Origin: Acidithiobacillus thiooxidans ATCC 19377
Lineage (GTDB): Bacteria; Pseudomonadota; Gammaproteobacteria; Acidithiobacillales; Acidithiobacillaceae
Length of the DNA stretch: 64,000 nucleotides
Direction: 5' to 3'
NCBI RefSeq assembly: GCF_009662475.1
Contig: NZ_CP045571.1
Location: 1,052,501-1,116,500 of the forward strand
Part shown: positions 1 through 64,000 of the stretch, piece after piece
Layout of the letters: every line of letters begins with the position of its first letter
How positions within the stretch are numbered: position 1 is the first letter of the stretch
Translations under genes and position numbers: made by a program
The notes under the pieces: model-generated
Databases searched by the model: none
The model's input: the letters and a program-made list of their open reading frames with translations, nothing else
Told to the model about the DNA's origin: nothing

Positions 1-12
1 GGAATCATTGTA

Positions 13-969
13 ATGAAAATTCCTGTATTCAGAACGGCATTAGTGGCTACCGCAAGTTTTTTGCCGATTTCATTACTCCTTCTGATAATTTTTTTGGCCG
101 TGTATTCATGGCCAGCGATTCAGTATAATCAATTTCATTTTTTATGGACGAATGATTGGAACCTTGGCAATCTTTATGGTAACCCAGTTTCAGTAAATGG
201 GCACCAAATCATGCCTGGTGCCAAGTATGGCATCTGGTTTCTGGTCGTTGGGACGATTGCCAGTTCGGTACTGGCGATGCTTATTGCTATGCCTATCGCT
301 GTTGGTGCAGCCTATTTTCTCAGTGAAGGCATTCGCAAAACCTGGGCAGGACCTTTATCCCTATTTGTTGATCTGCTCGCTGCTATTCCCAGTGTAGTAT
401 ATGGTTTATGGGGATATGCTTTGCTGGTGCCGCTATTTGGTCACAGCATTTTTCCTTTTTTGGCAAAGACTTTTTCTTTTATTCCTTTCCTGAATGGCGA
501 AGCGGGAAGCGGTTATGGGCTATTGACCTCTGCTTTTGTCTTGGCAGTCATGATCATCCCCCTGATTTCGGCGACGTTGCGTGAATCTATACTGATGACG
601 GAACCTGCCTTGAAAGAGGCTGGTTTGAGTCTTGGCTTGAATCGCCTTGAAGTTTTTTGGCATATTGTTTTGCCCAAGCTAAGAACCGTTTTGATCGGCG
701 TAGGAATTTTGGCATTAGGGCGGGCTTTGGGTGAAACCATGGCGGTATTGATGGTCAGTGGTAATGCCCTGAACTACTTACCCAATAATATTTATGCGCC
801 CATTTCGACTATGGCGGCATTTATTGCCTCGCAGCTGGATAGTGCACTGCAAGACCCAACCAATATGGCTGTTGAAGCATTATCTGAAATAGCTCTGGTG
901 TTATTGCTGATTACGGTGGTTGTCAATATAGCTGCCAGAATGATGTTGTGGATGGCAAAGGTGCGCTGA
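13..969 (+). CDS. pstC: Phosphate ABC transporter permease PstC
   Basis: 318-residue inner-membrane protein, one of the two channel subunits of the high-affinity phosphate importer PstSCAB. Several hydrophobic segments are visible, beginning with a strong one at about residues 15-35. The permease EAA-type loop (EAGLSLGLNRLEVFWHIVLP, about 202-221) docks the ATPase PstB, followed by the family-typical GRALGETMAVLM stretch. The TGA stop shares its last base with the pstA ATG, so the two genes are translationally coupled. Only 12 bases lie upstream in the window, so pstS or another upstream gene cannot be seen. Identification is by family sequence features and is secure. Confidence 0.95.
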   Translation: MKIPVFRTALVATASFLPISLLLLIIFLAVYSWPAIQYNQFHFLWTNDWNLGNLYGNPVSVNGHQIMPGAKYGIWFLVVGTIASSVLAMLIAMPIAVGAAYFLSEGIRKTWAGPLSLFVDLLAAIPSVVYGLWGYALLVPLFGHSIFPFLAKTFSFIPFLNGEAGSGYGLLTSAFVLAVMIIPLISATLRESILMTEPALKEAGLSLGLNRLEVFWHIVLPKLRTVLIGVGILALGRALGETMAVLMVSGNALNYLPNNIYAPISTMAAFIASQLDSALQDPTNMAVEALSEIALVLLLITVVVNIAARMMLWMAKVR

Positions 970-1880
970 TGGCTATTAATGTGTTGGAAGAGCAGGTATT
1001 ACCGAAAATGAGTACACCCAGGAAATTTAAAGTATCCTTATGGCGCAGGCTGATGACTGTTTTTGCTACCGTCATTGTCACAGGGTCCTTTGTTTTTTTG
1101 GCGGCCATGTTTCTTTCCATCATTATTGATGTGCTCATACATGCCTGGCCAGCGCTCAATATCAAATTGTTGACAGAAATTACCAATGGTATTGGTGGTG
1201 GTCTGAAAAATGCCATTGAAGGTTCCATTATCATGTCTCTTGGTAGCTTGCTGTTAGCTGCGCCCATCGGGATATCTGCAGGCATTTATTTGAGCGAACA
1301 TGGTCATGGGAATGCTGGCAAGCTGCTGCGCTTTCTCTCAGACGTTCTGGTTGGGGTACCCTCCATAGTGCTGGGTTACGTCGGTTATATTACGATGGTC
1401 ATTTATTTGGGCTGGCAGTTTTCAGTGGCTGCAGGAATCATCACCCTGACCGTTATGCTCCTTCCCTATATTGCCCGTTCCACCGAATTGGCGCTGAGCA
1501 ACATCCCTTTATCTGTTCGCGAAGCGGGATATGGATTAGGGGCAGGGGAGGGGCGGATTGTTTTCAAAATATTACTACCTGGTGCCGCACCGGCGATTAT
1601 GACCGGACTTTTTTACGCGGTGGCTTTATCCATGGGTGAAACGGCTCCACTTTTGTATACCGCTGGCTGGTCTAACTATATGTGGACCGGAAAACTGACC
1701 AATGAGCCAATCGGCTACTTGACCTATGTCATCTGGACATTCATCAACGAGCCCTTTGCAGAATCACATATGTTGGCATTTGCTGCAGCTTTCCTGATTA
1801 CCGCCGGAGTGTTGATGCTCATTCTTGCGGGGCGCTGGTATATGGTGCGAGCCCAGCGCCGGATGGGAGCATACCGCTAA
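969..1880 (+). CDS. pstA: Phosphate ABC transporter permease PstA
   Basis: Second channel subunit of the phosphate importer. I take the ATG at 969, which overlaps the pstC stop (TGATG); an in-frame ATG at 948 would add seven residues. Hydrophobic segments and the EAA-type loop (REAGYGLGAGEGRIVFKILLPG region) are present, followed by the ALSMGETAPLLYTAG stretch usual in PstA. In most bacteria pstB follows immediately. Here the next gene is a convergent, unrelated reading frame 13 bases away, so the ATPase must be encoded elsewhere or upstream of the window. Confidence 0.95.
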   Translation: MAINVLEEQVLPKMSTPRKFKVSLWRRLMTVFATVIVTGSFVFLAAMFLSIIIDVLIHAWPALNIKLLTEITNGIGGGLKNAIEGSIIMSLGSLLLAAPIGISAGIYLSEHGHGNAGKLLRFLSDVLVGVPSIVLGYVGYITMVIYLGWQFSVAAGIITLTVMLLPYIARSTELALSNIPLSVREAGYGLGAGEGRIVFKILLPGAAPAIMTGLFYAVALSMGETAPLLYTAGWSNYMWTGKLTNEPIGYLTYVIWTFINEPFAESHMLAFAAAFLITAGVLMLILAGRWYMVRAQRRMGAYR

Positions 1881-1893
1881 GCTGTCAGGTTGT

Positions 1894-2642
1894 TCAGGAA
1901 AAAACCTTCAGTACCTGGCTATCTTCTGAACCCGATAGAAGCTCTTTTGCTCTGGCAAGATGTTCAGTGGCACGGCCACGATCACTATTATCTGTCGTCT
2001 GCCAAATGGGAAACAAAGTGGTTTCTTCACGGTTTTCATGCTTCGCAAGTGAGCCGGAAAGCATGGCGCAGATGGCCGGCAACATACCATAGTCTTTTTC
2101 GTCAAAAGTTTCTTCGAGCAAGCGCGATTGCACAATAATACTGTCATGTTCAAAAAGCATATCTGCCAAGGGTCCCTGCTCTTCGCCCCCCCAAGAACCG
2201 GACCCAGCAGATTGTTTTCCAGATGAACGTGACGACGGAGACCAATCCAGTAATCCTGGAAAATACTTTCAGCGTCGGCAATTCTGTTTTCGTTGGCTGC
2301 AGCAAGAACCTGGGCAAACTGGTGATCCAGGCGATAATGGTCCCAAGTCAACAGGTCAACCACATCTTTGGCTTCTGCCTCGGCTCGGGGCTGAACTTCG
2401 ACCTGCCATAGTTTGCCATCGCTTTCCATGTGCCAGGAGATGGCATCACGCAGTTGAAAAGCTACGGCGCGCATCATGGCGGCAGGATCTGAATCTGTAA
2501 GCACCTGTATTTTTTGCCCGACGGACAGTCGAATACTGGCTGCATAAACAACGGGTTGTGCTTCAGTATAAGTCATCCCGCGCACATCAATGATGTTACT
2601 CAAAGGGGTCACAGCGGAAGGGTTTATGGATTCAATCGACAT
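1894..2642 (-). pseudogene. DUF2249 + hemerythrin-like protein, frameshifted
   Basis: The frame from 2642 gives an N-terminal DUF2249-like domain (IIDVRGMTYTEAQPVVYAA region) and then the start of a hemerythrin HHE domain with LTWDHYRLDHQF and HVHLENNLLGPVLGG. At a run of seven G on the coding strand (2186-2192) the frame changes. The rest of the HHE domain continues in another frame as LADMLFEHDSII and LAKHENREETTLFPIW, ending at 1894. Together the parts would make about 249 residues with the usual set of iron-ligand His/Glu residues. The start at 2642 is preceded by AAGGA eight bases upstream. Hemerythrin-like proteins of this build are thought to bind O2 or NO. The frameshift may be a real null, a phase-variable run or a sequencing error. 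Confidence 0.8.
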
Positions 2643-2666
2643 GAGGGGCATCCTTATGTTACGAAA

Positions 2667-2751
2667 TGGTGCCCAGGGCCGGACTCGAACCGGCACGGTA
2701 TAAACCGAGGGATTTTAAGTCCCTTGCGTCTACCGATTTCGCCACCTGGGC
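2667..2751 (-). tRNA. tRNA-Leu (anticodon UAA)
   Basis: On the minus strand the 5' GCCCAGG pairs with CCTGGGC at the 3' end, followed by the A discriminator and an encoded CCA (2667-2669). The anticodon arm GGGACTTAAAATCCC shows anticodon UAA. The T arm contains GGTTCGAGTCC, and the long variable arm typical of tRNA-Leu (CTCGGTTTATACCG region) is present. Length is 85 nt. It lies 24 bases upstream of the hemerythrin-like gene on the same strand. Confidence 0.95.
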
Positions 2752-3053
2752 AAGGTACAGGCTGATCTTTTCATCGTACGCTGTTATCGTGGCGAGAGTC
2801 TGATCAACAGTGCCTGCATCATAACAAGATCAACCGTCACAAACCAGATGATCAAGTTATTCGAATAAAAGGCGCAGATTGCGGGAAGGCTTTGCAGCAA
2901 TTTTGGGCCTCGCAGTTGTTATTTTTGTCGACATCTTTCCCCGAATCATCATTTTTGAACAGTAAGTTGGTAGCCAATTGGTCAACGACTTATTTAAACA
3001 GCGATTGCTTTGAAGATTTGCGCGCATGGTATATCGGACAAGAATATGGATAC
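2752..3053. other. Intergenic region between tRNA-Leu and nemA-like gene
   Basis: About 300 bases with no convincing reading frame. It must hold the tRNA-Leu promoter on the minus strand, but I could not single out a clear -35/-10 pair. No repeat or terminator hairpin stands out. Confidence 0.4.
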
Positions 3054-3082
3054 TTGTAAACAGACTGACTGGTCGGTACCAT
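3054..3082 (+). promoter_or_regulatory. Candidate promoter with NemR-like operator for the old yellow enzyme gene
   Basis: TTGTAA (3054-3059) and TACCAT (3077-3082) are separated by exactly 17 bases. The spacer is filled by CAGACTGACTGGTCGG (3061-3076). The known E. coli NemR box is TAGACC-N4-GGTCTA; the site here keeps AGAC-N5-GGTC, matching 8 of 12 fixed positions and 7 of 8 in the GACC/GGTC core. A repressor bound here would block the promoter. No TetR-family gene is adjacent. The box is seen; the regulator is inferred. Confidence 0.45.
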
Positions 3083-3125
3083 TATCGTATCTATGACCTT
3101 GAACAAACCCTGACTAGGAGAAACC

Positions 3126-4211
3126 ATGGCCGACTTGTTCTCACCATTGCAACTGGGCAGCATCCAAACAGCTAATCGCATTTTTATGGCCCCTTTGACG
3201 CGCTGCCGCGCAGAGGACGAACATGTACCAACGCCGCTTATGGCAGAATATTACGCTCAAAGAGCCAGTGCGGGGCTGATCATCGCTGAGGCAACCATGA
3301 TTTTGCCGGGTAATTCTGCCTTTTGGCATGAACCGGGTATTTATTCCGCTGCACAGATTGATGGTTGGCGCTTAGTGACCGACGCCGTGCATTCGGCTGG
3401 AGGTAAAATTGCCCTGCAACTCTGGCATGGTGGTAGAGCGTGCCATCCTGATTTGAATGATGGGGTCGTTCCTGTGGCTCCCAGTGCCCTTGCCATTAAG
3501 GGTGAAGAGGTACATACCCCAAATGGAAAGCAAAAATATACTGAACCGAGAGCCTTAAAGGATGATGAAATACCCGCTATTGTCCAAGGGTTTGCCCAGG
3601 CTGCCCTGAATGCCCGTTCTGCCGGATTTGATATGGTAGAAGTCCATGCGGCAAACGGATATTTACTGGATGAATTTCTGCGGGACGGAAGCAATGTTCG
3701 GTCTGGAATATATGGTGGTAGCATGGAAAACCGTGCGCGACTGCTATTCGAAACATTGACGGCTGTTTCAAATGCCATTGGTGCCGATCTGGTCGGGGTG
3801 CGTTTATCTCCCCTCAATAGCTTCAACGATATGCGTGATAGTAATCCCGTGGCCTTGTTGACCTGGCTTGCTGATCGCTTGAATGATTTTGGCTTGGCTT
3901 ATTTACATTTAATGCGCGGAGACTTTTACGGCCATCAATCAGGCGATATTTTGTCTCCAGCGCGGAAACATTACCGTGGATCTCTGATTGCCAACATGGG
4001 CTACTCGCCTGAAGAAGCCAAAGAAGCTTTAGCCTCTGGTGTTGTTGATGCCATTGCTTTTGGAACGGCTTTCCTGGCAAATCCAGATTTGCCAGATCGG
4101 ATTCGTGCAGGCTATTCCTTGAATGCTCCTGACCAATCCACTTTTTATTCTCCTGGGCCAAAAGGATATACTGACTATCCGGCGTATAAAAAATCTAGTT
4201 TTAGTAAATAA
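3126..4211 (+). CDS. nemA: Old yellow enzyme family FMN ene-reductase (NemA-like)
   Basis: 361 residues, the usual length for N-ethylmaleimide reductase/xenobiotic reductase. These FMN enzymes use NAD(P)H to reduce activated C=C bonds, nitro compounds and reactive electrophiles. Visible hallmarks: LFSPLQLGSIQTANRIFMAPLTR at the N terminus, QLWHGGR (about 98-104), the substrate-binding pair His174/Asn177 in VHAANGYLLDEFL with Tyr179, and SGIYGGSMENRAR. The start has AGGAG just upstream. It stands alone, convergent with pyrC, behind a promoter carrying a NemR-like operator, so induction by electrophiles is likely. Exact substrate is unknown. Confidence 0.88.
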   Translation: MADLFSPLQLGSIQTANRIFMAPLTRCRAEDEHVPTPLMAEYYAQRASAGLIIAEATMILPGNSAFWHEPGIYSAAQIDGWRLVTDAVHSAGGKIALQLWHGGRACHPDLNDGVVPVAPSALAIKGEEVHTPNGKQKYTEPRALKDDEIPAIVQGFAQAALNARSAGFDMVEVHAANGYLLDEFLRDGSNVRSGIYGGSMENRARLLFETLTAVSNAIGADLVGVRLSPLNSFNDMRDSNPVALLTWLADRLNDFGLAYLHLMRGDFYGHQSGDILSPARKHYRGSLIANMGYSPEEAKEALASGVVDAIAFGTAFLANPDLPDRIRAGYSLNAPDQSTFYSPGPKGYTDYPAYKKSSFSK

Positions 4212-4245
4212 TACAGGACGGGATGAATACCTATTATTCCTTTAG

Positions 4246-5280
4246 TTATTCTCTCAATTTCCATGATAATTCCTCTCCGGTCCGGAGAGGAATTAATGTG
4301 TCCACTCCACAGGGATAGCTTTCGGGAACTGTCCAACTCCGTTTTTCCAGAGTAATGTGCCCCTGATTACGAGGGAGCTGGTAGAAATCCGGTCCATGAA
4401 AACTGGCAAAAGCTTCCAGCCGGTCCAGAGCGCCTGCTGCTTCAAAAACTTCTGCATAAAGTTCAATGGCTGCATGGGCGGTGTAAATTCCGGCACAGCC
4501 GCAGGCCGACTCCTTGTCCTGACGGGGATGGGGGGCGCTGTCCGTACCGAGAAAATATTTGGGATTACCACTGGTAGCGGCTTGAATCAGTGCCTGGCGG
4601 TGGGTTTCCCGTTTGAGAATCGGCAGGCAGTAATGGTGGGGACGAACCCCACCGACAAACAGGGCATTGCGATTGAGGAGCAGGTGATGAGCGGTGATAG
4701 TGGCCGCTATCTGCTTTCCGGCATCGGCCACAAATTGGGTGGCGGTGCGGGTGGTGATATGTTCGAGAACCATGCGCAGACCCGGAAAATTGCGAGTCAG
4801 GGGTAGCAGATGACGTTCTATGAATACTGCTTCCCGATCAAAAATATCAATATCCGGATCGGTTACTTCTCCATGCAGGAGCAGGGGCAGATCCATTTTT
4901 TCCATGGCTTCCAGCACGTTGTATACGCGTTTGAGGTCGGTGACACCGTTTTCCGAGTGGGTGGTTGCTCCCGCCGGATAGTATTTCACTGCCTGTACAA
5001 AACCGCTGCTTTTGGCTTTTTCGATTTCACTCACAGTGGTGTTATCGGTGAGATAAAGAGTCATGAGGGGTTGAAATGCTGAGCTCGGTTCCAGTGCAGC
5101 AACAATCCGGTCACGATAAGCAGCGGCAAGGTCCACCGTGGTCACGGGCGGTTTCAGGTTGGGCATGACGATGGCTCGACCAAAACGTCGGGCACTGTCA
5201 GGAAGCACTGAGGCCATATTGGCCCCGTCACGCAGATGCAGATGCCAGTCGTCGGGACAAATCAGGTTGAGTTCTTGCAC
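4246..5280 (-). CDS. pyrC: Dihydroorotase (class II, PyrC)
   Basis: 344-residue cytoplasmic zinc amidohydrolase that cyclises N-carbamoyl-L-aspartate to dihydroorotate in pyrimidine synthesis. Metal ligands His13 and His15 sit in [10 protein letters not shown]. Lys99 in [13 protein letters not shown] is the lysine carboxylated in this family. Further His positions occur in [16 protein letters not shown] and the catalytic Asp in LGTDSAPH. It matches the E. coli PyrC type, not the longer bifunctional kinds. It is the last gene of a minus-strand run starting at 7311, 59 bases after the TPR gene. Confidence 0.96.
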
Positions 5281-5339
5281 AGCAACATCCTCAGCTTATT
5301 GAGATCAGACTGGATGATATGTTGCTGGCGCAATGTTTT

Positions 5340-6035
5340 TCAATCGGGCACTGCGGACTGCTCAGATTTTTGCTGGGCGGCTGCTCTGGCTTTTTTGGCG
5401 GCCGCAGCACTGTGAACCTGCAGGCTATGGTCAATGGCGGTAGCTTCCTGAGGATTCAGGGAGCCTATCAACGGCAAAAGGCTGTAGGCTTCTGCAAAGC
5501 GCTGCATCCGAATCATGGTTCGGGCTGCACTTCCATAGGCAATGGCGGCTTCCGGATATTTGCCGGTCATGTAATACACATTGCCCAATTCACCATAAAT
5601 ACCCGGATGATCAGGCGCTTCGTGAAGCAGTTTTTGGTAGTCGGCAATGGCTTTCGGCGCATTGCGCTGCCAGTAGGCCGCCCGAGCCTGCAAGAGCAGT
5701 TTGACTTCGGCTTTGCTCAGGCTTTTTGTCGAAGCCGGCATAGGCATGGATAAGGTGGGCGGAGCCTTGATATTTTTGTGGGCAGAATGCGCTTTGGCAG
5801 CGCCACTTTGTCCAGTTTTTTTGGGCGCGACGGGATGTTTGGCTGCGGGGACAGTTTTTGCAGGTAAGGCAGATTCTGCGGCTGCGGCACTGGCAATACA
5901 GCTGAAAGGCGAAAATTCAGGATTCAGGTCGCCTGAGACGAATTGCAGGCTGGCACCCACTAAAAGTGAGGTGAAAAGCATCCCGACCTTGAAAAGGGGG
6001 TGTCTTGGCACTAGGGGTAGGGAGAAAACACGCAT
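5340..6035 (-). CDS. Exported TPR-containing protein of unknown function
   Basis: 231 residues. The N terminus has a hydrophobic stretch (about 15-33) that looks like a signal peptide or membrane anchor, then an Ala/Lys/Pro-rich linker (about 50-105). A tetratricopeptide-like block of about three helix pairs follows (about 106-205; for example HPGIYGELGNVYYMTGKYPEAAIAYGSA), and the tail is Ala/Lys-rich. It probably acts as a periplasmic scaffold, but the partner is unknown. It follows the ParA-like gene by 35 bases in the same direction. The context suggests a shared role with the low-complexity exported protein upstream, which is an inference. Confidence 0.6.
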   Translation of the reverse strand: MRVFSLPLVPRHPLFKVGMLFTSLLVGASLQFVSGDLNPEFSPFSCIASAAAAESALPAKTVPAAKHPVAPKKTGQSGAAKAHSAHKNIKAPPTLSMPMPASTKSLSKAEVKLLLQARAAYWQRNAPKAIADYQKLLHEAPDHPGIYGELGNVYYMTGKYPEAAIAYGSAARTMIRMQRFAEAYSLLPLIGSLNPQEATAIDHSLQVHSAAAAKKARAAAQQKSEQSAVPD

Positions 6036-6069
6036 AAGTTATTCGCCTCAATATTAAATGGGTTGGGTG

Positions 6070-6684
6070 CTAGAACATAGATAATTCCGGATACAAAGTG
6101 CTGGCCAGTTTTTCCAGTTCCTGGCTGGCTTTGCTGCTGGTATCCAATTCAAAAACGGCACGGGCTTCACTCAGTGAGCGGCGAAAGGCCGTGCGTTGTC
6201 CGAGTCGTAATCCCAAGGATTTGACCTGTGGAAGTTCGGCCAGCATGGCCTCGGCTTCATCGCTTTCACGGACTGCGTGGTGGGTATCGGCGCGATTGAT
6301 AAATGCCCAGACCGGAGGGGCTGCCCATTGGCCGCAATCCTCCAGAAAACGTTGTGCAGACCAGATATCGGCCTGACTGGGGCCGACGGGCATCAGGATC
6401 GCATCGGCGACGCTCAAGGCTCCTCGAAAGGCGGTCAATTCGGAATAACTACAGTCAATCACTACGTATTCAGCCTGGGGCAGGGCATCATCCATCTCTG
6501 TAGCTACAGAAAGAGCGGGCAGAATGTGCTGTTCTGTGCGATCGCTGCAGACATCGCGTAAGGTCCCTTGGGGATCGAGGTCGTAAAGTTGCACGGGAGC
6601 CCGATACGCCAACCACACGGCGAGATTGAAACTCACCGTGCTTTTACCAGACCCACCCTTCATGGAGGCCACTACCAAACGCAT
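6070..6684 (-). CDS. ParA/MinD-like P-loop ATPase
   Basis: 204-residue cytoplasmic ATPase of the short ParA (VirC1/ParA) type. Residues 9-16 form a deviant Walker A (KGGSGKST) with the signature lysine at 9, and DLDPQG at 35-40 is the switch motif. A Walker-B-like VVIDCSY lies at about 73-79. There is no N-terminal DNA-binding extension and no ParB gene beside it, so chromosome partition is unlikely. Such orphan ParA proteins usually position protein complexes. Its genes of context are an exported Gly/Tyr/Gln-rich protein (12 bases upstream) and a TPR protein downstream. Confidence 0.75.
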   Translation of the reverse strand: MRLVVASMKGGSGKSTVSFNLAVWLAYRAPVQLYDLDPQGTLRDVCSDRTEQHILPALSVATEMDDALPQAEYVVIDCSYSELTAFRGALSVADAILMPVGPSQADIWSAQRFLEDCGQWAAPPVWAFINRADTHHAVRESDEAEAMLAELPQVKSLGLRLGQRTAFRRSLSEARAVFELDTSSKASQELEKLASTLYPELSMF

Positions 6685-6696
6685 GGGATCCTCGGG

Positions 6697-7311
6697 TTAG
6701 CGGCCATATCCGTAGGGCGAATAACCATAAGGAGACTGATAAGGACCCATGGGCGGAGGCGGCATGCTGGGACGCATCTGCTGCGGATAGGGTTGGCGAT
6801 ATTGTTGTGCGTATTGTTGTGGATATTGCCCCTGATTAGGATAAGCGTAGTTTTGTTGTGCCGGATAACGGGCATAACCTTGACTGGGTCCGTTGTAGGA
6901 TTGTTGTCCGTAGGATTGCGGATAACCATTACTACCACCGCCCTGATATTCGCCCTGATAAGGCTGCCCATAACCGCCGTAGTTACCGCTGTTCATGTTC
7001 ATGGGTCCACCATGCGGCCCATTGAAATTCATGCCACCCATATCCCAAGGGCCTTCTGATCCCTGCATGGGGCCACCATAGCCGCTAAAAGGCCCGCTGT
7101 TGCCATTCATGGGGCCGCTATAACCGGACCAGGGCATGCCACCACCACTCCAGGGCATCCCTCCACCACCACCGCTCCAGGGCATGTCGCCACCCCAAGG
7201 ACCCCAGGCATACGCCGGGGCTGCAATCATGAAGCCTGCCATACCGACACCCGCCATCAAAGCCAAAGACCGCAGTTTCCGGCCCATTGGTGTTTTTTTC
7301 AATGATTTCAT
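6697..7311 (-). CDS. Exported Gly/Pro/Tyr/Gln-rich low-complexity protein
   Basis: I place the start at 7311, where GGAGG lies eight bases upstream; an upstream in-frame start at 7407 lacks this. The product of 204 residues begins with a signal peptide (positive MKSLKKTPMGRKLRS, hydrophobic core, then APAYA and likely cleavage). The mature part is low complexity: three MPWSG repeats, then Gly/Pro/Met/Asn-rich and finally Gln/Tyr/Pro-rich sequence ending in SPYGYSPYGYGR. Such composition is seen in secreted adhesive or structural proteins; no enzymatic motif is present. First gene of the run leading into the ParA-like, TPR and pyrC genes. Function unknown. Confidence 0.65.
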   Translation of the reverse strand: MKSLKKTPMGRKLRSLALMAGVGMAGFMIAAPAYAWGPWGGDMPWSGGGGGMPWSGGGMPWSGYSGPMNGNSGPFSGYGGPMQGSEGPWDMGGMNFNGPHGGPMNMNSGNYGGYGQPYQGEYQGGGSNGYPQSYGQQSYNGPSQGYARYPAQQNYAYPNQGQYPQQYAQQYRQPYPQQMRPSMPPPPMGPYQSPYGYSPYGYGR

Positions 7312-7919
7312 CACATTTGCCTCCATGTTCGTTATAAAAAACCCTTGATAATGTTGGTTTCCAGAACCCGCCACGCCATCGGCTAATTCAGTAAGCTTTA
7401 TCAGCAAACAACGTGCCAGAAGTTAATCTCTTGTTTTATTGGGGATTATGGGTTTAAGAAATTTATCTTTTTGCAACAGAAAATTAAGCCAATATATTGA
7501 TATATAATAAATATTATAAATGTTGCAGCGTAAAAGAATGCAACGGTTCATACAACAGTTCTTGCAACGTGGGATTCAGATAAAAAAGGGAAATCAAGTG
7601 ATCTCCCGAATCTGGATGTGACAAACAACCCTACACCAGGGCACCGGCTTGTTATGCGCCTATCCGGCCATGGGCAGACCTGGGCGGGTTTTTGTAACCA
7701 GGGAATTAGTGATAACGGATCACCCGTACATTCTCCCTTATTGCGTGCGGTATGATGCCGTGGAAATAATACAGGTATTTCACAGCAGGCAAAAAAATCC
7801 GCGTAGGTGGTAGGGTCACGATAAAAACAGCGCATAACGTGAACACCAAGAGCGAGGCGATTTCTTGGCTTTCGATGCTTTGCTGGCGGGTTGTCCGGAT
7901 ACGTCCCGTTACAAGAAGC
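7312..7919. other. 608-base intergenic region, partly AT-rich
   Basis: Lies between the start of the low-complexity exported protein gene and the end of mutS. The part at 7430-7520 is strongly AT-rich and probably holds the promoter for the minus-strand gene run. GTTGCA and TGCAAC at 7522-7527 and 7539-7544 form a small dyad. A long hairpin occupies 7574-7617. A 95-codon minus-strand frame (7548-7835) looks non-coding. I see no confident gene. Confidence 0.45.
7574..7617. repeat. Long imperfect hairpin
   Basis: An outer stem of ATTCAGAT (7574-7581) pairs with ATCTGGAT (7610-7617) with one G-T pair. The inner stem GGGAAATCA pairs with TGATCTCCC with one mismatch, leaving a two-base loop. There is no T run directly after it on either strand, so it is not a standard terminator. 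It may be part of a small RNA or a regulatory structure. Confidence 0.4.
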
Positions 7920-10481
7920 CTACAGCAACTCTTTCAATTGGTATAAAACGGCCAATGCTTCCCTGGGGCTGATATTGTTGGGGTCCATTTGCTCCAGGAG
8001 TTCCAGCGCGGGGTGGGGTGTTGCTGCAAATAGGGGAATTTGCGCCGGTGGATTTTGTGCGGGTGCCGGATTGGGTAAGATGCTTGGTCGTGCAGAGCTC
8101 GAATTTTCAAGTAACTGCAGTCGTACCCTGGCGGTGCTGACTACTTTTTCTGGAATGCCGGCCAGGCTGGCCACGGCCAGGCCGTAACTCTGGGCGGCTG
8201 GCCCTTCTTCGACACGATGCAGAAAAATAACCTGATCGTTCTGGGCGAAGGCATCCAGATGCAGGTTGCTGAGCTTCGGGTTTTCCAGTTCGGTCAGTTC
8301 AAAATAGTGGGTGGCAAAAAGGGTAAATGCCCCGCGTTCGAGCAGGGCTTCGGCGGTGGCCCAGGCAATGGCGAGGCCGTCATAGGTGGCGGTGCCGCGC
8401 CCGATTTCATCGAGAATGACCAGACTCCGGGCGGTGGCCAGATGCAGTATGCGTGCGGTTTCGCTCATTTCCACCATGAAGGTCGAGCGTCCGCCCGCCA
8501 GATCGTCGGCAGCACCAATGCGGGTGAATATCTGGTCGACAGGCCCGATAATGGCTTCGCGAGCGGGCACCCAACTGCCGATATGAGCGAGCAGTACAAT
8601 CAGTGCGCTCTGGCGCATGTAGGTAGATTTACCGCCCATGTTGGGGCCGGTAATCAGATGCATCCGCTGTTGCCCATCAAAATGAAGGTCGTTGGGCACA
8701 AACTGACTACCCATTTGCGCTTCGACGACCGGGTGTCTGCCATCAAGAATGTGCAGGCTGTTTTCCGCCACCAGTTGCGGTGCGGACCAATTCAGCGAGA
8801 TGGCGCGTTCAGCCAGGGTGCTCAGGACATCCAGTTCTGCCACTGCGGTCATGGTGTTCTGCAGGGCTGCAACTTCCGGTATCAGGGCGTCCAGAAGCGT
8901 TGTGAAGAGCAGACGTTCCCGGCTGAGAGCCAGACTTTCGGCAGAAAGCGCCTGATCTTCGATAAGCTTGAGGGCGTCATTGATGTAGCGTTCGGCATTT
9001 TTGGTGGTCTGGCGGCGGCGGTAATCGTCGGGAATAGGTCCCTGATAACTGCGGCTGATTTCAATATAAAAGCCGTGAACCCGATTGTACTGAATTTTGA
9101 GCTGGCTGATGCCGGTGCGCTGGCGTTCTTCCTGCTCCAGATTGCGCAGGACATCCTGAAGGTTGTGACTCAGGGCCTGCAAACGATCCAGTTCAGTGTC
9201 ATAGCCGGTTTGGATATAACCCCCGTCCCTTTGGGTCATGGGGGGCTGATCGACAATGGCGTTTTCCAGCAGCAGGCGGGTTTCTGCGAATAACCCGATG
9301 CGTTCCCGATAATCATGAAGCGGACTTTGTGCGAAGCGCTGCAGGCTTTCGTGCAGGGCGGGCAGGGCCTGGAGGGTGCTGCGCAATTGCGCCAGATCAC
9401 GAGGATTGGCGCTGCGCAAGGCAATACGGGTGAGAATGCGCTCGGCATCGGCGATGCCCTGCAGGGCCTTTTGCAACGGCTCCGGACCCTGGCCGGCTAC
9501 CAGTGCGCTGACATGCTGCTGGCGCTGCAGCAAATCGGGTCCCTGACGCAAAGGACGTAACAACCAGCGCCTCAGCAGCCGGTTACCCATGGGCGTGCGG
9601 GTCTTTTGCAGCAGAGACAGCAGGGTAGGGCCCTGTTCATGCAGACTTTCAACAACTTCCAGCGCACGATAAGCGGTGGCATCCAGATACAGCTCATCTT
9701 CAGCACGCTCAGGCTCCAGGTGCTGGATCTGAGCCAGACTGCCCCGTAGTTGGGATTCGGCATAATGGAGAAGCGCTCCAGCGGCGCGCAGAGCCAGTGG
9801 CCAGTCATTGCAGCCAAAACTGTCCAGGCGCTCGCCAAAATAGCGCTCCAGCACGGCCTGACTGCGACGGGTCTGGAACAGGGTTTTATCCAGCCCCTGG
9901 GCATGCTTGTTGTTCAGGCTGGTTTTAAGGGGCGCATCTTCGGGAAGAATGATTTCAGCTACAGGACGCCGGGCCAGCAGGTCGGTCAAGCCGGTCTGGG
10001 GGATTTCCCTGAGCATCAGTCGCCCTCCGGCTGCATCCAGCCAGGCGAGGCCACAGCTTGGGCCTTCCGGGCAGATGGCCAGCAGCAGGGGCTCCTGGTG
10101 ACTATCCAGCAAGGCCCCATCGACAATGGTACCGGGGGTCAATACCCGGACAATGGCTCTTTCGACAGGTCCTTTGCTGGTGGCGGGGTCACCAATTTGT
10201 TCGCCGATGGCGATTTTTTCACCGAGTGCGACCAGTTTTCCTAAATAACCATCGACGCTATGCACCGGAACCCCGGCCATGGGGATGGGTTCTCCTGCGC
10301 TGTGCCCCCGGCTGGTGAGGGTAATACCCAGCAAGGTCGATGCTTTTTGCGCATCTTCGTAAAACAGTTCGTAAAAATCACCCATGCGGTAAAACAGCAG
10401 CGCATCCGGACATTCAGCTTTCAGTCCGAAATATTGTTGCATCATGGGGGTGTGCTTCGCGCTTGGTTCAGTGGAGCGCAT
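7920..10481 (-). CDS. mutS: DNA mismatch repair protein MutS
   Basis: 853 residues from the ATG at 10481; an in-frame TTG at 10508 would add nine. MutS recognises mismatches and small loops and recruits MutL. The mismatch-contacting Phe-x-Glu region lies near the N terminus ([14 protein letters not shown]). The C-terminal ATPase has Walker [10 protein letters not shown] (about residue 605), the [18 protein letters not shown] block and the [10 protein letters not shown] segment. The dimerisation and beta-clamp region closes the protein. It stands alone, with no adjacent recA or mutL. Full length, no sign of damage. Confidence 0.97.
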
Positions 10482-10602
10482 GGTGAGAGGGTTGCCTGTG
10501 CGAATCAATATTCATATTGCGCGGAGGATAGCGCAGGACAAGTAGTTGCGGCTACGTCCGTCACCCCTTGCAGGTGACGGACGGAAAGTGGTACGAATGA
10601 AT

Positions 10603-11298
10603 TCAGCTTCGGTTGCCGCCGCCAAAAATTTCCAGCAGGGCCATGAACAGGTTGATGATGTCCAGGTACAGGCCGACTACCAGCAGAACGGGCTCCTGAA
10701 TGCCGCCGCGCACCATGCGCTGGGTGTCAAACAGAATCAGACCGCTGAACACCAGTACCAGAACCCCGGCAATAGCCAGTTGCAGGGCTGGCAGATGCAG
10801 CAGGAACATATTCAGCAAAGACACGACAATGGCCAGAATCAGTCCGGTGATGAGGAATCCACCGATGTTACTGAAATCCCGGCGGGTGGTCATGGCGTAA
10901 GCAGACAGGCCGATAAACATGGCTGCCGTGGTGCCCAGCGCTTCGGCAATGACGGTGGCTCCGTTGGGCATCCGCAAATACATTTCAATCGCGGGTCCCA
11001 TCATCATGCCCATGCCGGCGGCAAAGAGGAAAACCAGGGGTATGGCAAAAGGACTGCGGTGAGCGCCGGTATACTGCACGGCAAACAGCAGGGCAAAAGA
11101 GCCAATCATCAGGATGAAGGGATGTTCATAGGCAAACGGAGAGCTCATTCCATAAACCGCAGCAATGGCCGAAACGACCAGAGTCGCAGCCAGCAGCGCG
11201 TAGGTCTTCCCCAGCAATGCGCCAATGGACGTGCCAGTACGGCTTCCCTGGGGGTTCATGCTGTCGGGAAACTGATAGGGGTTCTGATCCTGATTCAT
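10603..11298 (-). CDS. Bax inhibitor-1/YccA family membrane protein
   Basis: 231 residues with about seven hydrophobic segments after a short polar N terminus, matching the BI-1 (UPF0005) family. Diagnostic late sequence LILFDTQRMVRGG (about 186-198) contains the conserved Asp implicated in ion or pH sensing in this family, and the C terminus YLDIINLFMALLEIFG is typical. GGAG stands before the ATG. In bacteria members include YccA (modulates FtsH) and YbhL; the exact role here is unknown. Divergent from the exonuclease gene. Confidence 0.88.
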   Translation of the reverse strand: MNQDQNPYQFPDSMNPQGSRTGTSIGALLGKTYALLAATLVVSAIAAVYGMSSPFAYEHPFILMIGSFALLFAVQYTGAHRSPFAIPLVFLFAAGMGMMMGPAIEMYLRMPNGATVIAEALGTTAAMFIGLSAYAMTTRRDFSNIGGFLITGLILAIVVSLLNMFLLHLPALQLAIAGVLVLVFSGLILFDTQRMVRGGIQEPVLLVVGLYLDIINLFMALLEIFGGGNRS

Positions 11299-11520
11299 TT
11301 ACGGACTCCTTCAAACAAGCAACGTGCTTGGGTATATCTCAAGAATGGGGGTTTCTGTTCGATAAATCAATGGTCCTGCTGAACTTTCAACAAAGCAGAT
11401 CGGGGCTAAGAGTCTGGCAGCGGCGAAAAGTTCCGGTAGTTATCGGCGATTTGTGACTTGCCCATTGCTGAACACATCATTACCCTGCAATTCTTTTCTC
11501 GGATTGATGATGGAGCCAGC

Positions 11521-12183
11521 ATGCGCGCACTGATTTTTGACACGGAAACCACGGGGCGGGTGGAGCCCGATCTGATCGAAGCGGCCTGGCTGGCAGTCAG
11601 TGATCTCAAGACCCTGGAAGTAGAAGAACAGTTTGTGCAGCGTTATCGCCCGGATAAGCCCATTGAGATGGGGGCCATGGCGGTACACCATATTCTTGAA
11701 GAAGAACTGCTGGATTGTCCTTCGGCGCGGACTTTTACTTTGCCGGAAGATACGGGTTATCTGGTAGGGCATAGTATTGATTATGACTGGGGTGTGATCG
11801 GTAAACCCGATGTCAAACGCATTTGCACTTATGCCATGACCCGCAAACTGTGGCCGGAAGTGGATAGTCACTCCCAGTCGGCACTTATGTTTCATTTCAG
11901 CAAGGACCGCAAAAAAACGCGGGATAATCTTAAAAATGCCCACTCCGCCCTGGCCGATGTGAAATTCTGCCGGATTTTGCTCAACAAGGTGATTCTGGCG
12001 GTGCGTCCTTCTTCCTGGGAAGACCTGTGGGAATTTAGTGAGCGTGCCCGTATTCCAGAGACCATGCCTTTTGGTAAGCATAAGGGCGTCAAAATTATTG
12101 ATTTGCCCGATGACTACCGTAAATGGGCACTGAATAATCTTACCGATATGGACTTTTATTTACGCAAGGCACTGGAAAGTTGA
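11521..12183 (+). CDS. ExoX-like 3'-5' exonuclease with C-terminal DUF3820
   Basis: 220 residues from the ATG at 11521 (GGAG eight bases upstream); a longer frame begins at 11458. The DEDDh exonuclease motifs are clear: FDTETTG (Asp7, Glu9), LVGHSIDYDW and HSALADV. The C terminus carries PFGKHKGVKIIDLPDDYRKWAL, the DUF3820 motif often fused to ExoX-type nucleases. Probably degrades single-stranded or nicked DNA 3' to 5' in repair. The last 28 bases overlap the convergent aldolase gene. Confidence 0.82.
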   Translation: MRALIFDTETTGRVEPDLIEAAWLAVSDLKTLEVEEQFVQRYRPDKPIEMGAMAVHHILEEELLDCPSARTFTLPEDTGYLVGHSIDYDWGVIGKPDVKRICTYAMTRKLWPEVDSHSQSALMFHFSKDRKKTRDNLKNAHSALADVKFCRILLNKVILAVRPSSWEDLWEFSERARIPETMPFGKHKGVKIIDLPDDYRKWALNNLTDMDFYLRKALES

Positions 12184-12797
12184 GCACGCAGTACTGCCTC
12201 CAGTAGTAGTGCTCCGCACTGGGCGGCACTATTGCCAGCGGCGATGATGCCGTCTTCATGCCCCGCCATTTGCAGTAACACCGGCAGATGCGCATTGCGG
12301 ATAATACTGCTGATGGCCTCGGCCATGGCGGGGGTCCCATACTCCGCATCCAGAGGGGTGGCCGCCATGCCCAGTTGGGCTGCAGCCTGCCAGAGTACCG
12401 GGCTGTGCACATGAAATACCCAATGAATGTCAGAGCGGGCGGCGTAACAGGCCGCATGGCTCAGGGCTTCGGAAGAGGGCGGCTGCGGCCCCCTGGCGCG
12501 GATTTCATTGCGCTGGATATCCCAGCCTGTCACAGTGCAGAAATTATGCGCGCTCAAGGTCGGGAGCCCTCCGGTTTGGGTGGCGCTGACCAGAAAGCCC
12601 TGCGGGCTGCGGCAACTCACATTACCAAAACCGATGCCGCCATAGCGCTGTGGATCCGCACCGATCAGCTGGCGGGTAAAAAAAACATCACGCCAGTCCT
12701 GTAAGGTAGTAATTTCGCGCTGATCAGGAGCTGCGGCTGGCGTCCAGTGCAACAGGAATTTGGTGACGCCTTCTTCGGATGTGTTGGCAGTGTTCAT
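12156..12797 (-). CDS. Class II aldolase/adducin family protein
   Basis: 213 residues from ATG 12797. Family signs: N-terminal SCRSPQGFLVSATQTGG, the metal-binding His pair in HWVFHVHSPVLW, and a later VLLQMAGHEDGIIAAG with the third His. Class II aldolases of this size use a divalent metal and act on phosphorylated sugars or similar substrates, but the group also includes dehydratases such as MtnB. The substrate cannot be read from sequence. Six bases separate it from the upstream Smr gene, suggesting one operon down from the dehydrogenase. Confidence 0.75.
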   Translation of the reverse strand: MNTANTSEEGVTKFLLHWTPAAAPDQREITTLQDWRDVFFTRQLIGADPQRYGGIGFGNVSCRSPQGFLVSATQTGGLPTLSAHNFCTVTGWDIQRNEIRARGPQPPSSEALSHAACYAARSDIHWVFHVHSPVLWQAAAQLGMAATPLDAEYGTPAMAEAISSIIRNAHLPVLLQMAGHEDGIIAAGNSAAQCGALLLEAVLRAQLSSALRK

Positions 12798-12802
12798 GAG
12801 TT

Positions 12803-13210
12803 TTAGCGCCGGACAAATATTTTCTGGAGGATTCGGTACCAGCCGGGGAGGGTGACCGGGCCGGATTGGGCTGCATGGAATCTGGCCACTGTTTTGCCGG
12901 GACTGGTCGGGTGCTCGGGCAGGGCTACATCCGGCGGGTAAATATCTACCAGGGTGGCTCCCCAACTGCTGCGGTCATTGGCCAGACGAAAGTTTTTGAC
13001 CATGGGTTCCCGGCGCAGCAAGGCATGTACGGTTTCACGGAGCACGCCTTTACCTTTGCCGTGGATGATGCGGATTTCAGTAATGCCGGCAGCGCGGCAA
13101 CTGCGTAAATATTCCCGAACCAGATCAGGTACTTCCTTGGGACGGAAGGCATGGAGATCAAGAACGCCATCTATTGCGCTTTTGAAAACCGGATCCGGCC
13201 CTTGCGTCAA
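12803..13210 (-). CDS. Smr-domain protein
   Basis: 135 residues. The Smr (small MutS-related) domain is seen in LDLHAF (about 17-22), the [17 protein letters not shown] block and the following [18 protein letters not shown] strand. Stand-alone Smr proteins are nucleic-acid nicking enzymes or RNA-binding factors. Its ATG overlaps the stop of the giant dehydrogenase gene by four bases. The C-terminal 45 residues (PEHPTSPGK onward) are outside the domain and look variable. Confidence 0.82.
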
Positions 13211-16200
13211 AGCAGAACCCTCTCAATGCCTCCCTGTCGGGTGGCGTCAATAAAGCCCTGTTGCCACTGGCTGCCGAGAATTTTACGGGCCAGCTCCACG
13301 ACAATGTAGTCGGTATCCAGACCGGTATCTTCCCGGTAGCGTTCCAGACCCTGCTGACAAGCCGGGCAACTGGTCAGAAGACGGACATTGTTGTCTACGG
13401 CTTTGTCACTGCCGGTGAGCTGGAAAACGCCTTCTTTGAGCACTTCTTCCTTGCGGAAGCGTAACTGAGTGGCAATGTCGGGACGACTGCTGGCCAGCGT
13501 TCCGGCTTCGCCACAGCAGCGGGCCGATTCCAGCACTTCCTGACCCAGCAGGCGACTGGCAACTGCCTGGGGTTTGTGGGTTTTCATGGGGCTATGGCAG
13601 GGGTCGTGATACAAATATTGCACGCCCGCGACGCCTTCCAGAGCAATCCCTTTTTCCATCAGATATTCATGAATATCCAGCAGACGGCAACCGGGGAATA
13701 TTTGCTGGAATTGATATTGCAGCAACTGATCCATGCAAGTGCCACAGGAGAGGATGACCGTTTTTATATCCAGATAGTTGAGGGTGTTGGCGACCCGGTG
13801 AAAAAGCACCTGATTACGCACGGAAATTTCCTGCCCTTTGTCTTCCTGTCCGCCCGCTGTCTGGGGATAACCGCAGCAGAGATAACCGGGTGGCAGGACA
13901 GTTTGCGCACCGACATGATGGAGCATGGCGAGTGTCGCCAGACCAATGTCGCTGAACAGCCGTTCGCTGCCGCATCCCGGAAAATAAAACACGGCGTCAC
14001 TGTCGTCCGTGACTTTGGCGCTATCACGAATAATGGGCACGGTTTTGTCATCGACAATGGCCAGTAACTGGCGCATGGTCTGGGCACCCATTTTGGTGGG
14101 TAGGGGTTTGCGTAAAAAATGAATGACTTCCGTACGCATGCTGGCCTTGCCGGTAGTCGCCGGCGGCGGGCCCTTGGGCAGCAAGGGCTTGACGATGTCA
14201 TGGGCCAGTGCCTGGGCCTTGAACATGGTCTGCAGAACCCCCTGACGCATGAAGTGTACCTTGCCGGGTTCCGTGGCATTCAGGTAGTTCATGGCCAGGC
14301 GGGTCCCCATGTTGAAGGACTTTTCACCACGCGCCCGGAGAATGTTGCGCATATGAATGGAAACCTTGCCGAAATCAATATCCACCGGACAGGGCGTCAA
14401 GCATTTGTGACAGGTAGTACAGTGATCGGCGACATCATTCATCGCTTCAAAATGCTGCCGCGAAACACCGCGCCGGGTTTGTTCCTCGTACAAAAAGGCC
14501 TCAATGAGCAAGCCGGTAGCCAGAATTTTGTTGCGCGGCGAATAGAGCAGATTGGCCCGGGGAATGTGGGTCATGCAAACCGGTTTGCACTTGCCACAAC
14601 GCAGGCAATCCTTGATTTCGCGGTTGAGTTCGCCCAGTTCGCTGGCTTCGAGGAGCAGGGCTTCCTGCTCCACCAGTTGCAGGGAGGGGGTGTAGGCGTT
14701 GTCCAGACCTGAGCCTGCCAGCAGCTTGCCCGGATTGAAGACATTACCGGGGTCCACTTCGGCCTTGTAGCGGGCGAAGGCGGCTATTTTTTCCGGTTCC
14801 AGCCAGCGCATTTTAGTAATGCCAATGCCGTGTTCGCCGGAAATGACACCGCCCAGTTCCAGGGCGATGGCCATGATCCGGTCCACTACGCCGTCGGCCT
14901 CATGGAGCATGCGGTGATTACTGGATAAAACCGGAATGTTGGTGTGGATATTGCCATCACCCGCATGCATGTGCAGCGCGACGAACAAGCGGGCGCGTTT
15001 GTGCTCTGCGTGAATTTCCCGGATCCGTTCGCGCAGGGCATTAAAGGCATCTCCCGCAAATAGCGCCTCCAGTGGCCTTCCTACCCGCTCCCGATAGCTG
15101 ACCCGCAAAGCCCCGCGCAGGAGCAGGTCAATGAGGGTTTCTTCCGGCTGCAGCGCCGCAGCCGCCGGAGCGTCCAGCAGTTCGGGATGCAAGGCTGCGT
15201 CGTCATCGAGCAGCCTGAGCAGGGATTCCCAACGTTGTCGGGTATCCTCAATCAGGGCGAGGGCCGCCGCTCTTTTGGCGGCAACAATGGCCTGATCTTC
15301 GCTGGAATCTTCGTAATCTTTGGCTTTGCGGATTTCGGCCATGTCGCCGTTGAAATAGGCTTCCAACGCCGCGAGGCTGCGCAATTTGCTGCTGATGGAC
15401 TGTTCAATATTGATGCGTTCCACAGCGCGCGTATACGCACCCAGTTGTTCCAGAGGAATCACCACGTCTTCATTGATTTTGAAGGCGTTGGTATGGGCGG
15501 ATATGGCGGCAGTGCGGCTGCGGTCGGCCCAGAAGCGCCGTCGCGATTCGGGCGTGGTGGCTACGAAGCCTTCGCCGCCCCGGGCATTGGCAATGCGCAC
15601 GACTGCGGCCGCCGTGGCTCCGGCCGCATCAGGATCATCGCTGGCAATATCGGCCAGCAGGAGCATTTTCGGGCGCTCGTGGCGGGGAGCCTTGTTACTG
15701 TATTTGATGGCTTTCAGATAGCGGTCGTCGAGATGCTCCAGTCCGGTCAGCAGAACATTGTTCTGGCTTTCCACGAAGGATTTCACTTCGACGATAGCAG
15801 GCACTGCGGTATTCAGATCGCTCCCGTAAAATTCCAGGCAAACCGTGCGGATATGGGCGGGCATGCGATGCAGTAGAAAACGTCCGGAGGTGATGATGCC
15901 ATCGCAGCCTTCTTTCTGGATGCCCGGTAGTCCGCCGAGGAATTTGTCGGTCACATCCTTGCCCAGTCCCGGCTTGCGGAAGCTGGCGCCCGGCAGGGTG
16001 AGTTTTTCTGGCTCACCCAATGGCGATTTGCCATCGGCAGCAAAGCGTTTGAGCAGGAAATCCACCTGCGGCTGATCATGAATTTTGCCGAGGTTATGGT
16101 TCAGACGTTCCACTTCCAGCCAGTTACCGTCGGGGGTGACCATGCGCCAGGAGATTAAATTATCCAGGGCTGTACCCCAGAGTACCGCTTTTTTGCCGCC

Positions 16201-17040
16201 GGCATTCATGGCGATATTGCCGCCGATGGTGGAAGCATCCATGGAGGTGGGATCTACCGCGAACACCAGACCAGCGGCATCGGCAGCATCGGCGACCACT
16301 TTGGTGACAACGCCGGCACCCGCGACCATGCTGGGTACTGCGGAGTTCAGTCCCGTCGGCGTAATCATTTCAATAGCCGAGGTCTGCTCCAGTTTTTCGG
16401 TGTTGATGACGGCAGTGTGTCGCCGGAGCGGGATGGCGCCGCCGGTATAGCCGGTGCCGCCGCCGCGCGGAATGATGGCGAGACCCAGTTCGCGGCAGGC
16501 GGCTACCATGCGTTGCACTTCGGATTCATCGGCGGGATAGAGCACTACAAAAGGAATTTCCACCCGCCAGTCGGAAGCATCGGTGATATGGGCTATACGC
16601 GCATAGGCGCTGAAATCGACATTGTCCCGTGCCGTAATTTTCAGGAGACGTTTTTCCGATTTTTTGCGCAGTTGCAGATCTTCATCAAACTGCCGGGTGA
16701 AGGTTCGTACGGCTTCCCGGGTGTTATCCAATAGTCGTAATACCAGCGCATTGCCCTCGGCTCGCGCGCTGATGTCGTTGAGCCGATGGTCCAGCGCATT
16801 CCACAGGGCTTCGCGCCTGTGCTTATCACGGGCGAGGTCATCCTGAATATAAGGATTCCGCTCCACCACCCAGAGATCACCCAATACCTCAAAAAGCATG
16901 CGCGCTGAACGCCCGGTGACGCGTTGTTCGCGCAGGTCTTCGAGAATACGCCAGGCTTCCTGGCCAATCAGGCGCGAGACAATTTCGCCATCGGAAAAAG
17001 AGGTGTAATTGTAGGGGATTTCGCGGAGACGTGAGTTCAT
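13207..17040 (-). CDS. Giant FAD-linked oxidase / Fe-S (CCG-domain) dehydrogenase
   Basis: 1277 residues. Domain order: a DUF3683-like N terminus (about 1-140), an FAD-binding type-4 domain with [15 protein letters not shown] (about 190-205), an FAD-linked oxidase C-terminal domain ending with [13 protein letters not shown], two 4Fe-4S clusters ([11 protein letters not shown] and [14 protein letters not shown], about 815-900) and two CCG modules (GYLCCGYPQ and ARCCGEAG, with SCGTC and SCPAC). It thus fuses in one chain the functions of GlcD and the Fe-S subunit of glycolate or D-lactate dehydrogenases, and should feed electrons from a 2-hydroxy acid to the quinone pool. The substrate is not known. 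Overlaps panC by four bases. Confidence 0.85.
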
Positions 17041-17876
17041 AAGGGAATCATAACATTGTCAATGAGCCGGGTCTGCCCCAGATGCGCGGCCGTAAACCAA
17101 CGCGCACCGGGCCGGGCGACATTCACGGCCTGTAGCGTGTCGCTATCCCGTAATTCGAGATAATCCACGACAAATCCGACCTGTTCGAGACTGTCTCGAC
17201 CGGCTTGGGCCAACTCTGCGATAGATGCCTGAGGGGTGCTGCGCTGAACCAGATCGAACAGTGTAGCAGCCAACAGAGGGGCCATTTGCCGCTCGCTAGG
17301 GCTGAGCCGTGCATTGCGTGAGCTGTAGGCCAACCCGTCCGCTTCTCTTTGAACAGGGCCGGGAAGAATCTGTGTGGTCATGTTCATGTCGGCCACCATT
17401 TGCTGAACAATCCGCAGCTGCTGATAGTCTTTTTCGCCAAGAATCAGAATTTCGGGCTGAACCATTTGCAGGAGTTTGTTGACTACAGTGCAGACCCCGG
17501 CAAAATGTCCCGGACGACTGGCCCCACAAAGGACTTTGGTCAGGCTGTGGGGCGGGATGATGATGGAAAGATCCTTTCTGCCATGCGGATACATCAATGC
17601 ATCGTCCGGGGTGAAAACTGTGGAGCATCCCGCTGCGTGGAGTTGCTGTAAATCCTTGTCGAGACTGCGGGGATACTGTGCGAAATCTTCATTTGGCCCG
17701 AACTGCAGCGGGTTGACGTAAATACTGACCAGCACCTGTTCGGCGCGGGCGGCAGCCAGACGGACCAGAGCCATATGCCCTTCGTGCAGGTTTCCCATGG
17801 TGGGGACAAACGCGAGGGTGCCGCGCAGGCTTTGGCGCCACTGACGCAGGCTGGCAATATCCTTGAATACCGGCAT
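17037..17876 (-). CDS. panC: Pantothenate synthetase
   Basis: 279 residues from ATG 17876, starting [13 protein letters not shown]; a longer frame to 18017 would overlap panB and lacks family sequence. The enzyme joins pantoate and beta-alanine using [19 protein letters not shown] carries the class I synthetase-like HxGH motif, followed by [15 protein letters not shown] and LGEKDYQQL and the KMSKS-like region SSRNARLS. Follows panB by one base, in the typical panB-panC pair. Confidence 0.96.
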
Positions 17877-17877
17877 G

Positions 17878-18663
17878 TCAGTGTGGGCGTCGGGGCGGAA
17901 AATTGCCGCTGACCACGTCCTGAACATATTGGACAAAGGCTTTCTGCTGCAGGTTTCCGGCTTCCAGATAGCGGCGTGCGAAGGGTGGGCTTTCTGCCTC
18001 CAAACCCAATACATCATGGGCTACCAGCACCTGAGCGTCGGTGTCAGGCCCCGCACCAATGCCAATGGTGACGGCATCAATGGCTCTGCTGATTCTGGCA
18101 GCGACTTGATCAGGGACGGCTTCCATAACCACAAAGCGCGCCCCGGCTGTGCTGAGTGCTGCGGCTTCATGATGCAGACGCTGAGCCTCGGCATCGGTGT
18201 TTCCCTGGCGCTGGAAACTGCCCCACTGGCGAACGCGCTGTGGTGTCAGGCCAATATGCGCACAAATATTGATGCCGCGTTCTGTGCAGAAAGCTACCGT
18301 CGCTGCCATTTCCGCACCGCCTTCCAGTTTGATGACATCGGCCCCGGCACGCAGTAATTCACCCGCCGACTCCCAGGCCTGTTCCGGGCTTTTCTCATAA
18401 GTACCAAAGGGAAGATCAGCAAATACCAGGCATCCGCCAGCGCCACGGCGCACCATGCGGGTGTGGTAGCACATCTGCTCCAGCGTGACGTTGAGCGTGT
18501 CATGATCCCCACAGACGACCATCCCCAGAGAGTCTCCGACCAGAACACCGTGCATACCCGCTGCCGCTGCAAAGCGCGCCGTGGGGTAATCGTAGGCGGT
18601 TACCAGCGCCCGTTTGACGCCCTGTTGTTTGTCTTTAACCCAGCGGGAAATTTTCTTGTGCAT
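17878..18663 (-). CDS. panB: Ketopantoate hydroxymethyltransferase
   Basis: 261 residues from ATG 18663, which has GGAG six bases upstream; an in-frame start at 18675 would add four residues. It transfers a hydroxymethyl group from methylene-THF to 2-ketoisovalerate, the first step to pantothenate. Family sequence: [27 protein letters not shown] (metal-binding Asp), KLEGG, HIGLTPQ and [15 protein letters not shown]. Starts the panB-panC block and lies eight bases downstream of the deoxynucleoside kinase gene. Confidence 0.96.
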
Positions 18664-18671
18664 TGTGCTCC

Positions 18672-19271
18672 TCAAATGTCTTGCAGGTGATACTTGACCA
18701 TTTTGATCAAGTTCTCATTGTGCCGCTCTTCATGGACAAAATCCAGTTCTGCGGTATTGATTTCCAGGCACGGCGCGGTGTAGTTGCTGCGCCAGTGCCG
18801 ATAAGCCTGTTGGACTTTGGCCAGATAATCCGCATTCAGATTTTGTTCATAGGCTCTGGCCCGGGACAGGATACGCTCTTTGAGTGTGGCGAGGGGGGCA
18901 TCCAGAAAAATCAGCAAAGCGGCGGGCGTGGCTTGATAATGCAGTTGCATTTTGATTTGCTGAAATAATTGGAATTCAGCCGCATTGAGTGTCAGGGGCG
19001 TAAATATTTCGTCTTTGCGGGCGCTGTAGTCACTGATGATGTAGGCATTGGTCAGCGCCGCTGTTTGCCACTGCGCCTGACGCTGAAGTAAAAACTGCAG
19101 TTCAGTGGCCAGTTCGCCACCGGGTTGCCGATAAAATCCGGGCAGGAAGGGGTTTTCTTCAGGCTTTTCAAGAATTATTTCACCTTGAAAATGATCTGCG
19201 AGAAGACGGGCCAAGCTCGTTTTACCGGCCCCTATGGGTCCCTCAATGCTGATGATGCGCGGATGATTCAC
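18672..19271 (-). CDS. Deoxynucleoside kinase (dGK/dCK family)
   Basis: 199 residues. Walker A GPIGAGKTS at 11-19; the EKPEENPF segment and DYSARKDEIF, with LIFLDAPLATLKERILSRAR as the arginine-rich lid, match the deoxyadenosine/deoxyguanosine/deoxycytidine kinase family. It phosphorylates salvaged deoxynucleosides; the base preference cannot be read. Its ATG overlaps the folK stop by four bases. The folK - kinase - panB order is a frequent arrangement in proteobacteria. Confidence 0.85.
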   Translation of the reverse strand: MNHPRIISIEGPIGAGKTSLARLLADHFQGEIILEKPEENPFLPGFYRQPGGELATELQFLLQRQAQWQTAALTNAYIISDYSARKDEIFTPLTLNAAEFQLFQQIKMQLHYQATPAALLIFLDAPLATLKERILSRARAYEQNLNADYLAKVQQAYRHWRSNYTAPCLEINTAELDFVHEERHNENLIKMVKYHLQDI

Positions 19272-19837
19272 GCGCTGGCTCTGTGCTGGCGTAAAGTTTC
19301 CTTGGGTATGGCCGATTCAGGCAGGCGCGTGACAGACTGGTCAGCAACGGCGGGCAGATAATCGGCAATACATCCACATCCTGGTAGGTTCAGCGCAGGA
19401 TCAAATTCCGCGAGTGGAATCAGGACAAAGGCTCTCTCGCTCATGCGTGGATGCGGTATGCGCAGGCTAGGATCACGGGAAATCAGATAGCCATAACTCA
19501 ATAAATCCAGATCGAGAATGCGCGGACCCCAGAATATTTCGGCACTGCGTTGTCGGCCCGCCAGGGCTTCCAGATTTTGCAGGGCTTGCATCAGGTCCTG
19601 GGCCGGCAAATGGGTTTGCAAACGGGCAACCGCATTGATGAACGCCGGTTGTTCGACCCCGCCAACCGGCTCCGTGCGATAGAGATGCGAACGCCAGAGC
19701 AGCTTTGAATCCGGCAATTCTCCCAAAGCCTGGATGGCCTTCTGCACCTGTTGCACGGGCTGCGCAAGATTGCTGCCAATACTGATCCAGGCAATTACAG
19801 CGGGTTCGGAGGCAGAATGCCCTGTTTGATCAACCAT
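19268..19837 (-). CDS. folK: 6-hydroxymethyl-7,8-dihydropterin pyrophosphokinase
   Basis: 189 residues. HPPK transfers pyrophosphate from ATP to the pterin in folate synthesis. Signature WGPRILDLDLLSYG (Asp pair binding Mg) plus SIGSNLAQPVQQV near the N terminus and IPHPRMSERAFVLIPL. The start at 19837 is an ATG with AGGA eleven bases upstream; the gene overlaps the end of the upstream cca gene by 43 bases, which implies coupled translation. Confidence 0.95.
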   Translation of the reverse strand: MVDQTGHSASEPAVIAWISIGSNLAQPVQQVQKAIQALGELPDSKLLWRSHLYRTEPVGGVEQPAFINAVARLQTHLPAQDLMQALQNLEALAGRQRSAEIFWGPRILDLDLLSYGYLISRDPSLRIPHPRMSERAFVLIPLAEFDPALNLPGCGCIADYLPAVADQSVTRLPESAIPKETLRQHRASA

Positions 19838-21099
19838 TGTTGCGCGTTTTCCTTGTTCGAAATTTCGCCATCCAGTTGGGCTTCCCGCAATAATTTCAAT
19901 GTTTTTCCCAGAGACGGTCCGGCCTTTAGCCCCAGCGTTTGCAGTTCCTGTCCGTTGAATGGCGACGGGAGACGTCTCTGTACCTGCAAGTAAAGACGGG
20001 CGCTGTCCACCAGTGTTGGGTTATCGGCATATATCGCCATAGCCGCCAGTATGCCCGCGACCGAGACGCCTTGCCAGATGTTTGCCTTTTGACTGGGACG
20101 CTTCGCCTTAAGCAGGGTGTCCGGCAAGCCGGGCAAGACCCGGAGATCCGCCAGCAGTTGACTCCGGTCTGGAACCGGCCACCGGTCGAGATAGTGTTGA
20201 ATATCGCGTAGGGTTACATCCTGCCAGATGAGAGTCAGCATGGGGATAAAAATGGCCAGCGGCTCCTCAGGAAACTGTGCACTCAGCCACTGAATCTGTT
20301 CCTGACCACGCTGCAGCAAAGTTGGCATGGTGTTGCTTGCGGGTGGCGTTGGGCGCAGCAAAAACCAGAGTTTCCAGGCAGTCAGCAGGGATAATGCAAC
20401 GGGTAGTGCTTCCAATTCCAACAGGTAGCGGAGTTCCCGCCACAATCTTGCGCCACTCAGTTGGGTAAAAATGTCTGCTTGCAGGGCTTGTTTGAGTTGC
20501 TGATGACATTCCGGGGCCAAATCCATCTGAAAACGTGTTGCAAAGCGTAATCCCCGCAATATGCGGGTAGGATCATCCAGAAACGAGCGGGAATGCAGGG
20601 TTCTGAGTAAACCGGCCTGTAAATCAGCCTGTCCATCATAAGGATCAAGCAGGATTCCGAAATGTTGGGGATCCAGCCGGATAGCCATGGCATTGACGGT
20701 GAAGTCCCGGCGCGCCAGGTCGGCATGAATATTTCCGGGGTGAACTTCCGGCAGGGCAGCCGGGGCGGGGTAATGCTCCAGTCGGCACTGGGCAAGATCC
20801 AGAGCAACTCCCTGGCTGTCTTCCAGAATAGCCGTGCCGAACTGGGCATGAAACTGATAGTGCGCGCCATGAATCTGCGCTTTGCAGGCTTCCGCCAGCA
20901 TGCGCGTATCTCCTTCTACGGCCACATCCAGATCGGGCGCATAGCGCTTTAAAAACAGGTCACGGACCGCACCACCAACCAGATAGGCAGGGGTGCCCAG
21001 TTGTTGGGCAATACGGCCAATTTGCCGCAGATGGTCCAGCCTTGCAGTTCCCCACTGCTTTTCCAGCAAGGGGAGGAGATTTGCGGAGTCTGCTTCCAT
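19795..21099 (-). CDS. cca: tRNA nucleotidyltransferase (CCA-adding type)
   Basis: 434 residues of the class II nucleotidyltransferase superfamily. The head has YLVGGAVRDLFL, the catalytic Asp pair in APDLDVAVEG, RRDFTVNAMAIRL and DPTRILRGLRFATRF. It lacks the poly(A)-polymerase signature (GRRF-I-HV-F) seen in the neighbouring pcnB, so CCA addition or repair is the better call. A one-nucleotide (A- or C-adding) specialist is possible, since the family splits that way in some bacteria. pcnB ends 24 bases upstream, so the two paralogues are in tandem. Confidence 0.82.
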   Translation of the reverse strand: MEADSANLLPLLEKQWGTARLDHLRQIGRIAQQLGTPAYLVGGAVRDLFLKRYAPDLDVAVEGDTRMLAEACKAQIHGAHYQFHAQFGTAILEDSQGVALDLAQCRLEHYPAPAALPEVHPGNIHADLARRDFTVNAMAIRLDPQHFGILLDPYDGQADLQAGLLRTLHSRSFLDDPTRILRGLRFATRFQMDLAPECHQQLKQALQADIFTQLSGARLWRELRYLLELEALPVALSLLTAWKLWFLLRPTPPASNTMPTLLQRGQEQIQWLSAQFPEEPLAIFIPMLTLIWQDVTLRDIQHYLDRWPVPDRSQLLADLRVLPGLPDTLLKAKRPSQKANIWQGVSVAGILAAMAIYADNPTLVDSARLYLQVQRRLPSPFNGQELQTLGLKAGPSLGKTLKLLREAQLDGEISNKENAQQWLIKQGILPPNPL

Positions 21100-21123
21100 G
21101 GGGCGGATAGACGTACGACCTCG

Positions 21124-22608
21124 TCAGTCGTTGTCTGTCACTTCTTCAGTGTCTGCTGTATTTTTTGCAGCCACAGAATCAGAACGGGGATGACGGCGAC
21201 GCCGTCGTTTGGGACGGCGACTGCGGGTCGCGGGCAGCGGACCGAGAGCCGTTTCCTGTCCGTTTTCCTCTAAGCGGGCGGCTTCGATCAGGATGCGGCG
21301 ACCTTCATGATCGGCAGTCTGAAATTGTTCCCACCAGTTTCCTAATTCGGCAGCGATCTCTCCGGCTTGGATCCGTAGTAATAAGAAGTCAAAGGCCGCA
21401 CGGAAGCGGGGATGGGCGAGTAGCGCATGGGGACGTCTTCCGCCTCTGCGCAAAAAACGCGCCTGGAGATCCCAGATTTCGCGCATGGGCAGGGAAAAGC
21501 GCCGTGGTACAGCTACCCGGCCCATGCAATCCTGGAGAATATCGCTGGCCGCCTGCTGCAAGGCAATGGCTGCAGGTTTTCCTTGCTGCTCCAGTACCTG
21601 GCTTTGTTGTTGCAATACCGGCCAGAACAGGGCTGCAAACAAGAAGGCCGGCGTGACGGATTTGCCATCGTGAACCCGCTGATCGGTCCCTTCCAGGGCG
21701 CCCTGTAATAAAATCCGGGCAGGTTCGGCGCTGTCCGTATCGAGGAGGGCGTCAACTTGTGGAAATAAAGCAGCGAACAGGCCATGTTGGCGGAGTAATT
21801 CAAAGCTGGAACGGGCGTTGCCATTCAAAAACAGCTTGAGGGTTTCCTCAAAAAGTCGCGCAGAGGGCACTTCCTGCAAGCAGTCCCGACAGGTGCTGAT
21901 GGGCGCACGAGCGGCTTCGTCGAGTGTGAACCCCAGTTTTGCGGCAAAGCGCACTGCCCGCAACATGCGTACCGGATCTTCGCGATAGCGTTGTTCGGGA
22001 TCCCCAATAATACGTAAAAGGCCAGCCCGCAAATCTTCCATGCCTGTGGAGAAATCCAGAATGCCGCGATCAGCAATGTTGTAATACAAGGCATTGGCCG
22101 TGAAATCCCGGCGCCGGGCATCTTCTTCCAGCGACCCGTAAACATTGTCGGCCAGAATCCGTCCACTTTCACTGCGCTCACTGGCTTCCTTCTTTTTGCC
22201 ATCGGCGCCGCCCCGGAATGTCGCCACCTCAATGATTTCGCTGCCAAACTGCACATGCACCAGAATAAAGCGCCGCCCGATCAGGCGGGCATTACGCCGA
22301 AACAATTTACGAACCTGCTCCGGAAGCGCATCCGTGGCCACATCAAAATCCTTGGGTTCGCGACCCAAAAGCAGATCACGCACCCCCCCACCGACCATGT
22401 AGGCCTGAAAACCCGCCCGATGCAAGCCGTTTAGCACCTGCAAGGCGCCGTCGCTAATATCCCTTCGGGAGATATTATGCTCTGCTCGCGGCGTTACCTG
22501 CGCGCCGGGAATCTGCACGGAGAGCGGGGTCGGCGCATCGGCAGAGCTGTCCGTACTGGTCTCTGCAATATTTAACTGACTGGTTATAAAAGACTTTAAA
22601 GATACCAA
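21124..22608 (-). CDS. pcnB: Poly(A) polymerase I
   Basis: 494 residues. It adds 3' poly(A) tails to RNA and so promotes decay. Evidence: YMVGGGVRDLLLGREPKDFDVATDA (catalytic Asp pair), the PcnB-specific LIGRRFILVHVQF, RRDFTANALYYNI, DPVRMLRAVRFAAKL, and a basic C-terminal tail RSRRPKRRRRR. The start is TTG at 22608: an in-frame TAG stands four codons upstream and no ATG follows before the catalytic domain. pcnB-folK linkage is common in proteobacteria; here cca sits between them. Confidence 0.93.
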   Translation of the reverse strand: MVSLKSFITSQLNIAETSTDSSADAPTPLSVQIPGAQVTPRAEHNISRRDISDGALQVLNGLHRAGFQAYMVGGGVRDLLLGREPKDFDVATDALPEQVRKLFRRNARLIGRRFILVHVQFGSEIIEVATFRGGADGKKKEASERSESGRILADNVYGSLEEDARRRDFTANALYYNIADRGILDFSTGMEDLRAGLLRIIGDPEQRYREDPVRMLRAVRFAAKLGFTLDEAARAPISTCRDCLQEVPSARLFEETLKLFLNGNARSSFELLRQHGLFAALFPQVDALLDTDSAEPARILLQGALEGTDQRVHDGKSVTPAFLFAALFWPVLQQQSQVLEQQGKPAAIALQQAASDILQDCMGRVAVPRRFSLPMREIWDLQARFLRRGGRRPHALLAHPRFRAAFDFLLLRIQAGEIAAELGNWWEQFQTADHEGRRILIEAARLEENGQETALGPLPATRSRRPKRRRRRHPRSDSVAAKNTADTEEVTDND

Positions 22609-22870
22609 GGCTGATCCCTAGCGAGGGTGGTCTGTCATTCTGGGCGACAGTGTACCTGAAAAATCGGGGAAAAGCAGCGTGGAAATGTCCAAGGACGAAG
22701 GCCAAGTTCCAATAGATATAAATTACTCTGTATTCGCCTACAAAGGAAATTGCTAACAATGAAGGAGCAAGATTTTAATAAATTATAGTATTAATTTAGT
22801 TTTATAAGTTCTGCAACGATCAATGAAGATGTTTAAATGAAAAAGCATATATGATCGCTCTTCAAAAAAA

Positions 22871-23926
22871 TCACTTGGCAATACCATTTTTTAATAACCA
22901 TGTATATGTATATTGGGCCCATTCTGAATTCACTCCCAGCGTTTTTCCGACTTTATTTATCGCTGTTCTATTGTTTGCGATATTAATTAGTTTCCAATGC
23001 GATTGGAATGAGCGATAACCTTTATTTAGTTGTGACGATAAATTTCGATTGTATATAAATATTTTTAAAGATCTATAAAATAAAACTTGATAGGGTTTGC
23101 CGAATGTTTTGATTGCGCATTTATTCCATCTCTGACTTGTTTTATTGAAAGCAATAAATTCTAATTTATTATATTGTGCTAGTGGTTTTTGACCAAACCA
23201 AAACTGATCGTCACTACTTGAAAGTCTTGGTATAAGGTATCCCATATTGCAACTTAGTGGTCGTGCTGTAATTTTGCCACTTGAAACAATATTAAGGAGT
23301 GGCGAGTTTACATCGAAGTATTGCCCGTATCCATTATAAAAATCGTGCTTAATTAGCCATCTTGATAAAGAGTCCGTTCCGTTCCAATTGGATTTATAGC
23401 GCCAGTTAGCATGGTTAATTGCATGCATGGCAAGCAAGGTGTATCCCAGTAAAGTCAGCCAATATAAAATTTTTATTTTATTGTCTTTTTTTAACCAAAA
23501 ACTAGCTGTTATGGATGTAATAATTACAATTATTAAGTAAAATAAGTTGATCAAGAAGCGAGAAGCCCATAACCCACCTGCGAAATTTGTTATTATAAAT
23601 GCTGACACAATAATACCGATTGAAATACCAGAGAAACTAACTAGAATTTTAGTTCTTGTGTTGACATTTTTTATTGATAACCATGAAAAGATAATTATGC
23701 TACACAGGCTTATAAAATATATCACCCAGATTGACCATATATAATTGTTTTTTGGTAGTGGATACAACTGTACGAGTACGCCAACACCCTGAGCTAGTAA
23801 CTTTATGTGTTGAAACATTTCTGGGAATGAGGCAATACCCAAGCCTTGGCCTGGAACCATGTGCAAAAGCTCAAGACCGAAGTAAGTAATGCGTCCTGCT
23901 ATGTACGTTATAATTAACGATTTTAC
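22871..23926 (-). pseudogene. C-terminal part of IS-split membrane glycosyltransferase
   Basis: The frame open from 23926 encodes 351 residues: several hydrophobic segments, then a soluble C-terminal part of about 200 residues rich in Asn, Lys and Ser. Removing the IS and one copy of its target duplication joins this frame exactly to the N-terminal piece (25181-25822), giving one protein of 565 residues with no stop. Composition is more AT-rich than the neighbouring housekeeping genes, which suggests transfer. Membrane topology and the GT2 neighbour fit a GtrX-type or GT39-like polyprenyl-phosphate-sugar-dependent transferase; this is inferred. A start at TTG 23866 is possible for the fragment. 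Confidence 0.75.
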
Positions 23927-23947
23927 TAATGGGCACCTCTAAAAACC
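23927..23947. repeat. IS target duplication and left terminal inverted repeat
   Basis: TAAT target duplication (23927-23930) followed by the 17-base left inverted repeat (23931-23947). The partner at the other side is 25164-25184. Confidence 0.85.
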
Positions 23948-25180
23948 GGCGCTCAGAACGAAGAATAATCTGAAAAATCAGAATTCAGGTTATTTTCCTG
24001 CTGTTTTGATGCCGAATGCTGTTCTTTACGGCTGTTTTTCCATAATTTGCCGCATTACGGGCAAGCCACCGCCCTCATAGGACCTACTTCGAGAAACACC
24101 AGTCGCTTGATGTTGTAGGTAACCGCCATCATGGTCAGCGCAAAGTCGGCCCGCGCCTGGCCTATGGTCCGGATACACTTGCCGCCCATCTGCTCCATGG
24201 CGCCGAATACATGTTCTACGCGCGCCCGCACTTTGGCGATTTTATGGTTGCGCCGCTGTTGGCATTCGGACAGTGGGTGGTTGCGGCTGCCTTTCCGTTG
24301 GATACGACTCCGGTAGCCTTGGGCCTTGAGTTGTTCTTCCCGCTCCTGACTGGGGTAGCCTCTATCCGCATACACTTCCGCACTGGTATTCCAGTCATCC
24401 AGTACGACTTCAAAGTGTCGGCTGTCATGGACAGAGGCCGTGTCGGTCACCAGCTTGCGGATCAGTTTGTGTTTGCGATCTACTCCGATAGAGAGCTTGA
24501 AGCCATAGGTGCTTTTGCCATGCTTCTTCGTCCAGGTCGCATCCAGATCTTTCTGACGGCGTTTCGCTGGGCTCCAGTCGGCAGGCATAGCGTTTTTTTT
24601 GATCTGTTCCTTGTCATCTCTGGAGAAATGTTGCTTGGGTGCCGGTACCAGCGTGGCATCAATGATCTGGCCCCCCCGGGCCACATAGCCGTGCTGCAGG
24701 ATTTGCTGCTCGACTGCCGCGAACAGCGCTTCGGCACCGGCTACGCCAATACGGTTTTCAAAGTGCCAGATGGTCGTGCGATCCGGAAGACGTGCAGCAT
24801 CCACCAGACCGCAAAAACGCTGATAGCTATGGCGATCCAGCAGCTGATACTCCATCTGCTCGTCTGAAAGATTGTAAAGGCGCTTTAACACCAATATCCG
24901 CACCATGGTTTCCGTGGGATAAGGAGGGCGACCGCCCTGGGGACTGGTCGGACGAGGGGCCACACGATCAACCTCTGCCGCCAGGGCAGGAAAGTCGATG
25001 CAGGAAGCGATGCGCAGCAATGGATCACCCAACTGATCCAGTTTCTGCTGGTGGAAATCCGCTGCAAACAGGTCGGTTTTGATTGCGCTCTTTCGTGGTG
25101 TCATCCGGAATACCCCATAATATTCAACTGGTTATATTTTATCATATACAGCCGAAATGGGAAGGTTTTTCGAGGCGCCC
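23931..25180 (-). mobile_element. IS5-family insertion sequence, 1250 bp
   Basis: The ends are inverted repeats: GGGCACCTCTAAAAACC at 23931-23947 against the reverse complement of 25164-25180, 15 of 17 matching. They are flanked by a 4-bp direct repeat TAAT (23927-23930 and 25181-25184), or CTAA(T) if the terminal C is counted. One transposase gene lies inside. The element is inserted within a membrane glycosyltransferase gene. Ends and target duplication are intact, so the insertion is probably recent. Confidence 0.9.
24055..25104 (-). CDS. IS5-family DDE transposase
   Basis: 349 residues. The N-terminal domain has the IS5-type GGRPPYPTETMVRILVLKRLYNLSDEQMEYQLLD segment. The DDE residues are seen in IIDATLVPAP (first Asp), VYADRGYPS (second Asp) and VRARVEHVFGAMEQMGG (Glu). 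The length is full for the IS5 group, and no stop interrupts it, so it looks active. It lies inside the 1250-bp element and is transcribed in the same direction as the gene it splits. Confidence 0.93.
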   Translation of the reverse strand: MTPRKSAIKTDLFAADFHQQKLDQLGDPLLRIASCIDFPALAAEVDRVAPRPTSPQGGRPPYPTETMVRILVLKRLYNLSDEQMEYQLLDRHSYQRFCGLVDAARLPDRTTIWHFENRIGVAGAEALFAAVEQQILQHGYVARGGQIIDATLVPAPKQHFSRDDKEQIKKNAMPADWSPAKRRQKDLDATWTKKHGKSTYGFKLSIGVDRKHKLIRKLVTDTASVHDSRHFEVVLDDWNTSAEVYADRGYPSQEREEQLKAQGYRSRIQRKGSRNHPLSECQQRRNHKIAKVRARVEHVFGAMEQMGGKCIRTIGQARADFALTMMAVTYNIKRLVFLEVGPMRAVACP

Positions 25181-25822
25181 TAATGTTCTGCGCGTTGTCT
25201 TGTCCGTCTGAAACCACCGTGGTGCTTTCCACGCAATCAGTAAGACAGGTACCGTGAAAGCGGCTTCAAACCAAGGATCTGAAATCGTGCCCACCGCCAC
25301 ACACATTAAGATCAATGGAAGCGCCCAGTTAGGGCGATCACTCAAATAACGAATGAGTCCTATTATGCCAAGTAAACCAAACGCCCATACACTATTATGT
25401 GTTACTGGATACGCCAGGATGCCAGGCTGACCTATGGCCATAGGACTAGCCAATAAGCTTAGTAACCATGACAACGCAGCCCACCTCCAGGAATGGGTTA
25501 CCGTTTTAACGAGTAAACCAGCTAATAGGGCATTCACAACGAAAATAAGCCATCCCTGGATGATGATTGAGGCTCCTGATACACTTGCTAAGGCATAATA
25601 AATAAGTGTGAACGGTAGCAAGCTCAGTATTTGATTGTCCTGGGTGAATCTCCAGGTAAATGGAAAACGCCATCCATGATGAATAACGCCTTGATAGATC
25701 AAGGCCATCTCCGCCATGTCGGGATTCAACGGAAGCGTCTGAAACGCCGTCCCCAGGCTACTGATGAGTACAGCAACCGAAAGTAACGCAAACAGTCCCC
25801 AGATTACCCAACGTTTAATCAT
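25142..25822 (-). pseudogene. N-terminal part of IS-split membrane glycosyltransferase
   Basis: The first 214 codons (25822 to 25181) belong to the original gene; the last 12 residues (GRLEKPSHFGCI) come from the IS end. The protein begins with a membrane segment (about 5-25) and has further segments around 65-215. The hydrophilic loop following the first segment contains PLNPDMAEMAL, resembling the Asp-bearing first loop of GT39/GtrX-type transferases. ATG 25822 overlaps the upstream GT2 gene by eight bases. See the entry at 22871-23926 for the rest. Confidence 0.75.
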
Positions 25823-26762
25823 TTTTATTTTTGTCCATATTTCTGCTCCAAGCCTTCCTGATTAAATAAACTGGGCGATGCTTGCTTTCTTCGTAAATCC
25901 TTCCAAGATATTCACCAATGACACCAAGCGCCATCAATTGCACTCCGCCTAAAAACAGCAGGGTGACCATCATGGAAGGATATCCCTTGACAGGGTTTCC
26001 ATAAACCAGGGTGCTGATAATCAGCCACAAGGCATAAAGGAAAGCCAGGCCGGAGACGATAAAACCCAGATAAGCCGCTAATTGTAGTGGCACCTGGCTG
26101 AATGAAGTAATGCCTTCAACGGCAAAATTCCATAGTTTCCAGTAATTCCAGGTGGTTTTGCCGCTATGTCGGGGCGCACGATGGTAGTAAACATTGGTGC
26201 TGCGGAAACCCACCCAGGCAAACAGTCCTTTCATGAAGCGTCGGCGTTCTGGAAGGCTTTGCAAGGCATCCAGTACCGGACGCGACAAAAGCCGGAAGTC
26301 ACCCGTATCAGCGGGAATATCTACGACGCTCATCCGGTTGATCGCCCGGTAGAAAAAGTGGGCTGAAGCGCGTTTGAGCCAGGACTCTCCCTCCCGGGAG
26401 AGACGTACGGCGTTGACCACATCATAACCATCGTGCCATTGGGCAATCAGTTCAGGGATGAGCTCTGGAGGGTCCTGCAGGTCTGCATCCAGGGGAATGG
26501 CGGCATCGCCCTGGGCAGCGTCCAGACCAGCCGTTAAAGCGGCTTCTTTCCCAAAGTTGCGGGACAAATCTATGACCTGAATCCGAGGGTCGTGCTGGTG
26601 CAGGGCGATCAGCTGCAGGAGGGTGTCATCGGTGCTGCCATCGTTCACACAGACCATTTCCCAAGGTTCACCACAGGCATCCATGATGCCCCTCACCCGC
26701 TCATGAAGGATTTTCAGGTTGCCCGATTCATTATGGCAGGGAACGATGATGGAAACGGTCAT
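25815..26762 (-). CDS. GtrB/DPM1-like GT2 glycosyltransferase
   Basis: 315 residues. An N-terminal GT-A domain begins SIIVPCHNESGNL, with VNDGSTDDT and the metal-binding LDADLQDPPELI (about 92-103). Two hydrophobic segments close the protein (about 230-255 and 265-290). This is the layout of GtrB, ArnC and YkcC-type enzymes, which load a sugar onto undecaprenyl phosphate for transfer outside the inner membrane. The gene is coupled to the membrane transferase downstream, as in Gtr O-antigen-modification cassettes, though no GtrA flippase gene is present. With its partner split by the IS, the pathway is probably off. Confidence 0.85.
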   Translation of the reverse strand: MTVSIIVPCHNESGNLKILHERVRGIMDACGEPWEMVCVNDGSTDDTLLQLIALHQHDPRIQVIDLSRNFGKEAALTAGLDAAQGDAAIPLDADLQDPPELIPELIAQWHDGYDVVNAVRLSREGESWLKRASAHFFYRAINRMSVVDIPADTGDFRLLSRPVLDALQSLPERRRFMKGLFAWVGFRSTNVYYHRAPRHSGKTTWNYWKLWNFAVEGITSFSQVPLQLAAYLGFIVSGLAFLYALWLIISTLVYGNPVKGYPSMMVTLLFLGGVQLMALGVIGEYLGRIYEESKHRPVYLIRKAWSRNMDKNKND

Positions 26763-26859
26763 TGCATGTTTTCGTTATGATATAGGTAGCCTGCGGCGTT
26801 AATTGCGAAAGTTAGCAGGCTCAGACCGCTTCGGTCAATTCCGAATCAATCCTCCATAC

Positions 26860-26888
26860 TGGAAAAATGGCTGCTCATTGGCTATAGT
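26860..26888 (+). promoter_or_regulatory. Candidate guaBA promoter
   Basis: TGGAAA (26860-26865) and TATAGT (26883-26888) are 17 bases apart, giving a start near 26895 and a leader of about 63 bases that contains the hairpin at 26908-26934. Confidence 0.35.
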
Positions 26889-26907
26889 TCGGGATGCCTT
26901 TTATCAC

Positions 26908-26940
26908 GGGGCTGGGATGCGTACACCCGGCCCCTTTCTT
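26908..26940 (+). promoter_or_regulatory. Terminator-like hairpin in the guaB leader
   Basis: GGGGCTGGG (26908-26916) pairs fully with CCCGGCCCC (26926-26934), with one U-G pair and a nine-base loop, followed by TTTCTT. It ends 17 bases before the guaB ATG on the same strand. Either it is an attenuator of guaBA or the terminator of a short upstream transcript. Confidence 0.5.
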
Positions 26941-26951
26941 GTTATAGGTGA

Positions 26952-28418
<1,467 letters not shown>

Positions 28419-28421
28419 CTC

Positions 28422-29966
28422 ATGCAAGAACGCATCCTGATTCTCGATTTCGGTTCCCAGTTCACCCAGTTGATCGCCCGGCGGGTGCGTGAAACGCATG
28501 TTTATTGCGAAATACATCCGCATCATATGTCGCTGACGGATATACAGAATTGGGAACCCCAGGGCATTATTCTGTCGGGAGGGCCTGCTTCTGTTCACGA
28601 TCAGGATGCACCCATGGTGGATCCGGGTATATTTGCGCTGGGTCTGCCGATTCTTGGTATTTGTTATGGTCTGCAATTAATGGCGCATGTGCTGGGTGGC
28701 GCAGTCGCCAAAGCCGAACATCGGGAATATGGGCGCGCCCAGCTGCAGATTCAGGAAGCTTCGGGGCCTTTGTTGCCTTTTAAAAGCGCGGATGCCACCG
28801 AAGAAGTCTGGATGAGTCATGGTGATCGCATTGAAAAAATGCCAGACGGATTTCGGATTCTGGCCAGTAGCGCCAATTCCCCTTTGGCGGCTATTGGCGA
28901 TCCGGTGCGACATTTTTATGGCGTGCAATTTCATCTGGAAGTAGTCCATACGCCGCGCGGGGCAGAAATGCTCACGGCCTTTGTGCGTGGTGTTTGCGGT
29001 TGTCACGGTCAATGGACCATGCATTCCTATGTGGACAGCGCCGTAGCTACCATCCGCGCTCAGGTCGGCAAGGGTAAAGTCATTGCAGCTCTGTCTGGAG
29101 GCGTTGATTCGGCGGTGGCGGCGGTTTTGATTCATCGCGCCATAGGCGATCAGTTGACCTGTATTTTTGTGGATAATGGTTTATTGCGTTTCGGTGAGTC
29201 CGAAAAGGTCCAGACGGTTTTTCGCAATTATTTTCAGATTCCATTACAGGTCATAGATGCCCGGCAACGTTTTCTGGAGGTGTTGGATCAGGTTACGGAC
29301 CCTGAAAAAAAGCGCAAGGCTATTGGCAATTTGTTCATCGAGATTTTTGAGGAAGAAGCCAAAAAGGTGGAAGGTGCCGATTTTCTGGCGCAGGGCACCT
29401 TATATCCCGATGTCATTGAGTCAGTTTCATTCAAGGGTCCCAGTGCCACCATCAAATCCCATCATAATGTTGGCGGGTTGCCGGAACGCATGCATCTGAA
29501 GCTGGTGGAACCTCTCCGGGAATTATTCAAGGATGAAGTCCGGGAGCTGGGTCGGGAATTGGGCATGCCCGAAGAAGTCATTCGTCGACAACCCTTTCCT
29601 GGCCCTGGTCTGGCGATTCGTTGTCTGGGCGCCATTGATGCAGCACGCCTGGAAATATTGCGGCGTGCAGATCGTATTGTCATGGAAGAAGTTCGCGAGG
29701 CTGGATTATATGATCAGCTTTGGCAGGCCTTTGCCGTCTTGCTGCCCGTGAGGAGTGTGGGGGTCATGGGCGATGCCCGCACTTATGATGAAACCATTGC
29801 CCTGCGTGCGGTAGAGTCGTCCGACGGGATGACGGCGGACTGGGCGCATTTGCCCTACGCAGTTCTCGGCCGCATTTCCACCCGAATCATCAATGAAGTA
29901 TCGGGTATCAATCGGGTGGTTTACGATATTTCTTCCAAGCCACCGGCCACCATTGAGTGGGAGTGA
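28422..29966 (+). CDS. guaA: GMP synthase (glutamine-hydrolysing)
   Basis: 514 residues. It aminates XMP to GMP with glutamine and ATP. The glutamine amidotransferase domain has the nucleophile Cys in [11 protein letters not shown] and the His/Glu pair in [12 protein letters not shown], where the usual Pro between them is Leu. The ATP-pyrophosphatase domain has [14 protein letters not shown] (about 226), and the C-terminal dimerisation domain ends [15 protein letters not shown], the family-typical tail. An intrinsic terminator follows. Confidence 0.98.
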
Positions 29967-29982
29967 TCTGAAAATATTTCCC

Positions 29983-30007
29983 AGCCTGCATTCATGCAGG
30001 CTTTTTT
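29983..30007 (+). terminator. Intrinsic terminator after guaA
   Basis: AGCCTGCA (29983-29990) and TGCAGGCT (29995-30002) form a perfect eight-base stem with a TTCA loop and a run of T to 30007, starting 16 bases after the guaA stop. Confidence 0.9.
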
Positions 30008-30279
30008 GGAGTTATCTGGTATAGACGGATATATCGTGACAATTGCCTTATCGCGGGGCTTTATTATGGCATCGCGCGATACTGCGTCATTTCAAGCTGC
30101 TGGAGTGGGTATTATCAATTCCTGGTAAAAAAATAGTTCATCCATATTGGACTGGATTATTAGTATAGTCGATTAAATAATGGATTAATTATGTGGATAG
30201 TTTGCAATTGCCATATTATGTTTATTTTTTTATAATAATATGTTATAATTAAAATATATTTGATGAAATTTAGGCGGAC
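30008..30279. other. AT-rich intergenic region upstream of proB
   Basis: About 270 bases, very AT-rich from 30130 on. It should hold the proB promoter, but so many TATAAT-like words occur that no single one can be chosen. No hairpin or gene seen. Confidence 0.4.
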
Positions 30280-31440
30280 ATGAGAAATAAATCACCGGAT
30301 AAATCGCGGAATTTATTGCAAACGAAAGCACAACGTTGGGTTGTAAAAATAGGCAGCAGCCTTCTCACAGATGAGGGAAGAGGCCTCGATCGAAAGTCCA
30401 TAGGCGGCTGGGTCCGACAAATTATTGCACTTCGCCGTTCCGGCATTGAAGTCATTCTGGTTTCATCAGGGTCAGTCAGTGCCGGAGTGCAACGTTTAGG
30501 TTGGTCGCAACGACCAGCGAATCTTAAGGAACGTCAGGCGGCCGCTAGTGTTGGTCAATCCGCTTTGATTCACACCTATGAAAAACTTCTTCGAGAGTGC
30601 GATGAACCCAATGAAATGCCCATTCATTGTGGTCAGGTTTTATTGACACACGATGATCTGCGCAGCCGACGCCGCTATCTGAATGCCCGTTCTGCCTTGT
30701 TGACCTTACTCGAAATGAATGTTTTGCCAATCATCAACGAAAATGACACAGTTTCTTACAATGCCATCAATCTTGGTGATAATGATACGCTTGCCGCTGT
30801 GGTCAGCAATTTGCTGGATGCGGATTTGCTGGTCATTCTGACGGATCAGGATGGGGTGTTTAATGCCGATCCGCGCAGCAATCCGGACGCGCAGCTACTT
30901 ACAGAAGTTAATGCTGGTGCCGCCATGCTGGAACGGATTGCCGGTAGTGGCGGTTCGGGTGTCGGCACCGGTGGTATGCTCGCCAAGGTGCGTGCAGCAA
31001 CTCGTGCTGCCCGTTCCGGGACATCCACCATTATTGCCAATGGTCGCTGCGACAATGTCTTACTGCGCATTCGCGATGGCGAAGCTCTGGGTACTTTCAT
31101 TCATGCCCGACTTCCCAAGCTGGATGCGCGTAAACGCTGGCTGGCCGGACATTTGCGGGCAAGAGGAACGCTGCACCTGGATGCTGGCGCGGTCCACGCG
31201 TTAAAGCAGGATGGCGGGAGTTTGTTACCGGTTGGGGTAACGGCTCTGGAAGGTAATTTTCATCGCGGTGATCTGGTGCTCTGCAAGGATCCCGATGGTA
31301 ATGTGTTTGCCCGAGGCCTGGTCAATTGGGACGCTAACGTGGTGCAACGCTGTCTGGGTAAAAAAAGTCCGGAAATTGCAGATGACCCCGATGTGGCAGA
31401 AGGGGTCATGATTCATCGCGATAATTTATTAATTCACTGA
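30280..31440 (+). CDS. proB: Glutamate 5-kinase
   Basis: 386 residues. It phosphorylates glutamate in the first step of proline synthesis. The amino-acid-kinase domain has VVKIGSSLLTDEGRGLD, VSSGSVSAGVQRLG, NENDTVSYNAINLGDNDTLAA and GTGGMLAKVRAA; a C-terminal PUA domain runs from about 285 (RGTLHLDAGAVHAL). It is not followed by proA or obgE as in many bacteria. The end overlaps the convergent MscS gene by seven bases. Confidence 0.96.
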   Translation: MRNKSPDKSRNLLQTKAQRWVVKIGSSLLTDEGRGLDRKSIGGWVRQIIALRRSGIEVILVSSGSVSAGVQRLGWSQRPANLKERQAAASVGQSALIHTYEKLLRECDEPNEMPIHCGQVLLTHDDLRSRRRYLNARSALLTLLEMNVLPIINENDTVSYNAINLGDNDTLAAVVSNLLDADLLVILTDQDGVFNADPRSNPDAQLLTEVNAGAAMLERIAGSGGSGVGTGGMLAKVRAATRAARSGTSTIIANGRCDNVLLRIRDGEALGTFIHARLPKLDARKRWLAGHLRARGTLHLDAGAVHALKQDGGSLLPVGVTALEGNFHRGDLVLCKDPDGNVFARGLVNWDANVVQRCLGKKSPEIADDPDVAEGVMIHRDNLLIH

Positions 31441-33800
31441 TTGCCTGGTTCTAGTGGATCATGAATGGTCCCGGTAGCCTTATCTACAGGAAGAATTTGA
31501 CTGGGGATAAAGTGCACATCCTGTTGCTGGTGGGCCAGACGAATATTGTGACGTAACAAACTCTCCACGACCGATGCCCGCAAATCGGTTTGGACGTTAA
31601 AACTTTTATTGCAGTCATCAAGATAAACACGCAAGTAAAACTGCAAGGCATTTTCACTGACATCCAGCAACAAGGCAGTCGGAGGAATTCCACGCGGGTC
31701 ATCCTGCAGAACATCCGGATGATTTTGTCCTTCCTTGACCAATAATTCTTTGACCAGTTTAATATCCGCGCTATGGGCAACATTAAATGGAATCATCAGG
31801 CGCAGCACACTGTTGGTATACATCCAGTTGGTCACCTGACCAGAAATGAGCTCGGAGTTGGGTACAAAGACTTCGGTACGATCAAAAGTCAGGATCAGTG
31901 TGTAACGAATACTCATTTTTTCTACATAACCCTGAGTGCTGCCGACCTGAATCCAGTCACCCACCCGAATCGGTCGTTCGAGTAACAGAATCAACCCAGA
32001 GACAAAATTATTGACAATATTTTGCAATCCAAAACCAATGCCCACTGACAGTGCGCCCGCAATAATGGCGAGATTATGGAGGGCTACACCGGCTGTTGAA
32101 AGGGCAATAAGTATGGCAATAATAAAACCTGTATAACGTACAATAGACAGAATTGAATGACGTGCACCGCTTTCCATATGACCAATAATACGGGAATTAT
32201 CAGAAAGATAGCGTTGCACAAATGTATTGATATTAATCAGCAGGATCAATAGTCCAATGGCAATAATCCAGCGGAAAGGTTGAAGATGAAAGGTTCCAAC
32301 GGTAAACCCGGTAATGAAATACTTCCATATTAATGAGAAGCCGGTATGGGTGAGCCCCCAGGCGTAAAGAATGAAGGCGCCAATTCCCAACCAGACGGCA
32401 ATATGACTCAGCGCACTGAACCAGCCAAGCCAAGGTAGTGCTTGATCATCCTTGAGTCCCAGACGTAGCTTCAGCACATGTTGCCAGCGACCATCTTTAC
32501 GCGCAGTGTAATTCCAGAAATCACTGAGCCCCCAGGAAATAAACAGGCCAATACCCAGTGCTAACAAGGACATCAGCAGGCCAAAAAACAGATAGTTGGT
32601 TAGATTGCGATAACCCAGTAATGTAAATACAGCTGTTGCCAGCAGCGCAATCAGTATAATAATCCGCAAAAAAGGGTAAGCTTTAAAGGGCCTTTTACCT
32701 CCGGCTTCCATGACCAGTCGGATTACCGCGCTGATCACCAAAAGATGATAAATCGACCATAATAAAGCCTGTTGTTGCCTGTTCAGGAAATCCTGTGGAG
32801 CGATAATAATCCAGCTCACCGCAAAGGCGGCCAAAAAAGCAATAAAACGCAGGGTACGCAATGTGGAACGTAAGGTTTCCGGACCCCAGGCGAAATGATG
32901 AAAAACGACTCCACTGGGACGTAATGCCCAAGTGACCAGAATCGCCAGCAAGGCATAGCCTCCCCAGGTTATCAGCACAATATCTACAAATGGAGAAAGG
33001 ACCCCTGTAAAGTGCGCTGCTAGTGCCGTTGCGGAAACGCCGGCAACAATGGGTAAGTAGTGATAGAGACTTTTTTGCGCTGCCGATAGTTGCGTTCCAA
33101 GCTTTGTGCTCTCGGGAAGTGATTTACGTACAATCAGCAGTAATAAAAAAACAAATAGACCAATGGCTATGGATACCTGAAGGTTTTTCTGGGCAAAAAT
33201 GAAGCGATGATTGCGATGAAACCAGTAGTTTCTCTCCTGCGTCCAGGTACTTGAGCTTACAGCCCAAAAAGTATTAATCTGTGCCCATATATTTTGATCC
33301 TTACGTAATAGTATTTGCGCATGCAGATTGTCACGCTTTTTCTCAATTTCTTGTTCCAAGTCAGTGCTGGCTACCGCAATAATTTTGCAGGTAGCAATTT
33401 CTCCCTGCAGATCTTTTTGTCGAGTAAGTAGTTTTGTTCTTAATGCCGTCAGATTTTCTGGTTCACCGGTGACCGCAGGCCCGAGAATTCCCAAGCCACT
33501 ATCAGTCTGTTTAAGCTGATTATTCTTGTCGCTGATGCACTTCTGTGCATGGTCTTTGATGATGCTGGTGCTTTTATGCCAATTAAGAAGCTGCTGCATA
33601 TCAACTGGTTGTTCTAATTGTGTATGTATTTCCTGCAGAATTTTGCTGTCCTGATCAATTTTTGTGCTGGTAGATGCATCAGCAGAAAAAGAAAAAACCA
33701 ATGTTATAAATATAAGAATATTAATGATAACAGTGTACATGGAATTATTTTTAAAGTGTGAGCCGTGCCGTATCGAAAAAGAAGATTTTCGTTCTGTCAC
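31434..33800 (-). CDS. Large MscS-family mechanosensitive channel
   Basis: 788 residues from a GTG at 33800 with AGGAG six bases upstream. A signal-like segment (about 22-42) is followed by a periplasmic coiled-coil region (about 45-200), then about eleven membrane segments. The MscS core is near 560-680, with the pore-lining ALSVGIGFGLQNIVNNFVSGLILLLERPIRVGDWIQVG stretch and a beta-domain after it. This resembles MscK/MscM-like multi-segment channels, which release solutes during hypo-osmotic shock. Its end overlaps proB, whose product makes the osmoprotectant proline; any link is speculative. Confidence 0.87.
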   Translation of the reverse strand: MTERKSSFSIRHGSHFKNNSMYTVIINILIFITLVFSFSADASTSTKIDQDSKILQEIHTQLEQPVDMQQLLNWHKSTSIIKDHAQKCISDKNNQLKQTDSGLGILGPAVTGEPENLTALRTKLLTRQKDLQGEIATCKIIAVASTDLEQEIEKKRDNLHAQILLRKDQNIWAQINTFWAVSSSTWTQERNYWFHRNHRFIFAQKNLQVSIAIGLFVFLLLLIVRKSLPESTKLGTQLSAAQKSLYHYLPIVAGVSATALAAHFTGVLSPFVDIVLITWGGYALLAILVTWALRPSGVVFHHFAWGPETLRSTLRTLRFIAFLAAFAVSWIIIAPQDFLNRQQQALLWSIYHLLVISAVIRLVMEAGGKRPFKAYPFLRIIILIALLATAVFTLLGYRNLTNYLFFGLLMSLLALGIGLFISWGLSDFWNYTARKDGRWQHVLKLRLGLKDDQALPWLGWFSALSHIAVWLGIGAFILYAWGLTHTGFSLIWKYFITGFTVGTFHLQPFRWIIAIGLLILLININTFVQRYLSDNSRIIGHMESGARHSILSIVRYTGFIIAILIALSTAGVALHNLAIIAGALSVGIGFGLQNIVNNFVSGLILLLERPIRVGDWIQVGSTQGYVEKMSIRYTLILTFDRTEVFVPNSELISGQVTNWMYTNSVLRLMIPFNVAHSADIKLVKELLVKEGQNHPDVLQDDPRGIPPTALLLDVSENALQFYLRVYLDDCNKSFNVQTDLRASVVESLLRHNIRLAHQQQDVHFIPSQILPVDKATGTIHDPLEPGNQ

Positions 33801-34122
33801 AATAACTCCTATTTATGGCAGTAAGATAATATTCAAAAAACATCAGGATGAATAAATATAACATAATCTGGCATTAAAGACCTAATCCCTAGGCTGTAGC
33901 CAAATGACCGCAGTATGGTCAGATCATTAAAAACCGGTCTGTGAACGAAAAGGGGCGTCTGCTTGTCGGGGTATGGAGACAGGCTGGGCGAGTATGTAGG
34001 GCGTGCATGGCTAAGATAATCATTTTGTCAGAATTTGATCCTATTCATGAAGATGACGTAACTACCGGTAGAGAAAAGATTTTACTTCTGATCCGGCTAA
34101 AGGAATGAGAGTTTTTAATAAC
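33801..34122. other. Intergenic region with dyads upstream of a sigma-54 promoter
   Basis: About 320 bases without a convincing gene. Two dyads could bind an activator: TGACC-N7-GGTCA at 33905-33921 and CTACCGGTAG at 34062-34071, the latter about 80 bases before the predicted start site, a usual distance for an enhancer-binding protein. ACCGGT also occurs at 33933-33938. Confidence 0.35.
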
Positions 34123-34139
34123 TGGCATGCAGTTTGCTT
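34123..34139 (+). promoter_or_regulatory. Sigma-54 promoter
   Basis: TGGCATG-N4-TTGCTT matches the -24/-12 consensus TGGCAYG-N4-TTGCW completely, with GG and GC twelve bases apart. The predicted start is near 34149, 29 bases before the small gene's ATG. Confidence 0.85.
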
Positions 34140-34177
34140 AAGCATACCATTCTCCCTGAATCGAAAAAGGACCTCTC

Positions 34178-34426
34178 ATGAAAAAGTCACTCAGCAATAT
34201 GGTTTTTGTTCTGCTGCTTGCCACGCCTTTTATGGCCTTGGGGAGCTTTGTGCATGCCGTCACCCCTTTACATAACCAACTGGCGCAAGGGTCTTTGCCT
34301 CACCCTATTGTTCACGGTGAATATCAGGCAGTACGCGTTATGGGTAAAACTGCCGCGCATCTTGAATCCGCTGGCTGGCTGCAGTTGCATCCGGACAAGT
34401 TAAAAGTTCGCACCTGGTCACCCTAA
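34178..34426 (+). CDS. Small exported protein under sigma-54 control
   Basis: 82 residues. A signal peptide is evident (MKKSLSNMVF, hydrophobic core, then GSFVHA and likely cleavage), leaving a mature protein of about 55 residues beginning VTPLHNQLAQG. AAAGGA precedes the ATG. I do not recognise the mature sequence; it has no cysteine and no lipobox, so it should be periplasmic or secreted. It is the only gene behind a consensus sigma-54 promoter and ends against the convergent ferritin-like gene (four-base overlap). Sigma-54 control implies expression tied to an enhancer-binding regulator, perhaps flagellar or nutrient-linked. Confidence 0.75.
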   Translation: MKKSLSNMVFVLLLATPFMALGSFVHAVTPLHNQLAQGSLPHPIVHGEYQAVRVMGKTAAHLESAGWLQLHPDKLKVRTWSP

Positions 34427-35259
34427 CTGGCCAAGGCCTTTCGGGCACTGCGCTTCAACAGGGGCAGTGCCATTTTTTGTAAGGTGGGTGGTAGGGATAC
34501 CGGTTTTAGCAACATTTTAATTGCCATTTCAAAGGGGTAGTGGCGGCTGACCCAGTCTCCCATCCGTTCCCGGAATGCCGCAAAGTCCTTACCTGAAAAA
34601 GTTTGCCCAGGATTTTTTACTTCAAAAGCATTTTTGATGGCTAAATAGCTATCTTCCTGATCGACTTCCGACACTCTTTTCCAGAGTTCCCGGCCAATTC
34701 GCCAGCGTGAATTTTTTTCCTGCTGCTGATAAGCCTGAAAGAATTTATAAAAGTATTTGTAGTGGTGGACTTCATCAGCACGAATGCGCCCAGCCAGTAA
34801 ACGGAGAACCGGTTCCGGGCTGGCGGACTGAATCATGGTGTAAAAACTGGCGGTACCTGTCTCTACGACGCAGCGAGACGCCATTTCCAGCGCCTGGCTA
34901 GGACCCAGCAAATCTGTCTGGCAGTAGGGCATGTAAGCTTGCACAAAGCCTTTATAGGCGCGCTCCCAGTCGAAGTCTGGCCAGATCTGCAGGACATAGG
35001 CCTTCAGGGCCAATCCATGCTGAACTTCTTCCTGCTCCCATTCTCTGCTGAGCCATGCAGTAGCCGCAGCATTCTCCTGAAAGTATTCCACCAGATTGCG
35101 GGCATAGAGGTCAGAAAGCGTTTCCACAAAGGAGGCTCCTGCCAGCAGATAAAACCAGTCTGTCTGATCAACTATTCTGGTTTTTTCTATGCTTGCATAG
35201 GGTATATCTGCCAGAGTCCAAGTTGGATGCTTTCTCATAGTGGGGATGGCAACGGGCAT
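34423..35259 (-). CDS. Ferritin-like di-iron protein (acyl-ACP desaturase-like)
   Basis: 278 residues from ATG 35259 (AGGAG 12 bases upstream; longer in-frame starts would run into the upstream gene). Two di-iron motifs of the acyl-ACP desaturase/ferritin-like type are visible: WEQEEVQHGLALKAY and RADEVHHYKYF, each giving Glu-x-x-His, with an extra Glu in CVVETGTASFY. Such proteins activate O2 for desaturation, hydroxylation or N-oxygenation. The substrate is unknown. It follows the QueC-like gene by 37 bases. Confidence 0.7.
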   Translation of the reverse strand: MPVAIPTMRKHPTWTLADIPYASIEKTRIVDQTDWFYLLAGASFVETLSDLYARNLVEYFQENAAATAWLSREWEQEEVQHGLALKAYVLQIWPDFDWERAYKGFVQAYMPYCQTDLLGPSQALEMASRCVVETGTASFYTMIQSASPEPVLRLLAGRIRADEVHHYKYFYKFFQAYQQQEKNSRWRIGRELWKRVSEVDQEDSYLAIKNAFEVKNPGQTFSGKDFAAFRERMGDWVSRHYPFEMAIKMLLKPVSLPPTLQKMALPLLKRSARKALAS

Positions 35260-35296
35260 GGATTGAGCCGTCTCCTTTGGGGTGGATGAAATCGGG

Positions 35297-35995
35297 TCAA
35301 GGATTATAGCCCAGATCTTGGTCATTGGCGCCAGCCTGTGCAAAAGCTTCCCGTCTTTTCTTGCACTGGGGACAAAAACCACAGTGTTTTTCGCGCCCCA
35401 GAAGGCAACTATAGGTTTTTTTCCAGGGAACGTGCAAACGATTCCCCTCAAGTATGATGCTAGCCTTACTGAGTTGAATCAGAGGCGTTTCCAGTTGCAA
35501 ATTCAAAGTGCCAAGGGTGTTTGTGATGGCATTCTGAAAAGCGGGACGTGAGCAGGTATCTACCTGCGCATCATCAGCGCTGAGACCTATCACAATGCGT
35601 TGAATATTCAAATTGCTGGCAATCGTCGCAATGGCAGCAATAGCGAAAAAATTACGATGGGGCAGGGGGACATGGTACCGTTCAGCGCGCAATGCTCCAA
35701 CGGCATTTCCAAAAGCGGACAGATCATAGCGTTGTGCTTGGACTTGCTGATTTTCACTCAGCCTTTGCACGGCTTCCCACTCCTGTTGGGCAGCGCGTTG
35801 CGCATAGTCCAGAAAAACCGGTTGGGGGCACTCAGTTTGGGCAAGCTGAAATAACAGCGTGCTGCTTTCTATGCCGCCGCTCATCAGCAGCAGGCAATTT
35901 GCGGTTTTGGGCCGGGCCACTTCCAGAGACATCGGGTCTGGCGACATTGGGTCGGGCTGGCGTATGATCGCTGCGGTTTCGGTATGAGTATTCAT
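35297..35995 (-). CDS. QueC-like PP-loop protein
   Basis: 232 residues from ATG 35995. Similar to 7-cyano-7-deazaguanine synthase: PP-loop LLLMSGGIESSTLL, FLDYAQRAAQQEW, HRNFFAIAAIATIAS, and a zinc-type Cys cluster CLLGREKHCGFCPQC near the C terminus. The PP-loop usually reads SGGxDS; here the Asp is Glu. Neither queD, queE nor queF is nearby. It may be the queuosine enzyme or a divergent relative with another substrate. Divergent from yciO, with start codons almost touching. Confidence 0.72.
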   Translation of the reverse strand: MNTHTETAAIIRQPDPMSPDPMSLEVARPKTANCLLLMSGGIESSTLLFQLAQTECPQPVFLDYAQRAAQQEWEAVQRLSENQQVQAQRYDLSAFGNAVGALRAERYHVPLPHRNFFAIAAIATIASNLNIQRIVIGLSADDAQVDTCSRPAFQNAITNTLGTLNLQLETPLIQLSKASIILEGNRLHVPWKKTYSCLLGREKHCGFCPQCKKRREAFAQAGANDQDLGYNP

Positions 35996-36011
35996 GGAGA
36001 TTGAAGATAAC

Positions 36012-36638
36012 ATGAGTTCATGCGTCAGTGTGCATCCGGTCAATCCTCAATGGCGCCTGCTGGGGCCGGTACTGGATGTGTTACGGGCTGGCGGGTTAAT
36101 TGTTTTCCCGACAGACACCTGTTATGCCTTGGGTTGCATGGTTGGCGCCCGCGCCGCCCAGGAACGGCTGCGGCGTATCCGGCAGCTGGATTTGCAGCAT
36201 GATCTTTCCCTCCTGTTTCCGGGAATTGCCCAACTCGCAGAATATGCCAAGTTGGATGACCGCGCTTTTGCTTTGCTGCGTAAAGCCTTGCCTGGACCTT
36301 ATACTTTTATTTTGCCAGCCACCAAAGACGTTCCTCGGCGTTTGGCGGACCCGAAAAAGCGGAGCATCGGGGTGCGTATTCCAGCTCATCCCATTTGTGA
36401 AATGCTCCTGGCAGAGTTGGGTGAACCCTTGATGAGTTCGACACTGCAATTGCCTGAAGCTGATATTCCGCTGATTGATCCAGAAGAAATTTGCACGCTG
36501 CTCGGTAACCAGGTGGATAAGGTGATCCTCGCCGAACAGGGGCGGGCCCAATGCTCGACCGTTATTGATTTGTTGCAGTGGCCCCCGCAATTGCTGCGCA
36601 AGGGGGCCGGAGACCCGGCTGCTCTGGGGTTGGAATAA
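36012..36638 (+). CDS. yciO: YciO/TsaC/Sua5-family protein
   Basis: 208 residues from ATG 36012; a second in-frame ATG lies at 35994. The YrdC-like fold is recognised by GGLIVFPTDTCYALGCMV, RIRQLD, PGPYTFILPATKDVPRRL and IGVRIPAHPI. The sequence follows E. coli YciO more closely than TsaC. Relatives make threonylcarbamoyl-AMP for the tRNA t6A modification; YciO itself has weaker, less certain activity. Confidence 0.85.
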   Translation: MSSCVSVHPVNPQWRLLGPVLDVLRAGGLIVFPTDTCYALGCMVGARAAQERLRRIRQLDLQHDLSLLFPGIAQLAEYAKLDDRAFALLRKALPGPYTFILPATKDVPRRLADPKKRSIGVRIPAHPICEMLLAELGEPLMSSTLQLPEADIPLIDPEEICTLLGNQVDKVILAEQGRAQCSTVIDLLQWPPQLLRKGAGDPAALGLE

Positions 36639-36724
36639 TTCTGGCCAACGGCTGTTACCGGGTCAACGGTTCCGCAAATGGGCTGCATTAGGTGCCGGTA
36701 GTTCCTGCTGATATACTAGTGACC

Positions 36725-37384
36725 ATGTTTGATATCACACATTTTGTTCGTACCCTTGCGATCTGGGCGATTCCGGTGCTGTTTGCCATCACCGTGCATG
36801 AGGTCGCCCACGGCTGGGTGGCCTGGAAGCGAGGCGACCCCACGGCGATGCTCATGGGTCGTCTGACCCTGAATCCGGTGAAACATATTGATCCTTTTGG
36901 AACGATTATCCTGCCGGGTATCTTGTTGCTGTTTCATTCCCCCTTTTTATTTGGATATGCCAAACCAGTGCCGGTGAATTTTAGTGGCCTGAAAAAGCCG
37001 AAAACGGACATGGTCTGGGTAGCTATCGCCGGACCCGCAGCCAATCTGCTGATGGCCATTTTCTGGACAGCCATATTGTGGTTGGGTGGACACCTTCCCG
37101 GCACCCTGGCTTATGTCGCTACACCCATGCAGTTGATGGGCGAGGCGGGCATTATCATCAATGTCATCCTGATCATTTTCAACCTGATACCGATTCCGCC
37201 ACTGGACGGCGGCCGGGTTGCCGTAGGCTTGTTGCCGGCTTCTGCCAGCATCGCCCTCAGCCGGGTTGAACCTTATGGGTTTATTATTCTCATTGTGCTG
37301 CTTTTTACCGGCATTTTGTGGAACGTACTGGGCCCATTGTTTTTATGGGTTTATCATTTTTTCCTGGCAGTAGGTGCTGGATAA
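36725..37384 (+). CDS. Site-2 protease family (M50) membrane metalloprotease
   Basis: 219 residues from ATG 36725; a GTG at 36692 would add eleven residues. Zinc motif HEVAHGW (HExxH) lies in the first membrane segment, and the second ligand motif NLIPIPPLDGGRV lies in a later one. It lacks a PDZ domain, so it belongs to the short YwhC-like group and not RseP. The substrate is unknown. The stop overlaps the trpS ATG (TAATG). M50 - trpS - scpA - scpB - rluB order is common in proteobacteria. Confidence 0.88.
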   Translation: MFDITHFVRTLAIWAIPVLFAITVHEVAHGWVAWKRGDPTAMLMGRLTLNPVKHIDPFGTIILPGILLLFHSPFLFGYAKPVPVNFSGLKKPKTDMVWVAIAGPAANLLMAIFWTAILWLGGHLPGTLAYVATPMQLMGEAGIIINVILIIFNLIPIPPLDGGRVAVGLLPASASIALSRVEPYGFIILIVLLFTGILWNVLGPLFLWVYHFFLAVGAG

Positions 37385-38595
37385 TGAAAGAAATTATTGT
37401 CTCTGGAATGCGCCCGACCGGGCGTTTGCATATTGGTCATTATCATGGCGTACTGAAAAACTGGGTACGCTTGCAGGATCAGGGCGAGTGCTATTTTTTT
37501 GTGGCAGACTGGCATGCGCTGACCACCCATTATGAAAGCGTTGAGGGCATCAGTACCGCCGTTTGGGATATGCTGGTTGAGTGGCTGGCGGTGGGAATTG
37601 ATCCGGATAAAGCAGTTCTATTTATTCAGTCGCATGTTCCCCAACATGCCGAATTGGCCCTGCTGCTGGGGATGCTGACGCCTTTGTCGTGGCTGGAGCG
37701 CGTGCCGACTTTCAAGGACCAGCAGGAAAAACTGCGGGAACGGGATCTGGCGACCTTCGGTTTCCTCGGTTATCCGCTGCTGATGACGGCGGATATTCTG
37801 CTGTATGAGGCCCAACAGGTGCCCGTAGGGGCCGATCAGGTGGCACATCTGGAAATCAGCCGGGAGCTGGCTCGACGTTTCAACAGCTTTTATGGCCGTG
37901 ATGCGGAAACCCGGCAGCAGATTGAAAGAGGGTTGCAGGCCATGGGCAAGCGTGCTGCCAAAACTTTTGCTCAGTTGCAACAGCGTTTTCAGCAAAATGG
38001 GGATTTGTTGGCCGTCACCGAAGCGGCTGAATTTCTCCGGCAGCAGGCAGGATTGAGTCCGCTGATGCAGGCGCAGTTATTGGCGCATCTGGAAGGGAAG
38101 GGCCGTGAAATTCTTCGCGAACCTCAGGCGTTACTGACTGCCGCTTCCAAATTGCCCGGCCTCGATGGCCAAAAAATGAGTAAATCCTATGGGAACACCA
38201 TTCCCTTACAGGAAGACCCGGAACATATTCGCAAGAAAATTCGTACCATGCCTACTGATCCGGCGCGCGTCATGCGTACTGATCCGGGTACTCCGGAAAA
38301 ATGTCCGGTATGGGGATTTCATCAGGTATATTCCAGTGAGGAGACGCGAAACTGGGTGCGACAAGGCTGTACCAGCGCCGGTATTGGTTGTCTCGATTGC
38401 AAACAGCCTGTGATTGAAGCAGTGCTCGTGGAGCTGGCACCGATTCGCGAACGCGCCGAATACTGGGCAGCGCGTCCGGAACAATTGCGGGAAATTGCCC
38501 ATGCTGGTGCGCAACGTGCCCGTAACAGGGCCGGGCAGACTATGGAAAAAGTGCGCTCCGCCATGGGCTTGGCTCACGAACTGGGTATTGGTTGA
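37384..38595 (+). CDS. trpS: Tryptophanyl-tRNA synthetase
   Basis: 403 residues from the ATG at 37384 that overlaps the upstream stop. Class I motifs HIGHYHG (about 17) and GQKMSKSYG (about 265) are present, with VPVGADQVAHLEISRELARRFN. Compared with the ~335-residue E. coli enzyme, an insert of about 65 residues (FNSFYGRDAETRQQ to EPQALLTAA) precedes the KMSKS loop. A Cys-containing segment GCTSAGIGCLDCKQP follows it. This longer form is known in several proteobacteria. Confidence 0.95.
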   Translation: MKEIIVSGMRPTGRLHIGHYHGVLKNWVRLQDQGECYFFVADWHALTTHYESVEGISTAVWDMLVEWLAVGIDPDKAVLFIQSHVPQHAELALLLGMLTPLSWLERVPTFKDQQEKLRERDLATFGFLGYPLLMTADILLYEAQQVPVGADQVAHLEISRELARRFNSFYGRDAETRQQIERGLQAMGKRAAKTFAQLQQRFQQNGDLLAVTEAAEFLRQQAGLSPLMQAQLLAHLEGKGREILREPQALLTAASKLPGLDGQKMSKSYGNTIPLQEDPEHIRKKIRTMPTDPARVMRTDPGTPEKCPVWGFHQVYSSEETRNWVRQGCTSAGIGCLDCKQPVIEAVLVELAPIRERAEYWAARPEQLREIAHAGAQRARNRAGQTMEKVRSAMGLAHELGIG

Positions 38596-39419
38596 GTGAT
38601 ATTCACGTGACGGTGGTGAATGCTGGCATGGGGCAGGCCGTACAGGTCAATGGTCAGCCCTTGGACAGCTTACCAGAGGGCTTGTTTATTCCTCCCGATG
38701 CCCTGGAGTTGCTTCTGGACAGCTTTTCCGGACCTCTTGAATTACTGCTTTGGCTGATTCGTCGTAACCGTATGGATATTCGCGATATTCCGGTGGCGGA
38801 AGTCACCCGTCAGTATTTGCAGTACCTCCAGGAAGCCCGGCGGCGGAATCTGGAGCTGGCAGCAGAATATCTGCTGATGGCCGCCTGGTTGGCGGAAATC
38901 AAGGCAAGAATGCTGCTTCCGGTACCACCCGCCTGTGAAGACGAAGAAATGGACCCTCGACTGGAGCTGGTGCGTCGTCTTGAGGCCTTGGCGCTGGTGC
39001 AAAGCCAGTCAGAAATCCTCCAATCCTTGCCGCAGTCAGGGCGCGATTTCTGGATGGCCAACCCGGTCTCCTATGATGACTTGCCTCCGTCTCTGCCTCT
39101 GATCGAACTGGGTGATATTGCTGCGGCCTGGTTGCGTATACAGCGGCGCCCCGAGCGACGTGATCAAACTGTCCATCATCTTTCCAACCCGGCCATGGGT
39201 TTGCGGCAGCGCATGGTGGAAGTGCTGCTTTGCTGTCGTCGGGATCAGCGTCCCTGGCAACTGCTTGAGTTGTTGCCTGAGTTAAGTCGGCAGGCCTTGG
39301 CTATATCCTTGTTGGCCATTCTGGAGTTATTGCGCCAGGAAGCCTTGCAACTGCATGATGATGGCGCCGGTGGCTGGCAGGTAAGTATCGCGGGCATGGA
39401 GGTTCCGCAGCATGCGTGA
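38592..39419 (+). CDS. scpA: Segregation and condensation protein A
   Basis: 275 residues if it starts at the TTG at 38592, which overlaps the trpS stop; GTG 38607 or ATG 38628 are alternatives. ScpA is the kleisin that bridges SMC heads and, with ScpB, compacts chromosomes. The family core is seen in FSGPLELLLWLIRRNRMDIRDIPVAEVTRQYL and AAEYLLMAAWLAEIKARMLLP. An SMC gene is not in the window. Overlaps scpB by eight bases. Confidence 0.93.
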   Translation: MSDIHVTVVNAGMGQAVQVNGQPLDSLPEGLFIPPDALELLLDSFSGPLELLLWLIRRNRMDIRDIPVAEVTRQYLQYLQEARRRNLELAAEYLLMAAWLAEIKARMLLPVPPACEDEEMDPRLELVRRLEALALVQSQSEILQSLPQSGRDFWMANPVSYDDLPPSLPLIELGDIAAAWLRIQRRPERRDQTVHHLSNPAMGLRQRMVEVLLCCRRDQRPWQLLELLPELSRQALAISLLAILELLRQEALQLHDDGAGGWQVSIAGMEVPQHA

Positions 39420-39909
39420 GGCCTTGCTGGCTTTGTTTTTGTCCAGTGCAGAACCACTGTCGCGGGAACAGCTCGCTGGCATTTTCGCCGACGACCCGGA
39501 ATATGCGGGTTGGGAAGCGGCACTGGAGATTTTACTGGCCGCTGGTGAAGGCCCCATGCAGCTGATCGCCGTTGCAGGTGGATATCGTCTGCAGATTCAT
39601 CCTCGCCACCATGGGCTGTTAGCGCGCTTGCATGTAGAGGCTCCCCGCCCATTGAGCAAAGCGGTGCTGGAAACATTGGCGGTTATTGCCTATCAACAGC
39701 CTGTTACCCGTCCGGAAATTGAACACTGGCGGGGAGTATCGGTAGGTGCGAGTATCATGCAGCAGTTACAGGAGCTTGGCTGGATTGCTGTGGTAGGTCA
39801 CCGCGAAAGCCCTGGTCGTCCGGCGCTTTGGGCAACTACTTCTGAATTTATGCAGCATTTTGCTTTGGCTTCCTTGGGAGATTTGCCCGTAGTAAGGACC
39901 GATAAATAG
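39412..39909 (+). CDS. scpB: Segregation and condensation protein B
   Basis: 165 residues. ScpB is the winged-helix partner of ScpA. Family sequence SKAVLETLAVIAYQQPVTRPEIEHWRGVSV and LGWIAVVGHRESPGRPALWATTSEFMQHF are visible. It is shorter than many ScpB proteins but keeps both winged-helix regions. In related bacteria rluB follows directly; here the sqr gene lies between. Confidence 0.94.
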   Translation: MREALLALFLSSAEPLSREQLAGIFADDPEYAGWEAALEILLAAGEGPMQLIAVAGGYRLQIHPRHHGLLARLHVEAPRPLSKAVLETLAVIAYQQPVTRPEIEHWRGVSVGASIMQQLQELGWIAVVGHRESPGRPALWATTSEFMQHFALASLGDLPVVRTDK

Positions 39910-39940
39910 AAAGATTATTTTAATATTAGAAAAAACTTAT

Positions 39941-39969
39941 TTGACGGCTTGATAATATGGTCGCATATT
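39941..39969 (+). promoter_or_regulatory. Candidate sqr promoter
   Basis: TTGACG (39941-39946) and CATATT (39964-39969) with a 17-base spacer, about 90 bases before the sqr start, in an AT-rich gap after scpB. Confidence 0.5.
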
Positions 39970-39999
39970 TTTGTGGAATTTGTTGATGGCGGTTAATAA

Positions 40000-41367
<1,368 letters not shown>

Positions 41368-41391
41368 GCATCACCCGCAGCAAAACATCAG

Positions 41392-41415
41392 ACCCCGCCT
41401 CGCGCGGGGTTTTTT
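41392..41415 (+). terminator. Intrinsic terminator after sqr
   Basis: ACCCCGC (41392-41398) and GCGGGGT (41404-41410) form a perfect seven-base stem followed by a T run. Confidence 0.9.
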
Positions 41416-41458
41416 ATCCTGAAAACTACCATGAGGCATGCCCGGAGATTTTTGAACA

Positions 41459-42310
41459 ATGGATGAAAAATTACAAAAAGTTTTGGCACGCTTTGGTCTG
41501 GGATCCAGAAGACTTATGGAACAATGGATTACTGCCGGTCGTATTCAGGTGAATGGTCAGGTCGCCAAACTGGGGGATCGGGTTACACCGCAGGACAAAA
41601 TATCGGTAGATGGAGAAGCCTTGCGGATTCCTTCCTGGGTTCGCCCGCGACTGCGGGTGCTGCGTTACCACAAGCCAGCAGGGGAGCTGACTACCCGGAA
41701 TGATCCCGATGGTCGTCCAACTGTTTTTGATCGCTTGCCCAAGTTGCGTGGCAGTCGTTGGGTGGCCGTTGGCCGTTTAGACTATAACACGGAAGGACTC
41801 CTCCTTCTCACCAATGATGGGGATCTGGCCAATGCCTTGATGCATCCCCGTGCGGGCATTGAAAGAGAATACGCGGTCCGCATATTGGGTGTTTTGAGTA
41901 ACGAACAGCAAATCCAGCTTTTGAAAGGTGTGACGCTGGAAGATGGGGAAGCGCGATTTCTCAAAATTGAAGAGGCTGGTGGTGAGGGAGCCAATCACTG
42001 GTATCACGTCACTCTTGCTGAAGGTCGCAACCGGGAAGTGCGCCGTCTGTTTGAAGCCTTGGGTCTGGCAGTCAGTCGTTTGATTCGAGTGCGCTATGGC
42101 GTGGTGGAAATGCCACGTTTACTCAAAAATGGTTATTTTGATGAATTACCCGATGAAGAACGAGATAATCTGCTGGCTAGCGTCAAATGGGTGAATCCGG
42201 CAAGGCCGATGACCGAGCATGGAGTGGCAGATTCCAAATCGCACAACTCAAACAGATCATCATCGGAGCGGCATCCAGGGGCATCTCGTTCATCGAGGTA
42301 CAAATTTTGA
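41459..42310 (+). CDS. rluB: RluB-type 23S rRNA pseudouridine synthase
   Basis: 283 residues. An S4 RNA-binding domain at the N terminus (KLQKVLARFGLGSRRLMEQWI) precedes the RsuA/RluB catalytic domain with the Asp in VAVGRLDYNTEGLLLLTNDG and LAEGRNREVRRLFEALG. It makes a pseudouridine in 23S rRNA (position 2605 in E. coli). The tail of about 30 residues (SHNSNRSSSERHPGASRSS) is low complexity. Likely once joined to scpAB, now separated by sqr. Confidence 0.93.
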   Translation: MDEKLQKVLARFGLGSRRLMEQWITAGRIQVNGQVAKLGDRVTPQDKISVDGEALRIPSWVRPRLRVLRYHKPAGELTTRNDPDGRPTVFDRLPKLRGSRWVAVGRLDYNTEGLLLLTNDGDLANALMHPRAGIEREYAVRILGVLSNEQQIQLLKGVTLEDGEARFLKIEEAGGEGANHWYHVTLAEGRNREVRRLFEALGLAVSRLIRVRYGVVEMPRLLKNGYFDELPDEERDNLLASVKWVNPARPMTEHGVADSKSHNSNRSSSERHPGASRSSRYKF

Positions 42311-42386
42311 ACGAATGTATTATAATTGATTCATATGTAATATTTGTGTTACTTTGCTCGTGTAAGCATGCTGAGAGAGTGTTCAT

Positions 42387-42587
42387 ATGGAACTCACGAC
42401 CCAATCCAGAAGCCCCGTTAACGAGGTGCGGACTTATTTATTGGTACCGGAAAACAAGATTCAAGAAGTTACGCGGGCACAGTGCCTTGATCCGGAGAAG
42501 GATGATGCGAATATTTCATGGATGACAACAGTTTTGTTTATTATTCTTTCAGAGGTCATAGGTTTTTTTGTCAAACTATTTCGTTGA
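42387..42587 (+). CDS. Small membrane protein, unknown
   Basis: 66 residues: a polar N-terminal half and one C-terminal hydrophobic segment (about 45-63, MTTVLFIILSEVIGFFVKLFR). GAGAG lies before the ATG and a TATAAT stands about 60 bases upstream. No family recognised. The last 12 bases overlap the convergent small gene. Coding status is plausible but not proven. Confidence 0.45.
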   Translation: MELTTQSRSPVNEVRTYLLVPENKIQEVTRAQCLDPEKDDANISWMTTVLFIILSEVIGFFVKLFR

Positions 42588-42875
42588 AGCTTGATAATAT
42601 TCACCGATAATTTCCCAAGCAGCAAAAATTATCCGAGTGATGATATGTGCTGCGAACCATATAACAAAAAAACGTAATACATCCATTATTATAGGTATCC
42701 AGAAAGGGAACTCCCCACCGAATCCCAAGGGCTGGGGTAGCAATCCCCATTCAGCAGCAATAATGGCCAATAACCAGGTGATCGCCCAACTTTTTACGCT
42801 GGCAGTAGGGCTACTGCGGCGCTTGGGCTTGAATTTCTGATCAACTATTGGTTCTTCTTTCTTGTCCTTTGCCAT
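42576..42875 (-). CDS. Small two-segment membrane protein, unknown
   Basis: 99 residues: a highly charged N terminus (MAKDKKEEPIVDQKFKPKRR), then two hydrophobic segments (about 28-45 and 60-88). No family recognised. It ends the minus-strand run that begins with the chemotaxis genes, 19 bases after the soluble receptor at 42895, so it may be co-transcribed. Confidence 0.5.
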   Translation of the reverse strand: MAKDKKEEPIVDQKFKPKRRSSPTASVKSWAITWLLAIIAAEWGLLPQPLGFGGEFPFWIPIIMDVLRFFVIWFAAHIITRIIFAAWEIIGEYYQASTK

Positions 42876-42894
42876 GATATCTCGTAGTTATTTT

Positions 42895-44238
42895 TTAGTG
42901 ACCCATGACATGGTCGCGCAGTTTGTCCAGTTGTTGTTGCACCATGGTGCTGAGACTTTTCAGCTGATCGGCACCAGTATGAACGGCGGCATTATCTCCT
43001 TTTTTTAAGGCATTAATAATGGCGATTCCCAACTTATGTACTTGCGGATGAACCTGCTGTACAGCAATAAAGGCTTCGGATTGAGCGATGGGAGTTTCCA
43101 GCATGCTGTCCATCCATTGCCCTAAACGGCACTGGTGGTGGTCTTTAATGTTGTTGATATCAATTTGGCTGGCTTTATCAGTAATCGCTTCCAGAATTCG
43201 GCTGACCCATAAAACATGGTCTGCCTTAACCACGGTCAGTCGAGTGGCCAGTGCCGGATCACCCTGCATGGCCGCTTCACTGGCGTGCGCCAGTTCATCA
43301 CGAACATGGTCGAGACACTGGCGGATAGCCTGGAATTGCTGAGCAAATTGTCCCATGGACTGCTGCAATGCATTCATGTGTGTACCCATGCTTTCTGCGG
43401 CGACAACTTCCCGGGCACTCCCACTGACAATGTTTTCAATGTTTCCACGGGTTTTTTGTGCAGACTGGTTGGCCATACCCAGGACCTCGGCAACGGTTTC
43501 GAGAGCATCTCCGCCACGACGCAAATGTTCCACACTGGCGCTGACGCCCGTTTCAACTTGTATGGCTCCTTTGTTTATGGTGGTTGCAGAACTACGTATA
43601 TCAGCAGCAGCACGAGCAGAACTTTGCGCCAGTTTTTTGACTTCATCGGCAACTACCGCAAAACCGCGCCCATGTTCCCCGGCGCGTGCAGCCTCAATAG
43701 CCGCATTGAGAGCCAGCAGGTTGGTTTGCTTGGCAATTTCCTGCACTTTGCCTGCCAATGTGGTAATAGTACGGGTTTGCTGCAGAAAAGCCTGTACAGT
43801 TTCCCCCATGGATGTGACGGTTTGCTCGACGAGATCCATTTCGCCAATTAACACGGAAAGCCGTTCGTTTCCCATCTGCACATCATGTAAGGTCGCTTCG
43901 GCCAGCGACTGGTTGGAGCCAATACTGTCTGCCGTGCTGCGCACCGCTTTTATGACCGCATCGGCCTGATCATACAGGGATTGGCTATCCAGCTGTGCAG
44001 TACGTAAATCCTGCTCTAAGTCCATACCCAGCAAGTGACTTTCAGCAGTTTGCTCCAGGGCTGTAACTTGATGATCCAGAACTTTACAGCTTTGCCAAAG
44101 ACGTGCTTTTTGCCAGTCACAAATCGGCGTAATGGTTTTTCCGAGTTCAGGATCATCTCGAATTAACTGTGCCGTTTCTGCGTCACCATCCAGGCAGGCA
44201 GAAAACAGGGAAAGCAGAGTATGGTTTTCAGTGGACAT
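42895..44238 (-). CDS. Soluble chemoreceptor with C-terminal CZB domain
   Basis: 447 residues with no membrane segment. A helical N-terminal part (about 1-150) has no recognised sensor fold. The receptor tip [21 protein letters not shown] and [17 protein letters not shown] that contacts CheA/CheW is intact (about 165-205). A C-terminal CZB (chemoreceptor zinc-binding) domain shows [25 protein letters not shown] and VHPQVHKLG, the His/Cys/His/His zinc set. CZB receptors of the TlpD kind are cytoplasmic and respond to oxidants, zinc or metabolic state. Transcribed after cheV by 25 bases. Confidence 0.88.
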
Positions 44239-44263
44239 GGCGTAGCCTCGTCATGGTGAGATT

Positions 44264-45220
44264 TTAGTGAGAATGAATAACGCTCGTAATAGCGCGAGCC
44301 AGATCATCCGGTAAAAATTTTGCTACGTAGCCATCCGCGTTGACACTGCGCGCATGGGCTTCATTGGCGGTACCAGATAGCGATGAGTGAATGACGACCG
44401 GTACATCGCGGAGGGCTTCATTTTCTTTAATATGACGGGTCAATGTAAATCCATCCATTTCGGGCATTTCAAGATCCGTCAAAACCAGTGCGACCTTGTC
44501 ACGAAGTGGGGTGCCTGACGCTTTGGCATCTTGCGCGAGCTGTTTTAAACGTTCAAGTGCTTCCTTGCCGGTTTTGGTTCCTATAAAAGCCAAGCCCAAA
44601 CTTTTCAGGGTTTTTTCGATCTGATTGCGCGCGACACCAGAATCATCGGCATAAAGAATGACGGCACCTTTGGGAATTTCTATGGCATGTTGTTGTACGA
44701 GTTCATCTCCGGCTTTGAAACGCGAAGGTAATACCTGACGAAGAATGTGTTCCACATCCAGCACCAGAGCCAGGCGTGCGGTTTCTTCGTCCTCATCAAG
44801 CCGTGCCAGACTGGTGACCAGGCCGCCTACTGAGGCACCCTCCGCAGAAAGTACGCGACTCCACTCCAGTCGGACAATTTCTTCGACATCTTCAACGGCA
44901 AATCCTTGCACAGAACGCTCATATTCTGTAACCAGCAGAATATTTAATCCGTCTGTTTTGCAGCCGACCACCTCTGGTAAATTAATCACGGGAATGATTT
45001 GTCCACGTATGTTGGCGACGCCCATCACATGCTCAGGCGCACCGGGCATGGGCGTGATTTTGGGCATGACCAGTGCTTCACGGACCTTGAACACATTGAT
45101 CCCAAAAAGTTCGCGGCTATTGATTTTGGGATCCGTGCCGAGACGGAATACCAGCAGCTCAAACTTGTTGGTGCCCGCAAGCTGGGCGCGTTCATCAACT
45201 TCCCGCAGTAACTGATTCAT
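44264..45220 (-). CDS. cheV: CheV: CheW domain fused to a response-regulator receiver
   Basis: 318 residues. The CheW-like adaptor (about 18-165) contains LFGINVFKVREAL, VANIRGQIIPVINLPEVVG and LVTEYERSVQGFAV; the C-terminal receiver (about 188-318) contains the acidic ILYADDSG, phospho-acceptor Asp in LVLTDLEMPEMDGF and the Lys in GYVAKFLP. CheV couples receptors to CheA and may tune adaptation. No separate cheW, cheR or cheB occurs in the window, so CheV may be the adaptor used by these receptors. Confidence 0.93.
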   Translation of the reverse strand: MNQLLREVDERAQLAGTNKFELLVFRLGTDPKINSRELFGINVFKVREALVMPKITPMPGAPEHVMGVANIRGQIIPVINLPEVVGCKTDGLNILLVTEYERSVQGFAVEDVEEIVRLEWSRVLSAEGASVGGLVTSLARLDEDEETARLALVLDVEHILRQVLPSRFKAGDELVQQHAIEIPKGAVILYADDSGVARNQIEKTLKSLGLAFIGTKTGKEALERLKQLAQDAKASGTPLRDKVALVLTDLEMPEMDGFTLTRHIKENEALRDVPVVIHSSLSGTANEAHARSVNADGYVAKFLPDDLARAITSVIHSH

Positions 45221-45230
45221 GATCCAATCC

Positions 45231-46079
45231 TCAATAGGTTTTTTGAATGATCGCGCTTAGCGCGTCCATATGCTGGAAAATATTATCCCGACTATCCAGG
45301 ACCTGCCGCAGTAATTTGCCAGTACTTTCCTGATCACCGGCTTGATGTGCAGCCAGTAGTTCCCGCGCGCGTTGATGGAATTGCCGATGCGGCTCGGCCA
45401 GGGCGACAAATTCAGCTTCATTGCCCAGAAGCTGCCTCCCTGTTCCTTCATACCATGAGCCCAGAGCACACTGATGTTGGTCCTGCAGATCATCCGGACT
45501 CATTGGTGACCCATTATCACTCACGGCATTTTGCAGGCGGTGAACCAATGCTTCATGACTTTGACGGGCGGCATCCAGGGTCATGGATACCGCTAGCGTG
45601 CGTAAATTTTTTATTTCTTTTTGCAGATTGCGCGTCACATCCATGGATTGCTGCGCCTGTTGCTGATTGTTCTGTGCGGCACTATCAATATTTTTTGCCG
45701 TTAAATTGACGGCTGTTATATTGTTTTGCACTTCGTCTGTGGCATCCTGGACACGTTTGGATAAATTCCGGACTTCATCAGCTACTACGGCAAAACCTCG
45801 ACCATGTTCTCCGGCACGAGCGGCCTCAATGGCGGCATTTAATGCCAGCAGGTTGGTTTGATAAGCAATTTCGCGGATAGTCTGGGCGATGCGGCTGATT
45901 GCAACTACCTGATTCATGAGGGACTGCGAGGCTTGATGGTTATCATCAATGGCTTTTGTAAGTAACGTCAGGTTTTTATTGACTGTTTCCATGGCCGAAG
46001 CAGCTTCGGCGGATGTATGGGTGAGTATACGCGCATTTTGGGTCGCATTTCTGGAGCTACTTTCCGAAAATTCATCCAT
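45231..46079 (-). CDS. Sensorless soluble chemoreceptor with CZB domain
   Basis: 282 residues, much shorter than standard receptors. It begins directly in the signalling helix ([18 protein letters not shown]), has no membrane segment and no sensor domain, and carries an intact tip ([21 protein letters not shown], about 68-88). A short CZB-like end shows [15 protein letters not shown] and [11 protein letters not shown] receptor without a sensor needs a partner protein. The upstream gene encodes an ODP-type di-iron protein 22 bases away, the arrangement described for the ODP-receptor pair of Treponema denticola. Confidence 0.85.
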
Positions 46080-46101
46080 AGTACTCTATTCCCTTTAATG
46101 G

Positions 46102-46850
46102 TTAATTGATCCCGGTACCGACATTGATTTTGTCGAACCAGTCCAGAAAGCGCTTAACATTATCGCCACTATAAATAGCCCCATGCTGTGGGCAGAGATG
46201 TTGTATATCTAATTGACTCACCCGCTCTATCCAGTTTTTCTTGGCGGCATTGGAAGGCATCCAGCGTTCATGAAAATATTTGGCTTTTTTGATATGTTCT
46301 TCAAAAGCGCGCCCGGTTTTATCGCGTCGGTCTACCCATGCGTCATGACCGGGGGTAATAATGCGGCACCCACATCACCGGAAAACAAAATTTTTGCCTC
46401 TGGATCATAAACATGAAAATTAGCTGAAGAATGCAGGTAGTGAGCCGGTATAAACTCCAGGCGCCGCCCTCCAATCATCACATCTCCGCCCTCATCAGGA
46501 ATGTTTTGCAGTGGGGCATCGAGCGCACCATAATGACGTATAAAACCTTCCCATAGCTTGGGAACGTGCCATTCCATTTTATCGTTACAGGCATGCCATA
46601 GCGGCAAGCTGGAAGCAATATCGGGGTCCTGATGTGAAACAAAGGCTGCTTTCAGGCTGGAAGGCGGAATGACTTCCACCATGGCTGCAAAGACCTGGGG
46701 AAAAATCTCAAATCCGCCTGGATCCAGAATGATGCTTTGTCCGTTCGATTCGATGACGTAAACATTGGAATCAATGACCCGATGTTCGTCCTGATCGTAA
46801 ATGATCCACCAGCGATGGCTGCCTGCTTCAAAGACGGGTGCTGCTTTCAT
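46102..46850 (-). pseudogene. ODP-type MBL-fold di-iron protein, frameshifted
   Basis: The frame from ATG 46850 gives 172 residues: DSNVYVIESNGQSIILDPGG, SHQDPDIASSLPLWHACN, LEFIPAHYLHSSANFHVYDPEAKILFSGDVGAALLPP. This is a metallo-beta-lactamase fold with the H-x-D-P-D variant of the oxygen-binding di-iron proteins (ODP). At 46349-46355 the frame breaks. One extra base (CCCCCGGG for CCCCCGG) restores GHDAWVDRRDKTGRAFEEHI and a long C terminus including LCPQHGAIYSGDN, ending at 46102; total would be 249 residues. Both halves are well conserved, so the break is either very recent or a sequencing error. Confidence 0.82.
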
Positions 46851-47448
46851 GTTCCAGACTCTCCAATTGATGGCGATAGCTGCGAATCGCCTGCGCGACG
46901 GTGCGGACGGCTTCGCCCATGTCTCTGGAAACCCGCATCAGCGGAGCTCCGGTTCTTTCTGCAAGTGCCGCTTCGATCCGGCCGTTGGTGACTACATATT
47001 CTTGTTCTTCAATACCTTCTTGAAGTTGCTGAACGGTTTCCAGGAGATGGCCCAAAATTTTGACAGCTTCGACTTCTTCCTGCTGAATAACTTTTTGCCA
47101 GGTGTTCTGGGTGCTGATCAGGTTGGGACAAGCCTTGCCATGGATCGGGCTGTCACTCAGCATTTCCTGGAATGATTGAGCAAAGCGCTGATGCTGCAAA
47201 ATGCGCATATAAGCTTCAATGAGTGGCGCGATACTTTCCTGAAGATGGGAGGCTGATGTCTTTAAAATGGCTGCTCTTTCCCGGAAGGCCTGGGCTACCA
47301 CGCCATAACCGGCCAAGGCGTTACCATGACGCTTGACCAGCACCATGGCATTAAGTGCGCGCCGGTCAATTTCACGCAATGCCTTTTCGATACTTTGCCG
47401 TGCTGCAAAGGACGCGTCTACGACCCTCATGATGTGCTGAATATCCAT
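46828..47448 (-). CDS. Degenerate chemoreceptor-like helical protein
   Basis: 206 residues, predicted all helical, no membrane segment. Residues about 31-59 (RALNAMVLVKRHGNALAGYG then VVAQAFRERA) align without gaps to the receptor hairpin tip ([29 protein letters not shown]): ALNA, two Gly, VVA and the Arg/Ala positions are kept, while the Glu residues that contact CheA/CheW are lost. The rest is coiled-coil-like without a CZB domain. It sits between cheA (one-base overlap) and the ODP gene (23-base overlap), so it is tightly coupled to both. I know no named family; it may act as a scaffold or decoy. Confidence 0.65.
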   Translation of the reverse strand: MDIQHIMRVVDASFAARQSIEKALREIDRRALNAMVLVKRHGNALAGYGVVAQAFRERAAILKTSASHLQESIAPLIEAYMRILQHQRFAQSFQEMLSDSPIHGKACPNLISTQNTWQKVIQQEEVEAVKILGHLLETVQQLQEGIEEQEYVVTNGRIEAALAERTGAPLMRVSRDMGEAVRTVAQAIRSYRHQLESLEHESSTRL

Positions 47449-49544
47449 CAGGCAGCTCCCTTACAGGAAACATTGATTATGGTCGAATCTCCACCATGAT
47501 CAATAACATGGTTAGCCAGGGCGCCGGCATCGAGAATCAGCACGACATTACCTTTTCCGGAAATGGTAGCGCCCTGGTACCAGTTCTGCTCAGCGAGGAA
47601 ATCAATGGGTTTGACCACAGAGTCCTCGTTTCCAAGCACTTCAGAAACCATAATCAAACCCCGCTCTGTCAATATCCCCTCTATCGGTTCTGATCCTAAA
47701 CGGAGGGGGCGATCATGAAGAAGTCTGCCGAGATCGACCATGGGGATGACTTCAGTACCGTCTACCCGATAGACACTGCGACCACTCATGCGATGAATCC
47801 GGCTTTCCTGGATGTCCAGCAGACTTTCGATGCTGGATACCGGAAGCGCGTAGATTTCCCGCCGCAAACGCAGGTAAAGCACGGGTAGTACCGCCATGGT
47901 CAAAGGAAACTCCATGGAAATACTTGTGCCTAAACCCGGTTTGGTCTGAATATCCAGGCGCCCACGCAGCTTGCGAACAGTTTCCTTGACCACATCCATG
48001 CCGACACCTCGTCCGGAAATGTCGGTAACCTGATCATTGGTAGAAAATCCGGGGCGGAAAATCAGTTCAACCGCTTCCTGTTCCGAGAGGCGCGCCGCCT
48101 GCTCTGCAGTGATGACTCCTTTATCCACGGCTTTCCGGGTAACAAACTGACTGTCAATGCCGCGCCCGTCATCGGAGACTTCAATACGCACCTTATCGCC
48201 CAAATGAATAGCAGCAACTCTGATTTTGGCACTGCGCGCCTTCCCTGCGGCCTGGCGATCTGCAGGTAACTCAACGCCATGGTCGAGACTGTTACGGAGC
48301 AAATGGGTCATAGGACCAGATAGTGCATCGACCACAGCTTTGTCGATTTCAACGTCTTCGCCCACAATTTCGAGCGCAACTTCTTTGCCGAGTTGCCGGG
48401 AAGTGTCCCGGACTACTCTGGGCAACTGCTGAAACAGACGCTTGCAGGGTTGCATACGCAGACGCATGACGGTGCTTTGAATGTCGTTGACGGTGATGTC
48501 CACTTCGCGTGCGATGCGCAGCATGTCTTCATTTTCTTCGCCCAGGCTGCCGATGGCAGAACTCAGTCGGTTACGGAGCAAAACCAGTTCACCCACCTGA
48601 TTCATTACGGCGTCCAGACGGGCGGCATCGACGCGCAATGTAGTATCGGCTGCTTCTTGCGCAGCGGCGGCGCTGCGTGCGGGGGGGGCTGCTTTGCTTG
48701 CATTGGTTGCTTCCGAGGATGGATTGGTCGTTGTGCTGACTGATTGTGTTGGCGGAGCAATCTCGGCAGTGGCTTTTTCTGAATCTATCGAACTTGCAGA
48801 AACGGTTGCGGTAAGGGCGGGTTGTTCATATCCTGGAGCTTGCTGGCCGTAAAGTTGATCCAGCACCTGCTCAAACTCTTCCGGCGAAATTTCGTCACTG
48901 TTCAATTGGCCGGAATCGGACGCACTGGTAACCCCTGGGGCCTTGTTTCCATAAAGAGCGTCCAGAGTGGCCTCAAATTCTGCGTCGGTAATTTCATCCG
49001 CTGCAGTCTCGCTGGAAGATGCGGATTCCGTGCGTTCCAGGAACAGTCCAGATTCACCAGCAGCTGTGGGTCGCTGGCTGACCAATAGCGTGGCTTCCGG
49101 AGGAAAGGGGTTGGAAGGTGTTGCGTCACTTTCGATCGGTCCATTTACAGAAACTTGCTCTGCGCGTTTTCCTGCTGCCAGTTCCTGAATAAGCTGGCCG
49201 AGTTCTTCTGGTCCTGGCCCGGGATATTCTCCACAGGCAAGCTGTTGCAGCATGTCATCAATCACGTCAAGGCCGCGCAGGATGGCATCAATCATCGCTC
49301 CATTAACGACCAGGGTATGGGAACGCAGCTTGTCCAGCAGATCTTCCAGATGATGGGTCCAACTGACGAGATGATCGGCTTCGAGAAATCCGGCACCCCC
49401 TTTGAGGGTATGAAAAGCCCGGAAGACGGAGGCGAGCACCTCATCATTGTTCGGATCGGATTCCAGACGCAGGGTGTCGTCCTGAGCTTTTTCGAGGAGT
49501 TCCCGAGCTTCCGGCAAGTAATCCTGCAGAATTTCCATATCCAT
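47448..49544 (-). CDS. cheA: Chemotaxis histidine kinase CheA
   Basis: 698 residues. P1 HPt domain with phospho-acceptor His45 in FRAFHTLKGGAGF. A linker of about 190 residues contains two copies of a DEI-x-x-x-EFE-x-x-LD-x-LYG motif (about 185-235), probably short CheY/CheZ-type docking peptides in place of a folded P2. The P3 dimer begins at about 298 (TLRVDAARLDAVMNQVGELVLLRNRL). The P4 kinase shows HLLRNSLDHGVE, SDDGRGID and GRGVGMDVV. P5 CheW-like domain lies at the end. It lies five bases after cheZ. Confidence 0.96.
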   Translation of the reverse strand: MDMEILQDYLPEARELLEKAQDDTLRLESDPNNDEVLASVFRAFHTLKGGAGFLEADHLVSWTHHLEDLLDKLRSHTLVVNGAMIDAILRGLDVIDDMLQQLACGEYPGPGPEELGQLIQELAAGKRAEQVSVNGPIESDATPSNPFPPEATLLVSQRPTAAGESGLFLERTESASSSETAADEITDAEFEATLDALYGNKAPGVTSASDSGQLNSDEISPEEFEQVLDQLYGQQAPGYEQPALTATVSASSIDSEKATAEIAPPTQSVSTTTNPSSEATNASKAAPPARSAAAAQEAADTTLRVDAARLDAVMNQVGELVLLRNRLSSAIGSLGEENEDMLRIAREVDITVNDIQSTVMRLRMQPCKRLFQQLPRVVRDTSRQLGKEVALEIVGEDVEIDKAVVDALSGPMTHLLRNSLDHGVELPADRQAAGKARSAKIRVAAIHLGDKVRIEVSDDGRGIDSQFVTRKAVDKGVITAEQAARLSEQEAVELIFRPGFSTNDQVTDISGRGVGMDVVKETVRKLRGRLDIQTKPGLGTSISMEFPLTMAVLPVLYLRLRREIYALPVSSIESLLDIQESRIHRMSGRSVYRVDGTEVIPMVDLGRLLHDRPLRLGSEPIEGILTERGLIMVSEVLGNEDSVVKPIDFLAEQNWYQGATISGKGNVVLILDAGALANHVIDHGGDSTIINVSCKGAA

Positions 49545-49549
49545 GCTTT

Positions 49550-50041
49550 TTAGATCCCCAGTTCTGCCAGCAAGCTATCCACTTCTTCCTGATTGATGCT
49601 GGGATTAGCCTCGGCAGTTGCGGCGTTTTCCTCTGTGATATCACTGGCTGATTCCATACCCGCTTCTGCCAGAGTAAGGCGGATACGTTCTTCAACGGCC
49701 TGAAGCAGGGTGATGGCTTTTTTCAGCCGTTGACCGGCAAGATCCTGCCCCTGTTGGCTGGCCAGAATAACGAGCAGGGCGCTTTCAATATGCTTTAGGG
49801 GCTCATCGATATAACTATTGTGCGTGTTGCGAATGATGGTTACCGCATCTTGCGCTCTTTCGACAGCGGCAAGAGTGGCCATAGTCTGCTCTTCGGTTAA
49901 GCGCAGTGCTTCTTCCAGAGGGTTTTGTGCACCGGACAAATTTTCTTCGGCAGTATTGGCGATTCGCTTCAGGCCTTCACGCAGCAGTAACTCGGCCTCA
50001 CTGAGCAGACGATTAGGATCCAGCGGATTTTGTGTGGTCAT
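49550..50041 (-). CDS. cheZ: CheY phosphatase CheZ
   Basis: 163 residues from ATG 50041, overlapping the cheY stop. The catalytic Asp100 and Gln104 lie in QDLAGQRLKKAI, as in the E. coli QDLTGQ motif. The C-terminal NQEEVDSLLAELGI is the CheY-binding peptide. The protein is about 50 residues shorter than the E. coli form. It removes phosphate from CheY-P to end the signal. Confidence 0.92.
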   Translation of the reverse strand: MTTQNPLDPNRLLSEAELLLREGLKRIANTAEENLSGAQNPLEEALRLTEEQTMATLAAVERAQDAVTIIRNTHNSYIDEPLKHIESALLVILASQQGQDLAGQRLKKAITLLQAVEERIRLTLAEAGMESASDITEENAATAEANPSINQEEVDSLLAELGI

Positions 50042-50457
50042 CACTGGCCTCCCTGAGCCGCCTGAAGACGCTTGAACACGCTATCCAGCTTTTCTTTCAG
50101 GGTGTCGGCCGTAAAAGGCTTGACGATGTAACCGTTGACTCCGGCTTGGGCTGCTTCCAGGATGTTTTCGCGTTTGGCTTCAGCGGTGACCATGAGTACC
50201 GGAATATGTTTGAGTTGTGGATCTGAACGGATGGCACGCAGCAGATCAATTCCCTGCATATTGGGCATGTTCCAGTCGGAAACAACGAAATCAAAGGGTC
50301 TGCTGTGCAGTTTCTGTAGTGCCTGAACGCCGTCCTCAGCTTCATCAAAATTGCTGAAACCGAGTTCGCGTAACAAATTGCGTACAATGCGCCGCATCGT
50401 AGAGAAGTCATCCACCACTAAAATGTGGATGCCCTTGTCGACCTGATCAATACCCAT
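50041..50457 (-). CDS. cheY: Chemotaxis response regulator CheY
   Basis: 138 residues from ATG 50457 with AAGGAGGAG upstream; upstream in-frame codons run into the palindromic element and are not family sequence. Asp16/Asp17, phospho-acceptor Asp61 (VVSDWNMP), Thr91 and Lys113 (IVKPF) are all present. Phosphorylated CheY binds the flagellar switch. The 372-base gap upstream, before motD, contains a 198-bp inverted repeat, so cheY may have its own promoter. Confidence 0.96.
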
Positions 50458-50608
50458 AAATGCTGATCTCCTCCTTGAGTCGTACTCCATCCGTTGCATA
50501 CGGAAAAGCAATTCCTGTACCACCTGTCTGGATGGAGTAGTGCAGATGTTCTGCTTTTCAATACGGCACATCTCCAGGAAAACTAAAGCCGGTTGGTTAA
50601 ATCCAAAT

Positions 50609-50806
50609 CTAAAAACGGCAGTTGCCGTGGGTGCTTTGTAGCGACTTTTGTTTCGAGCCGTTGTTGTTCTTGGCGAAATCCTGCGTCCGTCAGGAGAGCT
50701 GTTTGAGCCCGCAGGGCGAGTTCTCTCCTGACAGCAGGATGAGCCGTAGAACAACAGGCGAAGAACAAGGGAGCAAAAAGCACCCACGGCAACTGCCGTT
50801 TTTAGG
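50609..50806. repeat. 198-bp palindromic, MITE-like element
   Basis: Terminal arms of 29 bases are perfect inverted copies (50609-50637 and 50778-50806), starting CTAAAAACGG and ending CCGTTTTTAG. Inner parts pair imperfectly (for example ATCCTGC/GCAGGAT and GTCAGGAGAG/CTCTCCTGAC), and a small GCCC-GCA-GGGC hairpin forms the loop. GGTTAAA occurs at 50594-50600 and again just past the right end (50806-50812), a possible target duplication if the left end is longer. There is no gene inside. It separates motD from cheY. Confidence 0.75.
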
Positions 50807-50829
50807 TTAAAGAATGCTTACATAGGCAA

Positions 50830-51675
50830 TCAGCCGCGCTGGCTGATGTTGCCTGCCATGATCGGGTCTGTTCCTGCCTTGCTGGGGTTTTGAGGAGCGA
50901 CCACCACGATACTCACACGACGATTCATGACCAGACCCTTGGCGGTATTATTGGATGCTACAGGGTGGTACTTGCCATATCCGGCAGCAACCAGATGATG
51001 CGGGTTGACCCCATGCTCAATAAAAAGTTCGACGACGGATACGGCCCGCGCTGCAGATAGTGCCCAGTTGGAGGCAAATTGTGGGGTACGGATGGGCAGG
51101 TCGTTCGTGAAGCCGTTCACCTGGATTTGATAAGGTACCTGCGCCAGAACTTTGGCGATATTACCTAAGGTGCTGCGCGCATTACCGCTGAGTTGTGCCT
51201 GCGCTGATGGAAAGAGAATCTTCGCATTCAAGTCAATGACTACTCCCAAATTGCTGCGATGGATGGCCACGCTACCCTGATCAATCAATGGCTTGAGTAA
51301 GGCCTTCATTTGCGCCTCAATTTTTTGCATTTCCGGATTTGCCTGGGGTTTGGGTTCATGCGCTCGGGGTGATACCTGACCTTGCTGCACATGGGGAACC
51401 GGGTCCAGGGTGGCTACTTTCGGTAATGCCGGCAGGGCTACCGGGGTTTGGGTCAGGCTATTGGTATCCGATCGTATCGGGACGGGTGACCAGGGTTGAC
51501 CACTAAAGGCGGATACCAGAGTTTTTGATAATACCTTGTATTTTCCTTCATTTACTGAAGAAATGGCATACATGACCACAAAAAATGCGAAAAGCAGGGT
51601 AATGAAGTCGGCGTAGGAGACCAACCATCGTTCGTGGTTTTCCCATTCCTCTTCTGCTTTCTTTTTGCGTGCCAT
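50830..51675 (-). CDS. motD: MotB-family stator protein MotD
   Basis: 281 residues from ATG 51675 (AGGAG eight bases upstream). A cytoplasmic start (RKKKAEEEWENHERWLVSYAD) leads into one membrane segment with the proton-carrying Asp in SYADFITLLFAFFVVMYA. A Pro-rich linker and a C-terminal OmpA-like peptidoglycan-binding domain (VNGFTNDLPI, NWALSAARAVSV) follow. The VSYADFITLL form and the position beside che genes match MotD of the MotCD stator. The partner gene motC/motA is not adjacent. Confidence 0.9.
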   Translation of the reverse strand: MARKKKAEEEWENHERWLVSYADFITLLFAFFVVMYAISSVNEGKYKVLSKTLVSAFSGQPWSPVPIRSDTNSLTQTPVALPALPKVATLDPVPHVQQGQVSPRAHEPKPQANPEMQKIEAQMKALLKPLIDQGSVAIHRSNLGVVIDLNAKILFPSAQAQLSGNARSTLGNIAKVLAQVPYQIQVNGFTNDLPIRTPQFASNWALSAARAVSVVELFIEHGVNPHHLVAAGYGKYHPVASNNTAKGLVMNRRVSIVVVAPQNPSKAGTDPIMAGNISQRG

Positions 51676-51843
51676 CCCATATTCTCCTGTGTTCTCTATA
51701 CACTCAGCCATTAAATAGTCGGTTTTTTGCGTTTACAGCGTCCGCTCGAAAAATAAGCGAGATTTATGCCTGATCAGGCTGGCTGTGAAGCGGCATGAAT
51801 TCTGCTGAAAGGTCGTCAATACAGGGCCAACCTTACTGGATTT

Positions 51844-51857
51844 GTCAAATTTTTGAC
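51844..51857 (+). promoter_or_regulatory. FleQ-like palindromic box
   Basis: GTCAAATTTTTGAC (inside the perfect palindrome TGTCAAA-TT-TTTGACA) has the half-sites and spacing of the FleQ consensus GTCANTAAATTGAC known from Pseudomonas. It is 29 bases before the PilZ gene start. Confidence 0.45.
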
Positions 51858-51886
51858 ATATGGATAGATGTGAGAAGGAAGCAGTC

Positions 51887-52630
51887 ATGGTCAATGGTGA
51901 AACCCGGTTGGATAAACTGTTTGTAGATGCCAATCGTTTGACGTTAAAAGCAGCGTGCGATCGCGCACTCCAGTTCCTGGTGAAAAATCAGCAAAACATG
52001 CAGGTCCTGGTAGGTCAACCCGGCACTTTCATGGGGCACGCCGCTCTGCTGTATGATGATGCGCTTCATGAGAGCCTGATTCTGGATGCTCTGACGCCGG
52101 ATGCGGCTAATGCTTATGCGCTCGCCGGCGAAGACCTGCTGCTGTGGACTGACGATGCCTTGCCCCTTGGTTTTCAGACGGTGGTTGTAGAGCAACTTAT
52201 CTGGCAGCGGTTTGCGGCCATTCGTATCCAGCGACCCGAAATGGTTTTTCAATGGCAAAGGCGCAGTACATTGCGTGCAGTAGTCGATTCGTCCAATAAA
52301 ACTTCTGTATTATTAAAACGTTATGGAGCAAGGGCTGTAGAGGGTGAATGTGTGGATATTGGTGCCGGTGGTATGCGTATCGCCATCACCGCTCCACAGG
52401 ACTATCCGGTGACTCAGGGTGAACTCCTGGCCCAGGTTCAGTTTAAGTTTCAGGGGCAAGCCTGTTCAGTGGAGGCTAAGGTCTGTCATCTGGGGCCAGG
52501 AATTTACACCCAAGGCGGGGTTCAGCAGTTAGGTTTGGCGTTTATTCATTTGCCCGTTGCGCTGGAGGATAAAATCATTCAGTACACGCTACGTTATGAT
52601 CGGGAATGCCTACGCCGTGCCAGTCGCTAG
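51887..52630 (+). CDS. YcgR-like PilZ-domain protein
   Basis: 247 residues from ATG 51887 (AAGGA six bases upstream). An N-terminal YcgR-type domain (about 1-120) is followed by a PilZ domain starting QRRSTLRAVV (c-di-GMP-binding Arg residues) and containing DIGAGGMRIAI, the D/N-x-S/G-x-x-G motif. It should slow or steer the flagellar motor when c-di-GMP is high. The gene is divergent from motD and has a FleQ-like box in its upstream region. The end overlaps convergent fliW by 21 bases. Confidence 0.85.
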   Translation: MVNGETRLDKLFVDANRLTLKAACDRALQFLVKNQQNMQVLVGQPGTFMGHAALLYDDALHESLILDALTPDAANAYALAGEDLLLWTDDALPLGFQTVVVEQLIWQRFAAIRIQRPEMVFQWQRRSTLRAVVDSSNKTSVLLKRYGARAVEGECVDIGAGGMRIAITAPQDYPVTQGELLAQVQFKFQGQACSVEAKVCHLGPGIYTQGGVQQLGLAFIHLPVALEDKIIQYTLRYDRECLRRASR

Positions 52631-53083
52631 GGATTGATCCTGAATGGGAACAATAATCTGAGCTTGAAGTTCAGCCGGTGGTAGGTGTACATCACTTAAT
52701 GGTCCACTAGGCACTTCATGATGTTCTACAATCCATTGTCCAAACTGTCTGGTTTCCGGGAGAAAATAAAGCGGGGCCAGCGAGTTACTTTGGAGTGTGC
52801 CGTTTTCCGTATGGGGTAGTATCACCATTACCATGGGTACCCCTGACGTTTTGGCAAAATGCGGAACCTGGGAATACCGTATATTGAAGTGTTCGGGAGC
52901 AACCAGTAAAAAAGTGATCAACGCTTCATCCAGTGACTGTAACCAGACAAATGGCCCTTGACTGGGAAGATGTAGTAAAGCAAAGCGTTGCAAGTCGGTA
53001 AAGCCTGGCATGGGCGCAATACAGTGCCATACTTCCTCGTCGGCAATAGAAAATGGGCCGAATCGGGTATCATAGGTTTTCAT
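52610..53083 (-). CDS. fliW: Flagellar assembly factor FliW
   Basis: 157 residues. FliW binds the translation repressor CsrA and is itself held by flagellin, so that flagellin synthesis follows secretion. Family sequence is seen in TRFGPFSIADEEVWHCIAPMPGF, RFALLHLPSQGPFVWLQSLDE and APLYFLP. It overlaps csrA by one base. FliW is usual in Firmicutes, spirochaetes and epsilonproteobacteria and less so in this lineage. Confidence 0.88.
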   Translation of the reverse strand: MKTYDTRFGPFSIADEEVWHCIAPMPGFTDLQRFALLHLPSQGPFVWLQSLDEALITFLLVAPEHFNIRYSQVPHFAKTSGVPMVMVILPHTENGTLQSNSLAPLYFLPETRQFGQWIVEHHEVPSGPLSDVHLPPAELQAQIIVPIQDQSLATGTA

Positions 53084-53346
53084 CAGGCTTTGTCCTTTGT
53101 ATTGCCAATATCATCAACGGCTTTGGGCTGTTGATTCAGCCAGTGATTGAATGCTTCCGGGGCCGAGCTTAGAGCGGACTGGTTGGCCTGTTTGACGGTT
53201 TCCAGTAATTCTTCACGTAAAATGGTGACATTGTCACTGCTTTCTATGCCCAGGCGGACCTGCCCGTCCTCAATACGGGTCACTACAATACGAATATTGT
53301 CACCAATACATATGGCCTGACCGCGTCGTCTGGTAAGAACCAGCAC
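53083..53346 (-). CDS. csrA: Carbon storage/translation regulator CsrA
   Basis: 87 residues from a GTG at 53346. The RNA-binding protein blocks ribosome access at GGA motifs. The core MLVLTRRRGQAICIGDNIRI and VRLGIESSDNVTILREEL is intact. The C-terminal extension (about 25 residues beyond the 61-residue enteric form) is typical of CsrA proteins that work with FliW. Placed between fliW and flgN. Confidence 0.94.
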   Translation of the reverse strand: MLVLTRRRGQAICIGDNIRIVVTRIEDGQVRLGIESSDNVTILREELLETVKQANQSALSSAPEAFNHWLNQQPKAVDDIGNTKDKA

Positions 53347-53349
53347 GAT

Positions 53350-53739
53350 TCAGGCGCTCCCGATCAAATGGCGTTCAGCTGATGATTTTGCAGTACCCAG
53401 GCCTGAGTATGTGGCGGGCTGTGCACCGAAAAAAATTTCCCAGGCGCCCTGATTAAAGCGTTGCAATGCGCTGATAATCTGACCATTTAGTTGGTTTTTA
53501 CGCATGATTTCGTTTAATAAATTGCGTAAATGCGCATCAGCGGATGAATTTTTTGAAGGTTGGCTTGCTGCTGTCATGCAACTCTGAATGTCGGCAAAAC
53601 AGCGCATTTTTTCAGTGGCAATTCGCTGGAGTTCTGCCATCTGACCTGATTTCAGGCACTCAGTCTCGTCATCCAGTAAGGCCTGCAATTGTTCGAGCAG
53701 CATGCTTTCCTGAGAATCAGTCGAATCTTTGAGATCCAT
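53350..53739 (-). CDS. flgN: FlgN-family flagellar export chaperone
   Basis: 129 residues, largely helical. FlgN binds the hook-filament junction proteins FlgK and FlgL before export. Evidence: acidic helices, LLNEIMRKNQLNGQIISALQRFNQ and the C-terminal YSGLGTAKSSAERHLIGSA tail, plus position seven bases after flgM. A second FlgN-like gene lies before flgK at 62476. Confidence 0.78.
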   Translation of the reverse strand: MDLKDSTDSQESMLLEQLQALLDDETECLKSGQMAELQRIATEKMRCFADIQSCMTAASQPSKNSSADAHLRNLLNEIMRKNQLNGQIISALQRFNQGAWEIFFGAQPATYSGLGTAKSSAERHLIGSA

Positions 53740-53746
53740 GATCGGC

Positions 53747-54091
53747 TCAGGCTGACTTGTTGGTACTTGCAGGCATGAACTGCTGATTATCCTGGGTCAG
53801 GCCCTGGCCAATTTTGAGGGGAGAAATCTGATAGGTTCCGTTGGATATGGCGGCCTTGATGTGAGCGAGCTGATCCGTATGACCAATGTGCGTATCCTGA
53901 GCAGCCATCAATTGCCGCGCCTGCGGTGAAAGCGTGAGATGATCCTGTGCAACAGTGCTCGGGGCAAGAGCTTGTCCGGAAGATTTACCGGAGTCTGGGG
54001 TGGACCCACTCACTGCTTTGTCGGTGTTACTCCGCGTGTCTGCAGTCGGTATTCCTGCAAGTGATCCAGAATATGGATTGATGGGATTCAT
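53747..54091 (-). CDS. flgM: Anti-sigma-28 factor FlgM
   Basis: 114 residues from ATG 54091 (GGAG eight bases upstream). The protein has a disordered Ser/Thr/Gly-rich N-terminal part and the conserved C-terminal DHLTLSPQARQL and HIKAAISNGTYQISPLKIGQGL. FlgM holds FliA until the hook is complete, then is exported. It lies 97 bases downstream of flgA. Confidence 0.85.
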   Translation of the reverse strand: MNPINPYSGSLAGIPTADTRSNTDKAVSGSTPDSGKSSGQALAPSTVAQDHLTLSPQARQLMAAQDTHIGHTDQLAHIKAAISNGTYQISPLKIGQGLTQDNQQFMPASTNKSA

Positions 54092-54188
54092 GCGCTTATC
54101 TCCTAACGTATCTGCTGCCATAGTCACTACTACGACACATCAGATTAAAAACTAAAGCGAAACAGTCAATGAACTACTCTGAATTGGC

Positions 54189-54911
54189 CTAAAAGTCTAC
54201 CACGACATGCCCTTGTGCGGTTACTGTCCCCCGGATTACGCGACCTGACTGCAGGTTTCTGACCATGATGCTTTGTCCGGGGCGACCGCTTTCAATGGCG
54301 TCGGCGATGGTGGCAATACGAATCCCATTGCCTTCGGCATAAAGAGTTACCTGCTCCCCTGCATGGACCACATCAGGGGCATTCAGCATGCTCGTAGTAA
54401 TAGGTTGTCCGGCTAATGTTCCGAATCGCAGAATTTTACCGATGGCTTCCTGGGGCGAATTTAAGGTGTTGCCCCCCAAACCACTGGTATCCCTGCGTAC
54501 GACAGCCAGATCTCCAGCCTGCAGAATGGATCCGGCAGATAGTGGCCGGGAGGCAATGACGACACTCTGATCCATTTGGATTTGTACGGGTAAATATAAC
54601 TGCCAGGGGGAGGGCGACTGACAGTGGACTTGTACGGTTTGGTTGCCATAGGGGTTGCTATAACCAAAATATGCCACTTTCAACTTGCTGCAGGCTGGAA
54701 AATGAATACCCGGGGCCGGTCCGTCCAATTGAATATGAACATCCGCTGATTGATCAGGTAAATGCGCCCGCACAAAATTCCGAACCACCTCACGAATGGT
54801 TGCGGGGTTTTCTACGGCAGCCTGAGCGCAGGGGCTGACCATGGCGGATATCGCCGCGAGCAGCAAGCTGGCAACCATAGATTTTATGCTGTTTGTGAAA
54901 CTGAGCTTCAT
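54189..54911 (-). CDS. flgA: Flagellar P-ring assembly chaperone FlgA
   Basis: 240 residues with a signal peptide (KLSFTNSIKSMVASLLLAAI then PCAQA). The C-terminal SAF-like domain shows SRPLSAGSILQAGDLAVVRRD, GQPITTSML and GQSIMVRNLQSGRVIRGTV. It works in the periplasm to help FlgI form the P ring. A sigma-54 promoter lies 45-61 bases upstream on the minus strand, divergent from that of flgB. flgM, flgN, csrA and fliW follow. Confidence 0.92.
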   Translation of the reverse strand: MKLSFTNSIKSMVASLLLAAISAMVSPCAQAAVENPATIREVVRNFVRAHLPDQSADVHIQLDGPAPGIHFPACSKLKVAYFGYSNPYGNQTVQVHCQSPSPWQLYLPVQIQMDQSVVIASRPLSAGSILQAGDLAVVRRDTSGLGGNTLNSPQEAIGKILRFGTLAGQPITTSMLNAPDVVHAGEQVTLYAEGNGIRIATIADAIESGRPGQSIMVRNLQSGRVIRGTVTAQGHVVVDF

Positions 54912-54955
54912 AACCCCGGGGCACCTCGTGTAAATAGGGTGTTAGTCAACAAGCA

Positions 54956-54972
54956 AAGCAAATAATGCGCCA
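54956..54972 (-). promoter_or_regulatory. Sigma-54 promoter for flgA
   Basis: Read on the minus strand: TGGCGCA-N4-TTGCTT, with GG and GC twelve bases apart. The fifth and seventh positions differ from the consensus. Predicted start near 54946, 35 bases before the flgA ATG. Confidence 0.65.
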
Positions 54973-55131
54973 GACTTTTAAGGAGGTTATTTCGTCCAGT
55001 GGTTTCTGAATGCGCGCAGCGGGAATGGTTGAGCGGCATTTTTTTGCCGGTTGTGTCCTGAGGACTGAAGCGGGGCGGCTTTATTCTGCCGTGTAGCATG
55101 CGTAATGAAGGGGTAATCACGGGATAATTTT

Positions 55132-55148
55132 TGGCATGTATGTTGCTT
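55132..55148 (+). promoter_or_regulatory. Sigma-54 promoter for flgB
   Basis: TGGCATG-N4-TTGCTT fits the -24/-12 consensus fully. Predicted start near 55158, 28 bases before the flgB ATG. The -24 and -12 hexamers are the same as at 34123-34139. Confidence 0.88.
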
Positions 55149-55185
55149 TAAGGTGATTGTGAATAATTTTAAGGGGCTCACGACA

Positions 55186-55599
55186 ATGTCGGGATTGTTA
55201 GATCAGGCTCTGGATCCTTTGGCTGCGGCGCTTAAGGTTACGGGTTACCGGCAGCAACTGGTGTCAGCCAATATCGCCAATGCCAACACGCCCAATTATC
55301 GGGCCGTAGATATTCCGTTTGCTCAGGTGATGCAAGCCGTTCAGGCGGGTGATAAAGGCAGTTTACCATTGACGACTGACAGTAACCGGCAATTTTCTGA
55401 AACCGGCAATAACGCGAGCATGGCTGCTTTTGTGCAATATCAACGTGGCAGCCAGGTAGGACTGGATAATAATTCGGTGGATATGAATCGAGAACAGGCA
55501 GATTTTTTGCAAAACAGCGTGCGTTACCAGGCCGACCTGACCTTTTTGACCGGAAAAATTAAAACCTTGACCTCGGCCATTACGGGAACAACCGCTTAA
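55186..55599 (+). CDS. flgB: Flagellar proximal rod protein FlgB
   Basis: 137 residues from ATG 55186 (AAGGGG nine bases upstream). Rod signature [20 protein letters not shown] and the C-terminal helix [21 protein letters not shown] are present. First gene of the flg structural operon, directly behind a sigma-54 promoter. Confidence 0.94.
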
Positions 55600-55618
55600 A
55601 CATGCAGGAGTAAGACTT

Positions 55619-56035
55619 ATGTCATTGTTTTCAGTTTTGGATGTAGCGAGCTCGGCCCTGACTGCCCAAAGTTATCGGCTTAATGTGGTCGCCAGTAATA
55701 TGGCCAATGCCAATTCGGCAACCAGTTCAGATGGTCAACCCTACCGGGCCCGGGAAGTGGTTTTTGCCGCGCAACCTTTTGCCAATGCTGGCGCTCCCGC
55801 CGGAGTCAATGGCGTACGGGTGGCCGGGGTCATCAGTAAACCCGGGCCATTCAAAATGGTCTATCAACCGGGGAATCCGCTGGCGGATAAAGAAGGCTAC
55901 GTCAAAATGCCCAACGTGAATCCCGTCGATGAAATGGTCAACATGATTTCGGCTTCGCGGGCCTATCAGGCCAATGTGAATGTGATGAACACCACGAAAT
56001 CCCTTTTGCAGAAAACCCTTAGCCTTGGAGCCTGA
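55619..56035 (+). CDS. flgC: Flagellar proximal rod protein FlgC
   Basis: 138 residues. N-terminal [27 protein letters not shown] and C-terminal [38 protein letters not shown] are the rod-family ends. AGGAG stands before the ATG. Two bases separate it from flgD. Confidence 0.95.
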
Positions 56036-56037
56036 AC

Positions 56038-56733
56038 ATGAGCGTCAATTCTCTGACATCCAGCGTCAATCCTTTTTATCAGTCGTTGCAGACCAGTTCG
56101 GCAAGTAGCTCAGGTACAGCCAGCAGCGGAGCCAGTGGCCTTGCCAGCGAAAGCACCTTTTACAATCTTCTGGTTACCCAGCTCACCAATCAGGACCCCC
56201 TGAACCCACTCAGTAATCAGGATTTATCTTCACAGCTGGCACAATTCAGCATGGCCAATGGCGTCCAGGCCATTCAGGGTTCGCTGAGTTCTCTCATGGA
56301 TCAAATCAATCAGAACCAGGGATTGCAGGCTGCTTCCCTGATTGGCAAGTCGGTCACTACTTCAGGGAATCAGTTGACCTTGAGCAGCGGCAGTGCCAAT
56401 GGGGCTTATAATCTGGGCAGCGCCGCCAGTGCAGTGGACGTGCTGGTACAAAACAGCGCCGGTCAGACGCTGGCGGTTTTACCTCAGGGTGCACAGTCTT
56501 CGGGAATGCAGACTTTTAGCTGGAATGGAGAAGGCGCCAATGGGAGCGCTTTGCCGTCAGGAAATTATCAGTTTTCGGTACAGGCCGCCGATGCCAATGG
56601 GGATGCAGTCACGACTACACCCTACATGTTTGGCGTGGTGAATGGCGTTACTTTGGGAAGTTCCGGTCCTACCCTGCAGTTACAGGGGCAACAAGGCTCG
56701 GTGCCGTTCAGCTCTGTACAGAATATTATTTAA
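56038..56733 (+). CDS. flgD: Hook-capping protein FlgD
   Basis: 231 residues. A Ser-rich N terminus carries the export signal, followed by FYNLLVTQLTNQDPLNPLSNQDLSSQLAQFSMANG, the conserved FlgD block. The C-terminal part has Tudor/FnIII-like sequence with TFSWNGEGANGSALPSGNY. FlgD caps the growing hook during FlgE assembly and is then lost. Confidence 0.94.
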   Translation: MSVNSLTSSVNPFYQSLQTSSASSSGTASSGASGLASESTFYNLLVTQLTNQDPLNPLSNQDLSSQLAQFSMANGVQAIQGSLSSLMDQINQNQGLQAASLIGKSVTTSGNQLTLSSGSANGAYNLGSAASAVDVLVQNSAGQTLAVLPQGAQSSGMQTFSWNGEGANGSALPSGNYQFSVQAADANGDAVTTTPYMFGVVNGVTLGSSGPTLQLQGQQGSVPFSSVQNII

Positions 56734-56745
56734 GGAGTTTGCAAA

Positions 56746-57987
56746 ATGGGTGCATTCAATACAGCGTTAAGTGGATTACAGGCAGCTAATACGGATTTGC
56801 AGACTCTGGGTAATAACATATCCAATGCCAATACGGTAGGATTTAAAAGCTCCAATGCCGAGTTTGCTGATGCCTATGCTTCAGCCATGGCCAATACAGC
56901 ACCAACTGACGGGCAGGTAGGTATTGGTACTACCGTGCAAACCATCGCCCAACAGTTTACTCAGGGTAATATTGAAACAACCAGTAATCCTCTGGATGTT
57001 GCCATTAACGGCAATGGTTTTTTTCAGTTCAACTATAATGGTTCAACAGTTTATGGCCGTAATGGACAGTTTCAACTGAATAAAAACGGCGTTATTGTGG
57101 ACGCCAACGGTGGAGAACTGATCGGGATTCAGGCGCAAAATGGTAAACTGACCGGTGCCAGCGGCCCCTTGACCATCAATCAGAATGCCATAGCCCCACA
57201 GGCAACATCTACCTTGAGCTTGGGCTTGAACCTGGATTCAACCAATACCCCCATCAGCGGTAATATCAATATTAATGATCCAAGTACCTATAATTATTCG
57301 ACCACAACGACGGTTTACGATAGTCTGGGTACTCCGCAGTTGTTGACCACTTATTATCAATTGCAAAGCGGTTCAGGTACGACAACATCCGGGCAAACCT
57401 GGAATGTGGATTACTCGGTAACGGGAACTACTGGTGCCAGTGGCATTACTACTAGTGGCGTTGGAACCTTGCAATTTAATGCTTATGGTCAGGAAACCAG
57501 CTCAACTTCTACACCTATTTCTATTTCTTGGGCTGATGGCGCAGCTCCGAGTAGCATTGCTGTCAATTTCAGTGGCAGCACCAATTATAATTCTCCCAAT
57601 TCCGTGATCACCAACAACAGTAACGGTTATAGTGCCGGGCAATTATCCGGACTTTCCATTGACTCTGGGGGCAATATTTTCGGGCGTTATAGCAATGGTG
57701 AATCCCAACTCATGGGACAAATCAGCCTGACCCGATTCCCCGATAATAATGGTTTGCAAAATCTCGGCAATAACTATTGGGCAGAAACCTATGTTTCGGG
57801 ACAACCCCTTTCCGGTGGCCCTGGCAGTTCCAATCTGGGCGTTTTACAGGCCGGGGCGGTGGAACAGTCCAATGTGGATATTTCCAAGGATCTGGTGAAT
57901 CTGATTGTGGCGCAGCAGGCTTATCAGGCCAATGCCCAGACTATTAAAACCCAGAATACGGTAGTACAGACGCTCTTGAGTTTGTAA
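56746..57987 (+). CDS. flgE: Flagellar hook protein FlgE
   Basis: 413 residues. The N-terminal FNTALSGLQAANTDLQTLGNNISNANTVGFK and the C-terminal NVDISKDLVNLIVAQQAYQANAQTIKTQ are the coiled-coil ends of the hook subunit. The middle is Ser/Thr/Gly/Asn-rich (for example SSTNYN and TTTTVYDSLG), as in exposed hook domains. AGGAG before the ATG. Forms the universal joint of the flagellum. Confidence 0.95.
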   Translation: MGAFNTALSGLQAANTDLQTLGNNISNANTVGFKSSNAEFADAYASAMANTAPTDGQVGIGTTVQTIAQQFTQGNIETTSNPLDVAINGNGFFQFNYNGSTVYGRNGQFQLNKNGVIVDANGGELIGIQAQNGKLTGASGPLTINQNAIAPQATSTLSLGLNLDSTNTPISGNININDPSTYNYSTTTTVYDSLGTPQLLTTYYQLQSGSGTTTSGQTWNVDYSVTGTTGASGITTSGVGTLQFNAYGQETSSTSTPISISWADGAAPSSIAVNFSGSTNYNSPNSVITNNSNGYSAGQLSGLSIDSGGNIFGRYSNGESQLMGQISLTRFPDNNGLQNLGNNYWAETYVSGQPLSGGPGSSNLGVLQAGAVEQSNVDISKDLVNLIVAQQAYQANAQTIKTQNTVVQTLLSL

Positions 57988-57998
57988 GAGGATAAGTC

Positions 57999-58739
57999 AT
58001 GGATACCCTTTACATTGCCATGAGTGGCGCCAATGCCATTCTGCAAAAGCAGACGGTTACGGCGAATAATCTGGCTAATGCCAATACCACCGGATATCGT
58101 GCGGATGAAGCCCAGTTCAGTGCCTTGCCGGTGTATGGGCAAGGTTTACCGACCCGCGCCTATACGGCTACGGAAACCCCCAGTGTGAATTTTCAGTCAG
58201 GCCCCGTAGTACGCACCGGACGGCCTCTGGACGTGGCGGTGAATGGCCAGGGCTGGCTGACTGTTCAGGGGCCTGATGGCAAGGAAGCTTACACCCGGGA
58301 CGGGAATCTGCAACTCAACGGCCAGGGTATCCTCATGACCGCGACCGGGCATCCGATGCTGGGTGTGAATGGCTCGCCTATTTCCCTGCCGCCGATGCAG
58401 TCTCTGGTCATTGGCAGTGACGGGGTGATTTCCGGGGTGCCGGTAGGCAGTCAACCCAATGCTGTTGTCACAATCAACCAGATCAAGCTGGTGAATCCTT
58501 CGGAAAAAGGCTTGCAGAAAAATCCCGATGGACTATTTCAGAATAGTGATGGCAAACCGGCAGCTGAAGATGGCAATGTGGTGCTTGAGCCTGGAGCGTT
58601 GGAAGGCAGTAATGTGAATCCGGTCAATGCGATGATTCAGATGCTCGAAGATACCCGCCAGTTTGATATGCAGACCAAGTTGATGCAAACCATTTCCCAG
58701 GATCGGCAAAGTGCCAATCAATTGCTGGTGTTGTCATGA
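57999..58739 (+). CDS. flgF: Flagellar proximal rod protein FlgF
   Basis: 246 residues. TLYIAMSGANAILQKQTVTANNLANANTTGYRADEAQF at the start, PLDVAVNGQGWLTVQGPDG in the middle, and GSNVNPVNAMIQMLEDTRQFDMQTKLMQT near the end place it in FlgF. It follows flgE by 11 bases with GAGGA before the ATG. Confidence 0.95.
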   Translation: MDTLYIAMSGANAILQKQTVTANNLANANTTGYRADEAQFSALPVYGQGLPTRAYTATETPSVNFQSGPVVRTGRPLDVAVNGQGWLTVQGPDGKEAYTRDGNLQLNGQGILMTATGHPMLGVNGSPISLPPMQSLVIGSDGVISGVPVGSQPNAVVTINQIKLVNPSEKGLQKNPDGLFQNSDGKPAAEDGNVVLEPGALEGSNVNPVNAMIQMLEDTRQFDMQTKLMQTISQDRQSANQLLVLS

Positions 58740-58759
58740 ACAATCAGGAGCAATAAATC

Positions 58760-59545
58760 ATGATGCGTTCTCTTTATGTAGCAGCGACTGGCCTGGAAGG
58801 TGAACAGACCAAAATGGACGTTATTGCCAACAATCTGGCGAACGTCAACACCACCGGATTCAAGCAGTCCCGCGCAGTTTTTCAGGATTTGCTCTACCAG
58901 AATCTGCGGCAACCGGGTGCGCAGTCTTCGCAGACTACCCAATATCCCTCAGGACTTCAGCTTGGCACCGGGGTGCGCGTCGTTTCCACGGAACGCCTGA
59001 TGACCCAGGGCAACTTGACCCAGACCGGCAATGCGCTGGATGTGGGGATCAATGGCCAGGGCTTTTTCCAGATCATGCAGCCCAACGGGACCATTGCTTA
59101 CAGCAGGGATGGTACTTTTCAGATGAATAATCAGGGGCAACTGGTCACCTCCAACGGTTATCTGTTGCAGCCACCGGTAACCATTCCACCCAATGCCCAA
59201 AGCATTACGATTGGTAGTGACGGGACTGTTTCGGTGGTGCTGCCGGGGCAGGCCCAACCTCAGCAGGTGGGTAGCATCCAGCTCGCCAATTTTATCAATC
59301 CCACCGGCCTGCAAAGTATTGGCGACAACCTGTATTTGCAGACGGGATCTTCCGGCGCGCCGCAAACGGGACAGCCCACCCTCAATGGTTTGGGTTCTGT
59401 GCAGCAGGGCTACCTGGAATCTTCCAATGTCAATGTGGTGTCGGAATTGGTGGATATGATCGCCACGCAGCGTGCCTACGAAATCAACAGCAAGGCGGTA
59501 TCCACTTCGGATTCCATGCTCGGGTATCTCACCCAGAATTTGTGA
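58760..59545 (+). CDS. flgG: Flagellar distal rod protein FlgG
   Basis: 261 residues, the normal length. [47 protein letters not shown] is the family start, and [30 protein letters not shown] is the family end. An in-frame ATG one codon later (58763) is equally possible. Builds the distal rod. Confidence 0.96.
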
Positions 59546-59555
59546 GGCTGATAAC

Positions 59556-60317
59556 ATGACTGCGCAAGCCATCCACAAGGTTCCCATGCATTTTCCAGTA
59601 TCCTTCGGAAAAGTCTGGATGGTTTTGCTGCGTCTGGGTTTCTTGATGATGCTGGTGTTGGGCTTGACGGCTTGTGCCACCTTGCAGGGGCATCATGATC
59701 TCAAGCCGCTCAAACCTTTACCCATTCCCGCAGAACCGGAATCACTGGCGGCCCATGCCCCCAACGGGTCCATCTGGCAGGCGGGTACCAATGTATCTTT
59801 ATTCAGTGATAACCGGGCCAATCGGGTGGGCGACCTGATTACCGTGTTGATTCAGGAAAACTCCAGTGCCAGCAACAACACCAACACCGCCATTAACTCT
59901 TCAGATTCCTTGAGTGCAGCGCTTACCAACTTTTTTGGGATCACCCCTGCTTTTGGTAGCGTGGCTGGTAAGGCCTTCAGTCCCAGTATGGGGGCAAACA
60001 GTGCCCAGAAATTTGGGGGCTCCGGTGCAACTACCCAAAGCAATACTTTTACCGCCACTCTGGAAGTAACGGTAGTGAGGGTGCAGGGCAATGGGAATCT
60101 GGTCATTGAGGGTTCCAAAGAAGTGCTGCTCAATGGTGGGCATGAGTATATCCGGGTCGCGGGAGTGGTGCGGCCGGCTGATGTGACGCCACAAAATACC
60201 ATTTTATCCACGCAAATTGCCGATGCGCGTGTGGAATATAGCGGCAATGGCAGCATTTACTCAGCCGCACGGATGCCCTGGCTGGCGCGCTTTTTCCTGT
60301 CGCTATGGCCTTTCTGA
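59556..60317 (+). CDS. flgH: Flagellar L-ring lipoprotein FlgH
   Basis: 253 residues from ATG 59556. A long signal sequence ends in the lipobox LTAC (Cys about 37), so the protein is lipid-anchored in the outer membrane. GSIWQAGTNVSLFSDNRANRVGDLITVLIQENSSASN and VTPQNTILSTQIADARVEYSGNG are FlgH blocks. Forms the outer-membrane bushing, which confirms a Gram-negative host. Confidence 0.94.
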   Translation: MTAQAIHKVPMHFPVSFGKVWMVLLRLGFLMMLVLGLTACATLQGHHDLKPLKPLPIPAEPESLAAHAPNGSIWQAGTNVSLFSDNRANRVGDLITVLIQENSSASNNTNTAINSSDSLSAALTNFFGITPAFGSVAGKAFSPSMGANSAQKFGGSGATTQSNTFTATLEVTVVRVQGNGNLVIEGSKEVLLNGGHEYIRVAGVVRPADVTPQNTILSTQIADARVEYSGNGSIYSAARMPWLARFFLSLWPF

Positions 60318-60328
60318 GGAAAAAACAG

Positions 60329-61456
60329 ATGCCCAAGCTCTTGCGATCATCTTCTGCAATCATCCTGATGCTGGTACTGATGACATTTACCGGATTGTTT
60401 TCCGCCCAGGCCGAAACAATCCGCAATCTGGTTTCGGTAGGCGGGGTGCGCAGCAACCAGCTGGTCGGTTATGGTTTGGTAGTCGGGCTGAATGGAACGG
60501 GTGATCAGGCTACGCAGGTGCCCTACACCACCCAGTCCCTGCTCAATATGTTTCAGCGTTTGGGGATCAATTTACCCGCCTCTGTTGCCACCAACCTGCA
60601 ACCCAAAGATGTGGCTGCAGTGATTGTGACCGCACATCTGCCGCCTTTTGCGCAACCGGGACAAACTATTAACGTAACAGTTTCTGCTGTGGGTAATGCC
60701 AGCAGTCTGGCGGGTGGTACCTTGCTGATGACGCCATTGAAGGGCGCCGATGGCCAAACCTATGCAGTAGCTCAGGGAAACCTGATTGTCAGCGGTTTTG
60801 GGGCCAGCAGTAACGGCTCCTCGGCACAGGTAAATATCACGACGGCTGGAACTATTCCCAACGGGGCCAATGTGGAGCGGTCTGTTTCGTCGGGTTTTGA
60901 TCAGGCGGGGCCGATGATGCTCGAATTGCATAATCCGAGTTTTACGACGGCGGCACGTATTGCCAATGTCATCAATCAGCAGCTGGGATATGGGGTGGCA
61001 GAAGCACTGAACGCCGGAGATGTTCGGGTCAATGCACCCGGTTCGCCCGGAGCGCGGGTCAATTTTCTTTCACAGATTGAAAATCTGGATGTCAGTCCCG
61101 AAACACCACTGGCCAAGGTAGTTATTGATGCCCGCAGCGGTACGGTCGTGTTAGGACAAAATGTCACGCTGGGTGCCTGTGCGGTTGCACATGGCAATTT
61201 ATCGGTGACCATTTCCCAAAAGTATCTGGTCAGTCAGCCCAATCCCCTGGGCGCGGGGCAGACAGTGGTGGCGCCGCAGGCCAATGTGAAAGTTCAGCAG
61301 CCCCAGGCGAAGTTGTTGATGTTTGAACCGGGAGTCAGTCTGGAAGCTGTGGTACGTGCCCTGAATGCAGTGGGAGCAACGCCTACAGACTTGATTGCCA
61401 TTTTGCAGGCCATGAAAGCGGCGGGTGCCTTGCACGCGCAACTGGAAGTCATATGA
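60329..61456 (+). CDS. flgI: Flagellar P-ring protein FlgI
   Basis: 375 residues from ATG 60329, with GAGGA eight to nine bases upstream; an in-frame ATG at 60305 would overlap flgH. A signal peptide is followed by NLVSVGGVRSNQLVGYGLVVGLNGTGDQ, the family start, and the end PGVSLEAVVRALNAVGATPTDLIAILQAMKAAGALHAQLEVI. Forms the P ring around the rod in the periplasm, aided by FlgA. Overlaps flgJ by four bases. Confidence 0.95.
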   Translation: MPKLLRSSSAIILMLVLMTFTGLFSAQAETIRNLVSVGGVRSNQLVGYGLVVGLNGTGDQATQVPYTTQSLLNMFQRLGINLPASVATNLQPKDVAAVIVTAHLPPFAQPGQTINVTVSAVGNASSLAGGTLLMTPLKGADGQTYAVAQGNLIVSGFGASSNGSSAQVNITTAGTIPNGANVERSVSSGFDQAGPMMLELHNPSFTTAARIANVINQQLGYGVAEALNAGDVRVNAPGSPGARVNFLSQIENLDVSPETPLAKVVIDARSGTVVLGQNVTLGACAVAHGNLSVTISQKYLVSQPNPLGAGQTVVAPQANVKVQQPQAKLLMFEPGVSLEAVVRALNAVGATPTDLIAILQAMKAAGALHAQLEVI

Positions 61457-62415
61457 GTGCTGCCATCAATCTGACCGCTACAACGCGCTCTGCGGAGGTT
61501 GGTCCACAGGCTGCGGCAGCTACTGCCAGTGACGCCCTCAACTTTTCCGGACTGAACCAGTTGCGTAGTGAGGCCCAAGCCCACAATCCCCAAACCATTC
61601 TGGCCGTCGCCAAACAGTTTGAGGCCGTTTTGCTGCAGGAGATGCTCTCTTCCATGTCGGCCACTTCCTTCGGTTCGGATTTAACTGGAAAAAATTCCGG
61701 GCCGATGCTGAAGTCTCTGTTTAACCAGCAGATTGCGCAAACCGTCAGTCAGGGGCAGGGCATAGGTATTGCCCAGACCCTGGCCAAGGAAATTGCTACG
61801 CGTTACAACCTCCATTGGGGTAAGCAGAACGCATCACCGGCCGGGGACAAGGCGATGACTATGCCCGCCCGTAATGCGGCCTTATCGGCTCCGGTCATGA
61901 CTTCGGCAAGCTGGGCCAAACCTTCACAGACGCTCCTGGAACAGGCCAAGTCCTTTGTGCAATCCATAATGCCTGCCGTGCAGGCTGCGGCACAGAAGTT
62001 GGGCGTGGCACCTACTGCCATTATTGCCCAGGCTGCCCTGGAAACCGGTTGGGGGAGTCATGTGGCCGGTAACAATCTTTTCGGCATCAAGGGGGGCGGT
62101 TCCTGGCTGGGCAGTTCGGTGGATAGTCTGACGCATGAATTCGAAAACGGCGTGAATGAAGTGGAAAATGCTGCTTTCCGCGCTTACCAGTCGGTCGGGG
62201 ACAGTGTGCGCAATTACGCCAGCTTGTTGATGAATAATCCCCGTTATCGCGGGGCATTAGGGCAGGGTGACAATATTGCCGGATTTGCCGAAGCCTTGCA
62301 GCAGGGCGGTTATGCGACCGATCCGCAATATGCGAACAAGCTGGTGGCAGTGGCAGGCAGCCCGCTCATGCAAGAAGTGATGGGAGACGTGTCGCTGGCT
62401 AAGGCCGGTGGCTAA
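61453..62415 (+). CDS. flgJ: Rod-cap / peptidoglycan hydrolase FlgJ
   Basis: 320 residues. The N-terminal rod-binding domain has AKQFEAVLLQEMLSSMSATSFG and GPMLKSLFNQQIAQTVSQGQGIGIAQTL. The C-terminal glucosaminidase domain (about 165-315) has the catalytic Glu in AIIAQAALETGWGSHVAGNNLFGIKGG. The two-domain form is the beta/gammaproteobacterial type; it opens the wall for the rod. Confidence 0.94.
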   Translation: MSAAINLTATTRSAEVGPQAAAATASDALNFSGLNQLRSEAQAHNPQTILAVAKQFEAVLLQEMLSSMSATSFGSDLTGKNSGPMLKSLFNQQIAQTVSQGQGIGIAQTLAKEIATRYNLHWGKQNASPAGDKAMTMPARNAALSAPVMTSASWAKPSQTLLEQAKSFVQSIMPAVQAAAQKLGVAPTAIIAQAALETGWGSHVAGNNLFGIKGGGSWLGSSVDSLTHEFENGVNEVENAAFRAYQSVGDSVRNYASLLMNNPRYRGALGQGDNIAGFAEALQQGGYATDPQYANKLVAVAGSPLMQEVMGDVSLAKAGG

Positions 62416-62475
62416 ACTTTATGCCTTTTTGTGTCGTTACAAGAATATGGAATAGTGCGGGGACCGGGTCAGAAA

Positions 62476-62832
62476 ATGGATAGTCAATCGTTGGGGCAAG
62501 AATTGGAAACCGTTATCCAGCTGACGATGGTCTTTGAAGAGCAAAGACAGTGGCTTGTCCGAGGTGACTGGACCCGGCCCATGCCCAAGGCCGATGCCCC
62601 CGAACGTTTGGGAAAGCGTCTATTGGCGCTTCGCGCCAGTAATCAAAAGGTTGTGACTTCAGTAGAGCTTAGTGAGGCGGTATTGGCACTTCAGGAAAGT
62701 TACAGCGCCTTGGATCATGCTTTGCGGGTTGCCGGTTCAGGTTTAGGGGAGGCTCTGGTTGTGCTGCGTCAACAAGCCGGCATTGTTTATGGTAGCGGGG
62801 AATATACGGGTCGTTCATTGGGGAGTGCATAA
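62476..62832 (+). CDS. Second FlgN-like protein
   Basis: 118 residues from ATG 62476; a GTG at 62431 would extend it by 15. It is helical and of FlgN size, and its end (LRQQAGIVYGSGEYTGRSLGSA) resembles the tail of the FlgN at 53350. It lies directly between flgJ and flgK, a usual flgN site. It may be a chaperone for FlgK/FlgL or a separate, divergent member; overall similarity is weak by eye. Confidence 0.55.
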   Translation: MDSQSLGQELETVIQLTMVFEEQRQWLVRGDWTRPMPKADAPERLGKRLLALRASNQKVVTSVELSEAVLALQESYSALDHALRVAGSGLGEALVVLRQQAGIVYGSGEYTGRSLGSA

Positions 62833-62834
62833 TC

Positions 62835-64000
62835 ATGTCTGGAATCAGTGGGTTGGTGAATAATGCGTTGACCGGTTTGCAGGCTGCCCAATCCGCCTTG
62901 CAGGTGGTTGGGGACAATATTGCCAATGTAAATACGCCCGGATACAGTCAACAAAGTGCTTTGCAGTCAACGGCTATCCCTACCGCCATTGGCGGCCTTT
63001 ATTACGGAAACGGCACTCAGATCGATTCCGTGCAACGCAGTTACAGCAGCTTTTTGCAGGGTCAGGTCTGGACGGCCAGTGCCAGCGCCAGCGGGCAGGC
63101 CAGTTTATCCAGTTCCCTCCAGAATATTCTGGGTATGCTCAATAATGGCGGCGTCAGCTCCCAGGTCAGCCAGTTTTTTTCCGGGGTCGCGCAAGTGGCT
63201 GCCAACCCGGATGACATTCCCGCCCGCCAGAGTATGCTCAGTAATGCACAGACCCTCAGCCAGACATTTCAGTCATTGGGTCAGCAGTTGGCCAGTGTTG
63301 GCAGCGGGGTTAATCAGCAGATTACCCAGTCCGTTGACCAGATCAACAGCATCAGCAAGCAGATTGCACAATTGAATGTTCAGATTTCTGCCGCGCAGGG
63401 TAATCCCAACGGGTCACCCAATGATTTGCTGGATCAGCGAGATCATCTGATTACCGAATTAAATGGTCAGGTGGGTGTGCAGGTTCTTAAACAGCAGAAT
63501 TCCCAGCTCAGTGTTTTTCTGAGTAATGGACAGGTGTTGGTGGCGGGTGGTCAATCGTTTGCCCTGCAGACCCAGAGTAGCCCATATAACCAGCAAACTC
63601 TGGATGTAGGTTATGCCAACAACGGCGCGGACATCTCCAAAAGCCTCACTGGTGGAACCCTGGGCGGATTATTGCAATTTCGCAGTCAATCGTTGAACCC
63701 TGCCGAAAATGGCTTGGGACTTTTGGCAGATGGTATTGCCTCTGCCTTGAATGCCCAGCAGGCGCAGGGCTTGAATTTGAACGGTAGCAGCGGTTCAGCC
63801 TTGTTCAGCACAGGTGCGGTGCAGGTATTCGCAAATACACATAACAGTAGTGGCGCTGCTTCGGTGCTGGGCACTATTACCAACGTCGGAAATCTGAGTG
63901 GCAATGATTATATTTTGACCAAAAGCTCAGGTTCCGTATGGACTTTGCAGGACCGTAGTACGGGAGCAACGGTGGCAAGCACTTCTGGTTCTGTATCTTC
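62835..64000 (+). CDS. flgK: Hook-filament junction protein FlgK, cut by window end
   Basis: The frame opens at ATG 62835, two bases after the preceding stop, and stays open to the window end (388 codons and part of another). MSGISGLVNNALTGLQAAQSALQ with VVGDNIANVNTPGYSQQSALQ is the FlgK start, and NDLLDQRDHLITELNGQVGVQV is the typical mid-region of HAP1. The C-terminal coiled coil and, presumably, flgL lie beyond the window. Confidence 0.94.
   Translation, partial: MSGISGLVNNALTGLQAAQSALQVVGDNIANVNTPGYSQQSALQSTAIPTAIGGLYYGNGTQIDSVQRSYSSFLQGQVWTASASASGQASLSSSLQNILGMLNNGGVSSQVSQFFSGVAQVAANPDDIPARQSMLSNAQTLSQTFQSLGQQLASVGSGVNQQITQSVDQINSISKQIAQLNVQISAAQGNPNGSPNDLLDQRDHLITELNGQVGVQVLKQQNSQLSVFLSNGQVLVAGGQSFALQTQSSPYNQQTLDVGYANNGADISKSLTGGTLGGLLQFRSQSLNPAENGLGLLADGIASALNAQQAQGLNLNGSSGSALFSTGAVQVFANTHNSSGAASVLGTITNVGNLSGNDYILTKSSGSVWTLQDRSTGATVASTSGSVS

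Follow-up and report, generated by a model that had tools for sequence, protein, structure and literature searches.

Among the described systems in which sigma-54 controls small envelope proteins, a familiar one is that of the psp genes (pspA-E and pspG), which are under PspF. The gene described here, designated gene X, is comparable to the phage-shock regulon in that a sigma-54 activator would drive the production of a small envelope protein, but the activator and its binding site are different, and neither Pfam nor NCBIfam has a family to which the product of gene X can be matched. A closer parallel is the enterobacterial GlrK/GlrR (QseE/QseF) regulon (glmY, rpoE P2), with which the present locus shares a TGTC-N10-GACA enhancer upstream of a sigma-54 promoter, an orthologous response regulator, identical in its recognition stretch, the presence of an output gene close to glrK, and a link to cell-envelope homeostasis, as far as the enterobacterial system is described in the accessible text of PMC6075780 and PMC8745638. 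In the same accessible portions, the consensus for QseF (GlrR) is given as TGTCN10GACA (PMC8745638), and its sites are given as TGTN12ACA (PMC6075780). The two systems also differ in several respects, namely, genes for small proteins, together with opgG, would be the outputs in Acidithiobacillus whereas the enterobacterial outputs are a small RNA and sigma-E; in E. coli, qseG is located between glrK and glrR whereas here no listed ORF of at least 50 aa separates the two; and the promoters considered here carry one or two boxes, compared with three at E. coli glmY. In the accessible text of PMC12194929, which deals with the sigma factors of this class, GlrR/GlrK appear among the two-component systems with no target assigned to them, and the literature searched, supplements and most subscription journals being out of reach, yielded no account of targets of GlrR in this class.

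Gene X (34178..34426, + strand) is located in the window, that is, the whole stretch of 64,000 nucleotides that was analysed, which comes from a genome assembled as a single contig of 3.42 Mb. The gene encodes an 82-aa, probably exported orphan protein and is preceded by the ribosome binding site AAGGA (34167..34171, +), with AAAAAGGA kept in all five close sequences aligned. The claim of an earlier note on this DNA that this is an 82-codon gene without a known domain held up: both the ORF and AAGGA are present, and the protein has no match at E<=10 in Pfam and NCBIfam. A PDB search with a profile of 17 rows gave no match at E<=1, the single PHROGs match (E 0.39) is not significant, and the structure model is poor, with a mean pLDDT of 53.7, too poor for a fold search. 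A profile search, which gave no match in G021, detected gene X in 17 of the 31 genomes of the order, in two of the six genera; a match in G021 (L024, E 0.005) with one internal stop was excluded, and two weak matches in the source genome itself (L002 and L003, E 0.13-0.18) were dropped. With the single sequence as the query, a match was obtained in 18 of the 29 genomes of the family, and in a sample of 369 genomes of the class, the gene was found in the source genome only. The nearest loci with names belong to Acidithiobacillus sp. HP-2, A. concretivorus, A. sulfurivorans and a MAG labelled A. ferrivorans. Gene X, known so far only from the acidophilic Acidithiobacillus and its close kin, appears to be lineage-specific.

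The homologous proteins are 98 to 31% identical to the protein encoded in the window, are 81-94 aa long and have 13 invariant positions, including P17, F18, A20, L21, G22, E63, W67, L68 and S81, with a conserved segment E63-x-A65-x-W67-L68. Among 17 chosen pairs, dN/dS lies between 0.07 and 0.88, and 14 of the pairs have 0.51 or less; the three highest values come from the trio L013/L014/L015, among which there are few differences. As judged by these comparisons of coding sequences, selection on gene X is mostly purifying and the ORF is a real gene; the mostly low dN/dS together with the steady length supports its translation.

The predicted protein is probably exported. Its homologues begin with MKK in 15 of the 17 cases, followed by a hydrophobic stretch; P17, A20, L21 and G22 are invariant, and the putative signal sequence (34178..34243, +) would likely be cleaved after G22 or else kept as a membrane anchor. 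The mature form of 55 residues proposed in the earlier note depends on a cut at VHA|VTP, where HA is present in only 6 of the 17 homologues and T, E or H is found in the other 11. Cleavage by signal peptidase I after G22 appears to fit better given the invariance of P17, F18, A20, L21 and G22. The sequence contains no cysteine and, therefore, no lipobox.

On one side, gene X is flanked by a divergent gene for a MscK/MscS-type mechanosensitive channel (31434..33800, - strand), with PF00924 and PF21082 over the cut-off and MscK as the best NCBIfam model, below its cut-off; on the other side, a tail-to-tail neighbour (34423..35271, -) encodes a 282-aa protein with no confident family in Pfam or NCBIfam. 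The neighbourhoods of 13 of the 17 homologues were read using a crude longest-ORF gene picker. The channel gene adjoins gene X in 12 of these 13, the thirteenth being cut near a contig end, and a convergent neighbour of the 282-aa type is likewise found in 12 of the 13. Synteny covers the whole of a larger block around gene X, so the closeness of the channel gene is not specific. The notion of a single small gene behind the promoter is correct for the window but not throughout the genus, because in at least 6 of the 13 neighbourhoods (L072, L074-L078), a gene for a small Pro/Tyr-rich protein with a signal-like start, absent from the window, closely follows gene X.

The sigma-54 promoter of gene X, TGGCATGCAGTTTGCTT (34123..34139, +), has the GG of the -24 element at 34124-34125 and the GC of the -12 element at 34136-34137, and the spacing from the latter predicts a transcription start at 34149 (+). 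The description of this element in the earlier note as perfect was slightly generous: the element is there, with GG and GC correctly spaced, but has one mismatch to TGGCAC-N5-TTGCW, with T for C at position 6 (among the five close sequences aligned, four have TGGCAC and the window has TGGCAT). Its hexamers are indeed the same as in the flgB-like site at 55132 (flgB named by eye), as had been stated. Within the window, the sigma-54 pattern yields six matches compared with 4.0 expected, so the pattern alone is weak evidence here. Genome-wide, TGGCAYN5TTGCTT with up to one mismatch occurs at 63 sites compared with 14 for a reversed control, and the promoter of gene X is one of nine exact sites. 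The evidence that we consider decisive for this predicted promoter is, however, conservation: an element with TGGCA[CT] is located 53-60 bp before the ATG in all 17 homologues, which strongly supports the proposal that a small and probably exported orphan protein is under sigma-54 control of its own. All 31 genomes of the order have RpoN. A search of 33700-34700 for sigma-70-like promoters gave none, compared with an average of 1.8 in shuffled sequences. Elsewhere in the window, a sigma-54-like site, TGGCACGTTGTTTGCTG (7403-7418, -), with no TGTC-N10-GACA box within one mismatch, overlaps the first in-frame start of an ORF (6697-7407, -) that encodes a Gly/Trp/Pro-rich protein with a signal-like stretch.

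Upstream of the promoter, a candidate GlrR/QseF-type activating sequence of the form TGTC-N10-GACA, TGTCGGGGTATGGAGACA, is located at 33964..33981 (+), some 160 bp before the -24 element. Twelve of the 17 promoters of gene X have this box in perfect form, and the remaining 5 have it with one mismatch; it lies 139-163 bp upstream of the start of the -24 element in the genus and 103-104 bp in the sister genus. In a scan of 2816 dyad types (256 half-sites with 11 gaps, 4 to 14), TGTC-N10-GACA ranked first among these promoters, the next unrelated dyad reaching a perfect count of 5. With one mismatch allowed, all 17 promoters match, but the margin is smaller, the A-rich AAAA-N4-TTTT reaching 12 of the 17. 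Among six clade representatives, the upstream regions of which are 48-72% identical in global alignment, TGTC-N10-GACA is again first, tied with GTCG-N8-CGAC, another description of this site. As a positive control, three perfect boxes were recovered upstream of glmY in E. coli K-12, for example, TGTCGCTTTCTGGCGACA, and the box of opgG in the source genome, TGTCGCTTATTGGCGACA, differs from that one at 2 of 18 positions. The motif alone does not name the binding protein because Rhodobacter PpsR is described with the same string, TGTcN10gACA (in the accessible text of PMC5747161). By the glmY model, an IHF site would be expected between the enhancer and the promoter; exact sites are found in 2 of the 17 promoters (shuffle mean 0.2), and sites with one mismatch in 4 (shuffle mean 2.9). 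The enhancer sites originally suggested for this promoter were two dyads at 33905-33921 and 34062-34071, which exist but are not conserved. Each is intact in 2 of the 17 promoters and in two of the five close sequences aligned (window included), and within one mismatch they reach only 4 and 3 of the 17, respectively.

Perfect boxes are not enriched in the genome as a whole (34, compared with 40 in the reversed control), so a box is meaningful only in context. When the coordinates of all 63 sigma-54-like sites were compared with those of the 34 boxes, three pairs within 250 bp and in the right order were found, compared with 0.16 expected, and these belong to gene X, a gene designated Y, and opgG. 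Around the remaining 31 perfect boxes, 8 loci have a sigma-54 score of at least 13 of 16.5 (background, 16% of 230-bp stretches), and none joins TGGCA with TGC at -12.

Gene Y (G000 2489482-2489700, L096; others L114-L142) encodes a 72-aa basic protein of no Pfam or NCBIfam family and is present in 29 of the 31 genomes of the order, a second match in G002 (L143, E 0.006) having been dropped. All 29 loci were scanned, the sigma-54 pattern being relaxed so as to allow TGGCC. The sigma-54 element is present in 28, the sole exception (L115) having GGGCAC for TGGCAC; 26 loci have a perfect box and 28 a box with at most one mismatch, and the spacing between element and box is nearly fixed. By perfect count, TGTC-N10-GACA is the first-ranked dyad in this set as well, although with one mismatch allowed other dyads reach up to 25 of the 29. 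The product of opgG is MdoG according to Pfam (E 6.8e-153), a protein of periplasmic glucan synthesis. The source genome has two copies (G000 1011974-1013521 and 1214181-1215689), both with a sigma-54 element and a box, the second box having one mismatch. Across 37 family loci, not counting the partial matches G013:C84 (L185), G019:C75 and G004:C102, the box is found within one mismatch in 36 (15 perfect; the exception is L150) and the sigma-54 element in 36 (the exception is L153). The second copies mostly carry a CGTCG variant, and the opgG genes of G029 and G030, which are outside the family and not among the 37, have no box.

A further gene, designated Z (G000 204423-204668, L186), is located 2.7 kb before glrK and encodes an 81-aa Lys/Glu-rich and also His-rich protein with a signal-like N-terminus; it has a sigma-54 element and two one-mismatch boxes. 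Of 20 stretches fetched from upstream of glrR elsewhere, 10 (L218-L222, L226, L227, L233, L234, L236) have such a gene with such boxes, comprising 10 of 12 from the two genera that have gene X and none of 8 from the others, one of these being only 984 bp long. The search looked for a sigma-54 element and then an ORF, so that a gene Z behind another promoter would escape it. Protein Z, but not protein X, resembles the acid-shock protein Asr in being small, exported and Lys-rich; the Pfam match (E 0.054, 14.5 bits) is below the cut-off of 24.9 and could be produced by composition alone.

Box sequences were also inspected at 30 of the 63 sigma-54-like sites. One-mismatch boxes occur at 5 of the 27 examined sites that lack a perfect box (flgA-, fliE-, hupS- and phnD-like, named by eye, and L057), compared with about 4 by our estimate of chance, and the flgB- and fliC-like sites (also named by eye) have no box within one mismatch. 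A flagellar regulon was set aside as an explanation for gene X. Within the window, divergent sigma-54 sites at 54957 (-) and 55132 (+) stand before the flgA- and flgB-like ORFs, with no perfect box. At L057 (G000 1005313), a small Pro-rich lipoprotein-like ORF lies behind TGGAACGCTTATTGCTT, with its one-mismatch box at -133, and this gene may be a further member of the regulon; a similar site is found at G000 2404499.

The source genome encodes an orthologue of GlrR. It has 14 PF00158 matches at E<=1e-40. From 19 places in the genome, 13 activator proteins were compared, a broken one at 2855015 and weak matches being left out, and the best of these 13, the protein encoded at 209221-210606 with its partner kinase GlrK (207384-208901), is 57% identical to E. 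coli GlrR over 429 aligned columns and has the identical recognition stretch RNRTEFY. The GlrR model of NCBIfam ranks first for this protein, with 611 bits, which is below the cut-off of 763. By identity, orthologue-grade GlrR is present in 29 of the 31 genomes. In 27 of them the identity is at least 85% (including one protein truncated at a contig end and four whose aligned stretch contains one stop), in another the gene is divided between two contigs, and in the last the identity is 62%. In G023 and G030, the match is only 44-46% identical; G023 is the sole genome of the family without an orthologue-grade GlrR, and as it is 91% complete, this absence may reflect an assembly gap. The box of gene Y in G023 is degraded, with two mismatches. 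The boxes of opgG are kept in this genome, which counts against a simple story of GlrR loss.

The architecture of promoter and box shared by opgG, Y and Z suggests envelope homeostasis under GlrR. Judging from the sequences compared, we consider it likely that gene X is a lineage-specific output of the GlrKR-sigma54 envelope-homeostasis regulon; it is not a core GlrR output because X and Z are both absent from many genomes that have GlrR. In the scheme that we propose, GlrK would serve as the partner kinase, phosphorylated GlrR would bind the box upstream of gene X and contact sigma-54 RNA polymerase by looping, and transcription would start near 34149. The product would then enter the envelope via Sec, either as a periplasmic protein of about 60 aa or anchored in the membrane, and would serve envelope homeostasis beside opgG (periplasmic glucans), protein Z, which is Lys/Glu-rich and exported, and protein Y, which is basic. 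For the attachment role once suggested for protein X, no supporting evidence was found, and the genes with the shared architecture point to envelope homeostasis.

Several other readings have to be weighed. Pseudomonas PilR has TGTC half-sites, and gene X might be a sigma-54-driven gene of a different circuit, with GlrR_2 or another regulator of TGTC half-sites, such as PilR, as the activator. GlrR_2 (487750-489504), for which the GlrR model of NCBIfam also ranks first below the cut-off, is 47% identical to E. coli GlrR and, with its related helix GRHRTDLYKLM, could read the same box, and the retention of opgG boxes in G023 would be accommodated. This reading is nevertheless rather unlikely: RNRTEFY is kept in GlrR but not in GlrR_2, the C-terminus of the PilR-like protein (named by eye) is divergent, the Y box is degraded in G023, and two boxes precede gene Z, 2.7 kb from glrK. 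Alternatively, protein X could be a small envelope protein by which the regulon tunes its own sensor, GlrK, much as MgrB acts on PhoQ. The control of QseE by the lipoprotein QseG is published (accessible text of PMC6075780), and a small, probably exported protein encoded behind the regulator's box suits such feedback; against it, gene X was not found in 14 of the 31 genomes although orthologue-grade GlrR is in 29, it is distant from glrKR, and the protein lacks the cysteine of a lipobox, so we regard this role as unlikely.

The association with the channel gene and the box common to gene X and opgG, an osmotically linked gene, would suit a protein that works with the divergent MscK-type channel, for example, as an accessory peptide in hypo-osmotic shock; yet no GG-N10-GC element faces the channel gene (33730 to 34010) and the synteny extends to the larger block, which makes such a partnership quite unlikely. 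Finally, it is conceivable that the transcript matters and the ORF is incidental, as in the E. coli output of GlrR-sigma54, the small RNA GlmY (accessible text of PMC6075780). However, homologues down to 31% identity keep the frame, the length and the 13 invariant residues, dN/dS is mostly well below 1, and Rfam gave no match at E<=1 in 33700-34700, from the GlmY family or otherwise, so that a GlmY-like RNA is very improbable. Within the preferred reading of gene X as an output of the GlrKR-sigma54 regulon, a periplasmic effector would be the first choice for its role, the alternatives being feedback on GlrK or partnership with the channel.

More tentatively, and with somewhat less than an even chance of being correct, the GlrKR-sigma54 system of Acidithiobacillaceae could have become an envelope programme of small proteins for living at very low pH, different from the GlmY/RpoE scheme of enterobacteria, with GlrR activating glucan synthesis together with X, Y and Z, and with protein X acting as a periplasmic effector or as a tuner of GlrK feedback. 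Through the comparisons described here, a nameless gene gains a specific candidate for its regulator and a regulon that can be tested, and the GlrR enhancer code would be extended from enterobacteria to acidophiles. These observations suggest that a single envelope-stress pathway can work through periplasmic glucans and small exported proteins in one lineage and through a small RNA and a sigma factor in enterobacteria.
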